Assembly: GCA_022703625.1 (NCBI GenBank)
Contig: JAKLDH010000004.1
Span: 1-57,705 of the forward strand
Length of the DNA: 57,705 nucleotides
Direction of reading: 5' to 3'
Origin: Cyanobacteriota bacterium
Lineage (GTDB): Bacteria; Cyanobacteriota; Vampirovibrionia; Gastranaerophilales; UBA9971
The translations under genes were made by a program, and so were the position numbers. The notes beneath the pieces were generated by a model. It made no database searches, had not been told where the DNA came from, and worked only from the letters and a program-made list of their open reading frames with translations. Below, in pieces: positions 1 through 57,705 of the stretch (its first letter is position 1; each line of letters begins with the position of its first letter).

Positions 1-280
1 TTCGTTAGTTATATTAAAGTATTTTAGAGGCATTATAACGCCTCGCAATGACAGCGCCTCGTTTTTGGACTACATGCTGCGCTGTAACTTAATAATATTA
101 TTATTTCACAACAATCCACATTGAACCGAGTTTCCTCCATATCCCGCAAAAGCGCTTATAAAAACAGTAGAAATATTAACATCAGAAAAGAAAAAATGAA
201 TTATGCTGTTGGCTATAACCAATCAAAATAAGTTTTCGCAAATAAGGGAATAAAAAAATTCTTATGTAATTTTTTCAAAT
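1..280. other. gene-free stretch with repeat fragments
   Basis: No credible reading frame is present. A short palindrome (GAGGC...GCCTC, about 28-45) lies near the edge. Positions 214-239 carry half of the RepC family (ACCAATCAAAATAAGTTTTC), and about 95-150 loosely resembles RepE. The stretch ends at a complete RepA copy. Confidence 0.5.
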
Positions 281-469
281 GGGCGCCTCTAAAAACAAGG
301 AATTTTTGTTTTTTATATCTACCCCCCTGCCCCCCTTCAAAGGGGGGAGAAATTTGTGGGTAGGGGCTTCGCTGCGAAATGCGGACAGTACCGACTGCTT
401 CGCGCCCCTACACCAAACCCCAATCAAATTTCATGAAAATTTCAAAAAATTGAGTTTTTAGAGGCGCCC
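281..469. repeat. RepA copy 1, MITE-like element with perfect 16-bp inverted ends
   Basis: The element begins GGGCGCCTCTAAAAAC (281-296) and ends with the exact reverse complement (454-469). Inside are a C-rich/G-rich stretch around CCCCCTTCAAAGGGGGG and a segment GCTTCGCTGCGAAATGCGG. Other copies lie at 12872-13356 (interrupted), 18705-18820 (left end decayed) and 53062-53217, with a lone end at 11007-11021. It encodes no transposase, so it would have to be moved in trans. A 60-codon open frame inside it is not a gene. Confidence 0.85.
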
Positions 470-522
470 AAGTACAAGTTATGATCTAAAGGAATTTCGG
501 TTTTTGATTAGAACTTTGCGCC

Positions 523-548
523 AAATATCCTTTGTTTAAAGGATATTT
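523..548. promoter_or_regulatory. 11-bp stem-loop upstream of the pilP-like gene
   Basis: AAATATCCTTT and AAAGGATATTT form a perfect 11-bp stem with a GTTT loop. No T-run follows on the + strand, so it does not look like a terminator. It could be an operator or part of the leader of the pilus operon. Function is unknown. Confidence 0.4.
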
Positions 549-610
549 AAATTAGGGTTAAAAACATACAATATTAATGAAAAAGAACATACCATGGTTA
601 AAATTTTGTT

Positions 611-1231
611 ATGAAAAATCTTATAAATAAATTAATATTTATAGTGAATATTTTTATTATAGCTTCCTTTTTCCCTTTTTCCGTAAACGCTGAAAAGGGG
701 AAAATTAATGATGTAAATAAAACAAAAATAGTTAATGATGAAACTTTTTTTGACGGAGAAGAAGAAACAGTAATTATCAGCATTGTAAATTTTGGCAGAA
801 AAAATCCCTTTGAACCCTATGTAAAACCTACAAAAATCGTCCCTGAATCAAAAAAGATTATAAAAATGGATGATATCCCAATGCCTCCTGCTTATGAAGG
901 TGAAGCAAGCGAAGAAATAACAGAATTGATGAATTGTAAGGTTAACGGCATATTATACGATCCTCAGTCAACTTCAGTTGCGATCGTTAATATAAAAGAA
1001 TCGGAATATATGCTTCACGAAGGAGATATTGTCGCCGGAATAAAAGTTATTAAAATTAATAAAAACAGCGTTACTTTAAAATACGGTCAAAATAGCTATA
1101 CAGTAGCTGTAGGTACAGAAGTTGAAACATCAGAAGAAATAAAATATGATCAGGTGGAAAGAAGCAAAAAAGTTTTTGCCGGATCAAACTACGATTTACC
1201 AACATTACCGACTTTAAATCTGGAGGAATAA
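611..1231 (+). CDS. PilP/GspC-like pilus assembly protein
   Basis: This 206-aa protein has a hydrophobic signal sequence (about residues 6-27, ending near VNA). An FGRKNPFEPY segment follows, then a small beta-rich domain (about 110-170) with the pattern 'VNGILYDP...AIVNI...LHEGD...VKINKNSVTLKY'. That pattern is typical of PilP and GspC homology-region domains, which link the inner-membrane platform to the secretin. The secretin gene starts 8 bp downstream, supporting the call. A six-codon frame (ATG at 594) ends in a TGA that overlaps this start codon. PilM, PilN and PilO are not in the window. The family is inferred from pattern and position, because PilP sequences diverge strongly. Confidence 0.7.
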   Translation: MKNLINKLIFIVNIFIIASFFPFSVNAEKGKINDVNKTKIVNDETFFDGEEETVIISIVNFGRKNPFEPYVKPTKIVPESKKIIKMDDIPMPPAYEGEASEEITELMNCKVNGILYDPQSTSVAIVNIKESEYMLHEGDIVAGIKVIKINKNSVTLKYGQNSYTVAVGTEVETSEEIKYDQVERSKKVFAGSNYDLPTLPTLNLEE

Positions 1232-1239
1232 TTTAAATA

Positions 1240-2919
1240 ATGAAACGATTTGAAAAAAAATCAATATTAATACTCCTGATAGTGGGGTTTACGGCTGTTT
1301 TAAATTTAAACGCCGCTTTTGCAAAGCCTGTAAATCCGACAGCAATTCCTCTGAGAAATAAAATTAATGGACAGGACTCGTCAATTAAATTAAAAGGCGG
1401 AGTTAAAATTGATCATGACAAACAAATTATTACTTTAAGCGTTAAAGATTCAGACCTTAAACAGGTTTTAAGAATGATGGCTGATAAAGCCGGCATGAAT
1501 GTGATGATACACGATTCAGTTACCGGAACAATAAGTCTTGACCTTATAGAAGTTGATTTAAACAAAGCTTTTGAATATATAATGACGGTTAAAAGCCTTA
1601 CATACTGGAAAGACGGCAATACGCTTATAATTGCGGATAAAAATACCGCAAAAACCCTTAGTCTTAATATAGCTCAAATAAAAGCCATAAAAATTAAATA
1701 TGTTGACGCTCAAAGAGTGGCAAATTTTTTAAATAAAAATATTTTTACGTTGAATAGACCCAATACAAGCACGTCTTCAATCGTTACAACAAATCCGCAT
1801 AATAATGAAGTATTAATTTTTGGAAGCGATGACGATATTCAACTGGCGGAAGAAGTAATTAAATATCTTGACGCCAAGCCGCAGGTAAAATCTTTTACGG
1901 TAAATTATGCCAGTCCTTTAAGTCTGGCTTCAAAAATTTGCTGGGCTGTTTTTAAATCCTCTAAAGGAGAACAGAGTTTTACAAAAGAAGCTGATCTTAA
2001 AGAGGGAAGCGAAGCAAAAATAATATGCGGAAATACGATGGAGTCGGACGAAAAGTCCAACGGCAGCGACCTGGAAGACTTTAAGACAGCTTCTTACTGG
2101 GTGTTAGCGGATACGGGGCTTAATCAGATAACAATCTACGGCGGGACTTCCGAGCAATTAAATATGGCTCAGGAAATAATCACAAATTTTGATAAAAAAG
2201 AACCTCAGATATACCTTGAAATTTCCATAGTTGAATTAAGCGAAGACGGCTCAAAAAGTTTGGCGTCAACCTGGAATTATGAAAAAGGTTCAACAAGCTG
2301 GGATTTTGCTGACGGAAGAGTTCTTCTTAATCCGGTGGATAATCTGGGAACCAATAAATTATTAACCTGGGAAATTCAATCTCTTATAACGCAGAATAAA
2401 GGCAGGGTTCTTGCCAATCCAAGAATTATTGCCGCAAATAACGTAACCTCAAAAGTAAAAATATCTTCTCAAGTCGTTCAGACAAGAGAAGTCGAGATCG
2501 ATAGAGATGCTGACACCGTTACCTCAAACGTATCTGTAGGGGACGGCGATACAATAGAATTTTCAATTTTACCGAAAGTTTCTCCAAATAATTATGTTAC
2601 GCTTTCTCTTACGGGCTTTACTTTTAATACTATAAAAGGAACTGTTGAAGATGCGGAGGGAAATTTAATTGCGACTTTAACAAATTCCAGAGATGTTGAA
2701 ACAAAACAGGTAAGGGTTAAAGACGGAGATACATTTATAATAGGCGGTTTAATTCAGGAAACAGAAACAATCACTCATAAGAAAACCCCTGTTCTGGCTG
2801 ATATACCTGTAATAGGAGTGTTTTTTCAGAATCAGGCAACCGGAAAGACACGATCTGAGCTTATTATAATGATTACGCCACGAATTATTGTGGAAGATGA
2901 TGATCTTGAGCCTGTCTAA
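1240..2919 (+). CDS. pilQ: type IV pilus / type II secretion secretin
   Basis: The 559-aa protein has a signal peptide (about 1-28, ending AAFA) and an STN/N0-like domain (about 55-125: LSVKDSDLKQVLRMMADKAG). An N1-type KH-like repeat follows (about 140-215: IKAIKIKYVDAQRVANFL...LIFGSDDDIQLAEEVI). The C-terminal secretin core (about 320-555) contains KGRVLANPRII, VKDGDTFIIGGL and the family signature PVLADIPVIGVFFQN. Secretins form the outer-membrane ring through which pili or substrates exit, so the cell has an outer membrane. It lies in an operon with the PilP-like gene and the ATPase. About 559 aa is short for PilQ but normal for compact secretins; no AMIN domain is visible. Confidence 0.93.
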   Translation: MKRFEKKSILILLIVGFTAVLNLNAAFAKPVNPTAIPLRNKINGQDSSIKLKGGVKIDHDKQIITLSVKDSDLKQVLRMMADKAGMNVMIHDSVTGTISLDLIEVDLNKAFEYIMTVKSLTYWKDGNTLIIADKNTAKTLSLNIAQIKAIKIKYVDAQRVANFLNKNIFTLNRPNTSTSSIVTTNPHNNEVLIFGSDDDIQLAEEVIKYLDAKPQVKSFTVNYASPLSLASKICWAVFKSSKGEQSFTKEADLKEGSEAKIICGNTMESDEKSNGSDLEDFKTASYWVLADTGLNQITIYGGTSEQLNMAQEIITNFDKKEPQIYLEISIVELSEDGSKSLASTWNYEKGSTSWDFADGRVLLNPVDNLGTNKLLTWEIQSLITQNKGRVLANPRIIAANNVTSKVKISSQVVQTREVEIDRDADTVTSNVSVGDGDTIEFSILPKVSPNNYVTLSLTGFTFNTIKGTVEDAEGNLIATLTNSRDVETKQVRVKDGDTFIIGGLIQETETITHKKTPVLADIPVIGVFFQNQATGKTRSELIIMITPRIIVEDDDLEPV

Positions 2920-2966
2920 AAAGTTTATCGGTTACAAAAGTTTTCATAAAAAACGGGTTATATAAA

Positions 2967-5063
2967 ATGTCTTCAGATAAAATTACAGAAAAAATTAAAA
3001 ATAATATTAATCTTCAGTATGTAAAAAAATTCTCGCTGGAAAATTTATATGAAAAGAAATTTATTCCTATAAATAAAGCTGAAAACTACCTTGTAGTAGG
3101 AATTTTAAATGCGGATACAAATGAACATAAAACGGCAATATTAACTCAAATAGTATTAAATACAAAGTTAAAACCGAAAATTCTCCCATTGGCAAAAGAA
3201 CAGTTTGAATCTTTATATATTTATTGTAAAGAACTTGTTGAAATAAGCGAACAACCTGAAAGCATTTCTGTTTCCGACAATATGGTTTCTATAGGAACAG
3301 TCAAGTTGCCTGAAAAAGCTCCCAAAGAAAATGCTCCCAAAAAACGGCTTGGAGATCAACTTTTAGATGATGGAATTATTACAAGAGATCAGCTTGATGA
3401 AGCTCTTTTTCACAGTAAACAGTCAGGAACTCCAATCGGTTCAGTTCTGGTCAAATTAAACTTTATAACGGTTGAACAGCTTCGTATGGCGCTTTCAAAA
3501 CAACAGGGCTTTGAAAGTGTCGGAGAAAAAGATTTAAACATAGACCCGGCTGTTATTAAACTTCTGCCGGAAGATTTTATAAGAGAAAACAAAGTTGCTC
3601 CAATAAGAACTGATGGCAAAGTTCTTGTTGTCGGTATGGTAAACCCAAATGACACACAGGTTTTAAACGATATAATATATCTTACCGGCTTAAAGCCTAA
3701 TCCTATGATCTTAACTCATATAGAATTTGAGCAGTGCATTAAAAATTTCTTTGAAACAGTAAAAGAAACTCAAAAAATACTTGAAGAAATTAAAACAGAA
3801 GGCGAAAATGTCCTGGAACAGGAAAATGACGTTTGGGATCAGTTTGAAAAAGAAGTTGAAGAAGATTCCAACCTTGTTGCAAAGTTTGCAAGTTCCATTA
3901 TTACTGATGGCATTGACAGAGAAGCAAGCGACATACATATTGAGCCCCGCGCGGAAGGTTATATTGTCCGCTACAGAACTCAGGGGATAATGAAAAAAGT
4001 TTTTGACATACCTAAAAGGGCAGAAAATTCGGTTATATCAAGACTTAAAGTTATCGCAAGAATGGATATCTCTGAACACAGAAGACCTCAGGACGGACAC
4101 ATTTCTCTTAAATACAATGACAGGGTTTATGACCTGAGGGTAAGCACTTTGCCCGTTAACCAAAAAGAAAAAATGGTTATAAGAATACTTGCGCCGGACT
4201 TGAAAGTAAAAAAAGGCGATAAAAGAATAAGGCTACTTGGAGCTACACAGGCAGACATTGAAAGAATTGAGCTGATGACCGCAAGACCGCACGGAATTAT
4301 TCTTGCCGCAGGACCGACAGGAAGCGGTAAAACAACAACTCTTTATTCAATTTTAAATAAAATTAATAATGAAGAAATAAATATTACAACTGTTGAAGAC
4401 CCTGTTGAAATTAAGCTTGAAGGAATAAATCAGGTTCAGGTCAACACTAAAGCTGATATAACATTTGCTTCTTCTTTAAGATCAATTTTAAGACAGGATC
4501 CCGATGTTATAATGATTGGTGAAATCAGGGATATTGAAACACTTGAAGCTGCTGTTCACGCGTCAATTACAGGTCATTTGGTTCTAAGCACAATACACAC
4601 AAACAGCGCGGCTACAACCGTTACAAGGCTTACTGAGATGGGAGCGACTCCTTATCTTATTGCGTCTGCCCTTGAAGGCGTTATTTCTCAAAGATTGATA
4701 AGAAAATTGTGTCCTAAATGTAAACAAATATATGAACCCGGCGACAAAGAATTAAGGTTTGTTTCTGTTTCAAATGACGACAGAGAAGAATTTTTAAATA
4801 ACTCTCTCTATAAACCCTCTGAAGAAGGCTGTGATGCTTGTAATCATACCGGATATTCCTCACGACTGGGTATTTATGAAGTTCTTACAGTTAATAGAGA
4901 AATAAAAAGGTTAATTGCAAATAATTCTACAGATAATGAAATTGAGGAATTGGCAATTAGCTGCGGAATGAAAACTCTTCAAAACGGCGGTTTAAATGCG
5001 GTACTGGCTGGAGAAACTTCAATTGCAGAGTTTGTAAGGGTTTTTGGGGTTGTAAACGGTTAA
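2967..5063 (+). CDS. pilB: type IV pilus assembly / type II secretion ATPase
   Basis: This 698-aa GspE/PilB-family motor ATPase powers pilus extension or pseudopilus assembly. N-terminal MshEN/T2SSE_N-type domains cover about 1-270 (GDQLLDDGIITRDQLDEAL). The core ATPase has Walker A GPTGSGKTT at about 449-457 and Walker B DPDVIMIGEIRD at about 513. A His box TGHLVLSTIHTN lies near 530. A zinc-binding tetracysteine is split as CPKCK (about 581) and CDACNHTGY (about 622). The tetracysteine is typical of PilB/GspE rather than the retraction ATPase PilT. It lies 47 bp after the secretin and 19 bp before the platform gene. Confidence 0.94.
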   Translation: MSSDKITEKIKNNINLQYVKKFSLENLYEKKFIPINKAENYLVVGILNADTNEHKTAILTQIVLNTKLKPKILPLAKEQFESLYIYCKELVEISEQPESISVSDNMVSIGTVKLPEKAPKENAPKKRLGDQLLDDGIITRDQLDEALFHSKQSGTPIGSVLVKLNFITVEQLRMALSKQQGFESVGEKDLNIDPAVIKLLPEDFIRENKVAPIRTDGKVLVVGMVNPNDTQVLNDIIYLTGLKPNPMILTHIEFEQCIKNFFETVKETQKILEEIKTEGENVLEQENDVWDQFEKEVEEDSNLVAKFASSIITDGIDREASDIHIEPRAEGYIVRYRTQGIMKKVFDIPKRAENSVISRLKVIARMDISEHRRPQDGHISLKYNDRVYDLRVSTLPVNQKEKMVIRILAPDLKVKKGDKRIRLLGATQADIERIELMTARPHGIILAAGPTGSGKTTTLYSILNKINNEEINITTVEDPVEIKLEGINQVQVNTKADITFASSLRSILRQDPDVIMIGEIRDIETLEAAVHASITGHLVLSTIHTNSAATTVTRLTEMGATPYLIASALEGVISQRLIRKLCPKCKQIYEPGDKELRFVSVSNDDREEFLNNSLYKPSEEGCDACNHTGYSSRLGIYEVLTVNREIKRLIANNSTDNEIEELAISCGMKTLQNGGLNAVLAGETSIAEFVRVFGVVNG

Positions 5064-5082
5064 TTAAAGAGAATAAAAATAT

Positions 5083-6330
5083 ATGTCGTTATTTGATTAT
5101 GAAGCTCTTAAAGATGGAAAAGAAAGAGTTAGCGGAAAAGTTGAAGCAAATTCCGAAAAAGAAGCTCGTGAATTCTTAAGAAAACAGAATTTACTTCCTT
5201 TAAAGTTAAATGAATTGGGTTCTGCTAAAAAAACCGTTAATGTTAAAGAAAAAACCGCTAAAAAAGCCGGTAAATCAAAAAAACACATAATAAGACCTCT
5301 CGGAATGAGGGATAAAATAGATTTTACCAATATTATGTACACTTTTGCAAAATCCGGGATTTCTTTAGTTGAGTCATTATTTTTTTTAGAAACAAATGCT
5401 GAAAGTGAAAATATTAGAAATTTATCTATGGAAATAAGAAGAAAAATTCTTGGAGGAGCAGGCTTAAGCGAAGCGTTGTCTAAATTTCCGTCAAGTTTTG
5501 ATGATGTCTATGTTGGACTTATAAAAGCGGGCGAAGAAAGCGGAGAGTTTGAAGAAACGCTGCAAAGAATATATGTTTTGCTTCAAAAGCAGGATAAACT
5601 TATGAGCAGTATTATTTCAACTTTGGCATATCCGGTATTTGTTATGGCTTTAGCGATTCTGGTTACAATTGCCCTTTTGACTTTTGTATTTCCGGCTTTT
5701 AAAGGTATGTACGATTCAATGGGCTCAGAACTTCCTATAATAACGGCAATTTTCATGGCAATAGGCTTGTTTTTAAAGGCGCATTGGTATGTAATCCCTT
5801 TAATTTTTCTATCTTTAGGATTTTTGGTTTACTTTATGTTTACCTGGGATGTTTCCAGACGATTTCTGGACGATTTAGGCTTAAAAATCCCTGTATTTGA
5901 GAGATTTGTCAGATTTACGGCTATTGCAAATTTTATTGTAGTTTTAAGAGTAGCTTTTGAAGCTGGCATACCGATGGTTGACAGTCTTATGCTGGCTAAT
6001 TATACTGTCAGGAATGCTGTTTTACGGGATTCTTTAAAAAAGGTAATTATTGATGTTCAATATGGGTCTTCTTTGTCAAATTCGTTAAAAAAATCTAAGG
6101 TTTTTCCGGGAATAGTTATGTGTTTGCTTGCAACAGGGGAAGAAGCCGGTTCTCTTACAGAGATGTTGAATCAAACAAGCGATTATATTGAAGAACAGGT
6201 TGACAGAGTTGTTGAACTGCTTAGTAAATTATTTGAACCCTTCCTATTTCTAATTATAGGTGGTATAGTGCTTACATTAGGGTTGTCTTTATACTTGCCT
6301 TTGTTCCAGGCATACTCGAATATAGGTTAG
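5083..6330 (+). CDS. pilC: pilus/secretion inner-membrane platform protein (GspF/PilC family)
   Basis: The 415-aa protein has two T2SSF domains, at about 85-205 and 285-405. Each starts with a cytoplasmic helical bundle (MRDKIDFTNIMYTFAKSGISLVESL; RFVRFTAIANFIVVLRVAFEAGIPMVDSL). Membrane segments lie near 190-215, 235-255 and 385-410. The repeated GEESGEFEETL and TGEEAGSLTEML motifs are typical of the family. It anchors the assembly ATPase and the growing pilus. The N-terminal 70 residues are Lys-rich linker. It completes a pilP-Q-B-C cluster; pilin genes are not visible here. Confidence 0.93.
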   Translation: MSLFDYEALKDGKERVSGKVEANSEKEAREFLRKQNLLPLKLNELGSAKKTVNVKEKTAKKAGKSKKHIIRPLGMRDKIDFTNIMYTFAKSGISLVESLFFLETNAESENIRNLSMEIRRKILGGAGLSEALSKFPSSFDDVYVGLIKAGEESGEFEETLQRIYVLLQKQDKLMSSIISTLAYPVFVMALAILVTIALLTFVFPAFKGMYDSMGSELPIITAIFMAIGLFLKAHWYVIPLIFLSLGFLVYFMFTWDVSRRFLDDLGLKIPVFERFVRFTAIANFIVVLRVAFEAGIPMVDSLMLANYTVRNAVLRDSLKKVIIDVQYGSSLSNSLKKSKVFPGIVMCLLATGEEAGSLTEMLNQTSDYIEEQVDRVVELLSKLFEPFLFLIIGGIVLTLGLSLYLPLFQAYSNIG

Positions 6331-6409
6331 TTAAATTATTAAAAAGAGGCTGCCGCAAAAAAAAAATTTGGCGTAAAAATTAGTAAAAAATAAATAAAGG
6401 ACTATAAAT

Positions 6410-6727
6410 ATGGCTGAGGAAAGATTTTCACACGAAACAGATATTGGATATGACGAAGATATAAAACCGTCTATGTCAGGTTTTTGGTCAGAAAAAGTTT
6501 TTGTTATAACAGAGGATTATGAAATTAAAGGTTATGTTTTTATGCCTAAAACAGGCAGAAAAAACAGGATGTTGTCTGATATCTTAAATAGCAGTAAGCG
6601 TTTTGTGGCTATAAAAGATGCAGAAATAAGATGTAGAAAGTCTAATGAGAAAATATCAGATTCAAATTCTTTTATACAGCTTAATTTAAATTCAATTATC
6701 CTGATAAAACCCTGCATAAAGGATTAA
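6410..6727 (+). CDS. small conserved-looking protein of unknown function
   Basis: I do not recognise this 105-aa protein. The N-terminus (about 1-25) is acidic and probably disordered. The rest looks like a small beta-barrel: 'VFVITEDYEIKGYVFMP...FVAIKDAEI...SFIQLNLNSIILIKP'. That layout is seen in small beta-barrel accessory proteins found near motility or secretion genes, but this is only an impression. It lies 79 bp after pilC and 10 bp before the next membrane gene, all on one strand. Codon use matches its neighbours, so it is probably real. Confidence 0.65.
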   Translation: MAEERFSHETDIGYDEDIKPSMSGFWSEKVFVITEDYEIKGYVFMPKTGRKNRMLSDILNSSKRFVAIKDAEIRCRKSNEKISDSNSFIQLNLNSIILIKPCIKD

Positions 6728-6737
6728 TTTTAAATTT

Positions 6738-7619
6738 ATGACAATTTTCAGCGAATTAAAAAGTTTATTTCAACACAACTTTAGTTTGGTCAAATATAAT
6801 TTGATTTTAACCATGCCGTTTTTTGCGTTTTGGCTGGTTTTAGGCTTTGTCCTGGCTCCTTTAAGCTCTGCCAGAGCTGGAAATGGGGTTTTCTTTACCC
6901 TTTTTTTAATACTGGCATTAAAAGCGGCTTTCCTGTCAGGTTGGTTAAATATGTTTAAAAAGTGTGTAGAAACTTCTGTTGATCAAAACCTGCCTGACGA
7001 AAAACGTACAGCTGATTCGTTCTGGCTTTTCAGGGAGTTTTTTCCGGGCGTCGGGAAATATTTTGGAAAAATGATTTTAGGATTATCCATTTATTTTATA
7101 TTGTTTAACATTATGATGTTAACCGTAGAAATGACCATTATACCTATTTTTGGAGCTTTTGAAAGCTTTTCTCCGCAGGATATGATTAATTCTATGGAAA
7201 GCCATGATAAAGTTTTGGCATTCTGGAAGACGATAAGCGATTCCGACAAATTGAAAATTTTTAAAATAGTCGGTTTTGAGTGCATTTTTATGTTTATGTT
7301 CTTTTATCTTACGATGTTTTGGTCGCAGCTTCTAATTCTGACGGAAATATCGCCGTTACGCTCATTTGTGGCAAGTATCAAGGCAATAATTCGAGATTTT
7401 GCTAAAACATTTCCGGTTTTTTTCCTGAATTTAAGTTTAATTTTAACCATATTTTTTATTGGCGTTATAATGGTAATGAATCCTATAATCAAGCTTGTAA
7501 CGATACTTTTATTCGTATATTCGCTTATATCTTATGTAATGATGACCTTTTTATATCTTGAAAAATACGGGAAAATTGAAAAAACTAATTGCGCTAGTAG
7601 GACCGACTGCCTCGGGTAA
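6738..7619 (+). CDS. polytopic membrane protein of unknown function
   Basis: The 293-aa protein has about six hydrophobic segments: 20-45, 50-70, 110-140, 175-205, 225-250 and 255-280. No enzymatic motif is visible. It resembles the general style of multi-helix stress or assembly membrane proteins, without a confident family match. Its 3' end overlaps the start of miaA in another frame by 44 or 62 nt, depending on which TTG starts miaA. That overlap suggests translational coupling in one operon. Confidence 0.7.
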   Translation: MTIFSELKSLFQHNFSLVKYNLILTMPFFAFWLVLGFVLAPLSSARAGNGVFFTLFLILALKAAFLSGWLNMFKKCVETSVDQNLPDEKRTADSFWLFREFFPGVGKYFGKMILGLSIYFILFNIMMLTVEMTIIPIFGAFESFSPQDMINSMESHDKVLAFWKTISDSDKLKIFKIVGFECIFMFMFFYLTMFWSQLLILTEISPLRSFVASIKAIIRDFAKTFPVFFLNLSLILTIFFIGVIMVMNPIIKLVTILLFVYSLISYVMMTFLYLEKYGKIEKTNCASRTDCLG

Positions 7620-8505
7620 GACGGAAATAGCTGTTAAACTTGCTGAATTGCTCGGCGGAGAAGTCATATCCGCTGATTCAAGGCTTGTTTACAGGGATTT
7701 TAACATTGGCGCGGCAAAGCCTGATAATCAGGAAAAAAGAGGAATTCCTCATCACATGATAGACGTGGAAGATCCAAAAAACACTTATACCGTCGGAAGA
7801 TACAAAAAAGAAGCCGGTAAGGCAATTGAAAAAATCCTGGAAAGAAATAAAATTCCTATTATAACCGGAGGAACCGGTTTTTACATAAAAGCTCTTCTTG
7901 AAGGTCTTGATATTCCTGAAATTGACCCTGACGAGGATTTTAGAAGAAAAATGCGGGAGATTGCCGAGAAGGAAGGGAAAGAAGCTCTGCATAAGATTCT
8001 CGAGAATTCTGACCCTGTAATAGCTAAAAAACTGCATCCTAACGACATTTTTAGGATAATACGGGCTCTTGAAGTTCAGCATATAACAGGTTGTCCCATG
8101 TCAAAGGCGCAAACTATTAGTAATTCTAAATATAAAGTTTTTTATGTCGGCTTAAACGCTTTAGACAGAGAGTTTTTGTATGACAGAATCAACAAAAGGG
8201 TCTTGAATATGATTGAAAAAGGACTTGTTGAAGAAGTTGAAGCTTTAATATTAAAATATGGCAGGACGGTTTCAATTTTAAAGACTTTGGGGTATAAAGA
8301 AATTTGCGAGCGCCTCGAAGGGCTTTACAGCCTTGACGAAGCCGTGGAGAAAATTCAACAAAAAACCAGAAATTTCGCAAAACGACAACTTACCTGGTTT
8401 AGAGCAAATAAAGATATTCACTGGTTTTATATAGACAGAAATTCGCAGGATGAAATTTGCGAATCCATAGCTAAAAAATGGATAGACGGTTATAATATCG
8501 CATAA
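7558..8505 (+). CDS. miaA: tRNA dimethylallyltransferase
   Basis: MiaA adds a dimethylallyl group to A37 of tRNAs that read codons starting with U. The P-loop GPTASGKT is near the N-terminus. It is followed by DSRLVYRDFNIGAAKPD (substrate site), HHMIDVEDP, GGTGFYIKALLEG and the C-terminal KRQLTWFRAN motif. At 315 aa it is the normal length. There is no ATG start: TTG at 7558 or TTG at 7576 are the choices. The second has a weak GGGAAA just upstream and gives a more usual N-terminus. It overlaps the preceding membrane-protein gene. Confidence 0.93.
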   Translation: MKNTGKLKKLIALVGPTASGKTEIAVKLAELLGGEVISADSRLVYRDFNIGAAKPDNQEKRGIPHHMIDVEDPKNTYTVGRYKKEAGKAIEKILERNKIPIITGGTGFYIKALLEGLDIPEIDPDEDFRRKMREIAEKEGKEALHKILENSDPVIAKKLHPNDIFRIIRALEVQHITGCPMSKAQTISNSKYKVFYVGLNALDREFLYDRINKRVLNMIEKGLVEEVEALILKYGRTVSILKTLGYKEICERLEGLYSLDEAVEKIQQKTRNFAKRQLTWFRANKDIHWFYIDRNSQDEICESIAKKWIDGYNIA

Positions 8506-8518
8506 AGGTTATTATTAA

Positions 8519-10435
8519 ATGATTACATCTCATTCAGAGTTAAAAAATAACGATTTTACAACTAAATATAATGTAAAAAAATCTATCACAGATATCTGGC
8601 AAGACTTTTTAGAAAATTATCCGGATGTAATCGCTGTTGTAGACAGATATAGCAGCATTAAACTTACTTATAAAGAATTATATGACATAATTTACTTGTT
8701 TGCGTCAGGGCTTCAGGCATTAGGGCTTAATAAGGGCGATCATGTTTCTTTATTTTCCGAAAACAGCTCGAAATGGCTGATTGCGGATCAGGGAATTCTT
8801 TTAGCAGGCGGGGTTGATGCCGTTAGAGGTTCACAAACTCCCGTTAACGAACTTTTTTATATTGTTAAGCATAGCGATAGCAAGGCTCTTATTGCTGAAA
8901 ACTTTGAAACAATAAGCAAACTATTACCCTGTCTTGAAAATTATCACTTGAATTTTATAGTTTGCCTTTCAGAAGAAGAGTTTTCAGAAGAAATTAAGGC
9001 TAAATATAATATTTATAGCTTTAATCATGTTGTAGACATCGGTAAAAAACATCCTCTCAAGCCTATTAATGTAAATAAAAACGAAATTGCAACTCTGGTT
9101 TATACTTCCGGCACTACAGGAGAGCCTAAAGGAGTAATGCTAAGCCATGAGAATATTTTATCCCAGCTCGAAACTCTTACAGGCGTTTTAAGGTTTTTAC
9201 CGGGCGAAACCGCTTTAAACACGCTTCCTCCCTGGCATGTTTATGAAAGAACCTGTGAATACTACCTGTTGTCCTGCGGAGTAACCCTTCATTACACCAA
9301 TGCGCTGAATTTTAAAGCTGACATCCAGCGTTATAAGCCAAATTACCTTATAGCTGTACCTAGAATCTGGCAGGCTATATATTCCGGCATACAAAATGAG
9401 CTTAAAAAACAGACTGTTATAAGACAGAAATTTATCAAATTCCTCTTAAAAGCAGACGAGTTCTATATAAAATCGAAGAGAATTTTAACAAATCTTTGCG
9501 CTGACAACATAAACTGCTCTTTTATAAAAAAAATTCATGCTTTTATACTTTTTTGTTTATCTTATCCGTTTCATAAATTTTCAGAAAAATTTTTGCAAAA
9601 AAAACTTCAATCTGCTTTAGGAAGAAATTTTAAACTTGGAATAAGCGGCGGAGGAGCTTTAGCGGGATATCTGGAGGATTTTTACGAAGCAATAGGGGTT
9701 AATATCATTGTCGGTTATGGACTTACAGAAACCGCGCCGGCGCTAACTATCAGAAATCCTGACTATAACCTCAGAAAGTCAGCCGGAAAGCCTTTAAATA
9801 AAACTGAAATAAAGATTGTTAACCCTGAAAGCAATAAGGAGTCAGGTTTTTTAGAAACAGGGCTTGTCATGGCAAGAGGTCCACAGGTCATGAAAGGTTA
9901 TTACAAGGATATTGAAGCGACACAAAAAGTATTGTCTTCCGATGGGTGGCTTAATACAGGCGATTTAGGCTGGGTTACGCCGCAAAATGACCTGGTTTTA
10001 ACAGGCAGGAACAAAGATATCATTGCGCTTTCAAACGGTGAAAATATAGAGCCTCAACCTTTGGAAGATGCTTGTTCCTCAAGTTCCTACATAAATCAGA
10101 TTGTGCTTGTCGGTCAGGATAAAGCTTATCTCGGAGCTTTAATCGCTCCTAATCTTGATTCTGTGCAGGAATGGGCGAAAAAACAATCGCTTAATTATAT
10201 GGATGTTTCTGATATTTACAAGTGTCCGAAAGTTCATAATTTGTTTAAAAAAGAGCTGAAAGAACAAATTCAAAAAAGGGCAAATTACAGACAGTATGAG
10301 AAAATTCAGAGTTTTAAACTATTAGAAGAGCCTTTCACTGTGGAAAATGGGCTTTTAACACGGACAATGAAACTTAAAAAAGCTGAAATACAGAAAAAAT
10401 ATCAGGATTTGATAGAAGAGATGTTTAAAACTTAA
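8519..10435 (+). CDS. fadD: long-chain acyl-CoA ligase (AMP-forming), FadD family
   Basis: This 638-aa enzyme belongs to the ANL superfamily and activates fatty acids through an acyl-adenylate. The AMP-binding P-loop-like motif YTSGTTGEPKG is at about 195-205. GYGLTETAP is near 400 and GWLNTGDLG near 480. The C-terminus (about 540-638) carries the insertions usual in COG1022-type long-chain ligases, ending with RTMKLKKAEIQKKY. A short A+G-rich leader follows miaA by 13 bp, so it may be co-transcribed. The exact acid substrate cannot be read from sequence. Confidence 0.9.
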   Translation: MITSHSELKNNDFTTKYNVKKSITDIWQDFLENYPDVIAVVDRYSSIKLTYKELYDIIYLFASGLQALGLNKGDHVSLFSENSSKWLIADQGILLAGGVDAVRGSQTPVNELFYIVKHSDSKALIAENFETISKLLPCLENYHLNFIVCLSEEEFSEEIKAKYNIYSFNHVVDIGKKHPLKPINVNKNEIATLVYTSGTTGEPKGVMLSHENILSQLETLTGVLRFLPGETALNTLPPWHVYERTCEYYLLSCGVTLHYTNALNFKADIQRYKPNYLIAVPRIWQAIYSGIQNELKKQTVIRQKFIKFLLKADEFYIKSKRILTNLCADNINCSFIKKIHAFILFCLSYPFHKFSEKFLQKKLQSALGRNFKLGISGGGALAGYLEDFYEAIGVNIIVGYGLTETAPALTIRNPDYNLRKSAGKPLNKTEIKIVNPESNKESGFLETGLVMARGPQVMKGYYKDIEATQKVLSSDGWLNTGDLGWVTPQNDLVLTGRNKDIIALSNGENIEPQPLEDACSSSSYINQIVLVGQDKAYLGALIAPNLDSVQEWAKKQSLNYMDVSDIYKCPKVHNLFKKELKEQIQKRANYRQYEKIQSFKLLEEPFTVENGLLTRTMKLKKAEIQKKYQDLIEEMFKT

Positions 10436-10525
10436 AAGGCGCCTTTATATTATATTGAGGGGAAGAAGAGTTGATATTGTATTTTGAATAAGTTTTCAGG
10501 AATTTATAAAAAGTTGTTTTTATAG

Positions 10526-10556
10526 AAGGGGCGGGCGGCTTCGCCGCCCGCCCCTT
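10526..10556. repeat. GC-rich perfect hairpin
   Basis: AAGGGGCGGGCGGC and GCCGCCCGCCCCTT pair perfectly around a TTC loop. No T-run follows on either strand, so it is better seen as one of the GC-rich palindromes spread through this genome than as a classical terminator for the preceding acyl-CoA ligase gene. The sequence beyond it (10560-10790) holds RepC-like shreds only. Confidence 0.6.
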
Positions 10557-10786
10557 GAAGAGAGTATTGGCTGGGCTTTACAAAAAACATTTTTTTGTTT
10601 CCTGATTTCTTTTTAAGATCACAATAATACTCTTTTGATTTCAACAAAGACTTACAAAAGCCGCCTTTTTTATTTGCCGATTTCTTTGTAAGATCAATAT
10701 AAACTCCATGCCGGATAGATGCCGAAACAAGTTCGACATGACAATCTTCGTGTTTTTACTTTATTAATTGCAACTTGGTATAAAAT

Positions 10787-10821
10787 AAAAAAACAAACTG
10801 TGTATAAACTCCCACAGTTTG
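10787..10821 (-). terminator. terminator-like hairpin reading leftwards
   Basis: CAAACTGTG (10794-10802) pairs perfectly with CACAGTTTG (10813-10821). On the minus strand a run of seven T follows the stem. No minus-strand gene lies just upstream of it, so it may be a relic or may end an unseen small transcript. Confidence 0.4.
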
Positions 10822-11123
10822 GTATTATGTTTTCTCCCTGTTCAGAGATTTGTATTCCCCCCTGAAGTTAGAAACCTTTTTCTAATCGATTTAATATATT
10901 CTCCCTGAGCCTCGTTGCCGCTTTTTGATTTCTATTGTAATTATTCCATATAAAAATGAAATACTCATTAATCCGGAAATCAATCTTATATTGATCTATA
11001 GGTTAAGGGCGCCTCTAAAAATTGCTCGAGTTAATTAGCCTGGATTCAAGCCGGATATTGGTTTCTAAAACAAAATTTGCGCATTATAATACTCATTTAA
11101 AAATTTATTAAAAGAAATTTCTT
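10822..11123. other. gene-free stretch upstream of treS with a lone RepA end
   Basis: Nothing coding is seen. A lone RepA terminal sequence (GGGCGCCTCTAAAAA) lies at 11007-11021 and runs into a CTCGAGTTAATTAG piece resembling the RepB end. This looks like the scar of a decayed or excised element. No clear promoter for the downstream gene was found. Confidence 0.5.
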
Positions 11124-12779
11124 ATGCAAATTGGCAAATTATCTGAAAATAATAATTCCTGGCATAAAGACGCCATAATTTACGAAGTTCACGTCAAATC
11201 ATTTTTTGACGGCAATAATGACGGAATCGGCGATTTTATAGGGTTAACCGCTAAGCTTGATTATTTAGAGGATTTAGGCATTGATACAATCTGGCTTTTG
11301 CCTTTTTTTGTTTCCCCGTTAAAAGATGACGGCTATGATGTGGCGGATTATTTTAATATTCATCCAAATTACGGCGCTTTAGAGGATTTTAAAATTTTTA
11401 TAAAAGAATGTAAAAAACGCAAAATCAGACTTATTATTGAACTTGTGGTTAATCACGTTTCGGATCAGCATTATTGGTTTAAGAATGCTATTGAACTGGG
11501 AGAAAAAAGCCGTTTTTGGGATTATTTTATCTGGAGCGACACACAAGATTTATTTAAAGAAACCAGGATTATTTTTAGTGATACAGAAAAATCAAATTGG
11601 GCATGGCAGCCTGATGTGAAAAAATTTTACTGGCACAGATTTTTTACCTGCCAGCCTGATTTAAATCATAATAATCCAAAAGTTGCGCATGAAATGAATA
11701 AAATAATCAAATTTTGGGGAGATATGGGCGTAGACGGATTCAGACTCGACGCAATACCGTATTTATGCGTAAAAGAAGGCACTAATAACGAAAATTTGCC
11801 GGAAACACATCTGGTTATTAAGACATGGAGGAAATATCTTGATAACAGATATAAAAATATAAAAATTTTTCTTGCAGAAGCGAATCAACATACTCATGAA
11901 GTGGTTAAATATTTTGGAAACGGCGATGAATGCAATATGGCGTTTAATTTCCCTTTAATGCCTAAAATTTTTATTGCTTTAAAAAAAGAATCAGGAAAAC
12001 CGATAGTGGAAATTATGGAAAATTTGCCTGAAATTCCTGAAAATTGTCAGTGGGGAATCTTTTTGAGAAATCATGATGAGCTTACATTGGAAAAAGTTAG
12101 CGATGAAGAGCGGGATTATATGTATAACCAATATGCAAAAGACCCTAAAATGCGGCTTAATCTTGGAATAAGAAGACGACTTGCTCCTTTAGTCAATAAT
12201 GACAAGAAAATTCTGGAAATTTTATGTTCAATTCTTTTTTCCTTTCCCGGAACACCGATTATTTATTATGGAGATGAAATCGGGATGGGCGACAATTATT
12301 ATTTACAAGACAGAAACGGATTAAGAACGCCGATGCAATGGAATAGCGATAAAAATGCCGGGTTTTCAAAAGCTTCTGCCGATGAATTATATTTACCTTT
12401 AATAATCGATGAAGAATACGGATACCAGTCTGTAAACGTTGAATCTCAGCAACGACAGCCATCTTCTCTGTTAAGTTTTGTAAAAAAAATGATTAGAACG
12501 AGAAAAAAATATAAAGTTTTTGGCAGGGGAAAAATTGAATTTTTAAAATCCGGAAATGAAAAAATACTTGTGTATTCAAGAACTTATAAAGATCAGATTG
12601 TTATCTGCCTGGTGAATTTAGCCGGCTCAAGAGAATCTGTAGAGCTTGATTTAAGCGAATATTACGGAAACAATCTTGTTGAAATATTTGAGCAGAAAGT
12701 ATTTGCGCGGATTACAGGAGATGCGTCTTTATTTAAGATGCAACCGCATTCATTTTTCTGGTTTGAGTTACAAAAATAA
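11124..12779 (+). CDS. treS: GH13 alpha-amylase-family enzyme, trehalose synthase-like
   Basis: The 551-aa protein is a GH13 (beta/alpha)8 barrel. Family regions are all present: VVNH (about 110), GFRLDA with the nucleophile Asp near 208, LAEAN with the acid/base Glu near 252, and RNHDE with Asp near 318. The opening WHKDAIIYEVHVKSFFDGNNDGIGDF is close to trehalose synthases, which interconvert maltose and trehalose. Length fits a TreS without a fused maltokinase. No partner genes (treY/Z, maltokinase, glgE) are next to it; it stands alone between repeat-rich gaps. A related maltose- or sucrose-acting GH13 enzyme cannot be excluded. Confidence 0.85.
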   Translation: MQIGKLSENNNSWHKDAIIYEVHVKSFFDGNNDGIGDFIGLTAKLDYLEDLGIDTIWLLPFFVSPLKDDGYDVADYFNIHPNYGALEDFKIFIKECKKRKIRLIIELVVNHVSDQHYWFKNAIELGEKSRFWDYFIWSDTQDLFKETRIIFSDTEKSNWAWQPDVKKFYWHRFFTCQPDLNHNNPKVAHEMNKIIKFWGDMGVDGFRLDAIPYLCVKEGTNNENLPETHLVIKTWRKYLDNRYKNIKIFLAEANQHTHEVVKYFGNGDECNMAFNFPLMPKIFIALKKESGKPIVEIMENLPEIPENCQWGIFLRNHDELTLEKVSDEERDYMYNQYAKDPKMRLNLGIRRRLAPLVNNDKKILEILCSILFSFPGTPIIYYGDEIGMGDNYYLQDRNGLRTPMQWNSDKNAGFSKASADELYLPLIIDEEYGYQSVNVESQQRQPSSLLSFVKKMIRTRKKYKVFGRGKIEFLKSGNEKILVYSRTYKDQIVICLVNLAGSRESVELDLSEYYGNNLVEIFEQKVFARITGDASLFKMQPHSFFWFELQK

Positions 12780-12871
12780 GAAAAAATTGGTGATGAACAG
12801 GGTACTTCTCCTTGCTGCCCTACACTTTTATAATTTATACCAATCAATAAGAGAAACCGATAAATAAAAAA

Positions 12872-13356
12872 GGGCTCCTCTAAAAACAAAAGAATTTTAT
12901 TATTTAACTTGAATTGCTAATTAATTTTTTTAATCGTCATTCTGAGGACTTTAGCCCGAAGAATCTCCTGTTTTTGACAATTGGTTGCGATCCTTCGCTC
13001 CGCTCAGGATGACGGTTTCTGCTAATTAGCAATTCACGTTAAATAAATAATTTTCTATTTGGCGTAGCGGCTGGCGAAGCCAGCCGCTACGCCGTTTTAA
13101 GGGCATGCGGCTCGCAGGCTTTGCCTGCGAGCCGCATAAAAAATTAAAATAAAATTTCAATCTATTTCAGCGTTTCGACTAATTAGCAATTCGAGTTATT
13201 TATATCTACCCCCCTGCCCCCCTTCAAAGGGGGGAGAAGTTTGTGGGTAGGGGCTTCGCTGCGAAATGCGGACAGTACCGACTGCTTCGCGCCCCTACAC
13301 CAAACCCCAATCAAATTTCATGAAAATTTCAAAAAATTGAGTTTTTAGATCTGCCC
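12872..13356. repeat. RepA copy 2, itself interrupted by RepB
   Basis: Ends are GGGCTCCTCTAAAAAC (one change from copy 1) and GTTTTTAGATCTGCCC (two changes). The RepA body resumes at about 13199 with the same TATCTACCCCCCTGCC text as copies 1 and 4. The 485-bp length is explained by the insertion at 12905-13198. Confidence 0.75.
12905..13198. repeat. RepB-type insertion, two parts, inside RepA
   Basis: It starts TAACTTGAATTGCTAATTA and ends TAATTAGCAATTCGAGTTA. Positions 12905-13041 form one unit carrying a CGTCATTCTGAGG...AGGATGACG palindrome. The rest (to 13198) is an inverted relative of 55656-55826, with the same two hairpins (GGCGTAGCGGCTGGC and GCGGCTCGCAGGC). No coding capacity. Confidence 0.7.
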
Positions 13357-13380
13357 AAAAGATTGTTTTTATAAGTACTT

Positions 13381-13556
13381 ATACCAATCATTAAAAGAAA
13401 TCGGCAAATGAAAAAGATGATTTTCGTAAATCCTTAATTGGCGGGTGTTTCGGCTTCGCCGAAACACCCGCTATATCCTTACTCAGCCTGCGCCGCCCGC
13501 AGGGCGGCGCAGGCTGTAGATATTAGCTTTTTCACAAATTAACGAAAACTTATACC
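13381..13556. repeat. RepC copy with two GC-rich hairpins
   Basis: It runs from ATACCAATCATTAAAAG to AACGAAAACTTATACC. Between the ends lie the palindrome GCGGGTGTTTCGGC/GCCGAAACACCCGC and a GCCTGCGCCGCCC/GGGCGGCGCAGGC palindrome. Related copies are at 14126-14266, 17982-18057, 22064-22398, 27391-27590, 40101-40264, 53723-53810 and 55546-55654. Confidence 0.7.
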
Positions 13557-13672
13557 GCCCCCAAAATGAATTTCGGATTTTTTCTTAAAACGTTAGGGGC
13601 GGTATGGCGAAGCAGGAGTGATGAAGTTGGGAAAATCCGGCTTTGCCGGTTTTCCTAAATTCAAACTCATTT

Positions 13673-13748
13673 TAGTATATTTACATTTAACGAGTTTTCT
13701 TCATTACCCGCAAGAAATTCATGTTAATTAGTTTTGTCGTTTAGTATA
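13673..13748. repeat. RepE copy 1
   Basis: TAGTATATTTACATTTAACG through TTTTGTCGTTTAGTATA. It closely matches 57227-57321 and the split copy at 40029-40293. Its last 13 bp (GTCGTTTAGTATA) equal the right terminus of the IS630 element at 28772. A perfect 16-bp hairpin (13749-13787, AATTGCGGGAATTTTG arm) follows immediately. Confidence 0.6.
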
Positions 13749-13854
13749 AATTGCGGGAATTTTGTCGAAGGCAAAATTCCCGCAATTCCAAAATCTGCTC
13801 GGATTCGTATTTGTTATGTTTTTGTAATGTAATTTTTTAAAAACAGAAATATGG

Positions 13855-13883
13855 TTGCGATTATAGAAAACAAAGTTTATAAT
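13855..13883 (+). promoter_or_regulatory. sigma-70-like promoter for the small membrane-protein gene
   Basis: TTGCGA (13855-13860), a 17-bp spacer and a perfect TATAAT (13878-13883). A start codon with a GGTGA ribosome site follows about 45 bp later, and a rho-independent terminator closes the unit. Confidence 0.6.
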
Positions 13884-13927
13884 TTAAATATCTCTAAAAA
13901 TTGTTTTTAATGCGGTGATTGCTTTTT

Positions 13928-14056
13928 ATGCCTGAAAATATAAAAAAAGTCTCTTTTTTTATAGTGTCTTTTGTATTGATAATTTACGCTTTATTGCCAT
14001 TATTCAGTATGATAGAAAATGTTTTTAAGTCTACTGATTTTTATTATCAAGAATAA
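13928..14056 (+). CDS. 42-aa single-pass membrane protein, unknown
   Basis: ATG at 13928 is preceded by GGTGA about 9 nt upstream. The 42-residue product starts MPENIKKVSFF, has one strongly hydrophobic helix (about residues 9-29: FFIVSFVLIIYALLPLF) and ends with a short polar tail. It is framed by its own promoter and terminator in an otherwise repeat-filled gap, which argues that it is a true gene. The function cannot be guessed; small helper proteins, toxins and stress membrane peptides all look like this. Confidence 0.6.
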   Translation: MPENIKKVSFFIVSFVLIIYALLPLFSMIENVFKSTDFYYQE

Positions 14057-14100
14057 ATAAAATGAAAAACAATATAACCTCTACTTATTCCTTTGCCAAT

Positions 14101-14124
14101 GCCCCTTTAACAGGGGCTTTTTTT
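14101..14124 (+). terminator. rho-independent terminator
   Basis: GCCCCT pairs with AGGGGC around a 5-nt loop, followed directly by eight T. It closes the small membrane-protein unit. Confidence 0.8.
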
Positions 14125-14125
14125 G

Positions 14126-14266
14126 TATGCCAATCTTTGAAAGAAACCCGTAAATAAAAAGATAATTTTTATAAAGTCTTAAATGGCTAGGTTATACCAA
14201 TCTATACCAATCCAAATAAGTTTTCGTTAATTGATTAAAAAGCTGATATTTACAGCCCGCGCATGC
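14126..14266. repeat. RepC fragments in tandem
   Basis: ATGCCAATCTTTGAAAG...AGTCTTAAATGG is followed by a doubled ATACCAATC and AAATAAGTTTTCGTTAATTG, then a truncated GC palindrome (CAGCCCGCGC). It lies just past the 3' end of rseP. Confidence 0.5.
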
Positions 14267-14272
14267 TTTTAT

Positions 14273-15640
14273 CTATAATTTGTCCGTCAGTAAAGCAAAA
14301 ATATCATTAAAAATAATCAGTAACATCAGACCAATAAGAAATATAAATCCGTATTTTGCGAATGATTCCTGTACTTCTTCTTTAACAGGCTTGCCTTGCA
14401 GCTTTTCAATAAATAAAAATAAAAGATGACCGCCGTCTAATGCCGGTATAGGAAGCAGGTTTACTATTGCCAAATCAATGCTTATAAGCGCGGTTAAAAG
14501 TAATCCGTCCCATATGCCTTTATTTTCAATGATATCGCTGCCTATTTTAGTGACAGCAACAATGCCATGCAGGTCATTAAGAGGGATTTGACCCGTTATA
14601 ATCATCCATAAACCTCTGACCATATAAACAGCATTTCTCTGTAAATAATCCCACGACTTAATAACAGCGTCAGAAGAGGATGTAACAATTACTTTGACTT
14701 CATTTACCTTTAACTTAATTCCTAAAATCCCTTGTTCATCAGGAAATGCAGGAGGCAGGTTTACAAGTTCCCCGTTTCTTTTAACGATTATATTTATCGG
14801 GTGAACTGTATCGCCGCTTGCTGCTGCAATCTGGGCAATTGTTGCGTTTTCTTCCGTAATATATTGACTTTTTCCCTGAATTTCTGCTCTTAATTGTTTT
14901 TCCTGCTCGTTAAGATATTTTCCCTGCGGTTTATATTGCTTATAGCTTGAAAAAATATCTTCAGGAACATCTACTGGTTCTTCAGGCGTTACTTCAGGAA
15001 GTTTTATAACCGTCCCTTTAGGAATAATTCCATCTTTAGAAAGTTCAGGATTTAATGCTCGAATTTGATTAATTATGTTTTCATGACGCTCATAAGTTAT
15101 ATAATCATTGAATTTACCGCTTCTTTTGGCAGTACCGACGAATTTGTACAGAGAATCTATCTGTTTGCCGTTTGCTGATATAATTTCATCTTTTGACTGC
15201 ATTCCGATTATTCTTGCGGCTGAGGTTTTCCCTTCCTGTAATTCTTCTATAGAGAGAGCGTACTTATTTGCAGGAACTGAACCTGAAAAACCAGCCACCA
15301 TAAGCACTATTAAATATGCGATTATAGCATTTGCCGTTACGCCGGCTGAAATTACCAAAAAACGCTCCCAGACTTTTCTGTTTGCAATTCTTTCAGGGCT
15401 GTCTTTCGGGATGTCGCTGTCGGGATCATCATCAGGGAATGATACATATCCTCCTAAAAGAAAGGAATGTATACAGATTTTTGTTTCTCCCCATTTGGTT
15501 TCATAAAGCGTCGGTCCAAAAGGAAGTCCAAACCCAAATTTTTCGACTTTTATTCCGAGCATTCTCGCTACAATAAAGTGGCCAAACTCATGGACAAGTA
15601 TCAGAACGCTTAAAAGCAACAACATTGTAATTATGTGCAT
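14273..15640 (-). CDS. rseP: site-2 intramembrane metalloprotease (RseP/YaeL-like)
   Basis: This 455-aa M50 protease cuts transmembrane anti-sigma factors or signal-peptide remnants inside the membrane. The zinc motif HEFGH is at 17-21 and the second motif LDGGH at 401-405. Membrane helices lie near 5-22, 95-120, 375-395 and 430-450. The central PDZ domain seems split: one part at about 130-175 and a second at about 279-315. The inserted about 100 residues contain a LysM-like stretch (about 188-216: IRALNPEL...GIIPKGTVIKLP). The start is chosen at the only Met before the first helix. Orientation is convergent to the upstream small-gene unit. Confidence 0.9.
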   Translation of the reverse strand: MHIITMLLLLSVLILVHEFGHFIVARMLGIKVEKFGFGLPFGPTLYETKWGETKICIHSFLLGGYVSFPDDDPDSDIPKDSPERIANRKVWERFLVISAGVTANAIIAYLIVLMVAGFSGSVPANKYALSIEELQEGKTSAARIIGMQSKDEIISANGKQIDSLYKFVGTAKRSGKFNDYITYERHENIINQIRALNPELSKDGIIPKGTVIKLPEVTPEEPVDVPEDIFSSYKQYKPQGKYLNEQEKQLRAEIQGKSQYITEENATIAQIAAASGDTVHPINIIVKRNGELVNLPPAFPDEQGILGIKLKVNEVKVIVTSSSDAVIKSWDYLQRNAVYMVRGLWMIITGQIPLNDLHGIVAVTKIGSDIIENKGIWDGLLLTALISIDLAIVNLLPIPALDGGHLLFLFIEKLQGKPVKEEVQESFAKYGFIFLIGLMLLIIFNDIFALLTDKL

Positions 15641-15703
15641 ATTTTGTAATTAATCTCCATTAAACATAAATTTTCATCATAAAAAAATTAATAATTACTA
15701 TAA

Positions 15704-16873
15704 TCATATACTTTTTGTGATAAATAATAAAGCCCGTATTGTATCAAAAAAGTAATTAATTAAGATAAATCCGCTAATTATTTGAATAAGCCCGATATTC
15801 CATAATTTTGACAAAAACGACGACGAAGCCGGATCAGTATCTTCTTTATTTTTTTTAAGAATTTCCTGACCGGCTTTTATCCCTGACAAAATGTATTTTT
15901 CAGACGCTTTAACAGTTGTAAAATACTTTTGTAATAACATCCCGCCTTTTTTCCAGTTCGAAAAAACAAATGAAAATGCGGTTATAAGAAAAACAAACTG
16001 AAATAACGGGTTAATAGAGGTTAAATAACTGGCATAAACTAATATAACGAATTGTATGCCTAATATTAGAACCATTAAATTTGTTCCGCAGCGAATATGC
16101 TCTTTTGGCTGCATTTTTACCGTTTCAATACTCAAAGGCATGCCTTTTTCAATTGCATTTATTGTCTGATGTTCCGCCGCATGAATTTTAACCAGAGGAG
16201 TAAAGCGTAATATTAACAGGAATAAAAAGATTTCTCCCACTAAAAATAATGGAATATATTGATTTTCCAGTTTTTCAATTTCTGATATGCCGAATATAAA
16301 TAAAAATACAGACTGTACAATATAAATAATGGTTCCCAATAAAGCTCCTGTCAGAAACAGTCCTAAATTGCCGGCGCCTGCCTGATGTTTTCCGTCGGTT
16401 ATATAAACTCCAAGCGGCGTGGCAAGTCCTCCAAGAGAACGGGGTTTTACAAACCGCGTAAGGTATTCCACTATCCCCGTTCTTGTAATTACTGTTCCGG
16501 TGTATGTTCCGTTTTCTTCAACAATCGGAATTACCCTTGTATGCATTTTATTAATCTTCGCCAACAGTTCAGAAATGTTGGTATGCGATGTTTCTGTCCA
16601 TACATCACTTGTCATCAGCGACGAAACAAGATAGTCATGCAGGTAGCTTTCCTCGTTAAAACTCCATTCAGGAAGAATTTTTGCCAGATCATATTCTGAA
16701 ATTATGCCTACAAGTTTTCCAAAAGTGTTCACAACCGGTAAAGTGTCTATAGCAAGGCTTTTAAATAATTCAGGCAATCTTGTTGCCGGACAATATTCAG
16801 AAACAGCCGGCAATTCAATAGAAATTTCATCTATAGTCGGAAGTTCCGGCAAGTTTTCATTATAAGCATTCAT
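15704..16873 (-). CDS. CBS-domain / DUF1385 membrane protein
   Basis: The 389-aa protein has two CBS domains (about 20-75 and 85-140), ending in TGTVITRTGIVEYLTRF. A DUF1385 region with several membrane helices follows (about 150-385). The DUF1385 hallmark HAAEHQTINAIEKG is near 225-240, and CG...NLMVLI comes after it. CBS pairs usually sense adenosine nucleotides. DUF1385 proteins are predicted metal-dependent membrane enzymes with no settled role. It is 63 bp upstream of rseP on the same strand and may be co-transcribed. Confidence 0.8.
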   Translation of the reverse strand: MNAYNENLPELPTIDEISIELPAVSEYCPATRLPELFKSLAIDTLPVVNTFGKLVGIISEYDLAKILPEWSFNEESYLHDYLVSSLMTSDVWTETSHTNISELLAKINKMHTRVIPIVEENGTYTGTVITRTGIVEYLTRFVKPRSLGGLATPLGVYITDGKHQAGAGNLGLFLTGALLGTIIYIVQSVFLFIFGISEIEKLENQYIPLFLVGEIFLFLLILRFTPLVKIHAAEHQTINAIEKGMPLSIETVKMQPKEHIRCGTNLMVLILGIQFVILVYASYLTSINPLFQFVFLITAFSFVFSNWKKGGMLLQKYFTTVKASEKYILSGIKAGQEILKKNKEDTDPASSSFLSKLWNIGLIQIISGFILINYFFDTIRALLFITKSI

Positions 16874-16968
16874 ATTTATTTTCCAATTTTCTTTTTATTC
16901 TTTTTCTATTTAATATAATTCATTTTTATATTATTTTTTTGATTAGTTAATCCTGCGTAGGTTTAATA

Positions 16969-17616
16969 ATGTTTAGTATTTATAGTAATTTACTGGATTA
17001 TATTTTTTATAAAAAATGCTATTTATGTGGAAATAAAACAAAAAGCGGACTTTTATGCCTAAAATGTTTTAAAAAGATTGAGGCTGACGGATTTAAAGAG
17101 CTGAGAACTTTTAAAGGCATTAAAATTGAAGGATATTATTTCTATAAAGAAGAGATTAAAAGCATTATAAGGGGTTTTAAATACCATAATAAAAGGGAGC
17201 TTGCGGCGGATACAGCAAAAATATTATATAATCTTACGCAAAAAGAAGAATTTTCAGAAGAAAATACTGAAATAATACCAGTTCCACTACATAATGACAG
17301 ACAAAAAAAGAGAAAATATAATCAAACAGAGCTTATTGCAAATGAGTTTGCTGCTCTTGCAGGCTGTACGGTAAATGCGCAATTAATTAAACGGGTTAAA
17401 AACACGCCTCCTCAATATAATCTTTCGCAAAAAGAAAGAAAAGAAAATCTTAAAGGGGCGTTTAGGGTTTTTCCGGAATTTTATACAGGCAAAAAACTTG
17501 TTTTGCTTGATGATATTTCCACAACAGGCGCAACGTTGCAGGAAATGATTAAAGAATTGCAAAAAAACGGTATTGAGAATATATCAGGACTTGTTATTGC
17601 TTTTTCAGGCAATTAA
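16969..17616 (+). CDS. comFC: ComFC-type phosphoribosyltransferase-like protein
   Basis: The 215-aa protein has an N-terminal zinc-ribbon (CYLCG...CLKCF, about residues 17-40) and a PRTase type I domain. The domain shows IPVPLH, RKYNQTELIA and the PRPP-binding loop LLDDISTTGATL (about 180-191). ComF proteins support natural DNA uptake. The type IV pilus genes at the left of the window would fit such a process, but no comEA/EC is present here. It is divergent from the CBS-DUF1385 gene, with a shared 95-bp promoter gap. Confidence 0.85.
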   Translation: MFSIYSNLLDYIFYKKCYLCGNKTKSGLLCLKCFKKIEADGFKELRTFKGIKIEGYYFYKEEIKSIIRGFKYHNKRELAADTAKILYNLTQKEEFSEENTEIIPVPLHNDRQKKRKYNQTELIANEFAALAGCTVNAQLIKRVKNTPPQYNLSQKERKENLKGAFRVFPEFYTGKKLVLLDDISTTGATLQEMIKELQKNGIENISGLVIAFSGN

Positions 17617-17626
17617 TTCTTTTTAC

Positions 17627-17940
17627 GACCTATAATATTTTTTATGTAAGTTTTTAATTAACTGCTTAACCTGCTAAAAATGTTATGCTGAACTTGTTTG
17701 CGAAATGCGGACAGCGCCGACTGCTTCGCAACAGCATCTTTCCAGCATGCAAATACAATACTTGCCGTTTCTTCATTTCTTTTCTTTTTGAACGCAAAAA
17801 GAAAAGAAACGAAGCAAAGAAAAGAAAAACTGAACCCCAAAGGGGACAAGACTGTCAGGGGCAAGCCCCCGAACCCCCTTTTGTTCAAATGCTTACTTTT
17901 TGTTTTTTCTTCGCTTTTTACATAAAAAATATTATCGGTC
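17627..17940. repeat. RepD copy 1 with 23-bp inverted ends
   Basis: Left end GACCTATAATATTTTTTATG (first 20 of 23) and right end CATAAAAAATATTATCGGTC (last 20 of 23) are reverse complements with one mismatch. The body includes a K/R-coding-like purine palindrome (CTTTTTGAACGCAAAAAG) and GGGGCAAGCCCC. Three open frames of 75-94 codons cross it in different frames; they are by-products of the palindromes. An inverted, left-truncated copy is at 55840-56087. Confidence 0.75.
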
Positions 17941-17981
17941 ATAAGTTTTTTAAAAAAATTTGATTAAATGCGGATAATTGT

Positions 17982-18080
17982 AAGGCAAAACACCCGCTAA
18001 TTAAGGATTTACAAAAACTATCTTTTTTATTTAACGGTTTTTTAAATTGATTGGTATAGTTTTGTCGTTTCGTATATTTA
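17982..18080. repeat. RepC right arm joined to a RepE end
   Basis: GGCAAAACACCCGCTAATTA...AAATTGATTGGTAT is the RepC right arm. It is directly followed by AGTTTTGTCGTTTCGTATA, the RepE terminus with one change. The remaining bases before ylqD (18081-18231) are AT-rich, with no clear element. Confidence 0.5.
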
Positions 18081-18231
18081 CCGGTTTTTTAATGTTTGAT
18101 TTAAAAATTCTCATAATTAGTGATTTAAAAAATCAGTTTATATAATAAACTTAACTAAAAGGGTATTGTTTGGTTAAAAAAGAAATTGCGCTGATATGTA
18201 TAATTTTTTAGAATATATAAGAGGTAAAATT

Positions 18232-18672
18232 ATGGGAAATAAGATGATTCGGGTTAAAAGACCTGTAAAAGTCAAGACTATAGTAACTGACGGATTTAAA
18301 CACCAGGCTAAAGAAGAATTAAGTAAAGAGATACGCCTCGTTGAAAATCAGATAATGCAGCTGGAATTACAAGGCAAGCAAATACAGGACCAAATTTCCG
18401 GAGCTTCCGCTTTATATTACGGAGAGCAAAACCTTGAGCAAATCCAGGTTTCACTTGACGAAATTATCAGAAGGCTTCAGCAGATGGGCGAACTAAAACA
18501 GGAATTGCAGTTTCAGCAGGAAAATATTGAACATCTTGCCCTTGACAATGTTATTATTACCGGCAGTCTTGAAAATTATGTAGAATTAAGACCTGGTGAA
18601 AATTTATATGAAAAATTTAAAGACGCTGAAATTATCGTTAAAGACGGTGTTATTCAGGATATAGTAGTGTAA
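18232..18672 (+). CDS. ylqD: YlqD family protein
   Basis: The 146-aa protein starts at ATG 18232, chosen because AGAGGT lies 6-7 nt upstream; the frame extends to 18196. It begins with RVKRPVKVKTIVTDGFK and continues as a long coiled coil (about 25-100: EIRLVENQIMQLELQGKQIQ). It ends with a small beta region (ENYVELRPGENLYEKF...IIVKDGVIQDI). This architecture is that of YlqD, a protein of unknown function in Firmicutes and cyanobacteria. It stands alone here, flanked by repeats. Confidence 0.85.
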   Translation: MGNKMIRVKRPVKVKTIVTDGFKHQAKEELSKEIRLVENQIMQLELQGKQIQDQISGASALYYGEQNLEQIQVSLDEIIRRLQQMGELKQELQFQQENIEHLALDNVIITGSLENYVELRPGENLYEKFKDAEIIVKDGVIQDIVV

Positions 18673-18704
18673 TTTCATTGTGAGGCATTTCTAATTCCAA
18701 GTTG

Positions 18705-18820
18705 CGCTTAATGTAGAGGCTTGTTAATTTTATTTTTTTATCTACCCATCCCCAACCCTACACCAAGCCCCCAATCAAATTTTGTAAAAAATTCAAAAAA
18801 CTGAGTTTTTAGAGGCGCCC
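18705..18820. repeat. RepA copy 3, left end decayed
   Basis: The right end GTTTTTAGAGGCGCCC (18805-18820) is perfect. The body shows TATCTACCCATCCCC and ACACCAAGCCCCCAATCAAA, as in other copies. The left end is reduced to GTAGAGGCTTGTTAATTTT, without a usable inverted repeat. Confidence 0.65.
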
Positions 18821-18947
18821 ATAAAAAAATATATCAAAGAGTTTATTTACTAAATTTGAGAATATCTGTAGAATTAAAAATATCTTAAAAATTTAATTAT
18901 CCTGCATATATAAATTATTGGGTTAGAAAGACTTTTTTAATAAAAAA

Positions 18948-19676
18948 ATGATAAGACTGGAAAACGTAAGTAAATATTACAAAAATCTTTGTGTGCTTAA
19001 GGACATAAATGTAAATATAGAAAAAGGAAACATTATTTCTTTAATAGGTCCTTCCGGTTGCGGCAAAAGCACTTTTTTAAAGTGCATAAACGGACTTACC
19101 TCTGTTACAGAAGGTAAAATTTATATCGATGACCTTGAAATAACCGCAAAAGGCGTGGATTTAAATAAAATAAGATCAGAAGTCGGCATAGTTTTTCAGC
19201 AGTTTAACCTTTTTCCGCATTTAACAGTAAGGGAAAACATTAATCTTGCTCCTGTCAAAGTAAAAAAAATGCCAAAAAATGATGTTGAAATGCAAACAAT
19301 GTATCTTTTAGAAAAAGTTGGAGTGCTTGATAAAATTGATAAATATCCTGACCAGCTTTCCGGCGGACAGGCTCAAAGAGTTGCGATAGCCAGAAGCTTA
19401 GCGATGCAACCTAAAATAATGTTGTTTGATGAACCTACAAGCGCTCTTGATCCTCAAATGACGCTGGAAGTTCTTGATACAATAAAAGACCTTGCCAAAG
19501 AAGGGATGACAATGGTCGTTGTTACTCATGAGATGGGATTTGCAAAAGAAATTGCCGACAAGGTTATTTTCCTTTCAAGAGGCAAAATAATTGAAGAAGG
19601 CGAACCTTCAAAGATTTTTGATAATCCCGAAAAAAAAATTACAGAAGATTTTATAAACAGCGTTCTTAAGCATTAA
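18948..19676 (+). CDS. glnQ: polar amino-acid ABC transporter ATPase
   Basis: The 242-aa ABC ATPase has Walker [10 protein letters not shown] (about 33-41), Q-loop [12 protein letters not shown], signature [15 protein letters not shown], Walker [14 protein letters not shown] and switch VTHEM. The sequence style ([21 protein letters not shown]) is that of the GlnQ/HisP subfamily. It powers the import system whose binding protein and two permeases follow at once on the same strand. No clear Shine-Dalgarno precedes the ATG. Confidence 0.93.
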
Positions 19677-19720
19677 AACAGGTTATTAGAGTTGTTAGAG
19701 AATAAAAAGGGGTAAGACCA

Positions 19721-20569
19721 TTGAAATTTTTTAGAAAATTAATAATAATCTTCACCGGCATATTAATTTTAATGTCTGTTACAACAGGTTGCGCAAAAAA
19801 AGAAAAAACCGACCTGCTTAAAGAAGTAAAATCCCGAGGGAAAATAATTGTAGGCGTAAAATATGACGCAAAACCATTCGGATTTATTGATCAGGATGAA
19901 AAAATCAAGGGTTTTGACGTTGATCTGTGTAAAGAGTTGGCAAAAAGAATTCTCGGCGATGAAAATGCTATAGAATACCAACAGGTAACTTCTTCAAACA
20001 GAATTTTTGCCGTAACGTCAGGAACAGTAGATTTAATTGCGGCAACAACTTCTATTACCCCTAAAAGAGCTCAAATAATAAATTTCAGCAGTCCCTACTA
20101 TATTGCAGGACAGGCAATAATGGTTCCTCATGGCAGTCCTGTCAAATCTATAAACGATTTGGACGGCAAAAAAATAATTGTAGTGCTTGGTTCAACAAGT
20201 GAAATAAATATAAGACAGCTTTTCCCCAAAGCTAAAATTCTTGGTTTCAGAACCTATACAGATGCGTTTTCCGCCCTGAGAAACGGCAGAGGAGATGCTT
20301 TAACTACGGATGATACGATAATTTACGGATTTATCGCAGAAAATCCCGGATATATAATGCTTAAAGACAGAATTACAAGAGAGCCTTACGGTATAGGATT
20401 CAAAAAGGGTCAGGAAGTTGAATCTTTTGTGGAAACTGTAAATTTTGTTCTTCAGGAACTTCAGGAAGACGGAACTTTAGCTATGCTTGAAGATAAATGG
20501 CTTGGGGACCTGAAAACCGTTCATGGCGAAAAACTTGCTAAAGTTAAAGTTAATGAAAATAAATCTTAA
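19721..20569 (+). CDS. amino-acid-binding lipoprotein of the ABC importer
   Basis: The 282-aa family 3 solute-binding protein starts at TTG 19721, with AAGGGG about 8 nt upstream. A lipoprotein signal ends at VTTGC, giving an acylated Cys near 24. The mature part begins like glutamate/aspartate/glutamine binders (GKIIVGVKYDAKPFGFIDQDEKIKGFDVDLCKELA). The ligand-site motif AATTSITPKRA and the late TTDDTII follow. The substrate is probably an acidic or amide amino acid; the exact one is not readable. Third component of the four-gene operon. Confidence 0.9.
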   Translation: MKFFRKLIIIFTGILILMSVTTGCAKKEKTDLLKEVKSRGKIIVGVKYDAKPFGFIDQDEKIKGFDVDLCKELAKRILGDENAIEYQQVTSSNRIFAVTSGTVDLIAATTSITPKRAQIINFSSPYYIAGQAIMVPHGSPVKSINDLDGKKIIVVLGSTSEINIRQLFPKAKILGFRTYTDAFSALRNGRGDALTTDDTIIYGFIAENPGYIMLKDRITREPYGIGFKKGQEVESFVETVNFVLQELQEDGTLAMLEDKWLGDLKTVHGEKLAKVKVNENKS

Positions 20570-20571
20570 AA

Positions 20572-21246
20572 ATGTACAATATTAATTTTGATGTAATTGC
20601 GCAAGCCGCTCCACAGCTTATACAGGGAATAAAAACAACTATTTTTATTTCTGTTATAAGTTCAGTTTGCGCTTTTATAATTGGTCTTGTTATTGTTTTT
20701 ATGAGAACAATGGGAGGCAGTCTGTTAAAGGCTATAGGCGCGATTTACGTTGAAATCATAAGAAACACGCCTATGTTAATACAATTATATTTTGTTTATA
20801 AAGCATTACCTGATTTAGGCTTGTTTTTGCATCCGATTGCCTGCGGAATTATCGCTTTAAGCCTTTATACAGGAGCTTATATTTCTGAAGTTCTAAGATC
20901 AGGCGTAAATTCCGTTACTTCTCAGCAATATGAAGCGGCAAGAGGGCTTGGGCTTAATAAATGGCAAACTTTCAGGCTTATTATTTTTCCGCAGGCAATA
21001 AGAATAGTAATTCCGCCGCTTGGAAGCCAGTTTATCAACCTTGTGAAAAATTCCTCGCTGGTAAGTTTTATTGCTGTTACAGATTTATTTTATTTCATTT
21101 ATAAAGGAGCTGTTGACGATTTCAGGTTCTTTGAGTTTTTTATCGCCGGAGCTTTTGTTTATATGACGTTAACAGGAATTATAGCGGTAATTTTCAACAG
21201 AATTGAGAAGATGTTTAAACTACATGGAAGGGAAGCCAGAGTATGA
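20572..21246 (+). CDS. amino-acid ABC transporter permease 1
   Basis: The 224-aa His/Glu/Gln-type permease has about five membrane helices. The cytoplasmic EAA loop that docks on the ATPase reads EAARGLGLNKWQTFRLIIFP (about 122-141). The early ETIRNTPMLIQL-like segment (VEIIRNTPMLIQLYFVY) is typical of the family. It begins 2 bp after the binding-protein stop, and its stop overlaps the next permease start (ATGA). Confidence 0.92.
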   Translation: MYNINFDVIAQAAPQLIQGIKTTIFISVISSVCAFIIGLVIVFMRTMGGSLLKAIGAIYVEIIRNTPMLIQLYFVYKALPDLGLFLHPIACGIIALSLYTGAYISEVLRSGVNSVTSQQYEAARGLGLNKWQTFRLIIFPQAIRIVIPPLGSQFINLVKNSSLVSFIAVTDLFYFIYKGAVDDFRFFEFFIAGAFVYMTLTGIIAVIFNRIEKMFKLHGREARV

Positions 21247-21914
21247 CGCATTGGGCAGATGTTATAAATAACCTGGGCTTTCTGATGAAAGGGCTTTTAA
21301 TAACTTTAGAGCTTGCTTTTATTGCGATACTTGGAAGTTTAATGCTTGGGACTTTTCTGGGAATTACAAGATACTTGAGATTGCCGTTTTTTAGCCTGAT
21401 TAGCGCTTCTTACATTGAATTTGCCAGAAGTATCCCTTTAATTTTGTTTATTGTTTTTATTCATTTCGGATTTTTGCCTTATTTTTTTCCGGGAACTGAA
21501 TCTTCTTTCTTTCTCTCGTCGTGTATTGCTTTAATCATTTTTACTTCGGCGTATGTGGCGGAAATTATAAGGGGAGGTCTTAATTCCATAGAAAAAGGGC
21601 ATATTGATGCGGCAAGAAGCCTTGGTTTAAGCAGAATTCAAAGATTAAAACACATAATCCTTCCGCTTGCGTTTCAGCGGATGATGCCGGCGCTTGTTAG
21701 TCAGTTTATCGCTCTTATAAAAGACACTTCTCTGGCATCCACAATAGGGCTTATTGAACTTACAAGGGCTGGAGAAATCATTTATGAAAGAACTTATCAT
21801 GAATTTGAAATCCTGATTTTTATTGCGTTTGTATATTTTATAATCTGCTTTAGTCTTTCAAGACTAAGTAAAGTTCTTGAAACAAAACCTTATGCCAAGT
21901 TACAATCAATGTAG
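21243..21914 (+). CDS. amino-acid ABC transporter permease 2
   Basis: The 223-aa second permease has the FARSIPLILFIVFIHFG segment and an EAA-type loop AARSLGLSRIQRLKHIILP (about 121-139). It overlaps permease 1 by four bases, so the two are translationally coupled and presumably form a heterodimeric channel. It is the last gene of the import operon. Confidence 0.92.
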   Translation: MTHWADVINNLGFLMKGLLITLELAFIAILGSLMLGTFLGITRYLRLPFFSLISASYIEFARSIPLILFIVFIHFGFLPYFFPGTESSFFLSSCIALIIFTSAYVAEIIRGGLNSIEKGHIDAARSLGLSRIQRLKHIILPLAFQRMMPALVSQFIALIKDTSLASTIGLIELTRAGEIIYERTYHEFEILIFIAFVYFIICFSLSRLSKVLETKPYAKLQSM

Positions 21915-21967
21915 AAAGAAAAGAATAAAAAATTTTACTTAAAAACTTTTTCCTTCTATGAAATAAA

Positions 21968-22001
21968 GAAAGACGCTTATCGGTGTACACCTGCGTCTTT
22001 C
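21968..22001. other. stem-loop after the ABC importer operon
   Basis: GAAAGACGC (21968-21976) pairs with GCGTCTTTC (21993-22001). The loop contains a second palindrome, GGTGTACACC. No T-run follows, so termination is uncertain, but position fits a 3' end structure of the operon. Confidence 0.4.
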
Positions 22002-22063
22002 GGAGTCGCTTATTTTATTGGGAACGGTTTTGTCGAAACAGAGAATTTAACCGGTATGCGCCT

Positions 22064-22398
22064 ATACCAATCAATTTAAAAAACCGGTAAATAAAAAAGA
22101 TGGTTTTTATAAATTCTTAATTAGCGGGTGTTTTGCCTTCAGCAAAACACCCGCTATACCCTTACCTAGCCCGTGCCGCCCGCAGGGCGGCACGGGCTGT
22201 AAATATTAGCTTTTTTACCAATTAAGTAGGTAACAAAAAGTTTTCAGGTTTTTATCTACCCAACCCCAGCCCCTTCCCTTTGAAGGGAAGGGGCTTTTAT
22301 TGTTTGTTTGCCTCACTCGCTTCGCTCGTTCGGCAAAATTTAATAAGAGCTGAAAATTTTTTGTCTGTTACTTAACGAAAACTTATTTAAATTGGTAT
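22064..22398. repeat. RepC copy carrying another inserted repeat
   Basis: It runs from ATACCAATCAATTTAAA to AATTGGTAT. It carries the hairpins GCGGGTGTTTTGCC/GGCAAAACACCCGC-like and GCCCGTGCCGCCC/GGGCGGCACGGGC. Positions 22230-22371 are extra: they start GTAACAAAAAGTTTTCAG, end CTGAAAA...GTCTGTTAC, and hold their own CCCCTTCCC/GGGAAGGGG hairpin. Removing them restores an uninterrupted RepC arm. Confidence 0.65.
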
Positions 22399-22499
22399 AA
22401 CGTCCCTTTTTGCTCATCGCAAATCAACAAAACCGTTTTTTATTGTATAATTATTTTTAATTTAACTTATTAAACATATTTTATAAAGAGTGAAAAAAT

Positions 22500-23864
22500 A
22501 TGAAAAGAAAATGGACTAATTTTGATGTAACAATACTCGGCTTGTCAAAAAGCGGGATTTCTGCGGCTAAATATCTTTCTTCAAAAGGCGCAAACTGCAT
22601 TATCAGCGAAAAACGAGAAGCCACACAAGAAGATCAGGAAAAAATAAAAGAACTGGAAAAACTTGAAATTCAGGTTGAAATGGGTGGGCATAAAGAAGAA
22701 ACCATACTTAATTCGGATGTTATAATTACCAGCCCAGGAATACCGCCTCATTCGGATGTAATGAAGTTAATAAATGCTCATAATATCGAACATTTTGGAG
22801 AGCTCGAACTTGCATACAGAGAAGCTGCAAAGCCTTTTATTGCGATTACGGGCACAAACGGAAAAACTACAACCACAAAATTAATATCTGAAATACTGAC
22901 AAACGCCGGATATAATGCTCCTGCGTGCGGAAATATCGGGATTCCCTGCTCAGACTTTATCGAGCAGAATGTTGACTTTTTTGTGGCAGAGGTCAGTTCC
23001 TATCAAATCGCTACAAGCAAAGCTTTTACGCCTCAAATAGCTTTATTTATAAACTATACGCCGGATCATATAGATTGGCATGGGGGAGAAGAAGAATATT
23101 TTAAGGCAAAAGCGTCATTATTTATTGACAGACAACCTGCTTGGGCTGTTTTAAACGCAAAAAACCTTAAAATTGCCTATTTAAAACTTGATCTCTCTTC
23201 TGAAACATACTTTTTCAACAGGGAAGCCGATGATAAGTGCGTTTTTATCAGGGATGAGAAAATTTTACTTAAAGATAAAAAAAGACAAATTCATGAAATT
23301 ATAAAGTTAAGCGAAATTCCTCTCAAAGGCAAACATAATTTTGAAAATATTATGGCGGCTATTGCGGTTTGCCATATTGCGGGGGTTGATAATGATGTAA
23401 TAAGGGAAACAATAATAAAATTTTCTCCTCCTGAGCATAGACTGGAATATGTTGCCGAAATTGACGGCATAGAATATTATAATGATTCAAAAGCAACTAA
23501 TTGCGATTCTACAATATGCGCATTGAAAGCTTTTGAAGATAAAAAAATAGTGTTAATAGCCGGAGGAAGAGATAAAGGAACTGATTTAACCGAGTTTTCA
23601 AGAGAAATAAAGAAAAGAACCGCCGCAGTAGCGCTTATAGGCGAAGCCGCCGACAGGTTTGAAGAAGCTTTAAGGCATGAAGGCTACAGCAATATTTACA
23701 GAGAAAAGTCTTTGGAAAGCGCAATTGATAAAGCGGGGTCATTAAAACTGGGTCCTGTTGTATTATCGCCGGCGTGCGCAAGTTTTGATATGTTCAGAAA
23801 TTTTGAAGAAAGAGGAAAAGCGTTTAAAGAATATGTCCTCAATAAAAAGAAGACGGCTGGCTAG
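22500..23864 (+). CDS. murD: UDP-N-acetylmuramoylalanine-D-glutamate ligase
   Basis: The 454-aa cytoplasmic ligase adds D-Glu to the peptidoglycan precursor. The ATP loop GTNGKTTTTK is at about 118-127. EVSSYQ, NYTPDHIDWHG and YNDSKATN follow, with HRLEYV in the central domain. The N-terminal Rossmann-like part holds GLSKSGISAAKYL. Normal family length. It heads a cell-wall operon with ftsW and murG; mraY and murC are not adjacent. Confidence 0.95.
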   Translation: MKRKWTNFDVTILGLSKSGISAAKYLSSKGANCIISEKREATQEDQEKIKELEKLEIQVEMGGHKEETILNSDVIITSPGIPPHSDVMKLINAHNIEHFGELELAYREAAKPFIAITGTNGKTTTTKLISEILTNAGYNAPACGNIGIPCSDFIEQNVDFFVAEVSSYQIATSKAFTPQIALFINYTPDHIDWHGGEEEYFKAKASLFIDRQPAWAVLNAKNLKIAYLKLDLSSETYFFNREADDKCVFIRDEKILLKDKKRQIHEIIKLSEIPLKGKHNFENIMAAIAVCHIAGVDNDVIRETIIKFSPPEHRLEYVAEIDGIEYYNDSKATNCDSTICALKAFEDKKIVLIAGGRDKGTDLTEFSREIKKRTAAVALIGEAADRFEEALRHEGYSNIYREKSLESAIDKAGSLKLGPVVLSPACASFDMFRNFEERGKAFKEYVLNKKKTAG

Positions 23865-25014
23865 ACTGGCTCGAGATGAAAGAAGAGTTATAAGATCGTT
23901 AAATCCAAAAGCTGTAATGCTTGGACCGCCAGACAGCATTTTGGTTATTATTATATGCTCGTTGGTGATTTTTGGCATAATGGCAGTTTTCAGCGCAGGC
24001 GCGCCTGAAGGCGCGGAGTTGTACGGAAATATTGCTTATTTTTTGATTAGGCACCTTATCGCAGTTGTGATAGGGCTTGTATGTTTAATAGTTGCCTTTA
24101 ATACAAATTATAATTTCTGGAAAAAATCTGTTATTCCAATAACATACATAATTATAGCGTTAATTGTGGCTACATTGATACCAGGAATGGGCAAAACAAT
24201 TTATGGCTCATCAAGATGGCTTGCCGGAATACCTATTCAGCCTTCAGAGTTCTGCAAATTCGCTACAATAATTCTTGTTTCATCGGCGATTGTTGAATCA
24301 AAAAACTTTTTTGATTCTAAAATGATTAAGCATTTATTTTTAATAGGCGTTATGATAGTTGTTCTTTTATTACAGCCAAACCTGAGTAATGCGCTGATTC
24401 TCTGCTTTATAACCGCTACATTAATGATTATAGGGGGAGTATCATTCCGGTTTCTCCTTTCATTGGCGACAATGGCTCTTTTGGCAATTATGACTTCAAT
24501 ACATTCTTATCAGATAGACAGGGTTAAAGGCTGGCTTGATCCTTGGGCTGATCCGCAAGGGACGGGTTATAATCTCATTCAGTCTTATTACGCAATAGGT
24601 TCAGGCGGAATTTTTGGATTGGGCTATGGTAATTCAAGGCAAAAGTTGTTTTGGCTTCCGTTTAGCCATACGGACTTCATTTTTGCGGTTATAGCCGAAG
24701 AATTAGGCTTAATTGGCTGTCTTGCATTGCTTGGATTATTTCTTGCGTTTCTACACAGAGGTTTTTATATTGCGAATAAATGCTCTGACCCTTTTGGAAA
24801 GCTTTTTGCTTTTGGGATTACCTTTGCAATAATAGTCCAGGCATTTATTAATATAGGCGTAGCGGTTGGAACGCTTCCTGTTACAGGAGTAACACTTCCA
24901 TTAATCAGTCATGGCGGAACATCTGTAGTGTTGACGTTATTTATGACCGGTATTCTTCTTAATATTTCCAGAAAAAGAATCAGAAGACTCCATACACAAA
25001 GGATCAGAGAATGA
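23833..25014 (+). CDS. ftsW: SEDS peptidoglycan glycosyltransferase / division protein FtsW
   Basis: The ATG at 23833 is chosen although the frame opens at 23758 (TTG). It gives a 393-aa protein that starts MSSIKRRR and overlaps murD by 32 nt. About ten membrane helices follow a basic N-terminus. SEDS landmarks are SSRWLAGIPIQPSEFCK, GYNLIQSYYAIGSGGIFGLG, SHTDFIFAVIAEELG and the C-terminal PLISHGGTS. Its position between murD and murG is the classical division-cell-wall order and favours FtsW over RodA. Confidence 0.92.
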   Translation: MSSIKRRRLARLARDERRVIRSLNPKAVMLGPPDSILVIIICSLVIFGIMAVFSAGAPEGAELYGNIAYFLIRHLIAVVIGLVCLIVAFNTNYNFWKKSVIPITYIIIALIVATLIPGMGKTIYGSSRWLAGIPIQPSEFCKFATIILVSSAIVESKNFFDSKMIKHLFLIGVMIVVLLLQPNLSNALILCFITATLMIIGGVSFRFLLSLATMALLAIMTSIHSYQIDRVKGWLDPWADPQGTGYNLIQSYYAIGSGGIFGLGYGNSRQKLFWLPFSHTDFIFAVIAEELGLIGCLALLGLFLAFLHRGFYIANKCSDPFGKLFAFGITFAIIVQAFINIGVAVGTLPVTGVTLPLISHGGTSVVLTLFMTGILLNISRKRIRRLHTQRIRE

Positions 25015-26135
25015 AAAACGGTATTTCAGTCGTTTTAACAGGCGGTGGAACAGGAGGACATATCTATCCTGCCATTGCTGTTACGGAAATTTTGAAAAAA
25101 GACCCTGAAATTACCAATATTTATTATATCGGATGTGAAAAAAATCCTGAAAAAGACATTGTATCTAAAGAAAATATTGAATTTTTCTCGCTAAATGTTT
25201 CTGGCATGCCGAGAAAAACCGGATTTAAATTTTTATTATGGACTATAGAGCTAATTATAGCAACAAATGTTGCTATTTTTTATTTGTTAAAACTTAAGCC
25301 GGATGTGGTTTTTGGAACAGGCGGTTATGTTTCAGGACCGGTTTTACTGGCGGCATGGCTTTTGAAAATTCCATATATAATACATGATCCTGATGCGCAT
25401 CCTGGTATTGTTAATAAAACTATGTCAAAGTGGGCAAAAACTGTTTCTATTGCTTTTGAACAGGCTAAAAAACATATTAAAAACCCTAATATTAAGCTGT
25501 ATGGCAATCCAATGAGAGGAAGTTTAAAATCCACAGACAAAAAACAAGCTTTAAGCCAACTTGGATTAAGTGTTGAGAAGAAAACCATTTTAGCGATAGG
25601 AGGTTCTCAGGGAGCAAAGACGATTAACGAAGCAATGATGGATGCGGTTCCGCTATTTATAAAAGAATACGGATTTCAGATCATACATCAGACAGGGAAA
25701 AAGATGTTTGATGAGTATATAAAAGCGTTTTACGCAAAATACCCTGACTTAAAGGCGAATCCGGCTTATATAGTGAAACCTTATTTTGATGATATGTCTA
25801 TCCCCTTGAATGCCGCTGATATCGCAATTTCAAGAGCAGGGTCGCTCAGTATTTCCGAGTTAAATTTATGCGAACTTCCTTCCGCGCTTATTCCATATCC
25901 TTACGCCGCCGCTGACCATCAACGTTTTAACGCAAAAGCGATGGAAGCGTTAGGCGCAGCGGTTTATCTTGAAGATCGGGACTGTTCTTCTGAAAAGTTT
26001 GTACAATTAATAAATTCAATTCTCAACAATCCCGAAAAACTGCAAAATATGAAAAACGCAAATCGAGAGCTTGCAAAGCCGGATTCTGCGGAAAATATTG
26101 TTAAAGAACTTAAAAAAGTTGCAAAAACAATTTAA
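25011..26135 (+). CDS. murG: lipid II synthase (UDP-GlcNAc transferase)
   Basis: The 374-aa GT-B glycosyltransferase converts lipid I to lipid II at the inner membrane face. It has the N-terminal GGGTGGHIYPA loop (about 11-21), GTGGYVSGP, HDPDAHPGIVNK and GGSQGAKTIN (about 199-208). The donor site is SRAGSLSISEL, followed by PYPYAAADHQ. The start overlaps the ftsW stop by four bases (ATGA). It is the last gene of the murD-ftsW-murG unit. Confidence 0.95.
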   Translation: MKNGISVVLTGGGTGGHIYPAIAVTEILKKDPEITNIYYIGCEKNPEKDIVSKENIEFFSLNVSGMPRKTGFKFLLWTIELIIATNVAIFYLLKLKPDVVFGTGGYVSGPVLLAAWLLKIPYIIHDPDAHPGIVNKTMSKWAKTVSIAFEQAKKHIKNPNIKLYGNPMRGSLKSTDKKQALSQLGLSVEKKTILAIGGSQGAKTINEAMMDAVPLFIKEYGFQIIHQTGKKMFDEYIKAFYAKYPDLKANPAYIVKPYFDDMSIPLNAADIAISRAGSLSISELNLCELPSALIPYPYAAADHQRFNAKAMEALGAAVYLEDRDCSSEKFVQLINSILNNPEKLQNMKNANRELAKPDSAENIVKELKKVAKTI

Positions 26136-26694
26136 TCTGTATACTGCTCGCATTTTATAAGTCCTTAAAGGGCTTTTTAACAAATTAACAAAAACTTATT
26201 TGCATATAATATAATATTACTTATTTATTATTATTATGTAAATATTATTTAGAAATTTTTATTCTTTATACTAATCAAAATAAGTTTCTGTTAATTTGCT
26301 ATAAAGCCGCTAAAAAACACGTTAAATAAATAATTCTCGATTAAAGATGAATCTGTATAATGATTGATATCTTTCTAAAACACATTCTGTCGCGAAAAAA
26401 AATTCTTTATTAGGATAAATTAAATTTACCAAAAGACTATAGTCAGTCAGGCTATTTTTTATAGTTATTATGTAGAAAAAAGATTTCATGTTAATATAAA
26501 TTTATCAGAAAATATTAATATAATATCTATTTTTAAATATTATACTAAATACACGAAACTAATTAATTTAAAAATATTGTTAGCTACTGAAGTATTTTAA
26601 TGAAATATAAAAATAAACGTAAGTATTATTGTAATAGTACATATGTCATTATTTTAAATAATGCAGGCAGAAAATCTTGAGGAAGGGAAACAAA
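26136..26694. other. gene-free, AT-rich stretch upstream of the response regulator
   Basis: The first part carries a RepC right arm (about 26150-26212: AAGTCCTTAAAGGGC... AACAAAAACTTATTTG) and a second partial copy (26264-26298: TACTAATCAAAATAAG). A short RepB-like end (CACGTTAAATAAATAATT, about 26318-26335) follows. From 26340 to the gene the sequence is about four-fifths AT, with no feature I can defend. Confidence 0.45.
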
Positions 26695-27372
26695 ATGAAT
26701 TCTACAATAACTAATGTTGTGAAAGTAATTATTGTTGAGGATTACAAATTGACCAGAGTTGGTCTTAAGTCGTCTTTAAGTGAATTTGAAGGGATTGAAG
26801 TAACAGGAGAGTCTGAAACAGCAGAGCTTGGGATACAAAAAATAAAGGACCTTAAGCCTGATGTGGTTTTAATGGACTTGGGACTTCCTGGTATAAACGG
26901 AATAGAAGCAACCCAGAAGATAAAAGAATTTGATCAGAATATTAAAATTATAGTTTTAACTTCGCATGAAAGAGATGAAGAAGTGCTTGCCGCTTTAGGA
27001 TCAGGCGCTAACGCATATTGTCTTAAAGATATTGAGCCTAATACGCTTGTAAATGTAATAAAAAATGTAAAACAGGGAGCGGCATGGCTTGATCCAAATA
27101 TAGCTGAAGTTGCGCTTAAAATGTTTCCTAAACCCGAGTCAACAAAAGTATTAAACGCCGCTGGAATAACCGATGCCAGAGCGCAATTGACTGAAAGAGA
27201 AATGGAAGTTTTAAGACTTCTTGTAAAAGGCAAAAGCAATACTGAAATTGCAAAAGACCTTATAGTAAGTGTTCATACGGCAAAAGCCCATGTGTGCAGC
27301 ATTCTTCAAAAGCTGTGTGTGGATGATAGAGTTCAGGCGGCTGTAAAAGCAATAAGAGAGAATATTATTTAA
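26695..27372 (+). CDS. NarL/LuxR-type response regulator
   Basis: ATG 26695 is preferred over the in-frame TTG at 26677, because GGAAGGG lies about 7 nt upstream of it. The 225-aa protein has a receiver domain (about 8-125) with acidic pair E15/D16, phospho-acceptor D61 in VVLMDLGLPG, switch residue in VLTS and Lys in YCLKDI. A LuxR-type helix-turn-helix follows (about 155-220: LTEREMEVLRLLVKGKSNTE). No histidine kinase is adjacent, so it is an orphan regulator here. The long AT-rich leader suggests its own promoter. Confidence 0.92.
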   Translation: MNSTITNVVKVIIVEDYKLTRVGLKSSLSEFEGIEVTGESETAELGIQKIKDLKPDVVLMDLGLPGINGIEATQKIKEFDQNIKIIVLTSHERDEEVLAALGSGANAYCLKDIEPNTLVNVIKNVKQGAAWLDPNIAEVALKMFPKPESTKVLNAAGITDARAQLTEREMEVLRLLVKGKSNTEIAKDLIVSVHTAKAHVCSILQKLCVDDRVQAAVKAIRENII

Positions 27373-27390
27373 CCCTCTTGCGGGCATTTC

Positions 27391-27590
27391 TATATCAATC
27401 TCAAAAAGTTTTGGTATAGCTGGCGTTTCGGTTTCGCCGCATGAAAGATGGTTTTTGTAAATCCTTAATTAGCCGGTGTTTTGTAGCGCAAGCGCGAGTT
27501 TTAACTCATTCATGCGCCGAAGGCAAAACACCGGCTACATCTTTACTCAGCCTTTTAACAAATTAACGAAAACTTATTTGTATTGGTATA
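27391..27590. repeat. RepC copy
   Basis: The left end is a decayed ATATCAATC. The right end AACGAAAACTTATTTGTATTGGTAT is intact but for minor change, ending TATTGGTAT. It holds a long palindrome GCCGGTGTTTTG.../...CAAAACACCGGC whose loop differs from the other copies. The IS630 element starts 40 bp later. Confidence 0.6.
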
Positions 27591-27631
27591 ATTAGAAATT
27601 TAAGAAAATTGGAAAGAAATTTATAATTATA

Positions 27632-28282
27632 CTAAGCGACATATTTAAATTTACATTTTGACTTAATATATTCGTTAGGGGTTGAATATTGAATTATATA
27701 GCTATCTAATGACTTTTTTAAGCCAGAAATGTTTCCGAAGCATGTGTTATGGGTTTTCTTTTCTCTAATATCCTTCCATATTATTTCTTTTGGATTTAAT
27801 TGCGGAGAATAAGGAGGCAAATAAAGAAGCTTAATTTTGTCTTTATTCTCTTTAAGCCATTTTTTGGTTTTTTTCGATTTGTGAGGACTTGCATTATCAA
27901 GAATCAAAAGAATTTTAATCCCATCAAATTTTTCTTTAATCAAAAGTTCTAAATAGGCTATAAAGACATCAGAATCAAAATTTCCCTTGAATACAACATC
28001 AGGAATTTCACCTTTTTCAACATTTACTGAACCCAAAATACCTATTTTATCTTTTGAAGCGGAGCTTTGAACACAGGGCGCGCTTCCTTTTTTCCGCCAG
28101 ACTCTTTTTATTGTACTTTCAAGATGAAAGAAAGCCCCGTCAAAAAACATTATTACTCGCTTTTTTAGTTTTTTATTTAGTTCAAAAAGCCTTTTAATGC
28201 GTTTTTTAAACCTTTCTTTCCTGTCATTATTTTGTTTTTGTTCCGGTGGAATTTTTCGAGGCCTCCTCAGGGGACAAACCAA
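27632..28282 (-). CDS. IS630 transposase, C-terminal DDE part
   Basis: This 216-aa frame is the catalytic domain. It shows FFDGAFFHLE (first Asp), ILLILDNASPHKSKKTKKWL (second Asp) and LLYLPPYSPQLNPKEIIWKDIR (Glu), the usual IS630 DDE layout. It overlaps the N-terminal frame by 56 nt. The formal TTG start of this frame is probably not used; synthesis as a fusion by frameshifting is more likely if the element is active. Confidence 0.8.
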   Translation of the reverse strand: MVCPLRRPRKIPPEQKQNNDRKERFKKRIKRLFELNKKLKKRVIMFFDGAFFHLESTIKRVWRKKGSAPCVQSSASKDKIGILGSVNVEKGEIPDVVFKGNFDSDVFIAYLELLIKEKFDGIKILLILDNASPHKSKKTKKWLKENKDKIKLLYLPPYSPQLNPKEIIWKDIREKKTHNTCFGNISGLKKSLDSYIIQYSTPNEYIKSKCKFKYVA

Positions 28283-28697
28283 GCTTATGAAAAAGCCTTT
28301 GACATTGTCTTATTCCAAGTTTTATCTGATATTGTTCTTTTAAATGGCGCGCCAGTAACTTACCATCCCAATCATTATTTTCATAGTCAATATCCAGAGG
28401 ACTTTTTTCTATATCAATTTTTAAAAGTTCTTCTATTTCTGGAATTATGCTTGATTTTCTTCCAGGTCTTTTCTTGTCTTTAAGCGCTTCTAATCCTTTA
28501 TCATTTGCTTGATTTATCCAGTTTGATATACTCATCCTGCTTATTTTAAAAAGCTTTGAAACTGATGTTATATGATGTCCATTTGATACAAGAGCTAAAA
28601 TATCAATTTTTCTTATAAACCTAGCGCTTTCACTGCTTTTAAATACATTTTTAATTTCTTTTTGTACTGTCTCTTTAAGCTTTAAACCGTTTTTCAT
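28227..28697 (-). CDS. IS630 transposase, N-terminal DNA-binding part
   Basis: The 156-aa frame holds the helix-turn-helix region of an IS630 transposase (about 30-75: VSNGHHITSVSKLFKISRMSISNWI). KKRPGRKS and a second winged-helix segment ending RLFHKLGLSPEE follow. Around TTG TCC CCT GAG the family sequence continues in the +1 frame, giving GLS-LRRPRKIPPE. The product is therefore either joined by +1 frameshifting at the CCCC run or inactivated by one inserted C. Confidence 0.8.
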   Translation of the reverse strand: MKNGLKLKETVQKEIKNVFKSSESARFIRKIDILALVSNGHHITSVSKLFKISRMSISNWINQANDKGLEALKDKKRPGRKSSIIPEIEELLKIDIEKSPLDIDYENNDWDGKLLARHLKEQYQIKLGIRQCQRLFHKLGLSPEEASKNSTGTKTK

Positions 28698-28778
28698 CTT
28701 AAAACTCCTTTATTATCAAGAATAGAGTGCTATAAATCGTTTATTTTGTAAAATTATTTATGTCGTTTAGTATATCAA

Positions 28779-29688
28779 GTTGCAATCCTGATTTTGTTGG
28801 AATAGAGGTATAAATAATTATAACAGATATAGAATTATTCAAGTCTTTTGCGTTTCAATCCTGATTTTGTTGGAATAGAGGTATAAATCTTCTGGGTTCA
28901 TGAGATTTCCTCCAATTATTTATCGTTTCAATCCTGATTTTGTTGGAATAGAGGTATAAATTAGATGAACCTAGATTTGATTTAAGACTCACTTCTAGTT
29001 TCAATCCTGATTTTGTTGGAATAGAGGTATAAATAGTGAGGTATTTTAGCGAGCGAATGCAACAAACAATGTTTCAATCCTGATTTTGTTGGAATAGAGG
29101 TATAAATAATAACATTTCCGTTAGACATAGTTCCTAGTTTCTTGTTTCAATCCTGATTTTGTTGGAATAGAGGTATAAATACCATAATAGCTCCCTAATT
29201 CTTTATCCCTTACTTGTTTCAATCCTGATTTTGTTGGAATAGAGGTATAAATGAATCATCAAGTTCTAACGGCTTATGCTTTGGATAGTTTCAATCCTGA
29301 TTTTGTTGGAATAGAGGTATAAATTCTTTGTCTTTATTTATTTTATTGATTATTTCGTTGTTTCAATCCTGATTTTGTTGGAATAGAGGTATAAATTCCT
29401 GATCCTCCCTCTCATTCATGCATTGACTAGTGGTTTCAATCCTGATTTTGTTGGAATAGAGGTATAAATAGCCTTGTAGCTTGCCTATTAAAAAATATAT
29501 TAATTGTTTCAATCCTGATTTTGTTGGAATAGAGGTATAAATCAGGCGAAAGGCTTACATTTCATTCAATTACGTATAGTTTCAATCCTGATTTTGTTGG
29601 AATAGAGGTATAAATATTGACTAGTCCGGCTTTTTTTTAGCCGGTTTTTTTGTTTCAATCCTGATTTTGTTGGAATAGAGGTATAAAT
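28779..29688 (-). CRISPR. type I-B CRISPR array, 13 repeats and 12 spacers
   Basis: A 37-bp repeat (on the + strand GTTTCAATCC...GTATAAAT) recurs 13 times, from 28779, 28852, 28925, 28998, 29071, 29144, 29216, 29288, 29360, 29433, 29506, 29579 and 29652. Spacers are 35-36 bp. Read on the minus strand the repeat ends ATTGAAAC, the usual 5' handle, so the array is transcribed leftwards, in line with the cas genes. The only variant repeat is the leftmost (28779, GTTGCAATCC), as expected at the trailer end. The newest spacer is then 29616-29651. Confidence 0.98.
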
Positions 29689-29891
29689 CCGTTATGACCT
29701 GAAAATATAGAACCTTACTGATTATCGCTCTTTTTTTGAAACGCTCAAATTTGCAATTTTTGCTTAACAAAATTACTAAATATTCTATATTTTCAAGGTG
29801 CAATCGCAGAAATTATATCACGAAAATTCTTGGCTGGCAAGGATTTTAAGAATTATTAAGCCGATTCTCCAATAATTCTGTACGGAGAAAA
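29689..29891 (-). promoter_or_regulatory. CRISPR leader
   Basis: This AT-rich gap lies between the cas4 stop and the first repeat. It contains a perfect 12-bp inverted repeat, GAAAATATAGAA (29701-29712) and TTCTATATTTTC (29783-29794), with 70 bp between the arms. The proximal arm is 12 bp from the repeat. A second 9-bp inverted repeat, AGAATTATT/AATAATTCT (29849-29879), sits just after cas4. Position and orientation make it the leader; the first pair may be an adaptation or protein-binding site. Confidence 0.75.
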
Positions 29892-30473
29892 TTACCTTAC
29901 GCATATATTTTTATAACAGCAATCAGGGCATTTATTCGCAGACTTCGTCTTTGGGGGGAAATATCCGGTTTCTATGACCTTAACCACATCGTTTATTAAG
30001 CTTTGTGTGTCAGAAAAGCTCTTTGCGCTGAAGTTCATTTCCTTAACAAGATTACTTGAACGAGTATAACACACAAATCCCTTATTTACAGGCGCATTAA
30101 AGTTTTCCTGAATTAATAAGGCATAAATGTTGGATTGGTAAAAATGTGTTGAAAAAAGTTTCTCTTTATATTCAGCAAATTTATAGTCAAATGGCATCGC
30201 TGAACCGTCTTCCACAAAAAGTATCTCGTCCAGAATCCCGTGAATATTGTATTTCTCAGAGTTTAGAGGGACGTTGATTTCCTTTCTTACTACATTTAGC
30301 TTTTTGCGCAGATAATTTTTGTTAACTTCCGCTTTAATTAAGTGAATATCCCTGCCTTTTTGAACTTTATACCTTTTTTCTTCATGCTGGGGAATATCAA
30401 GACAGCGCATAAAATAGATGAACCTTGGGCAATAAAGATATTCGATAACATCAGAAGCAGTGATATTAGCCAT
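29892..30473 (-). CDS. cas4: CRISPR adaptation nuclease Cas4
   Basis: The 193-aa Cas4 trims prespacers and helps select the PAM. An N-terminal Cys in EYLYCPRFIYFM and the C-terminal cluster CPDCCYKNIC give the four cysteines of the Fe-S site. The RecB-like nuclease part includes GRDIH, the Asp of LDEILFVEDG and the PFDYKFAEYK (D...E-x-K type) motif. It follows cas2 with one base between stop and start, and is the last gene before the leader. Confidence 0.93.
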   Translation of the reverse strand: MANITASDVIEYLYCPRFIYFMRCLDIPQHEEKRYKVQKGRDIHLIKAEVNKNYLRKKLNVVRKEINVPLNSEKYNIHGILDEILFVEDGSAMPFDYKFAEYKEKLFSTHFYQSNIYALLIQENFNAPVNKGFVCYTRSSNLVKEMNFSAKSFSDTQSLINDVVKVIETGYFPPKTKSANKCPDCCYKNICVR

Positions 30474-30474
30474 A

Positions 30475-31739
<1,265 letters not shown>

Positions 31740-31848
31740 AAATATGATTTATAAAATTGCTGTCAACATGAAAAGGATACCAGATGTTTTAAGAAAGGGA
31801 TAGATTGTATTGAAATATTAATTCTAATAATTTATAATATGTATGTAA

Positions 31849-31888
31849 ACATCGGAAGCTCTTCCTGTGAAAACACAGGGTCCGATGT
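31849..31888. promoter_or_regulatory. nested hairpin upstream of cas1
   Basis: The outer stem ACATCGGA/TCCGATGT (31849-31856, 31881-31888) encloses an inner stem CCTGTG/CACAGG with an AAAA loop. It sits about 110 bp ahead of the cas1 start and would be in the 5' leader of a cas1-2-4 transcript. No T-run follows. Possible protein site, attenuator or processed RNA; unproven. A leftover coding-like frame (minus strand, reading GDYAAKRRENIQSYLN) crosses the same bases. Confidence 0.45.
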
Positions 31889-31956
31889 CTTGATTTAGGT
31901 AACTCTGGATGTTTTCCCTGCGCTTCGCCGCATAATCGCCAGGGTTTTTGATTTTT

Positions 31957-32000
31957 AAAAAAAGATACCAGCAACCATAAAGTTGTGGTATCCTTTTTTT
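31957..32000. terminator. bidirectional terminator between the DUF1508 gene and cas1
   Basis: GATACCAGCAAC and GTTGTGGTATC pair with one bulge around CATAAA. Seven T follow on the + strand (31994-32000), and seven A before the stem give a T-run on the minus strand. It lies 27 bp beyond the stop of the 51-aa gene and should end the transcript coming from cas6. Confidence 0.75.
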
Positions 32001-32026
32001 AAGAAAATTTATTGACGGCTGTAAAA

Positions 32027-32182
32027 TTAACCTTTATAGCCGTTTCTTTTTGCGTTAGCTATGCAATCACTTTGGTTATGATAGCCTTCGCTGGAACTGC
32101 CAACAATTCTGCCGTTAGGAGCTATCCTTCTCCAACGCCATTGACTGCTAGGGTCTTTGTAAAATTCCCATTTGTCGGGCAT
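32027..32182 (-). CDS. 51-aa DUF1508 (YegP-like) protein inside the cas locus
   Basis: ATG at 32182 is chosen over the upstream in-frame start, because a near-perfect GGGAGGTG lies 8 nt before it. The 51-aa product (MPDKWEFYKD...WRWRRIAPNGRIVGSSSEGY...) is one DUF1508 repeat, the fold of YegP-type proteins. The pattern is F-x-Y-KD, W-RWR, A-NG-I, SSEGY and a terminal N-AKRNG. The role of DUF1508 is unknown. It sits between cas6 and cas1 on the same strand and ends before a strong terminator. It has its own candidate promoter (32306-32334). Not a known core Cas protein. Confidence 0.8.
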   Translation of the reverse strand: MPDKWEFYKDPSSQWRWRRIAPNGRIVGSSSEGYHNQSDCIANAKRNGYKG

Positions 32183-32221
32183 CGCCTTTTCACCTCCCTT
32201 CTTTAAACTTGCTACTTTCAC

Positions 32222-32358
32222 TAATTGATCCGGATTTTATTGGAAATAGAAAGTACAATAACGTAAATTAGTTCGTTTCAATTCAGCTTTATTTTGAATA
32301 TGATAATTAAATCATAGGTCGAATTTAAAGTCAAATTTTAGAACTAATTTATGTTATT
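32222..32358 (-). ncRNA. candidate crRNA-like element with two degenerate CRISPR repeats
   Basis: Read on the minus strand, 32312-32275 aligns with the array repeat at about 27 of 38 columns and ends in an intact ATTGAAAC handle. Positions 32259-32222 align at about 24 of 38, best in the core (TCTATT..CCAA.AAAATC.GGAT). The 18 nt after the handle (GAACTAATTTACGTTATT, 32274-32257) match + strand 32341-32358 at 17 of 18 positions; the mismatch is at position 12. The matched site is preceded by TTA, where a type I PAM would lie. This layout resembles CreR/CreA RNAs. A plain 102-bp inverted-repeat element would also fit. Confidence 0.45.
32306..32334 (-). promoter_or_regulatory. promoter inside the cas6-DUF1508 gap
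   Basis: On the minus strand TTGACT (32334-32329), a 17-bp spacer and TTTAAT (32311-32306) match sigma-70 boxes at five of six positions each. Transcription would begin near 32299, within the first degenerate repeat, and would run through its handle, the pseudo-spacer and the DUF1508 gene. The pseudo-spacer's match site (32341-32358) lies 7 bp upstream of the -35 box. Confidence 0.5.
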
Positions 32359-32365
32359 AAATACA

Positions 32366-33022
32366 CTAATTTATATTTACCACCCCAAACCCCTTAGCCA
32401 CGCCTTTGCCTAATCCCACCTGCTCCGGGATTATAATATTCGTCTTGAACTGCCCCGTGAATGTCGTTACTTTTAAGTCTTTTATTTCTGATATAACCGG
32501 TTTTAGAAATAATTGAACCTCAATTTGCTTTTCTACTGTATAACCTAATTCCTTACACATCCTTAAAATATTCGTAGTCAGGATTTTCTCCAGCATTTTG
32601 TCTTTTTCGCGGTTACTTGTCAGTGCTTTGTATTGAGCATAATTTTCCTGATTCAGAGCATACCATGGGGTCGCAAATCTATACTGGATATAGTCATCAA
32701 CCAGCTTTATTTCTTTATCTTCAAGAATAAGACGTTTTTCCATGATGGGGTATTCTGTATAACCTATTTTTATTGAATTAAAGCTGTCATAATGCTTTAT
32801 TATGCTTTCTGCGCCTTCATTGAATCCAATTACAAGCGGTCTGTTGTTGCTGAACCTGTATTGTATGCGAGGATATCGGTAAATCTGGCTTCCGTCCTCA
32901 TTATGGTTATGAAAAAGGTCAACTGAAGAGAAAGTATTAGCGAAAAATCCCCGAAGTTTTTGCGCTTCCTGATATTTTGCTTTCTTGTCCAGCTCTAGTA
33001 TTAATTTCGCTATCTTTACCAT
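32366..33022 (-). CDS. cas6: CRISPR RNA endoribonuclease Cas6
   Basis: The 218-aa protein cuts the pre-crRNA in the repeats. RAMP-type features are the YRYPRIQYRF strand and the C-terminal glycine-rich loop GLGKGVAKGFG (about 203-213). A His in DLFHNHNEDG (about 37-40) could be catalytic. It begins 3 nt after the cas3 stop. Size and neighbours match I-B Cas6. Confidence 0.9.
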   Translation of the reverse strand: MVKIAKLILELDKKAKYQEAQKLRGFFANTFSSVDLFHNHNEDGSQIYRYPRIQYRFSNNRPLVIGFNEGAESIIKHYDSFNSIKIGYTEYPIMEKRLILEDKEIKLVDDYIQYRFATPWYALNQENYAQYKALTSNREKDKMLEKILTTNILRMCKELGYTVEKQIEVQLFLKPVISEIKDLKVTTFTGQFKTNIIIPEQVGLGKGVAKGFGVVNIN

Positions 33023-33025
33023 AAT

Positions 33026-35521
33026 TTATACAATCATTATCCCTGAATCAAAATCTTTATCACTTTCATCAAACGTAAGTCCAATTCCCCCGGACTTATA
33101 ATATTTTTTAACTTCATCATTTGGAATTATTATCGGATTTCCATCCAATTCCTGATACTGAATTTCACTAAAATCAAATTTTTGATTTTTCTTTACCCTG
33201 ACTGAAATAACATATTGATAAAACTCTTTTTTTAGTTCCAGTAATGCGTTTTTTCTTTCAAATCCTTTTTTAGTGTCATAAATTTCTTTGAATTTATCTT
33301 TAATCTTTGTAGCTTTAGGATTTAGTTCTATAAAAAAGTCCTGAGATTGGCTATCCTCAATAAGCTGAAACTCCTTAATTCCTTCAAAATCGAGGGATTT
33401 CATGCTGTCAAGAATTTTCTTGCTTGTATCATCCGACTTGCATTCATTTACTTTTTTATAATATTCATTAGCCAGCGAGAAAAATTCATTTTCGCTGTAT
33501 TCGTTTTTTTTCTCTAAAACTGTTTTTGTTGCTTCCCTCAAAATCTGCTCATAGACATAACCTGAAAAGAAGTTGCCATTCTCGTTTTTGAGATTAACTA
33601 TCTTTACCTGACCTTTATTTTCTCCGCCATTACCATTGCGATTGCATCTTCCTGCCGACTGAAAAATGCAGTCCAGCGGCGCTAAATCTCTGTACACAAT
33701 ATCTAAATCAATATCCACGCCCGCTTCAACCACCTGTGTACTGACTATGACATATTGTTTCATCTTTTCTTTTATTTCTTTAAATTCAGGCTTTTTCTCG
33801 CATTCTTTACACAAAATAGGATTTTTTATTTCATTAATTATCCTGCTTCTTTCAAAAGGCAAAATCGTAGTGGAAAGGTATTTCAGCTCAACTCTGTTTT
33901 TATCAAGTTCCTTATATAAATGACTAAACACATCCTGCGAGGATTTAATTGTGTTGAGTATGATTAAGAATGATTTATCGGGATTATCCTTAATATCCTT
34001 GACCAAAACCCCTTTAAAAGTTTCTAAAGTCATATCTTCTTTTAATCTTGAAGTATCGAGGATTATCCTGTTCAACTCAGGGCTTTCGTAATAATCTTTC
34101 TTCTTTTTTTCATCAATCACAGAAACTATTTCATCATCCTTAAAGATTAAAGGCTGTGTAGCAGTTACCAGAACAAAATATGTATTAAACACTTTTGAAA
34201 ATTCTGTCAAAACCTCATTTATGAGCTTCCAATACTTGTAGGGCACTGCCTGTATCTCGTCCAGAATAACTATTGAGTTTGCTATATTATGAAATTTCTT
34301 CAAGCTCTTGTTCCGGTTGCTTATCAGGCTGTGGAAAAACTGCGCGAACGTGGTAACGACAATAGACGACATCCAGTTTTCAGTTAAAAGCAGGCTTTTG
34401 TCAGTTTCAAGGGATTCATTTTCATCGGGTTTTTCGTCTTTCTGTGTTTTATAGGCTATTTCAGCAAGATGATGATGCTTTAAGAGCTTATCGGAAGTAA
34501 TTAATTCGCCATTTGATTTTAAAATTCCTTCTATAACAGAGTAATTCTGGTCAATAATACTGGTAAACGGCAGGCAGTAGATGATTTTGGGGTTAAAATC
34601 CAGTTTTTCTTTTATCTTAAAAGCAAAATTCAGGCTGGCAAATGTTTTTCCCGTTCCGGTCGGGACGTTTATGGAATATATTTTTTTCTCCGGATTAAAT
34701 TGAAACTTGTTTATCTGTTGGTATATGTCCTCTCTGATGTTATTTATACCTGCTTTTGCGAGGTTATCGGGTTTATTTTTGTGGTTATCCACAAAAGCTG
34801 AGGTATGTTTAAATTCCTGAATGTTTTTAATAATATTTTTAAAATCATCTGATTCGGAAAGCCCCGAAGCATCGAGTTTATCAGCATCTATAAGCAGCGA
34901 AAACAGGAATTGGATCAGGAAGAAGGAATTTAAATTATTATTTTTAATGGAATCAATAAAATCAATAATTTGATAAATCAGTTCAGAATCTTCCTCAACT
35001 TGCAATATGAATTCCTTAAAATCAATAACAATTCCATCTTCTTTTAAAAAATAATTATAGATTGATTGTATTTCATTGAAATCAATTGATTTTATTTGTT
35101 TTTCTTCAGTAAAACCAATGTCAAAATCAAAACTATTTTCAATTACTTTCGGTAATTGTCCATGGTGGGAATTAATAGCAATAAAAACAGATAATTTTTC
35201 CTGCAAATTCAATTTTTCAGCAAGATAAAACCCAAAAAATGCAGATAATTTACTGTGATTTGTTTTATCACTTTTTTTTGTTTTATCGTAAAGATATTCC
35301 TGAAAAAATTTTGTTGATTTGCCAAAATCATGAGCAATTGCAATAATTTTAGCGATTTTTTTTATTTCATCCTTAGAAATATCAAAATTTAATCCGGTTT
35401 TTTCTATTTTATCTAGAATTTGATTTTTAACATTTTCTAAATGCTTGATAAGCGGCTTATTAGGATGTGATTCGATTTTATAATCGCAAAAACAGGATAT
35501 TTCGCTCTGACTGAGGCTCAT
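33026..35521 (-). CDS. cas3: CRISPR effector nuclease-helicase Cas3
   Basis: ATG 35521 is chosen: a GGAG lies about 8 nt upstream, whereas the in-frame ATG at 35527 is too close to it. About 831 aa. The N-terminal HD nuclease (about 15-220) shows HLENVKNQIL, AIAHDFGKSTKFF, NHSKLSAFFG and INSHHGQLP. The SF2 helicase has Walker A PTGTGKTFAS (about 288), DEIQ in VILDEIQAVP (about 420), motif III LVTATQP and motif VI FQSAGRCNRNG. It degrades DNA unwound at Cascade-bound targets. Both active sites look intact. It overlaps cas5 by about 44 nt. Confidence 0.95.
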   Translation of the reverse strand: MSLSQSEISCFCDYKIESHPNKPLIKHLENVKNQILDKIEKTGLNFDISKDEIKKIAKIIAIAHDFGKSTKFFQEYLYDKTKKSDKTNHSKLSAFFGFYLAEKLNLQEKLSVFIAINSHHGQLPKVIENSFDFDIGFTEEKQIKSIDFNEIQSIYNYFLKEDGIVIDFKEFILQVEEDSELIYQIIDFIDSIKNNNLNSFFLIQFLFSLLIDADKLDASGLSESDDFKNIIKNIQEFKHTSAFVDNHKNKPDNLAKAGINNIREDIYQQINKFQFNPEKKIYSINVPTGTGKTFASLNFAFKIKEKLDFNPKIIYCLPFTSIIDQNYSVIEGILKSNGELITSDKLLKHHHLAEIAYKTQKDEKPDENESLETDKSLLLTENWMSSIVVTTFAQFFHSLISNRNKSLKKFHNIANSIVILDEIQAVPYKYWKLINEVLTEFSKVFNTYFVLVTATQPLIFKDDEIVSVIDEKKKKDYYESPELNRIILDTSRLKEDMTLETFKGVLVKDIKDNPDKSFLIILNTIKSSQDVFSHLYKELDKNRVELKYLSTTILPFERSRIINEIKNPILCKECEKKPEFKEIKEKMKQYVIVSTQVVEAGVDIDLDIVYRDLAPLDCIFQSAGRCNRNGNGGENKGQVKIVNLKNENGNFFSGYVYEQILREATKTVLEKKNEYSENEFFSLANEYYKKVNECKSDDTSKKILDSMKSLDFEGIKEFQLIEDSQSQDFFIELNPKATKIKDKFKEIYDTKKGFERKNALLELKKEFYQYVISVRVKKNQKFDFSEIQYQELDGNPIIIPNDEVKKYYKSGGIGLTFDESDKDFDSGIMIV

Positions 35522-36224
35522 TTTCATAACTCCAATACTTTACAGGCTCTGCTTTTATGGCTTTACAGTTTTTTTCAAACAGCGCTTCACAATATTCTTG
35601 CGCAATTCTTTCTTTATCTAATCTGTTAGGCATTCTTACATTGAAATATTCAGAATCTTCATAATCAAGTTCAATAGAATTAGGCTTAACATACTTTTTA
35701 TTAATTACAGAATGGATATAAACTGCGCTATCAGCTTGTTTCTCCTGCAAATTGAGTTCACTTATAAATTTAAAGTCTGCTATATGCTCGCTTATTCCAA
35801 GATAAGGAGTATAAACACTGGTATGATTCTGCAAATGCTCCTTTAGTTTGTTATAAATGGTTTCATCTTCGTGGCTAAAATAAACGATGTAATATGGGTC
35901 TTTAAGATATTCATACCTGATTTGCGGCATTCTGTTACTTTGCTTTTGAACATCATAGTAACCGGTCTTCATTGCGCTGACTCCCGGCGCAAGCGATAAA
36001 TTTATACCCAGACGCATTTTTTTTACAGAATTTTTTAAGCAAATTCCTATATAGCTCTGCTCGTTCTGGCAGGTATCGTTATTTTTTGGCAATCCGATGA
36101 TTGCGCTAATTATGCCTGCCAGAGCTGGTCTTGTCGGGAATGGAAAAGTAAGGGGGGAAGAGGTTGTATAAGGTTTTCTAAAGTGGGCAAACTCTCCCCA
36201 TATTTCAAATTTTAATGCTTTCAT
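35478..36224 (-). CDS. cas5: Cascade subunit Cas5 (I-B)
   Basis: The start is placed at the ATG that begins MKALKFEIWGEFAHFRKP (36224). The frame opens earlier, inside cas7. The 248-aa RAMP protein has the Cas5 N-terminal strand followed by SPLTFPFPTRPALAGIISAIIGL, typical of Cas5h. It caps the 5' handle of the crRNA in Cascade. The start lies 2 nt past the cas7 stop, so expression is coupled. Confidence 0.92.
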   Translation of the reverse strand: MKALKFEIWGEFAHFRKPYTTSSPLTFPFPTRPALAGIISAIIGLPKNNDTCQNEQSYIGICLKNSVKKMRLGINLSLAPGVSAMKTGYYDVQKQSNRMPQIRYEYLKDPYYIVYFSHEDETIYNKLKEHLQNHTSVYTPYLGISEHIADFKFISELNLQEKQADSAVYIHSVINKKYVKPNSIELDYEDSEYFNVRMPNRLDKERIAQEYCEALFEKNCKAIKAEPVKYWSYENEPQSERNILFLRL

Positions 36225-36226
36225 CT

Positions 36227-37222
36227 TTACACCATAGAATATACGTTGAACCACGGCTTTTCTGACAACTTAATCATTTGAACGCATTCTACATTAAGCG
36301 ATAATTCCATATCTTCATCAAATTCATAGTAAATGCGTTCAATTTTGTCTTTATGTTTTGCAAGAGCTTGTTCTAGCTTGCTCATGTTTAATTTATAGTC
36401 GTCAATAGAGCGAAGCTGTTCGTCTTGTAAGCCTTCAAGATTATCCATTTTGATTTTTGAATCCAAATCGCCAATATAAAACCCTGGCTTATAGTCGATT
36501 TTCATAAGCAATCTTGGAGTATGCCCAATTTTTGAACGGGTGTTAAGTTCTTTTGTTCCCCACCACGTTGCCTGGAGAAGTTTCTGTACATCTTCTTCGC
36601 TTAATTTATTATGCGCGGCTGTGTTTTCATTGATTACTCCATAAAACCTGATTAATGAATAATTTAATTTTTGGTCAAATCCGAAAGTTCCTGCGCCTTT
36701 GCCAGAGCTGTGTTGCATTGTTACTGCAAGCTGGTCTTCTCTATCAGACACTCTGTGCAATGATCTGCCTGTTCTGAACTGAACTGCTCCGGTTATAGCA
36801 TTTGAGTCATCGCTTTTCGCTTCAGCGTTTTCCTCTGAATTTTCTTCATTAGCTTTAGCATTTTTGCTTTTTTTATCTTCTCTTTTTATTGCAAAAGTAC
36901 CGCCAAAGAGTCTTATATCAATACAATCATTTAAAACTTTTGATATTGAATTATCAAAATCCTGCATTCTTTCTTCTTTTGAACGGACTTTATTGTCTTC
37001 TGTTCTGTCAGAGAGCATAAAAACATTATTCGGCGAGGTTTGTTTGTGGAATTTTGCCATAAAATCTCTGATAGTCCTTTTTAAGCGGACATCTGTAACG
37101 TAATTTATTTTAGTCTCTTCATCAATACGGGGTTTATTTTCGTTTAAGGGGTCGCCGTTAGGGTTATTGTCCTTAACATCATAGAGGAAAATAATCTCTG
37201 AGCGGTTTTTAATTTCTGACAT
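36227..37222 (-). CDS. cas7: Cascade backbone subunit Cas7 (Csh2 family)
   Basis: This 331-aa protein coats the crRNA spacer as a filament. The N-terminus RSEIIFLYDVKDNNPNGDPL...RIDEET is the Csh2/DevR signature; TDVRLKRTIRDF follows. A Lys/Glu-rich insertion (about 120-145: KKSKNAKANEENSEEN) looks disordered. An AAGGAG ribosome site 8 nt before the ATG is among the best in the locus, consistent with a subunit needed in several copies. Confidence 0.94.
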   Translation of the reverse strand: MSEIKNRSEIIFLYDVKDNNPNGDPLNENKPRIDEETKINYVTDVRLKRTIRDFMAKFHKQTSPNNVFMLSDRTEDNKVRSKEERMQDFDNSISKVLNDCIDIRLFGGTFAIKREDKKSKNAKANEENSEENAEAKSDDSNAITGAVQFRTGRSLHRVSDREDQLAVTMQHSSGKGAGTFGFDQKLNYSLIRFYGVINENTAAHNKLSEEDVQKLLQATWWGTKELNTRSKIGHTPRLLMKIDYKPGFYIGDLDSKIKMDNLEGLQDEQLRSIDDYKLNMSKLEQALAKHKDKIERIYYEFDEDMELSLNVECVQMIKLSEKPWFNVYSMV

Positions 37223-37237
37223 CTTTTGTACTCCTTA

Positions 37238-39109
37238 TTATACTTCTACTAATTGCTCTTCTTGTTCTTTAAACGCTTTTTTATGGAAATCCCTGGACAA
37301 AGTAATTCCAAGACTGAATAAATAACTTGTTTCTGATGGACTTAAATCGTTTTCTTTAACATTAGCCATAACTCTAGCAACTTCATTAATTAATTCATCC
37401 AAATTTTTATAACTAAATTTTTTAACTTTTCTTTTGTATTTTTGAGGATAGTCTTTTAGTTCAGCAAGCCTAAAACTTTGCAAAAATTTTATATCAACTT
37501 TAAAATTCCTATATTTTTTATAGATAGGTTTTGAATCCCAGTTTTCATAATACAAGGTCTGCAAAATAGCGATTCTTTCAACTAAAATACCATATCCTAA
37601 AACAGCTTTTTTAGCTTCGCATTTTTCATCATTGGGATTAAAGTAATGCGGGAACAAACCGCAAAATTCATCCAATAAAGGTGTTTCTAATTTTCCCATA
37701 TTTTTTTTATCTCCCTGTTTTAAATTAATATTTTCTTTAAACAATCCTAGCTTTGTAAAAACGTTTATTAAATAAAAGCTATCAAGTATATTTTTTTTGA
37801 AATAATCATTTTCTTTAGGCTGTAAATATTTTGGAATTTGCTCATCTATGCGCTTCATAAACTTATTTAATATATAAGAAAAATTTAATGGTTTTAAATT
37901 AAAAATTTTATTCAGTACAGCGCAAAACTCTTCCTTGTTTTTATCCAACCCTTTATTGTCCTTATCCACCATAAAAAGTTTTATGACAAATAAAGGATTA
38001 TCGTATACATTTGAAGAATGGCTCATATCAACATGTTTAAATTCCTCCGAAAGTTCCCTTGCTGTTTCAAAAAACTTCCTTAAATTGGTGGGGGCAACTT
38101 CTTCTATACTTGCTAAAATATCAGTTTTAGCCTGTTTTTGCTCATAAAAGAAAAAATTATAATTCAGGTAATTATTTTCGTTTGAAAGTTCTTTTAAAAT
38201 CCCTTGTTCCAGTCTTCTAACAGTAGAACCGTCTGTTTGTTTTGGAAGATTTTTTATTTCTTCATATTTTTTAGAAATTTTCTCTACAATTTCCTTAAAT
38301 CTAGCTGGATTATCATTCACAAGCTCAGGAATAAAAAAATAATTAATGTTAAATAGCTTGAAGCTAAGATTTTCTTTTAAATATTTCTTGCCTTTGTTAT
38401 TTATTTTATTTGCACAGTCAAGACAGATGGGGAGTTGCTTAACAGAGTTCCCAGGATTTAATTCATAGCTAAAACGCCCTCCTTTAACTGTATAAAAACT
38501 AAAGGGGCTGGCAAAACCATAAACTTCTTTATTTTCACCTTGGCAAATACTGCAACAGGAATTATCTAACCTAGAGTCTTTAATATTATCCTGGATTGAA
38601 GTTGAATATTCCTTAATTTTTTCCTGTTCATCAACTATAAGATTTATAAATTCTGGGCGTTTTCCTATAAATTCCTGATTTATCTTAATTGACAGAAAAT
38701 ATGTTTTACTAGGTATTTTTGCAATATCTTGTTTTATTTGTTCTTCTATTTCTTTATCATTCAGAGCATCTTTTATTGCTTTAAAAAGCGCATTATCATT
38801 TTGTTTTTTGTCAAACCAGTTATAAATTTTTTGTTTATAACTTTTTTCATAATCATTAAATTTTACTGTTGGTGTTTTATTTATTCCTTTAGCAACTGTT
38901 TTATTAGGATACAAAAGCAGTTCAACATCACTTGAATCTAATTCTTTTGAGTAAATTCCAGTATATTCAATTTTTAAATCTTTTTCATTTAATTCCAAAA
39001 AATAAGCCATGTAACAAGATTTGCTTTTTGGATTTTCAAGGCTATCCCTAATATCTAGCCCGCTGTCCTGTCCATCTAGCTCTGCTAATTCTTTTATTAA
39101 TGTAAACAT
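37238..39109 (-). CDS. cas8b: Cascade large subunit Cas8b
   Basis: The 623-aa first gene of the effector operon. Large I-B subunits vary strongly. Supporting features are position before cas7-cas5, length, and a zinc-ribbon-like CCSICQ...CLDCAN at about 184-231, as in Csh1/TM1802-type Cas8b. It recognises the PAM and helps recruit Cas3. The C-terminus (about 520-623) is helical and probably serves as the small-subunit part. GAAGGA lies about 11 nt upstream of the start. Confidence 0.88.
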   Translation of the reverse strand: MFTLIKELAELDGQDSGLDIRDSLENPKSKSCYMAYFLELNEKDLKIEYTGIYSKELDSSDVELLLYPNKTVAKGINKTPTVKFNDYEKSYKQKIYNWFDKKQNDNALFKAIKDALNDKEIEEQIKQDIAKIPSKTYFLSIKINQEFIGKRPEFINLIVDEQEKIKEYSTSIQDNIKDSRLDNSCCSICQGENKEVYGFASPFSFYTVKGGRFSYELNPGNSVKQLPICLDCANKINNKGKKYLKENLSFKLFNINYFFIPELVNDNPARFKEIVEKISKKYEEIKNLPKQTDGSTVRRLEQGILKELSNENNYLNYNFFFYEQKQAKTDILASIEEVAPTNLRKFFETARELSEEFKHVDMSHSSNVYDNPLFVIKLFMVDKDNKGLDKNKEEFCAVLNKIFNLKPLNFSYILNKFMKRIDEQIPKYLQPKENDYFKKNILDSFYLINVFTKLGLFKENINLKQGDKKNMGKLETPLLDEFCGLFPHYFNPNDEKCEAKKAVLGYGILVERIAILQTLYYENWDSKPIYKKYRNFKVDIKFLQSFRLAELKDYPQKYKRKVKKFSYKNLDELINEVARVMANVKENDLSPSETSYLFSLGITLSRDFHKKAFKEQEEQLVEV

Positions 39110-39270
39110 TAATTCATATTTCCTTCTCTTACCGGTTGTGAGATTCTAACATAGAAGTATCAAATATAAAAGCATAAGTTATATTTATGTTAAAAATCAT
39201 TTTGACTTTTATTTTATGATTTTAATATGTTATCATACGCCTACGTCTAAATCGGACATATTAAATAAAA

Positions 39271-39600
39271 TTGTTAAAGGATTTTTACAAAAGGCGCTAT
39301 GAACGAGCCGAAGACATCTTGCAACTTGCAATAATGTTACAAACATACCATCAGAGGCTTTCACTTTATGATATACAAGAAAAATTCGGGGCTTCCCGCC
39401 GGACAGCCGAAAGAACGCCTAATGCGGTTGCGCGTTCTTTCGCAACTCAGATAGAACGCTTTGATACGCCTGATAAAATCCGTCGATGGAAGCTCAAATC
39501 ATCCATTAAGCTTGTTTCTTTTACCCCTGAAGAGCCGGCTAAGCTTGAAAAGCCGTTTAAAACAGTTCTGGAGTTCGATAAATCTGTAGCAGAAGTATAA
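39271..39600 (+). pseudogene. remnant of a WYL-type transcriptional regulator
   Basis: The 109-codon frame starts at TTG and reads KRRYERAEDILQLAIMLQ...SLYDIQEKFGASRRTAERTPNAVARSFATQIERFDTPDK. This is the winged-helix N-terminus of helix-turn-helix/WYL regulators. The spots 'ERTPN' and 'SFATQ' look damaged, and the whole ligand-binding WYL half is missing. GC content is higher than in the neighbours, suggesting transfer. It is divergent from cas8b with a 160-bp gap, where a cas regulator would sit. It could still make a short DNA-binding protein. Confidence 0.55.
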
Positions 39601-39660
39601 TTTATCTTTGAAAAAAGCGCCTAAAAAGTAGAAGTTTTTATTAGTTTCTTAGAGAAGCTT

Positions 39661-39918
39661 TTAAGCTAAAAGTTTGTTTATTTTATTTTGCTCGGGTGGT
39701 CCTATTTGCTCAAGCAAAATTTCAATTACAGCAGGCATTTGACAAACAAAAGAGTAATTTCCCTTTGCCACAGAACAATCAATGCAATTACAGCCGGTTA
39801 AATAACATCTCATGGCTTGGTCTGTCCAGTTTTTTGTAATTGAATTGGAAATTTCATTTTTATCTTTTTTATTTATATATTGAATTTTCTGATCAGAGTT
39901 CCTGTTTACGATTTTCAT
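39661..39918 (-). CDS. small cysteine-rich protein, unknown
   Basis: The 85-aa frame has a polar N-terminus and a compact core with CYLTGCNCIDC...CQMPAVIEILLEQIGPP: five Cys within about 30 residues, which could bind a metal or an Fe-S centre. AAGGG lies about 8 nt before the ATG. I recognise no named family. It lies alone between the regulator remnant and a repeat-filled gap. Confidence 0.6.
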   Translation of the reverse strand: MKIVNRNSDQKIQYINKKDKNEISNSITKNWTDQAMRCYLTGCNCIDCSVAKGNYSFVCQMPAVIEILLEQIGPPEQNKINKLLA

Positions 39919-40028
39919 TTGTTTTTCCCTTACTGCTATCAGTGATCAACTCTTTTAAGGAACAAAAATTAAGCGGCATTTTTATTATGATATTAGAATT
40001 TACAAAAGGTGTAATCATTTATTTGTTG

Positions 40029-40293
40029 TATTATAATAAAAATCATTAATCTGTTTACATTCAGCGAGTTTTCCTGATTATCCCGTAAACAATTCATGTT
40101 GCGCTAATTTAAAAATGTTGATAATTGCAGCCCGCGCCGCCCTGCGGGCGGCGCGGGCTAGGGAAGAGTTTCGCTGGTGTTTCGGCAAAGCCGAAACACC
40201 AGCGAATTAAGGATTTACAAAAATTATCTTTTTCATTTGTCGATTTCTTTCAATAATTGGTATAATTAGTTTTGTCGTTTAGTTTAGTATATT
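40029..40293. repeat. RepE copy split by a RepC insertion
   Basis: TATTATAATAAAAATCATTA...AATTCATGTT (40029-40100) continues as AATTAGTTTTGTCGTTTAG after about 40264. Between them lies a RepC right arm with hairpins GCCCGCGCCGCCC/GGGCGGCGCGGGC and CGCTGGTGTTTCGGC/GCCGAAACACCAGCG, ending ATTGGTAT. The uninterrupted form is seen at 57227-57321. It ends about 50 bp before the mannosidase gene. Confidence 0.65.
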
Positions 40294-40340
40294 ATTTGAT
40301 AAATCATAAAAAAACAGTTTTAAAGAAGTTGGGTGTTAAT

Positions 40341-42857
40341 ATGGACGTAATCCTGTTTTCGCATACACATTGGGATAGAGAATGGTATAAGCCCTTTCAG
40401 TATTTTAGAATCAGACTTTCAGAAGTCATTAATGACGTGATAGAAGAATTTTCCAAAAATAACATAAATTTCTTTTATCTTGACGGTCAAACAATTATAC
40501 TGGAAGATTATCTGGAGATTTATCCCGAAAAAGCCTTAATATTAAAAGATTTAATCAAAAAGAAAAAACTTTTTGCCGGCCCATGGTACGTTTTGGCGGA
40601 TGAATTTTTGGTTTCAGGCGAAAGCCTTATAAGAAACTTGTTGATAGGAATAAATCAGGCAAAAGAATTTGGGGGCGAAGATTTCTTCGGGTATTTGCCG
40701 GATTCTTTCGGACATAATTCGGAAATCCCGAAAATTTTATCTTCTTTCAACATAAAAAGAGCTGTTTTGTGGCGAGGCGCGGGAGATAAAAAATCGGAAT
40801 TTCTCTGGAAATCAGACGATGAATCTTGTGTGTTAACTACATATCTTACAGAAGGCTATTTTCAGGATATTTTTCATTCAAAAATCAATATAAAAGAGAA
40901 AATTATAAAGCTCAAAGAGCTTTTAGACAAACTGAAAGAGCATTCGGTATCTGACAAAATTCTTTTGCCTGCCGGAGGAGATCATTTAGGAGTAATTTTA
41001 AATTTAAACGACTTATTAACGGAACTTAACGGGAAAATATCCGGTTATAATCTTAAACAGGGTAAAATAAGCGAATATTTTGACAGTTTAAACAAGCCTA
41101 AAGAACAACTTGATGAAGTAAAAGGAGAACTAAGAGATAATGAAAAAAATCCAATACTTCCAGGCGCTTTTTCTTCAAGATTGTATTTAAAACAAATGAA
41201 TGCGCTCTCCACATGGAAGCTGTCAAGAATTGCAGAGCCGTTACAAACTTTTTTAAACAGCTTAGGACTTGTAAAAAACAAAAAAAATGAGCTAAATTAT
41301 GCATGGAAACTATTATTAAAGAATCATCCCCACGATAGCATTTGTGGGTGTTCGGTTGATGATGTTCACGAAGAAAATATATCAAGATTCAAACAGGTTG
41401 ATCAGGTTTCTGATGCCATTATAGCAAGATGTATAAATAAAATAGCGGATAATGTTTCTGAAAACAGCTTGTTTGTATGCAATTTATCCAACAATGATTT
41501 TTCAGGAGTCATTTCTGTAAAAACACACAAAAAACTGCCGGAAACACTGTGTTATCAATATGTTAAGTCAACTTTCGGGTTCCCGCAGGAAATTTTGGTT
41601 GATACTCAAAAAGTCCCGTTTTGTGAGGATATAAAAGAATTTAAAGAATATCTTGCATATGTTGAAAACATCCCGTCTTTTTCAATAAAAACCGTGTCTT
41701 CCAGCGTTTTGGATTATCCTGTCGAGGTATTTGAGAATAAAATCAAAAATTCACTTGTAGAAGTAATTGTAAACGTAGATGGTTCAATTAATTTAAAGGA
41801 TATAAAAAGCAATAAGCTGTTTGAAAATCTGCATATTATTGTAGATAGAGCTGATATGGGAGATACTTATACTTATTCCCCTTTGTCTGAAGAAAAACCG
41901 CTTTCAGCTAAATTTATAAGGTCTGAAATAAAGGAAAAAGGGGATTTAAGAAGCGCATTAAAACTGTTTTACAAAATCCTGATTCCTGAAGACTTTGATT
42001 ATAAAACAGGTTTAAGAAATCAAAAAGTGCATGAGGTTTTTATAACAACAGAAATAAGTCTTTTGTCGAACTCTAAACGAGTGGAATTCAATACTTTCTG
42101 GGAAAATACATGTAAAAATCACATTATGCAGATAAAATTTAAGTTTCCGGAAAAAATCAGAGAAACTATTTCAGAAAACACGCTGGGACTTATAAAAAGG
42201 ACTTTTGACCCTGATTACAGACTGGAAGATCATATTCCCGCAGAAAAAGGGCAAGAATTAAAGACAAATTCCGCTCCTATGCAAAGATTTGTTTATTCGC
42301 AAGGGCTTGGAATTATTGCAGAAGGACTTTCAGAGTATGTTGCAAGCAAAAACTCGTTGTATGTAACTATTTTAAGAGCAACAGGAATGTTGTCCGCCTT
42401 GAGTCTTAATGCAAGAAATTTCCCTGCCGGTCCGGCAATTGAGGTTCCTGCCGCTCAATGCCTCGGCAAATGTTCTGCAAGATACGCTTTATATCCTACA
42501 GAACAGCCTGAATCATTGTTTAAAGAAGCTGATGAGTTTATGGGCAGCATTATTGCAGAGATAGGACTTGTTTCTGAAGATGAAAAGAAATTGTCTTTTA
42601 AAAAATTCTTAAACGTAAACAATGATAATATTATTGTTTACGCTGTTAAGCAGCCGGAAAACAGCGAAATCAACGGGGTGGTTATCAGATTGTTCAATAT
42701 TTCTGATGAATCGCAATCCGTACACTTAAGCGGTGATTTGAATTATACTCAATTACAGGAGCTTAATTCGCTTGAAGAAACGATTTCCGAAAGATATGAT
42801 TTAAACAGAGAAATTGTTTTTAAGGCAAAAGAGCTAAAAAGCTTTTTAATCAATTAA
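40341..42857 (+). CDS. GH38 alpha-mannosidase
   Basis: ATG 40341 is preferred (GGGTG 6 nt upstream) over the frame opening at 40272. The 838-aa protein begins MDVILFSHTHWDREW, where His10 and Asp12 would bind zinc. The nucleophile lies in PDSFGHN (Asp near 120), and HPHDSICGCSVDDVH carries a further zinc His. A mid-size all-beta C-terminal half follows. No signal peptide, so it is probably cytoplasmic and acts on mannose-containing oligosaccharides or glycerate-type solutes. No transporter is adjacent. Confidence 0.92.
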   Translation: MDVILFSHTHWDREWYKPFQYFRIRLSEVINDVIEEFSKNNINFFYLDGQTIILEDYLEIYPEKALILKDLIKKKKLFAGPWYVLADEFLVSGESLIRNLLIGINQAKEFGGEDFFGYLPDSFGHNSEIPKILSSFNIKRAVLWRGAGDKKSEFLWKSDDESCVLTTYLTEGYFQDIFHSKINIKEKIIKLKELLDKLKEHSVSDKILLPAGGDHLGVILNLNDLLTELNGKISGYNLKQGKISEYFDSLNKPKEQLDEVKGELRDNEKNPILPGAFSSRLYLKQMNALSTWKLSRIAEPLQTFLNSLGLVKNKKNELNYAWKLLLKNHPHDSICGCSVDDVHEENISRFKQVDQVSDAIIARCINKIADNVSENSLFVCNLSNNDFSGVISVKTHKKLPETLCYQYVKSTFGFPQEILVDTQKVPFCEDIKEFKEYLAYVENIPSFSIKTVSSSVLDYPVEVFENKIKNSLVEVIVNVDGSINLKDIKSNKLFENLHIIVDRADMGDTYTYSPLSEEKPLSAKFIRSEIKEKGDLRSALKLFYKILIPEDFDYKTGLRNQKVHEVFITTEISLLSNSKRVEFNTFWENTCKNHIMQIKFKFPEKIRETISENTLGLIKRTFDPDYRLEDHIPAEKGQELKTNSAPMQRFVYSQGLGIIAEGLSEYVASKNSLYVTILRATGMLSALSLNARNFPAGPAIEVPAAQCLGKCSARYALYPTEQPESLFKEADEFMGSIIAEIGLVSEDEKKLSFKKFLNVNNDNIIVYAVKQPENSEINGVVIRLFNISDESQSVHLSGDLNYTQLQELNSLEETISERYDLNREIVFKAKELKSFLIN

Positions 42858-42875
42858 CGAATTAAAGACGCAAGC

Positions 42876-45800
42876 CTAATCGGGAGAAAGAATATCTTTA
42901 ATATCCTCAAAAGTAAGCGTTTTCGAGATATCACGTTCAACAGAAATTACAGAATCAACAAGATCGCGTTTTCGCTCTTTAAGCTTCATAATTTTTTCTT
43001 CAACGGAATTTTTGGTTATTAACCTGTAAACAAAGACATTTTTGGTCTGCCCAATTCTGTGAGCCCTGTCTGTTGCCTGATCTTCAACGGCAGGATTCCA
43101 CCAAGGGTCGTAGTGAATGACATAATCAGCCCCTGTAAGGTTAAGTCCTGTTCCTCCGGCTTTTAAGCTGATAAGAAATATAGGAATAGCACTGTCGTTA
43201 TTGAACCTATCTACAACTGCTTTCCGGTCTTTTGTTGAACCGGTGAGATATTCGTACTTTATGCCGCTTTTTTCAAGCCATTCTTTGATAATATCCAGCA
43301 TTTGAACAAATTGGCTGAAAAGCAGCACTCTGTGGTTTTCGCTGATAATTTCCTCAAGCATTTCCTTGAGATGTTCAAATTTGCCGGAATTATTGATATT
43401 ATACTGTCCATCTTTATCAAAAAGCTTCGGATGACAGCAAATTTGCCTTAAACGAAGTAATGCCGCAAATACAGACAGTTTGTTTTTTTCAAGGCCGCCG
43501 CCGGAAATTTGTGAAAATATTTCCTGCCTTGTGCTGTCAAGAACATCAAGGTAAAAATCTCTCTGTTCCGGTGTCATGTGACAATATGCAATATTTTCTA
43601 TCTTGTCAGGTAGGTCTTTTGCGATATCACGCTTTAATCTTCTTAAAATAAACGGATAAACTTGCTTTTTAAGCCTGTCGCCAACCGTACGATCAGCTTT
43701 TTCCTGAATAGGAACAGCATATCTATAGTTAAATTCATTGCCGTCGTATAAAAATCCTGGCATAAGAAAATCAAACGTTGACCAGAGTTCTGTTAAATTG
43801 TTTTCAATCGGCGTGCCTGATATAGCAAGTCTATGAGTAGCGTTTAATTCTCTTGCGGACTTTGATGTTAAGGAATCATAGTTTTTTATATTCTGAGATT
43901 CATCCAGCGCAACGATTCTGAATTTAAATTTCTTTAAATCCTCTATGTCCCTTCTTAAAAGAGCATAAGAAGTTATCGCAACGTCATAATCTTCAATCTT
44001 TTTAAACAAATTTTTTCTTGTTGGACCTGTTATATTTATGTATGAAAGCTTTGGAGCAAACTTTTCGATTTCAGCTTCCCAGTTAAACACTACAGAAGTG
44101 GGACAAATAACTAAACTAGGAGCTTTTCCATCTTTTTCTTTAGCTTTTTGCAAAAGAGCAAGGGCTTGAAGCGTTTTTCCAAGACCCATATCATCGGCAA
44201 GAATGCCGTTAAGCCCATACGAATATAAAAACCAAAGCCAATTATAACCTTTTTTCTGATATTCCCTAAGCTCTCCCTTGATAGCTCTAGGCAAAGGCAC
44301 ATCTTCCATGGCATTAAAGCTGCTAATCTTGCTCCAGAAGGTTTTAAACTTTCTGCCCATTTTTATTACAACGTCGTTTTCCTCAAGCTCTGCAACAATT
44401 CCAGCCCTGTATGTTTTTATGACAAATTTGGATTTTTCGGATTCCAAAGCGTCAACTGCGCTCAGGGCGGCGTTTATTTTCATCATTTTAGCGACAGGAA
44501 GCTCTATATTGCCTTTTTCCTCAAGATAAAAGTATTTTTGCCCCTGTTGAAAGTATTTTTGTATAACTTGATAATCAACCTCAGCCTTGCCGACAGCGCC
44601 GGAAAGATTGATTTCAAAGCTATCTCCGGCTTCTGTAAAATCAATGTCAGCTGTAATTTTCAGCGGAGTATCGGAAATTTTGAATTCGGCAAGATCATCG
44701 GACTCAATGACTTTCCAAGTTTCTCTAGCGTTTGGAAGCAGGTAGTTATAGAAATCGATTGCGCAATCACCTTCAACAACAAGGTTATTGGTTTGTGTAG
44801 GAGTAAATTTAGCCTGCAATAAGTTCTGATAAGCCTGTTCTTCATAATTAAGATTTCTTTTTACCCAGTATATAAGGTCTTCTTCACGTTTTTTTATTGT
44901 TACATAAGGTGTTTTCTCGGCAAGTTTGCCATAAGGCACAGCTTCTCCTTCATATTCAAAGCTTAAAGTAGCTTTAATTGCTCCATGTTCTGTTTTTTCA
45001 AGGCTTAACACGTTTAAAGGCAATCTTTGTTCGAGAGTAAGCTGTTCAAGCTTTTCATAAACTTCAACAGTAGTTAATTTTTTAAGTTTAGGCAGTTCTT
45101 CATAAACAAATTTACCGCCATCAGCGTCCCTTATGTCTGTAAAAGTCGATTTTGTAAGATATGCAGGAAGCGTTGCCAATTCTGTATCCAAAGGAACAAT
45201 AATATTCTTGTATCTTGCCCATTTTGCGTTTCTTGAAAAATACTGAAGTTCCTCAAGAGGCAAAGTATCTTCCGGATCAGGTCTATCCCAATGCAAAGAA
45301 AGCAGAACATTACCTGCTACAGAAACATTTACTCTGAAAATTAGCTTCCAGATGTCGTTTTTAAACAAAATTCTTTTTTTAGTTTCGCTGTCCACAACTT
45401 CTTCGACTTTTGCAAGGAACGACATCAGCATATCAGCTTTATTTAGCGGAATATTATGCCATATAACGTTTTTCTTTACCAGTTCAAACTTAAAAATATG
45501 CCGCAAAAGAGCAAGTTCTTTCATTTGAGCGTCATTTAACGTAAAAGTTCCATTACTTTCCTTTTGTAAATTGATAATTGTTCTTAAAATAACTTCTATA
45601 TTCTTGATAATGTCATTTTTAACCCTGTCAACTATCTGTATCCCTATATATTTAGCATTTTCAGGAGCATTAAGTATAAATTTATATGTTCCTCTTGGGT
45701 TTTCAACTTCAGGAGGGTTTTCTTCCTCAAAATAAAATTCTTCTCCGGTTTTTTGCGTCAAAAACTGTTCGTAATAATGTCTTTTTACGCTTTCAAGCCC

Positions 45801-46043
45801 AACGCAAACCGCATGTTTGCACCATTCTTCCTCAAGGGGGCATGTACATTTTGCGGTAACTTTTTTTGTTGTGAAATGCAGGGTTATATCGTATTTATCC
45901 TTGAAAGAACCTTTAACAGAAGCGTTTACCTCGCTGTTTTTCAGCTCGGATTTTATTATCTGACCTTTTCTGTAGTAGTCATAACCCCTTCTCCAACTGC
46001 CTGGAGCCGCCAGTTCCTTTATATACTTAAAGTTAAACTTCAT
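42876..46043 (-). CDS. SWIM-domain SNF2-family ATPase
   Basis: The 1055-aa protein has an N-terminal SWIM zinc finger (CTC...CKH, Cys66, Cys68, Cys75, His77) and a long middle region typical of bacterial SNF2 proteins. The Swi2/Snf2 motor follows: DDMGLGKT (about 614-621), a DESQ box (about 713) in place of DEAH/DEAQ, SGTPIENNL, LFSQFVQML, LKAGGTGLNL and DRAHRIGQ. It probably remodels protein-DNA complexes or aids transcription recycling. Convergent with the mannosidase, only 18 bp apart. Single-gene unit. Confidence 0.93.
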   Translation of the reverse strand: MKFNFKYIKELAAPGSWRRGYDYYRKGQIIKSELKNSEVNASVKGSFKDKYDITLHFTTKKVTAKCTCPLEEEWCKHAVCVGLESVKRHYYEQFLTQKTGEEFYFEEENPPEVENPRGTYKFILNAPENAKYIGIQIVDRVKNDIIKNIEVILRTIINLQKESNGTFTLNDAQMKELALLRHIFKFELVKKNVIWHNIPLNKADMLMSFLAKVEEVVDSETKKRILFKNDIWKLIFRVNVSVAGNVLLSLHWDRPDPEDTLPLEELQYFSRNAKWARYKNIIVPLDTELATLPAYLTKSTFTDIRDADGGKFVYEELPKLKKLTTVEVYEKLEQLTLEQRLPLNVLSLEKTEHGAIKATLSFEYEGEAVPYGKLAEKTPYVTIKKREEDLIYWVKRNLNYEEQAYQNLLQAKFTPTQTNNLVVEGDCAIDFYNYLLPNARETWKVIESDDLAEFKISDTPLKITADIDFTEAGDSFEINLSGAVGKAEVDYQVIQKYFQQGQKYFYLEEKGNIELPVAKMMKINAALSAVDALESEKSKFVIKTYRAGIVAELEENDVVIKMGRKFKTFWSKISSFNAMEDVPLPRAIKGELREYQKKGYNWLWFLYSYGLNGILADDMGLGKTLQALALLQKAKEKDGKAPSLVICPTSVVFNWEAEIEKFAPKLSYINITGPTRKNLFKKIEDYDVAITSYALLRRDIEDLKKFKFRIVALDESQNIKNYDSLTSKSARELNATHRLAISGTPIENNLTELWSTFDFLMPGFLYDGNEFNYRYAVPIQEKADRTVGDRLKKQVYPFILRRLKRDIAKDLPDKIENIAYCHMTPEQRDFYLDVLDSTRQEIFSQISGGGLEKNKLSVFAALLRLRQICCHPKLFDKDGQYNINNSGKFEHLKEMLEEIISENHRVLLFSQFVQMLDIIKEWLEKSGIKYEYLTGSTKDRKAVVDRFNNDSAIPIFLISLKAGGTGLNLTGADYVIHYDPWWNPAVEDQATDRAHRIGQTKNVFVYRLITKNSVEEKIMKLKERKRDLVDSVISVERDISKTLTFEDIKDILSPD

Positions 46044-46231
46044 TTATTCTTAAAAATCCTTGATAATAATGCCGATTTTATAAATAACAAAAGAACTTTG
46101 ACCACCTAAAAACTCATTCAAGCAGAATAAGTTTTGTGATCTTTTTCCAATAATATTATATACAATAAAAAATTATTTGTATAATTATATTAATTCGAAT
46201 AAATTATACTCTACCCGCAGGAAGCAATTAA

Positions 46232-47167
46232 ATGGCATTAAAAACAAAGATTGACGCAATTCTTGAGCTTTATAATTTCCCTTTAAAGCAACTGTTAAAG
46301 CAAGCTCAGGATGTAACAAAAGATAATTTCAACGATGAAGTGGAATTTTGCAGTATAATCAGCGCAAAAACAGGTAAATGCTCGCAAAATTGTAAATATT
46401 GCGCTCAAAGCTCACATTATAGAACAGAAATAGAAACTCATCCTCTTGTAAGCCTTGATGAAGTGAGAAAATGCGCCTTAAGCGCAAAAAAAAGCGGAGC
46501 ATCAAGATTTTCCATAGTTACCTCCGGTAAATCTCCCGATGAAGAAGATTTCGAGGAGCTTATCAGGATGATCGAAGCCATTAATAATATAGAAGGCTTA
46601 AGCGCGTGCGCTTCAATCGGTATTCTTAACGAAAAACAGATACAGGCATTAAAAAATGCAGGGCTTACAAGATATCACCATAATTTAAACGCATGTCGTT
46701 CATATTATCCTGAAGTTTGTACCACACACTCATATGAAGAACGTCTTGAAACAATAAAATTGGCTAAAAAATATAATATTGAAGTTTGCTCTGGCGGAAT
46801 TATAGGGATGGGAGAAACAAGAAAACAAAGAGCAGAACTTATTATGGAGCTTTTAGAGTTGCAGCCTGTTTCTGTACCTGTAAATTTTCTGCATCCGATC
46901 GAGGGAACTCCTTTTGAGGTTCATAAAGATGCTGTTGACGAGGAAGAAATATTAAAAACACTAATGCTTTTCAGGATTTTTATGCCGAAAACAGTTATAA
47001 GATATGCAGGAGGAAGAAGTTTAAGACTTTCTCTAAAAAATCAGGAATTAGGCATAAAAGCTGGTATAAATGGCGTATTGATCGGAAATTATCTTACAAC
47101 AATAGGCATATCGCCTGAAGAAGACAATAAATTAATTGAAAGAGCAGGTAAAAAACTGAAAAAATGA
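46232..47167 (+). CDS. bioB: biotin synthase
   Basis: This 311-aa radical SAM enzyme inserts sulfur into dethiobiotin. The 4Fe-4S motif CSQNCKYC gives Cys50, Cys54 and Cys57. The YCAQSSHY, SACASIG, YHHNLNA and FLHPIEGTP segments are BioB hallmarks, and the auxiliary-cluster Arg is in RYAGGR. AGGAAG 7 nt upstream supports the start. It overlaps ruvA by four bases (ATGA). No bioA/D/F nearby. Confidence 0.96.
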   Translation: MALKTKIDAILELYNFPLKQLLKQAQDVTKDNFNDEVEFCSIISAKTGKCSQNCKYCAQSSHYRTEIETHPLVSLDEVRKCALSAKKSGASRFSIVTSGKSPDEEDFEELIRMIEAINNIEGLSACASIGILNEKQIQALKNAGLTRYHHNLNACRSYYPEVCTTHSYEERLETIKLAKKYNIEVCSGGIIGMGETRKQRAELIMELLELQPVSVPVNFLHPIEGTPFEVHKDAVDEEEILKTLMLFRIFMPKTVIRYAGGRSLRLSLKNQELGIKAGINGVLIGNYLTTIGISPEEDNKLIERAGKKLKK

Positions 47168-47808
47168 TTAATTATCTTAAAGGAACGCTTGTATCAAAGA
47201 TAGAAGACAGCCCAACAGGCTGCAATATAACAGTAGAAGTTAATAATATCGGTTATTTTATTCTAACAAACAAAAGGGTCTTGTCTTTTTTGCCTCCAGA
47301 AGGTGAGAATGTTACAATATATACTGTTTTAATACACAGAGAAGATTCTATGTCCTTATGTGGTTTTAATGCAAGGGAAGATAGAGATTTATTTGTTATA
47401 CTAAACAGCGTTTCAGGAATAGGAACTAAGGTCGCATTAGCTATAATGGGAGAATTAGGGGCATATAATCTGGTTAATGCCGTTTTAAGCGATAATGACA
47501 AAGCTATTTCCAAAGCAAAAGGAGTAGGGACAAAGCTTGCAAGAAAAGCAATTATTGAATTAAAAGATAAAATGCTGAATTGGCGCGCTAAAATTCCACT
47601 TGAGGTTGCTCAGAGAGAAGAAACAGAAAATTTAGAATTAACAGAAAGCTGGCTGGAAGCTGAAACAGTCTTGCTATCTCTGGGATACACAAAAAAAGAA
47701 GCTACAGAAGGCTTGAAAAAAGCGATTCCATGCGCGGAAAATAATGAAGATGCCGAAGAGCTCTTAAGAAAAGCTCTTCAATGGCTTGCAGGTCAACAAG
47801 GGTATTAA
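47164..47808 (+). CDS. ruvA: Holliday junction branch-migration protein RuvA
   Basis: The 214-aa protein has an N-terminal OB fold (MINYLKGTLVSKIE...VEVNNIGYFILTN), HhH motifs (VSGIGTKVALAIMGEL; KGVGTKLARKAIIELKDK) and a C-terminal domain III (LLSLGYTKKEATEGLKKA) that activates RuvB. Normal length is about 200. It lies between bioB and tyrA in a tight run; ruvB and ruvC are elsewhere. Confidence 0.95.
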   Translation: MINYLKGTLVSKIEDSPTGCNITVEVNNIGYFILTNKRVLSFLPPEGENVTIYTVLIHREDSMSLCGFNAREDRDLFVILNSVSGIGTKVALAIMGELGAYNLVNAVLSDNDKAISKAKGVGTKLARKAIIELKDKMLNWRAKIPLEVAQREETENLELTESWLEAETVLLSLGYTKKEATEGLKKAIPCAENNEDAEELLRKALQWLAGQQGY

Positions 47809-47811
47809 TTT

Positions 47812-48690
47812 ATGCAAAAAGAATTTTCTATAGCAGTAATTGGATTGGGACTTATAGGCGGGTCAATTCTTAAAAAGCTTAAAAACACTAAAAATAAACT
47901 TATAGGGGTTTCGGCTCGACAGGAAACTATTGATAAAGCTTTAAAAGAACAAATAATTTCCGAAGGATCAACAAATATAGGCATTATAAAAGATGCTGAC
48001 ATTATATTCATATGTACGCCAATCAATATAACTCTTGATATGTTAAAAGAAGTTATATTGATTGCCAAGCCTGAATGTATAATAACGGATGTTGCCGGAG
48101 TTAAAGGGTTTATAATGGATTTTGTCAATAAAAATAATGCGCCTGTTAATTTTATAGGCGGTCATCCAATGGCAGGCACTGAAAATAAAGGTCTTGACGC
48201 TTCTGACTCAAATATGTTCGAAAAAGCAAAATGGGTGTTAACGCCTTCAAAATGGGCTCAAAACAAAGACGTTGATATATTAAAACAAATTATAAATGAG
48301 CTTGGAGCCGAAGTTGTAGTTACAGATGCCTATGAACACGATAAAGCAGTCGCATTAATCAGTCATTTCCCTTTGTTTTTAAGCCAATCCTTGTTTGATT
48401 TTGTTAACAATTACCCTGATAAAGAAACGGGAAGGCTTGCGATGAAGCTTGCGGCAAGCGGATTTAGGGATATGACAAGACTTGCCGCCACGAATCCGAC
48501 ATTAGCAACTGATATGCTGTTTCAAAACAGAGAAAATGTTGTTTTAGCTTATAAAGAGTACATTGAACATTCAAAGTTGCTCGAAAACGAACTTGTTGAA
48601 CAGGAAGAAAACTTTATAAAGCATGTAAATGAGCTTGTAGACTCAAGAAAAAAGATGTATTCCCCTGAAGGCAAAAACATATCATACTAA
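47812..48690 (+). CDS. tyrA: prephenate/arogenate dehydrogenase
   Basis: This 292-aa NAD(P)-dependent enzyme of tyrosine synthesis begins with the nucleotide loop VIGLGLIGGSILKKL (about 9-23). IITDVAGVKGFI and the catalytic-site GGHPMAGTENKGLDAS follow, then ALISHFPLFLSQSL and ASGFRDMTRLAATNP in the helical dimerisation domain. Prephenate and arogenate forms cannot be told apart here. It starts 3 nt after ruvA. Confidence 0.94.
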   Translation: MQKEFSIAVIGLGLIGGSILKKLKNTKNKLIGVSARQETIDKALKEQIISEGSTNIGIIKDADIIFICTPINITLDMLKEVILIAKPECIITDVAGVKGFIMDFVNKNNAPVNFIGGHPMAGTENKGLDASDSNMFEKAKWVLTPSKWAQNKDVDILKQIINELGAEVVVTDAYEHDKAVALISHFPLFLSQSLFDFVNNYPDKETGRLAMKLAASGFRDMTRLAATNPTLATDMLFQNRENVVLAYKEYIEHSKLLENELVEQEENFIKHVNELVDSRKKMYSPEGKNISY

Positions 48691-49004
48691 GTTGCAATTA
48701 ATGCAGTATTAAATCACCCCTCCTCTCGAGGGGAGGGAGTAAAGATTTGATGTATTTTTCGGCGGTTTCGCCGCCGAAAAATATTGTGATTTTAAAAAGA
48801 AATTGGGAAATGAAAATATAATTTCTATAAAGCCTTACATTGAGGGCGTTTTGCCGAAGGCAAAACGCCCTCAAAAACAATCTTTAGCCCCCTCTCCCTG
48901 ATAGGGAGAGGGGGTTGGGGGTGAGGGTTTTTATTAAACTCCAAAAAACTTTTACAGATCACAATACATCAAACAAATAATGCTCGATTGAGCGCGAATT
49001 GGCA
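48691..49004. repeat. repeat-filled gap with RepF copy 1
   Basis: It contains the hairpin CCTCTCGAGG (48722-48731) and a TTTTCGGCGG/CCGCCGAAAA hairpin (about 48757-48781). RepF at 48840-48962 starts TTGAGGGCGTTTTGCC, carries GCCCCCTCTCCCTGAT/AGGGAGAGGGGG hairpins and ends ACTTTTACAGATCAC. The same text recurs at 53836-53957. No gene is seen. Confidence 0.6.
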
Positions 49005-50090
49005 TTAATCTTTAACTTTTAGCTGGCAACACGCCTGACAGGCATTAAATACGCCATGTTTTTTTAATTTTCTTCTAAATTCCGCAAATTTTTCATTGTT
49101 CCACACTTCTTTAATCGAGGCGTTTTTTACATTCCCAATTTTGTAAGATAAACACGGATAAACGTTTCCCTGCGGCGTAATAAGAATATTCGCCCACGGA
49201 TAAAGACATTGCTCGTAAATATCTCCTACTTCTTTATGTATAGCTTCTGTATAAAATTTCTTGATCTGCTTAAGCTCGTTATTTTGTTTGAATTTAGGAT
49301 AAAATCTTATTACAGGACCGTCTTTAGACAATTCCGCCAGTTTTTTGTAGACTTCTTCAAAATGCTCAAGGTTAAAATAAGGCTTTATGGGATACTGAGT
49401 TTTATAAAATTCTTCTCCAAAACACTCTCTAAGCTTGGAATTTTGCTGAAGATCGCTTTCTTTCAAAAAAGCGGGCGTAAAAAAATCTGCCTTATAATGC
49501 TTTGCCAGCTTGTAAATTTCAGGCAAATCATCAAGATTGTCCTCTAAAATCGTGGCTTTTATGTCTATCAACGGGTATTTTTTATTGCCTCTAAATTTAA
49601 CCAGCTTGTTGAGATTTTGTATAACTTTGTCAAAAACGCCTTTTTGGTTTCTAATCTTGTCATGTTTCTCGCCCATAGCGTCTATAGACAAATTTAAAAG
49701 CAAAAGCTTTTTGTTTACGAATGTTTCAATTAATTCATCATCTATAAGCATACCGTTAGTGACGATATTTACTTTGCCTTTTTGTAAAGCCGCATTTAAT
49801 ATGGTTTTAAAATCTTTTCTTATTAAAACTTCGCCGCCTACAAAAGTTATAAGCCTGAAAGGAGGAATTTTATCAATAATATTAAGCCATTCTTCTGTTG
49901 AAAGTTCATTTTCCTTTATTTTTTCACCGACATAACAAAAACCGCAGTTTAAATTACACCTGTATGTAAGCTCTAAAGTGTATCTAAGAGGCAGTAAAGA
50001 TTTGCCGTTAAGGAAATTGCAGGAAAATAAAGAGTAAGAATCCTGCGCAAAGTCGTATAATCGGGAATAATTAATTAAAGGCTTTTTCAT
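49005..50090 (-). CDS. radical SAM / SPASM-domain protein
   Basis: The 361-aa protein has the SAM-cluster motif CNLNCGFC (Cys45, 49, 52), GGEVLIRKDF and SIDAMGEKHDKIR. A C-terminal SPASM-type cysteine set follows (CLYPWANILITPQGNVYPC...CQACC), which binds auxiliary clusters. Enzymes of this kind modify peptides, or sugar or lipid precursors. Its start overlaps the preceding glycosyltransferase gene by 20 nt. Joint expression suggests work on a glycolipid or polyprenyl-linked sugar, but the substrate is unknown and no precursor peptide is visible. Confidence 0.88.
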   Translation of the reverse strand: MKKPLINYSRLYDFAQDSYSLFSCNFLNGKSLLPLRYTLELTYRCNLNCGFCYVGEKIKENELSTEEWLNIIDKIPPFRLITFVGGEVLIRKDFKTILNAALQKGKVNIVTNGMLIDDELIETFVNKKLLLLNLSIDAMGEKHDKIRNQKGVFDKVIQNLNKLVKFRGNKKYPLIDIKATILEDNLDDLPEIYKLAKHYKADFFTPAFLKESDLQQNSKLRECFGEEFYKTQYPIKPYFNLEHFEEVYKKLAELSKDGPVIRFYPKFKQNNELKQIKKFYTEAIHKEVGDIYEQCLYPWANILITPQGNVYPCLSYKIGNVKNASIKEVWNNEKFAEFRRKLKKHGVFNACQACCQLKVKD

Positions 50091-50829
50091 GTTTGATTAT
50101 TTTATCTTCATAAGGTATTAAAAGTCCGAATTCACTGCATTTTGAGATTACCAGAAAAGTCAGGTGCCGCCAACCGTCCCGCCATGTTCTCAGATAGGGT
50201 TTTCTTGACCTGCCGTCTTTAAAAAATTCTATAGGAATTTCAACGATTTTAAACTTTGCCCATGCGGCTTTAACCATAAGCTCAGAAGCGAATTCCATGC
50301 CGGTTGTAACCAGATCAAGCTTTTCAAGGCTTTCTTTTTTAAACATTCTCATTCCGCATTGCGAATCAGAAATTCTTGCGCCGAAAAACATATTTAAAAT
50401 AAAAGTAAGGACCGGGTTTCCAAGATATCTGTGAAGAAAAGGCATTGCTCCTTTGTGAATTTTACCTTTTAAGCGTGTGCCTATGACCATATCACAGTTA
50501 CATTGAACAATTTTGTTGTAAAAATCAGGAATTAAGGAGAAATCATAGGAATTATCACCGTCGCCCATTATTATATATTTGCCTTTCGCCTTGTTGAACC
50601 CGTATCTTATGGCGCATCCATAACCTTTTTCAATACACAATTCAACCCTTGCTCCTAATTTCTCGGATAATTTAGTGGTTCCGTCTACAGAACCGTTATC
50701 TGAAACTACAACTTCGCCATTTATGCCAAGCGCTTCGAAAGACTTAAGACATTTTTTTATGCAGGTTTCAACCGTTTCTTCCTCGTTAAGACAAGGTATT
50801 ACAACACTTAAATCAAATTCATAATTCAT
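50071..50829 (-). CDS. family 2 glycosyltransferase, dolichol-phosphate-mannose-synthase-like
   Basis: The 252-aa GT-A enzyme starts with LSVVIPCLNEEETVETCI and has the VVSDNGSVDGT nucleotide-binding segment. The DGDNS metal site (DxD position, about 92) and RISDSQCGMRMFK follow. The form resembles DPM1/polyprenyl-phosphate transferases without C-terminal membrane helices. It is upstream of and overlapping with the radical SAM gene; both may act on a lipid carrier. Confidence 0.9.
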   Translation of the reverse strand: MNYEFDLSVVIPCLNEEETVETCIKKCLKSFEALGINGEVVVSDNGSVDGTTKLSEKLGARVELCIEKGYGCAIRYGFNKAKGKYIIMGDGDNSYDFSLIPDFYNKIVQCNCDMVIGTRLKGKIHKGAMPFLHRYLGNPVLTFILNMFFGARISDSQCGMRMFKKESLEKLDLVTTGMEFASELMVKAAWAKFKIVEIPIEFFKDGRSRKPYLRTWRDGWRHLTFLVISKCSEFGLLIPYEDKIIKHEKAFN

Positions 50830-50971
50830 ATTTTTATCTTTTTAAAAAAATTTTATTCTAACATTAAAAATTATATCATTTATAAACTTTTCAAATAAAT
50901 ATTAAACTTTTTAAGCATAAAAAGTTTACAAATAAATGGTATTTTTTTAATAAACAGAGGAAACAGAAATC

Positions 50972-51229
50972 ATGGCGCATACTATAATGAAACAAATATA
51001 TGACAGTGAGAAGAAAAAATACATTCAATGCGAAGTATTAATTTTTGATGAAGAAGAAGGCTTGCCTGAAGGAACGGGCAGAAGAGAAATCCTTTTGTAC
51101 TGCGCAGATGAGGATGAAACTATTTTTTCAGAGTTTAACGATGAATTTGCCGCTGATCTTGATGATTTGTATCCTGAAACTAAACTTATCGATCAATATG
51201 AAGATTTTGACAACAGACAAGGGCAATAA
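50972..51229 (+). CDS. small acidic protein, unknown
   Basis: The 85-aa product is very acidic in its second half (YCADEDETIFSEFNDEFAADLDDLYPE). GAGGA lies about 10 nt upstream of the ATG. The N-terminal part, with KKKYIQCEVLIFDEEEG, reads as beta-strands. No family recognised. It is a lone gene divergent from the glycosyltransferase gene. Confidence 0.65.
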   Translation: MAHTIMKQIYDSEKKKYIQCEVLIFDEEEGLPEGTGRREILLYCADEDETIFSEFNDEFAADLDDLYPETKLIDQYEDFDNRQGQ

Positions 51230-51256
51230 GCATAGTAATATTTATAGCTATACCAA

Positions 51257-53011
51257 TTATTGGCATAATAATTCTTCCTGATCAGCCAGACTGTAATTAA
51301 TTCCTATCGGCTTTGTCAGATCATTTATTCTGTTTTTGCCCTCTATTTTAAAAGGTTTTCCGTTAAAAGATTTTATATAATCAATTAAAGCGTCTTCTTT
51401 ATCCCAGCTTAGCGGCGTTTTTTGCGCTTTTTCGATTATTGGAAGAGCAATTTGATGTTTTTTATCGCCTTCTCTGTAATGAAAAGATTTAATCAAATAA
51501 TCATCGAAAATTACATTATATTTTTTGTTTTCGTCTAAGTTTTCAAAGCCGCCGTTTGGTTTTGGCATTTTTATATCAATTATCTTATTATTTTCTGATA
51601 AAGGATTTGCCGTATATTTAATATTTCCCTGAATCAGACCTGGTTTATGTTTTTCGCTTTTTTTAAATCCCTTTTCGAGCTTTTTATAAACGCTGGATTT
51701 TGCTCCAAATTCAAGGATTTTTTTAATATCAGCGCCGGATAATTCAGCAATAAACAATTTGCTTCTGAACGCTGAAATGTTTATTAAATTTCTGTCGTAA
51801 ATAGCGCCTTTGTGAAGAAATTCGTGTATAAAATCATGATTGTTTATAAGTAAAACCGCATTTGCATTAACCCCTTTTTTTGATGAATATGCCGTTATTG
51901 CATCCGCATAAAAGCTTGTCATAGGGTTTTCGCAGTTTCTTCTTGAAACCGCCCTGTAATCGTCTTCTAAATAGCCTAATTTTTGTTTTGGTCCCAATAT
52001 GTTTTTATCATCTTTGATTTCATTAAGTTTTTGCCGTAAATCATTGTATTTATTAAATTGAGGATTATTTAAACTGACGGAGTATGTGTTAAAGACGTGG
52101 TTTGCAGTTTTTGAGCGGTCAATAATTCCATTTTTATCAAAATTTACTTTTAAATTGCCGAAAAGATTGCCGTTTCGTCCGGCTTGAACGATTAATACCG
52201 GTTCTTCGGTTTTTGATTTTAAAAATCTGGAGCCATGAATGATATCATGCGAATGTCCGCCAATTATAACGTCAATTCCGGAGGTTTTTTCAGCTATTTC
52301 CTTTTCGCTCCAATAACCGGCATGCGATACAAGGATTATTTTATTAACTTCTTTAGGGAAATTATCAATTTCTTTCTGAAGCTCTTTTATTGTATTTTCT
52401 TTGTCTAAAGAATTAATAAGTTCTTTATCCTCTATTCCATATATCTTTTTTTCCAGCTTAATAGGAGTAAGCCCGACAAATCCGTATTTATGACCATTTC
52501 TTTCAATAACACAGGACTTTACAAGCTTTTTGTCTTCCCTGTTTTCGCTTAAATTAAACATCTTGTCTTTATATTGTTCTAAAAGCGGGCTATTTTTAGG
52601 AGCATCGAGATTTGAAACAATATATTTATAACTTACCGGTTTATTTAAATATTTTTTTGAGAGAGCGTCAATATTTTTAAGCTGGGAGGAAAATCTTGCA
52701 ACACCGCCGTCAAGCTCATGATTTCCCAGAGCGCAAAGATCAAAACCCATTAATTCCATCCATAACATGATTAATTTGTTTAATTTTTCGTTCCCGCCAA
52801 CTTTTAAATCTCCTGCGGCAAGCTTAAAGCTGTCTTTTCCGGCATGTTCTTCTGAAAATTTAGCTGAAGCTAGAAGCAGCGGTTCAAGCGGCTTTATTTT
52901 CCCATGCAAATCATTTACATAAAAAATATTTGTTTCAACAGGTTCATTGTTTTTATCAGACTTTTTTTGAAAACTTAAACATGTTGTATGGTTATATATA
53001 TTTAGCCTCAT
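51257..53011 (-). CDS. metallophosphatase / 5'-nucleotidase-like protein
   Basis: The 584-aa protein has the two-domain layout of UshA-type nucleotidases. The N-terminal metallophosphatase has VNDLHGKI, AAGDLKVGG, LGNHELDGG, LVSHAGYWS and GGHSHDIIHG. The C-terminal 5'-nucleotidase domain (about 335-560) includes NHDFIHEFLHKGAIYDRNLINI. Family members hydrolyse nucleotides or related phosphoesters and are usually exported, yet no signal peptide is seen; the N-terminus MRLNIYNHTTCLSFQKKS is polar. It may be cytoplasmic or leave by another route. Confidence 0.85.
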   Translation of the reverse strand: MRLNIYNHTTCLSFQKKSDKNNEPVETNIFYVNDLHGKIKPLEPLLLASAKFSEEHAGKDSFKLAAGDLKVGGNEKLNKLIMLWMELMGFDLCALGNHELDGGVARFSSQLKNIDALSKKYLNKPVSYKYIVSNLDAPKNSPLLEQYKDKMFNLSENREDKKLVKSCVIERNGHKYGFVGLTPIKLEKKIYGIEDKELINSLDKENTIKELQKEIDNFPKEVNKIILVSHAGYWSEKEIAEKTSGIDVIIGGHSHDIIHGSRFLKSKTEEPVLIVQAGRNGNLFGNLKVNFDKNGIIDRSKTANHVFNTYSVSLNNPQFNKYNDLRQKLNEIKDDKNILGPKQKLGYLEDDYRAVSRRNCENPMTSFYADAITAYSSKKGVNANAVLLINNHDFIHEFLHKGAIYDRNLINISAFRSKLFIAELSGADIKKILEFGAKSSVYKKLEKGFKKSEKHKPGLIQGNIKYTANPLSENNKIIDIKMPKPNGGFENLDENKKYNVIFDDYLIKSFHYREGDKKHQIALPIIEKAQKTPLSWDKEDALIDYIKSFNGKPFKIEGKNRINDLTKPIGINYSLADQEELLCQ

Positions 53012-53061
53012 AATTTATAAATTCCCAGCCAGCTCAAATGCTTTTTCAGTTTTTGACTTTA

Positions 53062-53217
53062 GGGCGCCTTTAAAAACAAAAGAATTTTATTGTTTTTATC
53101 TACCCCCCTGCCCCCCTTCAAAGGGGGGAGCGGTTTGTGGGTAGGGGCTTCGCCCCTACACCAAACTCCAACCCAATTTCATGAAAATTTCAAAAAATTG
53201 AGTTTTTAGAGGTGCCC
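53062..53217. repeat. RepA copy 4
   Basis: Ends GGGCGCCTTTAAAAAC and GTTTTTAGAGGTGCCC each differ from copy 1 by one base. At 156 bp this is the shortest full copy; it lacks the GCTGCGAAATGCGG segment of copies 1 and 2. The rest of the 53012-53301 gap holds nothing else. Confidence 0.8.
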
Positions 53218-53301
53218 TTTATATAATATTTAAAGTTGCTAAATTTTAAAATTGACCTGAAATTATACCAGATCAGTTACAATTTGACCGGCGCTGTTTT
53301 T

Positions 53302-53661
53302 TTAATAGCTAACATCTTTTATATGAGTTATTTCCGGCATGTTTCCAGTTAAAATGCCTATAACGTCTACTCTAAATCCTTTATATGCATTTAATTGCTT
53401 TTGATTTATATAAATTTCAGCTAATTTATACATTGTATTAACTTTATTAGGTCTTATTGCTTCTAAAGGATGTCCAAAAGCTATTGATGTTCTTGTTTTA
53501 ACTTCTACAAAAATAAGGATATCCTTGTCTTGAGCAATAATATCGACTTCTCCGATTCTGGAAAACCGCCAATTTTTTTCTATAATTTTCATGCCTTGCT
53601 TTTCAAGAAATTCAGCGGCAAGTTTTTCTCCCATTTTCCCTTGAGAAATATTTGTTTTCAT
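53302..53661 (-). CDS. yraN: UPF0102 / YraN family nuclease-like protein
   Basis: The 119-aa protein has GEKLAAEFLEKQGMKIIEKNWR, GEVDIIAQDKDILIFVEVKTR (the acidic residues and K of an endonuclease-like fold) and the C-terminal RVDVIGI. The family is widespread, with a restriction-endonuclease-like core and an uncertain role in DNA metabolism. It is a single gene between repeats. Confidence 0.9.
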   Translation of the reverse strand: MKTNISQGKMGEKLAAEFLEKQGMKIIEKNWRFSRIGEVDIIAQDKDILIFVEVKTRTSIAFGHPLEAIRPNKVNTMYKLAEIYINQKQLNAYKGFRVDVIGILTGNMPEITHIKDVSY

Positions 53662-53722
53662 AAAATATCTTTTTTCAAATAAAATAATAGTAATAATATA
53701 CTACAAGCTAAAGGAATTTCGT

Positions 53723-53957
53723 TATACCAATCCAAATAAATTTTCGTTAATTGCTTAAAAAGCTGATACCTACAGCCCTTGCCGCCCTGCGGGCGGCAAG
53801 GGCTGATTAAGGGCGTTAAGGGCTGATTAAGGGCGTTGAGGGCGTTTTGCCCAAGGCAAAACGCCCTCAAGAATAATCTTTAGCCCCCTCTCCCTATCAG
53901 GGAGAGAGGGTTGGGGGCGCGGGTTTTTATTAAACTCCAAAAACTTTTACAGATCAC
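53723..53957. repeat. RepC left arm joined to RepF copy 2
   Basis: ATACCAATCCAAATAAATTT with a GCCCTTGCCGCCC/GGGCGGCAAGGGC hairpin (to about 53810) is followed by a doubled GGGCTGATTAAGGGCGTT. RepF (53836-53957) is nearly identical to 48840-48962. No gene is seen in this gap. Confidence 0.65.
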
Positions 53958-53977
53958 TATATCAACTTTTTAGCAAA

Positions 53978-55441
53978 TTAATTAAAAACTTTACTAAAAT
54001 GAATATATAAAACGGAATTATCCAAAGCCGCAGATAAACACTTTGGGCGCGTTAATATCGTGTTTAACATGAATTTTAAAAATTCCAGCCGCCCTTTTTT
54101 AAAATGTTTAAAAACTATATAAACTTTAATAATTGAGGGAATAATTTTTTTGTGGACAGGAATTTTTCTTGTGGGCTCATAATATTTTAAGAAATTAGTT
54201 AATCTTTCAAAATAATATTTTGGAGAATACGCTTTTTTAATAAGCTTTTTATACCCGTCAACCAGAATTTCCTTGTCCATCTTTGAAATAAAATTGGTTG
54301 TGGAATCTAAACAAACGCCTGAAGAGTTGTTAAGCAATCTTCCTTCCGCTTCAAGTCTTTTGAAAAGTTTTGTGCCGGGAAGCGCCTGAAGTATTTCAAT
54401 CATTGCTTTAGAAACTCCCGCTTCCTGAATAAAATCAAACTGCCGTTTAAATATTGTTTCGTCATCGCTGTCAAAACCTATTATAAAACCGCCTGTAACT
54501 TCCATTCCGTAGTTATAGAATTTCCTGATAGACTTAATTAAATCTCTATTCTGGTTTTGAACTTTGTTGCATTCCTGCAAGCTTTCTGTAGAGGGGGTTT
54601 CTATACCTACAAACACCATAAAAAAACCGGCTTGCTTCATTAATTCTAATAATTCATCGTCGTCAGACGCATTTATGGAAATTTCCGTATAAAATAACGG
54701 TTTAAAATTAACTTTCTTTCTCCATTTGATTATTTCTTTCAACAATTCTTTTGTTTTAGTCTTGTTTCCAAGGAAATTATCGTCCACAAAAAAGACGCTG
54801 TGCTTCCAGTCAAGATTATGTATTGTCTGAAGCTCCTTTATTATTTGCTCCGGTGTTTTTAATCTGGGAATTCTGCCGTTGAGGTTTACAATATCACAAA
54901 AATCACAGTCAAAAGGACATCCCCTTGAGGTTTGAACCGGCATAACATAATAATCGCCGGGATTAATCAAGCTGAAGTCAGGCACAGGGGTGTTTTCAAG
55001 ATCAGGCTTAAAGTCTGAAGCGTAAATTCTTTTTAATGAGCCTTTTTTTAAGTCTTCCAAAAACATTGGAATGGTTACTTCGCCTTCGTTAAGTATAAAA
55101 TGATCAACTTCTTCAAACTGATCGTGAAGAGAGGTAAATAACGGACCTCCGGCAACAGTTTTTACTCCCAGCTCTCTGCATCTTTTAATAACGTTTATAG
55201 ACGAAGCTCTTTGCGCAATCATTGCGCTGATAAAAACAAAATCCGCCCATAATATATCCTCATCGGTTAATTCTGTTGTGTTAAGGTCGATTAATCTTTT
55301 TTCAAATTCCTCCGGTAAAAGCGCTGAAACGGTCATTAAGCCTAAAGGCGGCAACGAGGCTTTTTTGCCTAACAGGGTTATTATATGTTTCATGCTCCAA
55401 AATGTATCCGGACATTCCGGATAAACCATTAAAATTTTCAT
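53978..55441 (-). CDS. B12-binding radical SAM protein, DUF4070/HpnP-like
   Basis: The 487-aa protein has an N-terminal cobalamin-binding domain (about 1-150). The start, YPECPDTFWSMKHII...KKASLPPLGLMTVSALLP, strongly resembles that of the HpnP/DUF4070 group. The radical SAM core carries CPFDCDFC (about 175-182) and FVDDNFLGNK; a DUF4070-type C-terminus follows. HpnP methylates hopanoids at C-2. Here no squalene-hopene cyclase or other hopanoid gene is in view, so the substrate is left open. It is a single gene. Confidence 0.85.
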   Translation of the reverse strand: MKILMVYPECPDTFWSMKHIITLLGKKASLPPLGLMTVSALLPEEFEKRLIDLNTTELTDEDILWADFVFISAMIAQRASSINVIKRCRELGVKTVAGGPLFTSLHDQFEEVDHFILNEGEVTIPMFLEDLKKGSLKRIYASDFKPDLENTPVPDFSLINPGDYYVMPVQTSRGCPFDCDFCDIVNLNGRIPRLKTPEQIIKELQTIHNLDWKHSVFFVDDNFLGNKTKTKELLKEIIKWRKKVNFKPLFYTEISINASDDDELLELMKQAGFFMVFVGIETPSTESLQECNKVQNQNRDLIKSIRKFYNYGMEVTGGFIIGFDSDDETIFKRQFDFIQEAGVSKAMIEILQALPGTKLFKRLEAEGRLLNNSSGVCLDSTTNFISKMDKEILVDGYKKLIKKAYSPKYYFERLTNFLKYYEPTRKIPVHKKIIPSIIKVYIVFKHFKKGRLEFLKFMLNTILTRPKCLSAALDNSVLYIHFSKVFN

Positions 55442-55545
55442 TTTATACTCCAGCTGTTTTTATAATAAAAATGATTATTATTTCTTTTTTTGTTTAGTTT
55501 ATAAGTAAAAGTTTACATCAAAAATAAAATCAAATAATTTTCTTT

Positions 55546-55654
55546 CTATACAAATCAAAATAAGTTTTCGTTAATTGCTTAAAAAGCTAATTAAGACTTT
55601 ACAAAAACAGTCTTTTTTATTTATCGATTTCTTTTAATGAAATGATTGGTTTAA
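55546..55654. repeat. short RepC copy without GC palindromes
   Basis: CTATACAAATCAAAATAAG through ATGATTGGTTTA. It has both end motifs, but the central GC-rich hairpins are missing, which shows that those hairpins are optional cargo. Confidence 0.55.
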
Positions 55655-55655
55655 C

Positions 55656-55826
55656 TAACTCGAATTGCTAATTAGTCGAAACGCTGAAATAAATTGAAAT
55701 TTTATTTTAATTTTTTATGCGGCTCGCAGGCTTTGCCTGCGAGCCGCATGCCTTAAGAAGGCGTAGCGGCTGGCTTCGCCAGCCGCTACGCCAAATATAA
55801 AATTATTTATTTAGCAATTCGAGTTA
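55656..55826. repeat. RepB copy 2, clean 171-bp form
   Basis: TAACTCGAATTGCTAA and TTAGCAATTCGAGTTA form inverted ends. Two hairpins (GCGGCTCGCAGGC/GCCTGCGAGCCGC and GGCGTAGCGGCTGGC/GCCAGCCGCTACGCC) lie between. It is inverted relative to the copy within 12905-13198 and abuts a RepC on one side and RepD on the other. Confidence 0.75.
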
Positions 55827-55839
55827 AACAAAAAGACAA

Positions 55840-56087
55840 AAGCAAAAAGTGAGCATTTAAATACGAGGGGGTTCGGGGGCTTGCCCCTGACCGATATGTC
55901 AGTTTGTCATGTTCGTTTTTCTTTTTCTTTGGTTCGTTTCTTTTTCTTTTTGCGTCAAAAAGAAAAAGAAATGAACAAACGGTAAGTATTCTATTGCATG
56001 CTGGAAAGACCCTGAAACAAGTTCAGGGTGACACTTTTAGTAGGTTAAGCCGTTAATTAAAAAATTACATAAAAAATATTATCGGTC
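55840..56087. repeat. RepD copy 2, inverted and truncated
   Basis: It shares the GGGGGCTTGCCCC and CTTTTTGCGTCAAAAAG palindromes and the 23-bp end (56065-56087, ending ATATTATCGGTC) with 17627-17940. The opposite end is missing, probably lost where RepB sits. Confidence 0.65.
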
Positions 56088-56131
56088 TATATATATCTAA
56101 TCTGCAAAATTAACTTAACTAAACACTAAAA

Positions 56132-57169
56132 TTAGGGTTTAAGCGCAATTTTAATTGCTTCGCCGTTATTATGAAGCTGAATAGCATTTTCAATTTCAGA
56201 AATATGCATTTTATGGGTAATAAGTTTTTTGACATCAACTAAACCTTCGCTGATAAGCCTTAGAGATTCTCTAAAATGCCGTGGGGTATGATGGAAAGGA
56301 CTTATAATTTTAATTCCGTCATAATGAATTCGTCGTGTGTCAAGCGTTATAGCGCTACCTGCTTTGCATCCGCCAAACAAATTAACCGTTCCGCCTTTTC
56401 TGACAAGGTCAATAACTTTTTCCCAGAGCTCGGGTAAGCCTACTGCTTCTACTGCGACATCAAGCCCTTTGCCTTCAGGGGTTAAATCAAAAAACGCTTT
56501 TTGGGGGTCAGAAACTTCGAGAAGGTTAATAACCTCATCTGCCAGACCAAATTCTTTTGCCAATTTAAGTTTAAGAGGATTTCTTCCTGCGGCTATTACC
56601 CTTGCTCCTTTTAGTTTGGCAAGTCTTACAAACATAAGACCGATAGGACCTAAACCTACAATTCCTACTGTTTGCCCGGGTTTTATATCGGTTTTTTCTA
56701 TTCCGAGAACAACATTTGCAAGCGGTTCTGTAAAAGCCGCTTCTTCAAAACTAAGATGTTCGGGAATATGTAAAAGATTTTGTCTGGTTATTAATTCCGG
56801 AATTTTTATATAATCAGCAAAAGCTCCGTTCAAAAGATCAAGATTTTCACAAAGATTATGTTCTCCAATCTTACAGTAATAGCAATTTTGGCATGGAGCC
56901 GAATTTGCGGCAACGACTCTATCTCCGACCTTAAAGTCTTTTACGTCTTTACCTGCTTGAAAAACAATGCCGGCAAACTCATGCCCAAAACCCGAAGGAA
57001 CTGTTTTTATAAGTAAAGGATGACCTCTTTTATATGTTTTTACGTCAGTTCCGCAGGTAAGCGCCGTTTCTATTTTTATAAGAACTTCTCCTGCTTTAAT
57101 CTCAGGAATGTTTGTTTCTTCATATTTTATCAAGCCAGGCTTATAAAATAATACTGCTTTCATGTTCAT
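56132..57169 (-). CDS. zinc-dependent medium-chain alcohol/polyol dehydrogenase
   Basis: The 345-aa MDR protein has catalytic-zinc Cys in ALTCGTDVK, the GHEFAGIV His-Glu pair and a structural zinc lobe CQNCYYCKIGEHNLC. The Rossmann loop VGLGPIGLMFVRLAKLKGA (about 170-188) binds the cofactor. It is close to threonine/sorbitol dehydrogenases in shape; the substrate is not readable. GGAG 9 nt upstream supports the start. The promoter region contains a RepE copy. Confidence 0.9.
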   Translation of the reverse strand: MNMKAVLFYKPGLIKYEETNIPEIKAGEVLIKIETALTCGTDVKTYKRGHPLLIKTVPSGFGHEFAGIVFQAGKDVKDFKVGDRVVAANSAPCQNCYYCKIGEHNLCENLDLLNGAFADYIKIPELITRQNLLHIPEHLSFEEAAFTEPLANVVLGIEKTDIKPGQTVGIVGLGPIGLMFVRLAKLKGARVIAAGRNPLKLKLAKEFGLADEVINLLEVSDPQKAFFDLTPEGKGLDVAVEAVGLPELWEKVIDLVRKGGTVNLFGGCKAGSAITLDTRRIHYDGIKIISPFHHTPRHFRESLRLISEGLVDVKKLITHKMHISEIENAIQLHNNGEAIKIALKP

Positions 57170-57226
57170 CGGGAAATTCTCCGAAAATTATGATTTTAAG
57201 CTGTTAATCTCTTCTGTTATTTAATA

Positions 57227-57321
57227 TATTATAATATAAATCATTAATATGTTTATATTTAACGAGTTTTCCACATTAGCCCGAAAGAAATTCAGGTTAA
57301 TTAGTTTTGTCGTTTAGTATA
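57227..57321. repeat. RepE copy 2, uninterrupted
   Basis: TATTATAATATAAATCATTA through TTTGTCGTTTAGTATA. It is the intact form against which the split copy at 40029-40293 can be read, and ends with the same 13 bp as the IS630 right terminus. It lies upstream of the dehydrogenase gene. Confidence 0.6.
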
Positions 57322-57407
57322 TAACAGTTTTAAATTAAACTTAAGATTAATATATATAAAAAACAGCTAAAAAAAATTTTTTCTTTAAAGCGTCTGTAAA
57401 AATATGC

Positions 57408-57441
57408 GCAAAAAAAGAAAGAACCTGCAAAAAGCAGGTTC
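57408..57441 (-). terminator. rho-independent terminator of the flagellin gene
   Basis: GAACCTGC/GCAGGTTC (57421-57441) forms an 8-bp stem with an AAAAA loop. On the minus strand a T-rich tail follows directly. It lies 33 bp beyond the flagellin stop. Confidence 0.85.
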
Positions 57442-57474
57442 TCCTTTGTTTGAGAAAATATAAATCTTATTTTT

Positions 57475-57705
57475 TTATATAAGACTTAATGCAATTCCCG
57501 GCGATTGATTCGCCTGCGCAAGCAATGTCGCCGATGCCTGCTGTAATATTTGATTTCGAGTTAATTTTGCGGCTTCGTTCGCAACATCAACGTCCCTGAT
57601 TCTGGATTCAGACGCTGACATGTTTTCATACTGAATATTTAAACTCTGAATAGCGGATTCTAATCTGTTTTGAATAGAACCTATTGTTGATCTTCTTGAA
57701 GATAC
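57475..57705 (-). CDS. fliC: flagellin, C-terminal part (cut by window edge)
   Basis: The 76 visible residues are the flagellin D0/D1 C-terminus: VSSRRSTIGSIQNRLESAI, then ASESRIRDVDVANEAAKLTR and QASATLLAQANQSPGIALSLI at the end. Coiled-coil heptads and the terminal LAQANQ-P motif are diagnostic. The rest lies outside the window. A terminator follows, so it ends its transcript. Implies a flagellated cell. Confidence 0.95.
   Translation of the reverse strand, partial: VSSRRSTIGSIQNRLESAIQSLNIQYENMSASESRIRDVDVANEAAKLTRNQILQQASATLLAQANQSPGIALSLI

Follow-up and report, generated by a model that had tools for sequence, protein, structure and literature searches.

Does the gap between cas6b and the next gene of a type I-B CRISPR locus hold a crRNA-like guide directed at a promoter of that same locus, and, if so, which gene would the guide control? 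The window, by which we mean the whole stretch of 57,705 nt analysed here from a 2.5-Mb genome, contains such a gap, and a sequence-only reading had proposed that it encodes a CreA/CreR-type guide with a self-target.

Organization of the type I-B locus

The window carries a complete type I-B CRISPR locus on the minus strand, in which cas8b (TM1802), cas7, cas5 and cas3 (33026-39109) are followed by cas6b (32366-33022; the predicted processing enzyme, PF17955 and PF17262), the gap, a DUF1508 gene, the adaptation genes cas1, cas2 and cas4 (29892-31739) and the cognate array. The reading frames of all effector cas genes are intact, and cas1 has a promoter-like site of its own at 31849-31821 in a consensus scan. 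The array (28779-29688, minus strand) consists of 13 copies of a 37-nt repeat, ATTTATACCTCTATTCCAACAAAATCAGGATTGAAAC on the minus strand, and no further copies of this repeat were found elsewhere in the genome. The array's own spacers, searched in order to derive a PAM, gave no phage match. Cas6b had a match in 1 of the 386 genomes searched in the phylum, namely its own genome, and Cas6 was not found in viral contigs; Cas6b is thus foreign to its phylum, and horizontal transfer is the probable origin of the type I-B locus. Searches of its order and phylum gave no close relative of the cas locus, which counts against the proposal developed below.

Two degenerate repeats in the cas6b-DUF1508 gap

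The gap contains two degenerate repeats, 15 nt apart and oriented like the array, which flank a spacer-like segment outside the array as in creA/creR-type guides. The first, psi-R1 (32275-32312, minus strand), is the best non-array match to the array repeat in the window; its 5′ handle, ATTGAAAC at 32282-32275, is intact (8 of 8 bases), with 19 of 29 bases kept outside the handle and 10 of 16 in the core. The second, psi-R2 (32222-32259, minus strand), is the third-best such match and has decayed differently, keeping 14 of the 16 bases of its Cas6-side core, TTCCAATAAAATCCGGAT, and losing the handle (3 of 8). Scored against the array repeat, the pair reached 28, compared with 22 for the next-best repeat pair in the window and with a mean of 7.8 (sd 2.8, maximum 21) when the gap was dinucleotide-shuffled 3000 times; the pair exceeded every one of these shuffles. 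The positions, the intact handle and the conserved core given by the sequence-only reading were thus correct, and the pseudo-repeats passed the comparison with shuffled sequence that it had called for. One result counts against the proposal: with a profile built for the clade, psi-R1 scores just 8.0 and is marginal within the tested set.

In published two-repeat creA genes, the 5′ handle of the crRNA-like RNA comes from psi-R1 and its 3′ handle from psi-R2 (PMC8501985), and the sequence of the psi-repeats shows this signature. Since each repeat has kept only the part that its role needs, the decay is uneven in a way that is unexpected for a dead array. A search of Rfam returned no match, and a second mini-CRISPR, sought upstream of cas8 in the window, was not found.

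A guide that matches a site upstream of itself

Between the two repeats lies a pseudo-spacer, psi-S (GAACTAATTTACGTT, 32260-32274, minus strand). The bases 3′ of the psi-R1 handle, GAACTAATTTACGTTATT, match the plus strand at 32341-32358 in 17 of 18 positions, starting exactly at the first spacer base, and the sole mismatch falls at position 12. The last three matching bases are the start of psi-R2, so that the 18 nt first described as the pseudo-spacer are the length of the match, and the spacer proper is about 15 nt long. In 2000 shuffles of the 400 bp around the site the guide match never exceeded 15 of 18. Chance similarity in AT-rich DNA, which had been offered as a partial source of the likeness, is therefore ruled out: shuffles reached neither the pair score nor the guide match.

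The trinucleotide TTA stands at the PAM position of the target (32338-32340, plus strand), as the sequence-only reading had observed, and the same trinucleotide precedes seed-matched targets in ten relatives. We learned this PAM from the relatives with the window locus left out. In creTA experiments, positions 1-5 and 7-11 of the guide were essential and positions 6 and 12 were free (PMC8501985); in the window the seed matches at 10 of 10 positions beside the TTA PAM, as in creA/creR-type guides, in what is probably a promoter region. PAM plus seed occur once in the 2.5-Mb genome, at the 32341-32358 site, but this uniqueness is weak evidence because 0.7 occurrences are expected by chance from composition. 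The proximity of the target to the guide, on the other hand, is strong evidence. The target lies on the strand opposite to the guide, an arrangement shared among twelve elements only with L046 (the L numbers denote loci of relatives), and this counts against the proposal. Neither the cas8 promoter nor the array leader in the window has a guide match.

A separate observation concerns the sequence of the target, which shares with the 3′ end of cas6b a 10-bp direct repeat (32344-32374; ATAAATTAGT on the minus strand, 22-bp period). The target may have originated from this repeat.

A probable promoter and a proposed guide-DUF1508 transcription unit

Read along the minus strand, the target and its PAM are followed by TTGACT-17-TTTAAT, psi-R1, psi-S, psi-R2, GGGAGGTGA, the ATG of DUF1508 and a hairpin with a U tract. 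We take TTGACT-17-TTTAAT (32306-32334, minus strand) to be the probable promoter of a guide-DUF1508 transcript. Its −10 element overlaps psi-R1, and the target lies at the position of an UP element; in Citrobacter rodentium, a target over the UP element has been proposed for a protein CreT (PMC12055562). The hexamers are as the sequence-only reading had described them, although the consensus scan omits this promoter, because its −10 lacks A at position 2, and lists a weaker overlapping one instead. GGGAGGTGA is a strong Shine-Dalgarno sequence (32190-32198, minus strand), and the terminator-like hairpin and U tract lie 3′ of DUF1508 (31957-31999, minus strand; −21.1 kcal/mol for a fold of 32015-31950).

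The DUF1508 gene (32027-32182, minus strand) encodes a single-domain protein of 51 aa (UPF0339; PF07411 over the cut-off) and, to judge from this arrangement, is likely the gene regulated by the guide. Small plasmids of enterobacteria and Aeromonas encode proteins with about 70% identity to it. The predicted fold of the window protein is confident (pLDDT 94) and matches the UPF0339 structures HVO_2922 and NMB1088; a likeness to T7 Gp1.2 was weak (E 0.27) and was set aside, all other fold matches being UPF0339 proteins. PADLOC gave no match for DUF1508, and Foldseek gave no toxin match. No further cas-linked DUF1508 was found among 80 genome loci of relatives, which counts against the proposal, and DUF1508 was not found in the 25 of these 80 Cas6b-relative genomes in which it was sought. 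Among the plasmid homologues, 51-aa DUF1508 genes were seen on plasmids of 3.5-7 kb (L099, L100, L110-L112), some of them beside RelE, ToxN or AbiE-type genes; pECA1039 carries both a DUF1508 homologue and ToxN.

Mini-CRISPRs with TTA-flanked targets in related loci

The nearest Cas6b proteins come from Methanothrix, Methanoperedens, Clostridia and Bacteroidota. Cas6 alone, used as a query of genome contigs, gave no matches, and an alignment with plasmid Cas6 proteins gave 361 relatives, from which 80 were kept. Many of their loci share a 37-nt repeat pattern ending in TCCAxxAAAACAAGGATTGAAAC. In these 80 loci and six plasmid loci we scanned for ectopic repeats outside arrays with a seed-matched site within 900 bp. 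Ten elements had TTA before the site (L019, L021, L046, L048, L056, L061, L063, L073, L080 and L090), compared with one for nine other trinucleotides together. In a PAM-blind version of the scan TTA preceded the site in 11 of 12 hits, window included, whereas shuffled spacers gave 0-2 hits and none with TTA. A loose test that accepted any PAM and handles with up to two mismatches found TTA no more often than it did with permuted handles; the signal parted from noise only once a repeat-like core before the handle was required. A handle-based search added an element in Runella rosea (L017).

Mismatches in the relatives are confined to positions 6 and 12 and to positions beyond the seed. The distance from the handle to the psi-R2 core is 20-33 nt in 9 of 11 relatives and 30 nt in the window, and distances this short indicate that most elements carry truncated spacers. 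Together with the shuffles and the pattern of repeat degeneration, the ten independent relatives with TTA back the original proposal of a CreA/CreR-type guide with a self-target.

The elements differ in layout. In Clostridia (L048, L056, L063, L080, L061 and L073) the target lies 95-166 nt upstream of the guide on the same strand, leaving room for a creT, as CreTA has. In L021 (Methanosarcinales) it lies between the guide and cas8, just upstream of cas8, and by its position this element looks like CreR for cas8. L017 and L090 place the target in the promoter region of the guide itself, where it overlaps the start of psi-R1 or directly adjoins it. The window shares this third, leader-type arrangement, and the gene that follows is DUF1508.

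Several of these loci deserve description in their own right. The CreTA-like modules of L048 (2182-2285), L056 (2048-2154), L063 (4294-4396) and L080 (4231-4326) occupy the Clostridia cas4-cas8 gap on the opposite strand; in each, the target precedes the guide by about 100 nt and has a TTA PAM, and three of the four have mismatches at 6 and 12. Those of L061 (7187-7353, Acetivibrio) and L073 (3004-3156, Clostridiaceae) are convergent and stand directly after cas6, with possible short reading frames separating target and guide. Methanothrix-like archaea have a mini-CRISPR with a TTA-flanked target between cas4 and cas8 (L021, 3040-3198; L019, 2816-2997). In a Lewinella MAG (L090, 2544-3547; JAGQXH010000045.1) the mini-CRISPR forms part of the leader of a DUF3800 gene that precedes cas8, and the target, next to TTA, shares bases with the TATAAT of the element's probable promoter. 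The Runella rosea plasmid (L017, 2774-2880) has a mini-CRISPR upstream of cas8, with a psi-R1, TTTCAAAATTCAAATGAATTGAAAC, that resembles that of the window; a terminator-like hairpin and a small ORF rich in Cys come next. In the cas6-cas1 gap of the same locus (9640-9660) a handle-like ATTGAAAC precedes a 58-aa ORF. Runella sp. SP2 (L018, 5746-5782) has a single ectopic repeat upstream of cas8 on the opposite strand.

Proposed mechanism

These features are best accounted for, in our judgment, by a mini-CRISPR that lies in the leader of the small protein gene DUF1508 and represses itself through Cascade, and we regard this reading as probable. A transcript beginning near 32299 would run through psi-R1, psi-S and psi-R2 into the DUF1508 reading frame. 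By cleaving both degenerate repeats, Cas6b would release a crRNA-like RNA whose predicted mature form, 32282-32230 (5′ ATTGAAACGAACTAATTTACG), is about 53 nt long. The type I-B Cascade would take up this RNA and bind the TTA-flanked site at 32341-32358, directly upstream of the −35 box. Because the guide-target match (15-18 nt) is too short for Cas3 cutting, Cascade would act there solely as a repressor. In a Parageobacillus I-B system TTA performed best as PAM, and guides no longer than 25 nt repressed without cutting (PMC10551041), and TTA is a recorded I-B PAM in Methanosarcina (PMC8482600). DUF1508 and the guide would be repressed together, staying low while Cascade is intact and rising upon loss of Cascade, its inhibition by an anti-CRISPR or competition from crRNAs.

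We suggest tentatively that DUF1508 is a Cascade-repressed effector, either a toxin or a second-line defence factor, which a block of CRISPR would release and whose guide lies in its own mRNA leader, and that leader mini-CRISPRs with a TTA self-target are a control element that recurs in Cas6b-type I-B loci and their accessory protein genes, such as the DUF3800 gene in Lewinella.

Alternative explanations

A specific form of the main proposal is a CrePA-like addiction module, in which the guide is the antitoxin and DUF1508 a protein toxin that would kill the cell or halt its growth when Cascade fails. The unit sits inside the cas operon with its own promoter-like site, Shine-Dalgarno sequence and terminator-like hairpin, CreA is known to control protein toxins (C. 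rodentium; CrePA), and several of the DUF1508 homologues on small plasmids are next to toxin genes (RelE, ToxN, AbiE). Toxin genes are, however, common on small plasmids in any case, no toxic activity of DUF1508 is known, the domain occurs in E. coli, Caulobacter, Haloferax and Methanosarcina, and PADLOC and Foldseek yielded no toxin, so that this form appears doubtful. We judge it unlikely that DUF1508 is a bystander and that the guide is a CreR-type autoregulator of cas expression, acting either on cas6 read-through into cas1-cas2-cas4 or, as a sensor of free Cascade, on its own abundance. CreR guides are repressors of cas operons, the L021 target lies just upstream of cas8, and the scan lists no terminator-like site between cas6 and the guide; yet the U-tract hairpin after DUF1508 and the promoter-like site before cas1 speak against this reading, as does the lack of a guide match at the cas8 promoter and array leader in the window.

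Readings that give the element no function fare worse. The strong degeneration of the repeats and the probable horizontal acquisition of the locus would suit a fossil of an old CRISPR array that is functionless at present, with the match left over, but such a fossil would hardly decay so unevenly, each repeat retaining what its role needs, or leave a match that begins with the first spacer base, lies beside the correct PAM and has no mismatch in the seed; we consider it very unlikely. The sequence-only reading had named as its main rival an 18-bp inverted repeat of a small element, and formally the match is an 18-bp inverted repeat in AT-rich DNA, whether of a mobile element or as a hairpin in the cas6-DUF1508 spacer. 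Dispersed copies of the segment, named there as grounds for refutation, were absent: the 191-bp segment occurs once in the genome, as do PAM plus seed. The mobile-element inverted repeat is thereby ruled out, and the explanation as a whole, which would also leave the two repeat-like segments and the relatives unexplained, is largely refuted and barely plausible.

Relation to known Cascade-repressed modules

By its sequence the window element belongs to the ectopic mini-CRISPRs that direct Cascade to a promoter, and neither classical CreTA nor CreR fits it exactly, because creT is absent from its usual place and the cas8 promoter is unmatched. Like the two-psi-R creA of CreTA (Haloarcula/Halobacterium hubeiense and others; PMC8501985, PMC9458426), it keeps the psi-R1 handle and the 3′-handle part of psi-R2, and it shares the seed of positions 1-5 and 7-11, a self-repressed operon (as proposed here), the location in a cas gap and the type I-B system. 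Unlike CreTA, its guide precedes the regulated gene, its cargo protein belongs to a known domain family, and its PAM is TTA rather than TTC. There is no creT gene, nor a creT-sized segment, between the targeted promoter and the guide in the window, because the target borders directly on the −35 box and transcription is predicted to start inside psi-R1. With CreR it has in common a predicted crRNA-like RNA from the cas locus that would target a promoter in the same locus, whereas the controlled unit appears to be DUF1508. The type I-E CreTA of Citrobacter rodentium is similar in its protein-coding cargo and its PAM-adjacent target at an UP element and differs in its system type, its cas3-casA gap and its unrelated 96-bp toxin ORF (PMC12055562).

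The nearest concept appears to be that of CRISIS (CRISPR-suppressed immune systems; PMC12409349). As described in PMC12737573 and PMC12409349, CrePA and CRISIS likewise place a protein gene repressed by Cascade among cas genes; here DUF1508 lies between cas6b and cas1 and would be repressed in the same way. CreP under CreA is a KilA-N, FtsZ-directed protein toxin, and the cargo of CRISIS has anti-phage activity and is freed by anti-CRISPRs. DUF1508 is neither a KilA-N toxin nor a known defence gene; the DUF1508 unit may still be a functional analogue of CrePA. Should the CRISIS work already include leader-located guides or DUF1508, the window element would be no more than a further member.

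If the proposal is true, the orphan DUF1508/UPF0339 family would be tied to CRISPR integrity, with a role that can be tested, and a repressor guide could reside in the 5′ leader of the gene under its control. At least 11 elements in Methanosarcinales, Clostridia and Bacteroidota that follow one rule (TTA plus seed 1-5, 7-11) form a ready test set, and the same rule could be used to find more hidden Cascade-controlled genes in cas gaps.

Surroundings of the locus

At 42876-46043 lies a lone SNF2 helicase matching the DpdE and ZorD models, with no partner genes among the neighbours examined. An IS630-type transposase in two overlapping reading frames (27632-28697) adjoins the distal end of the array.
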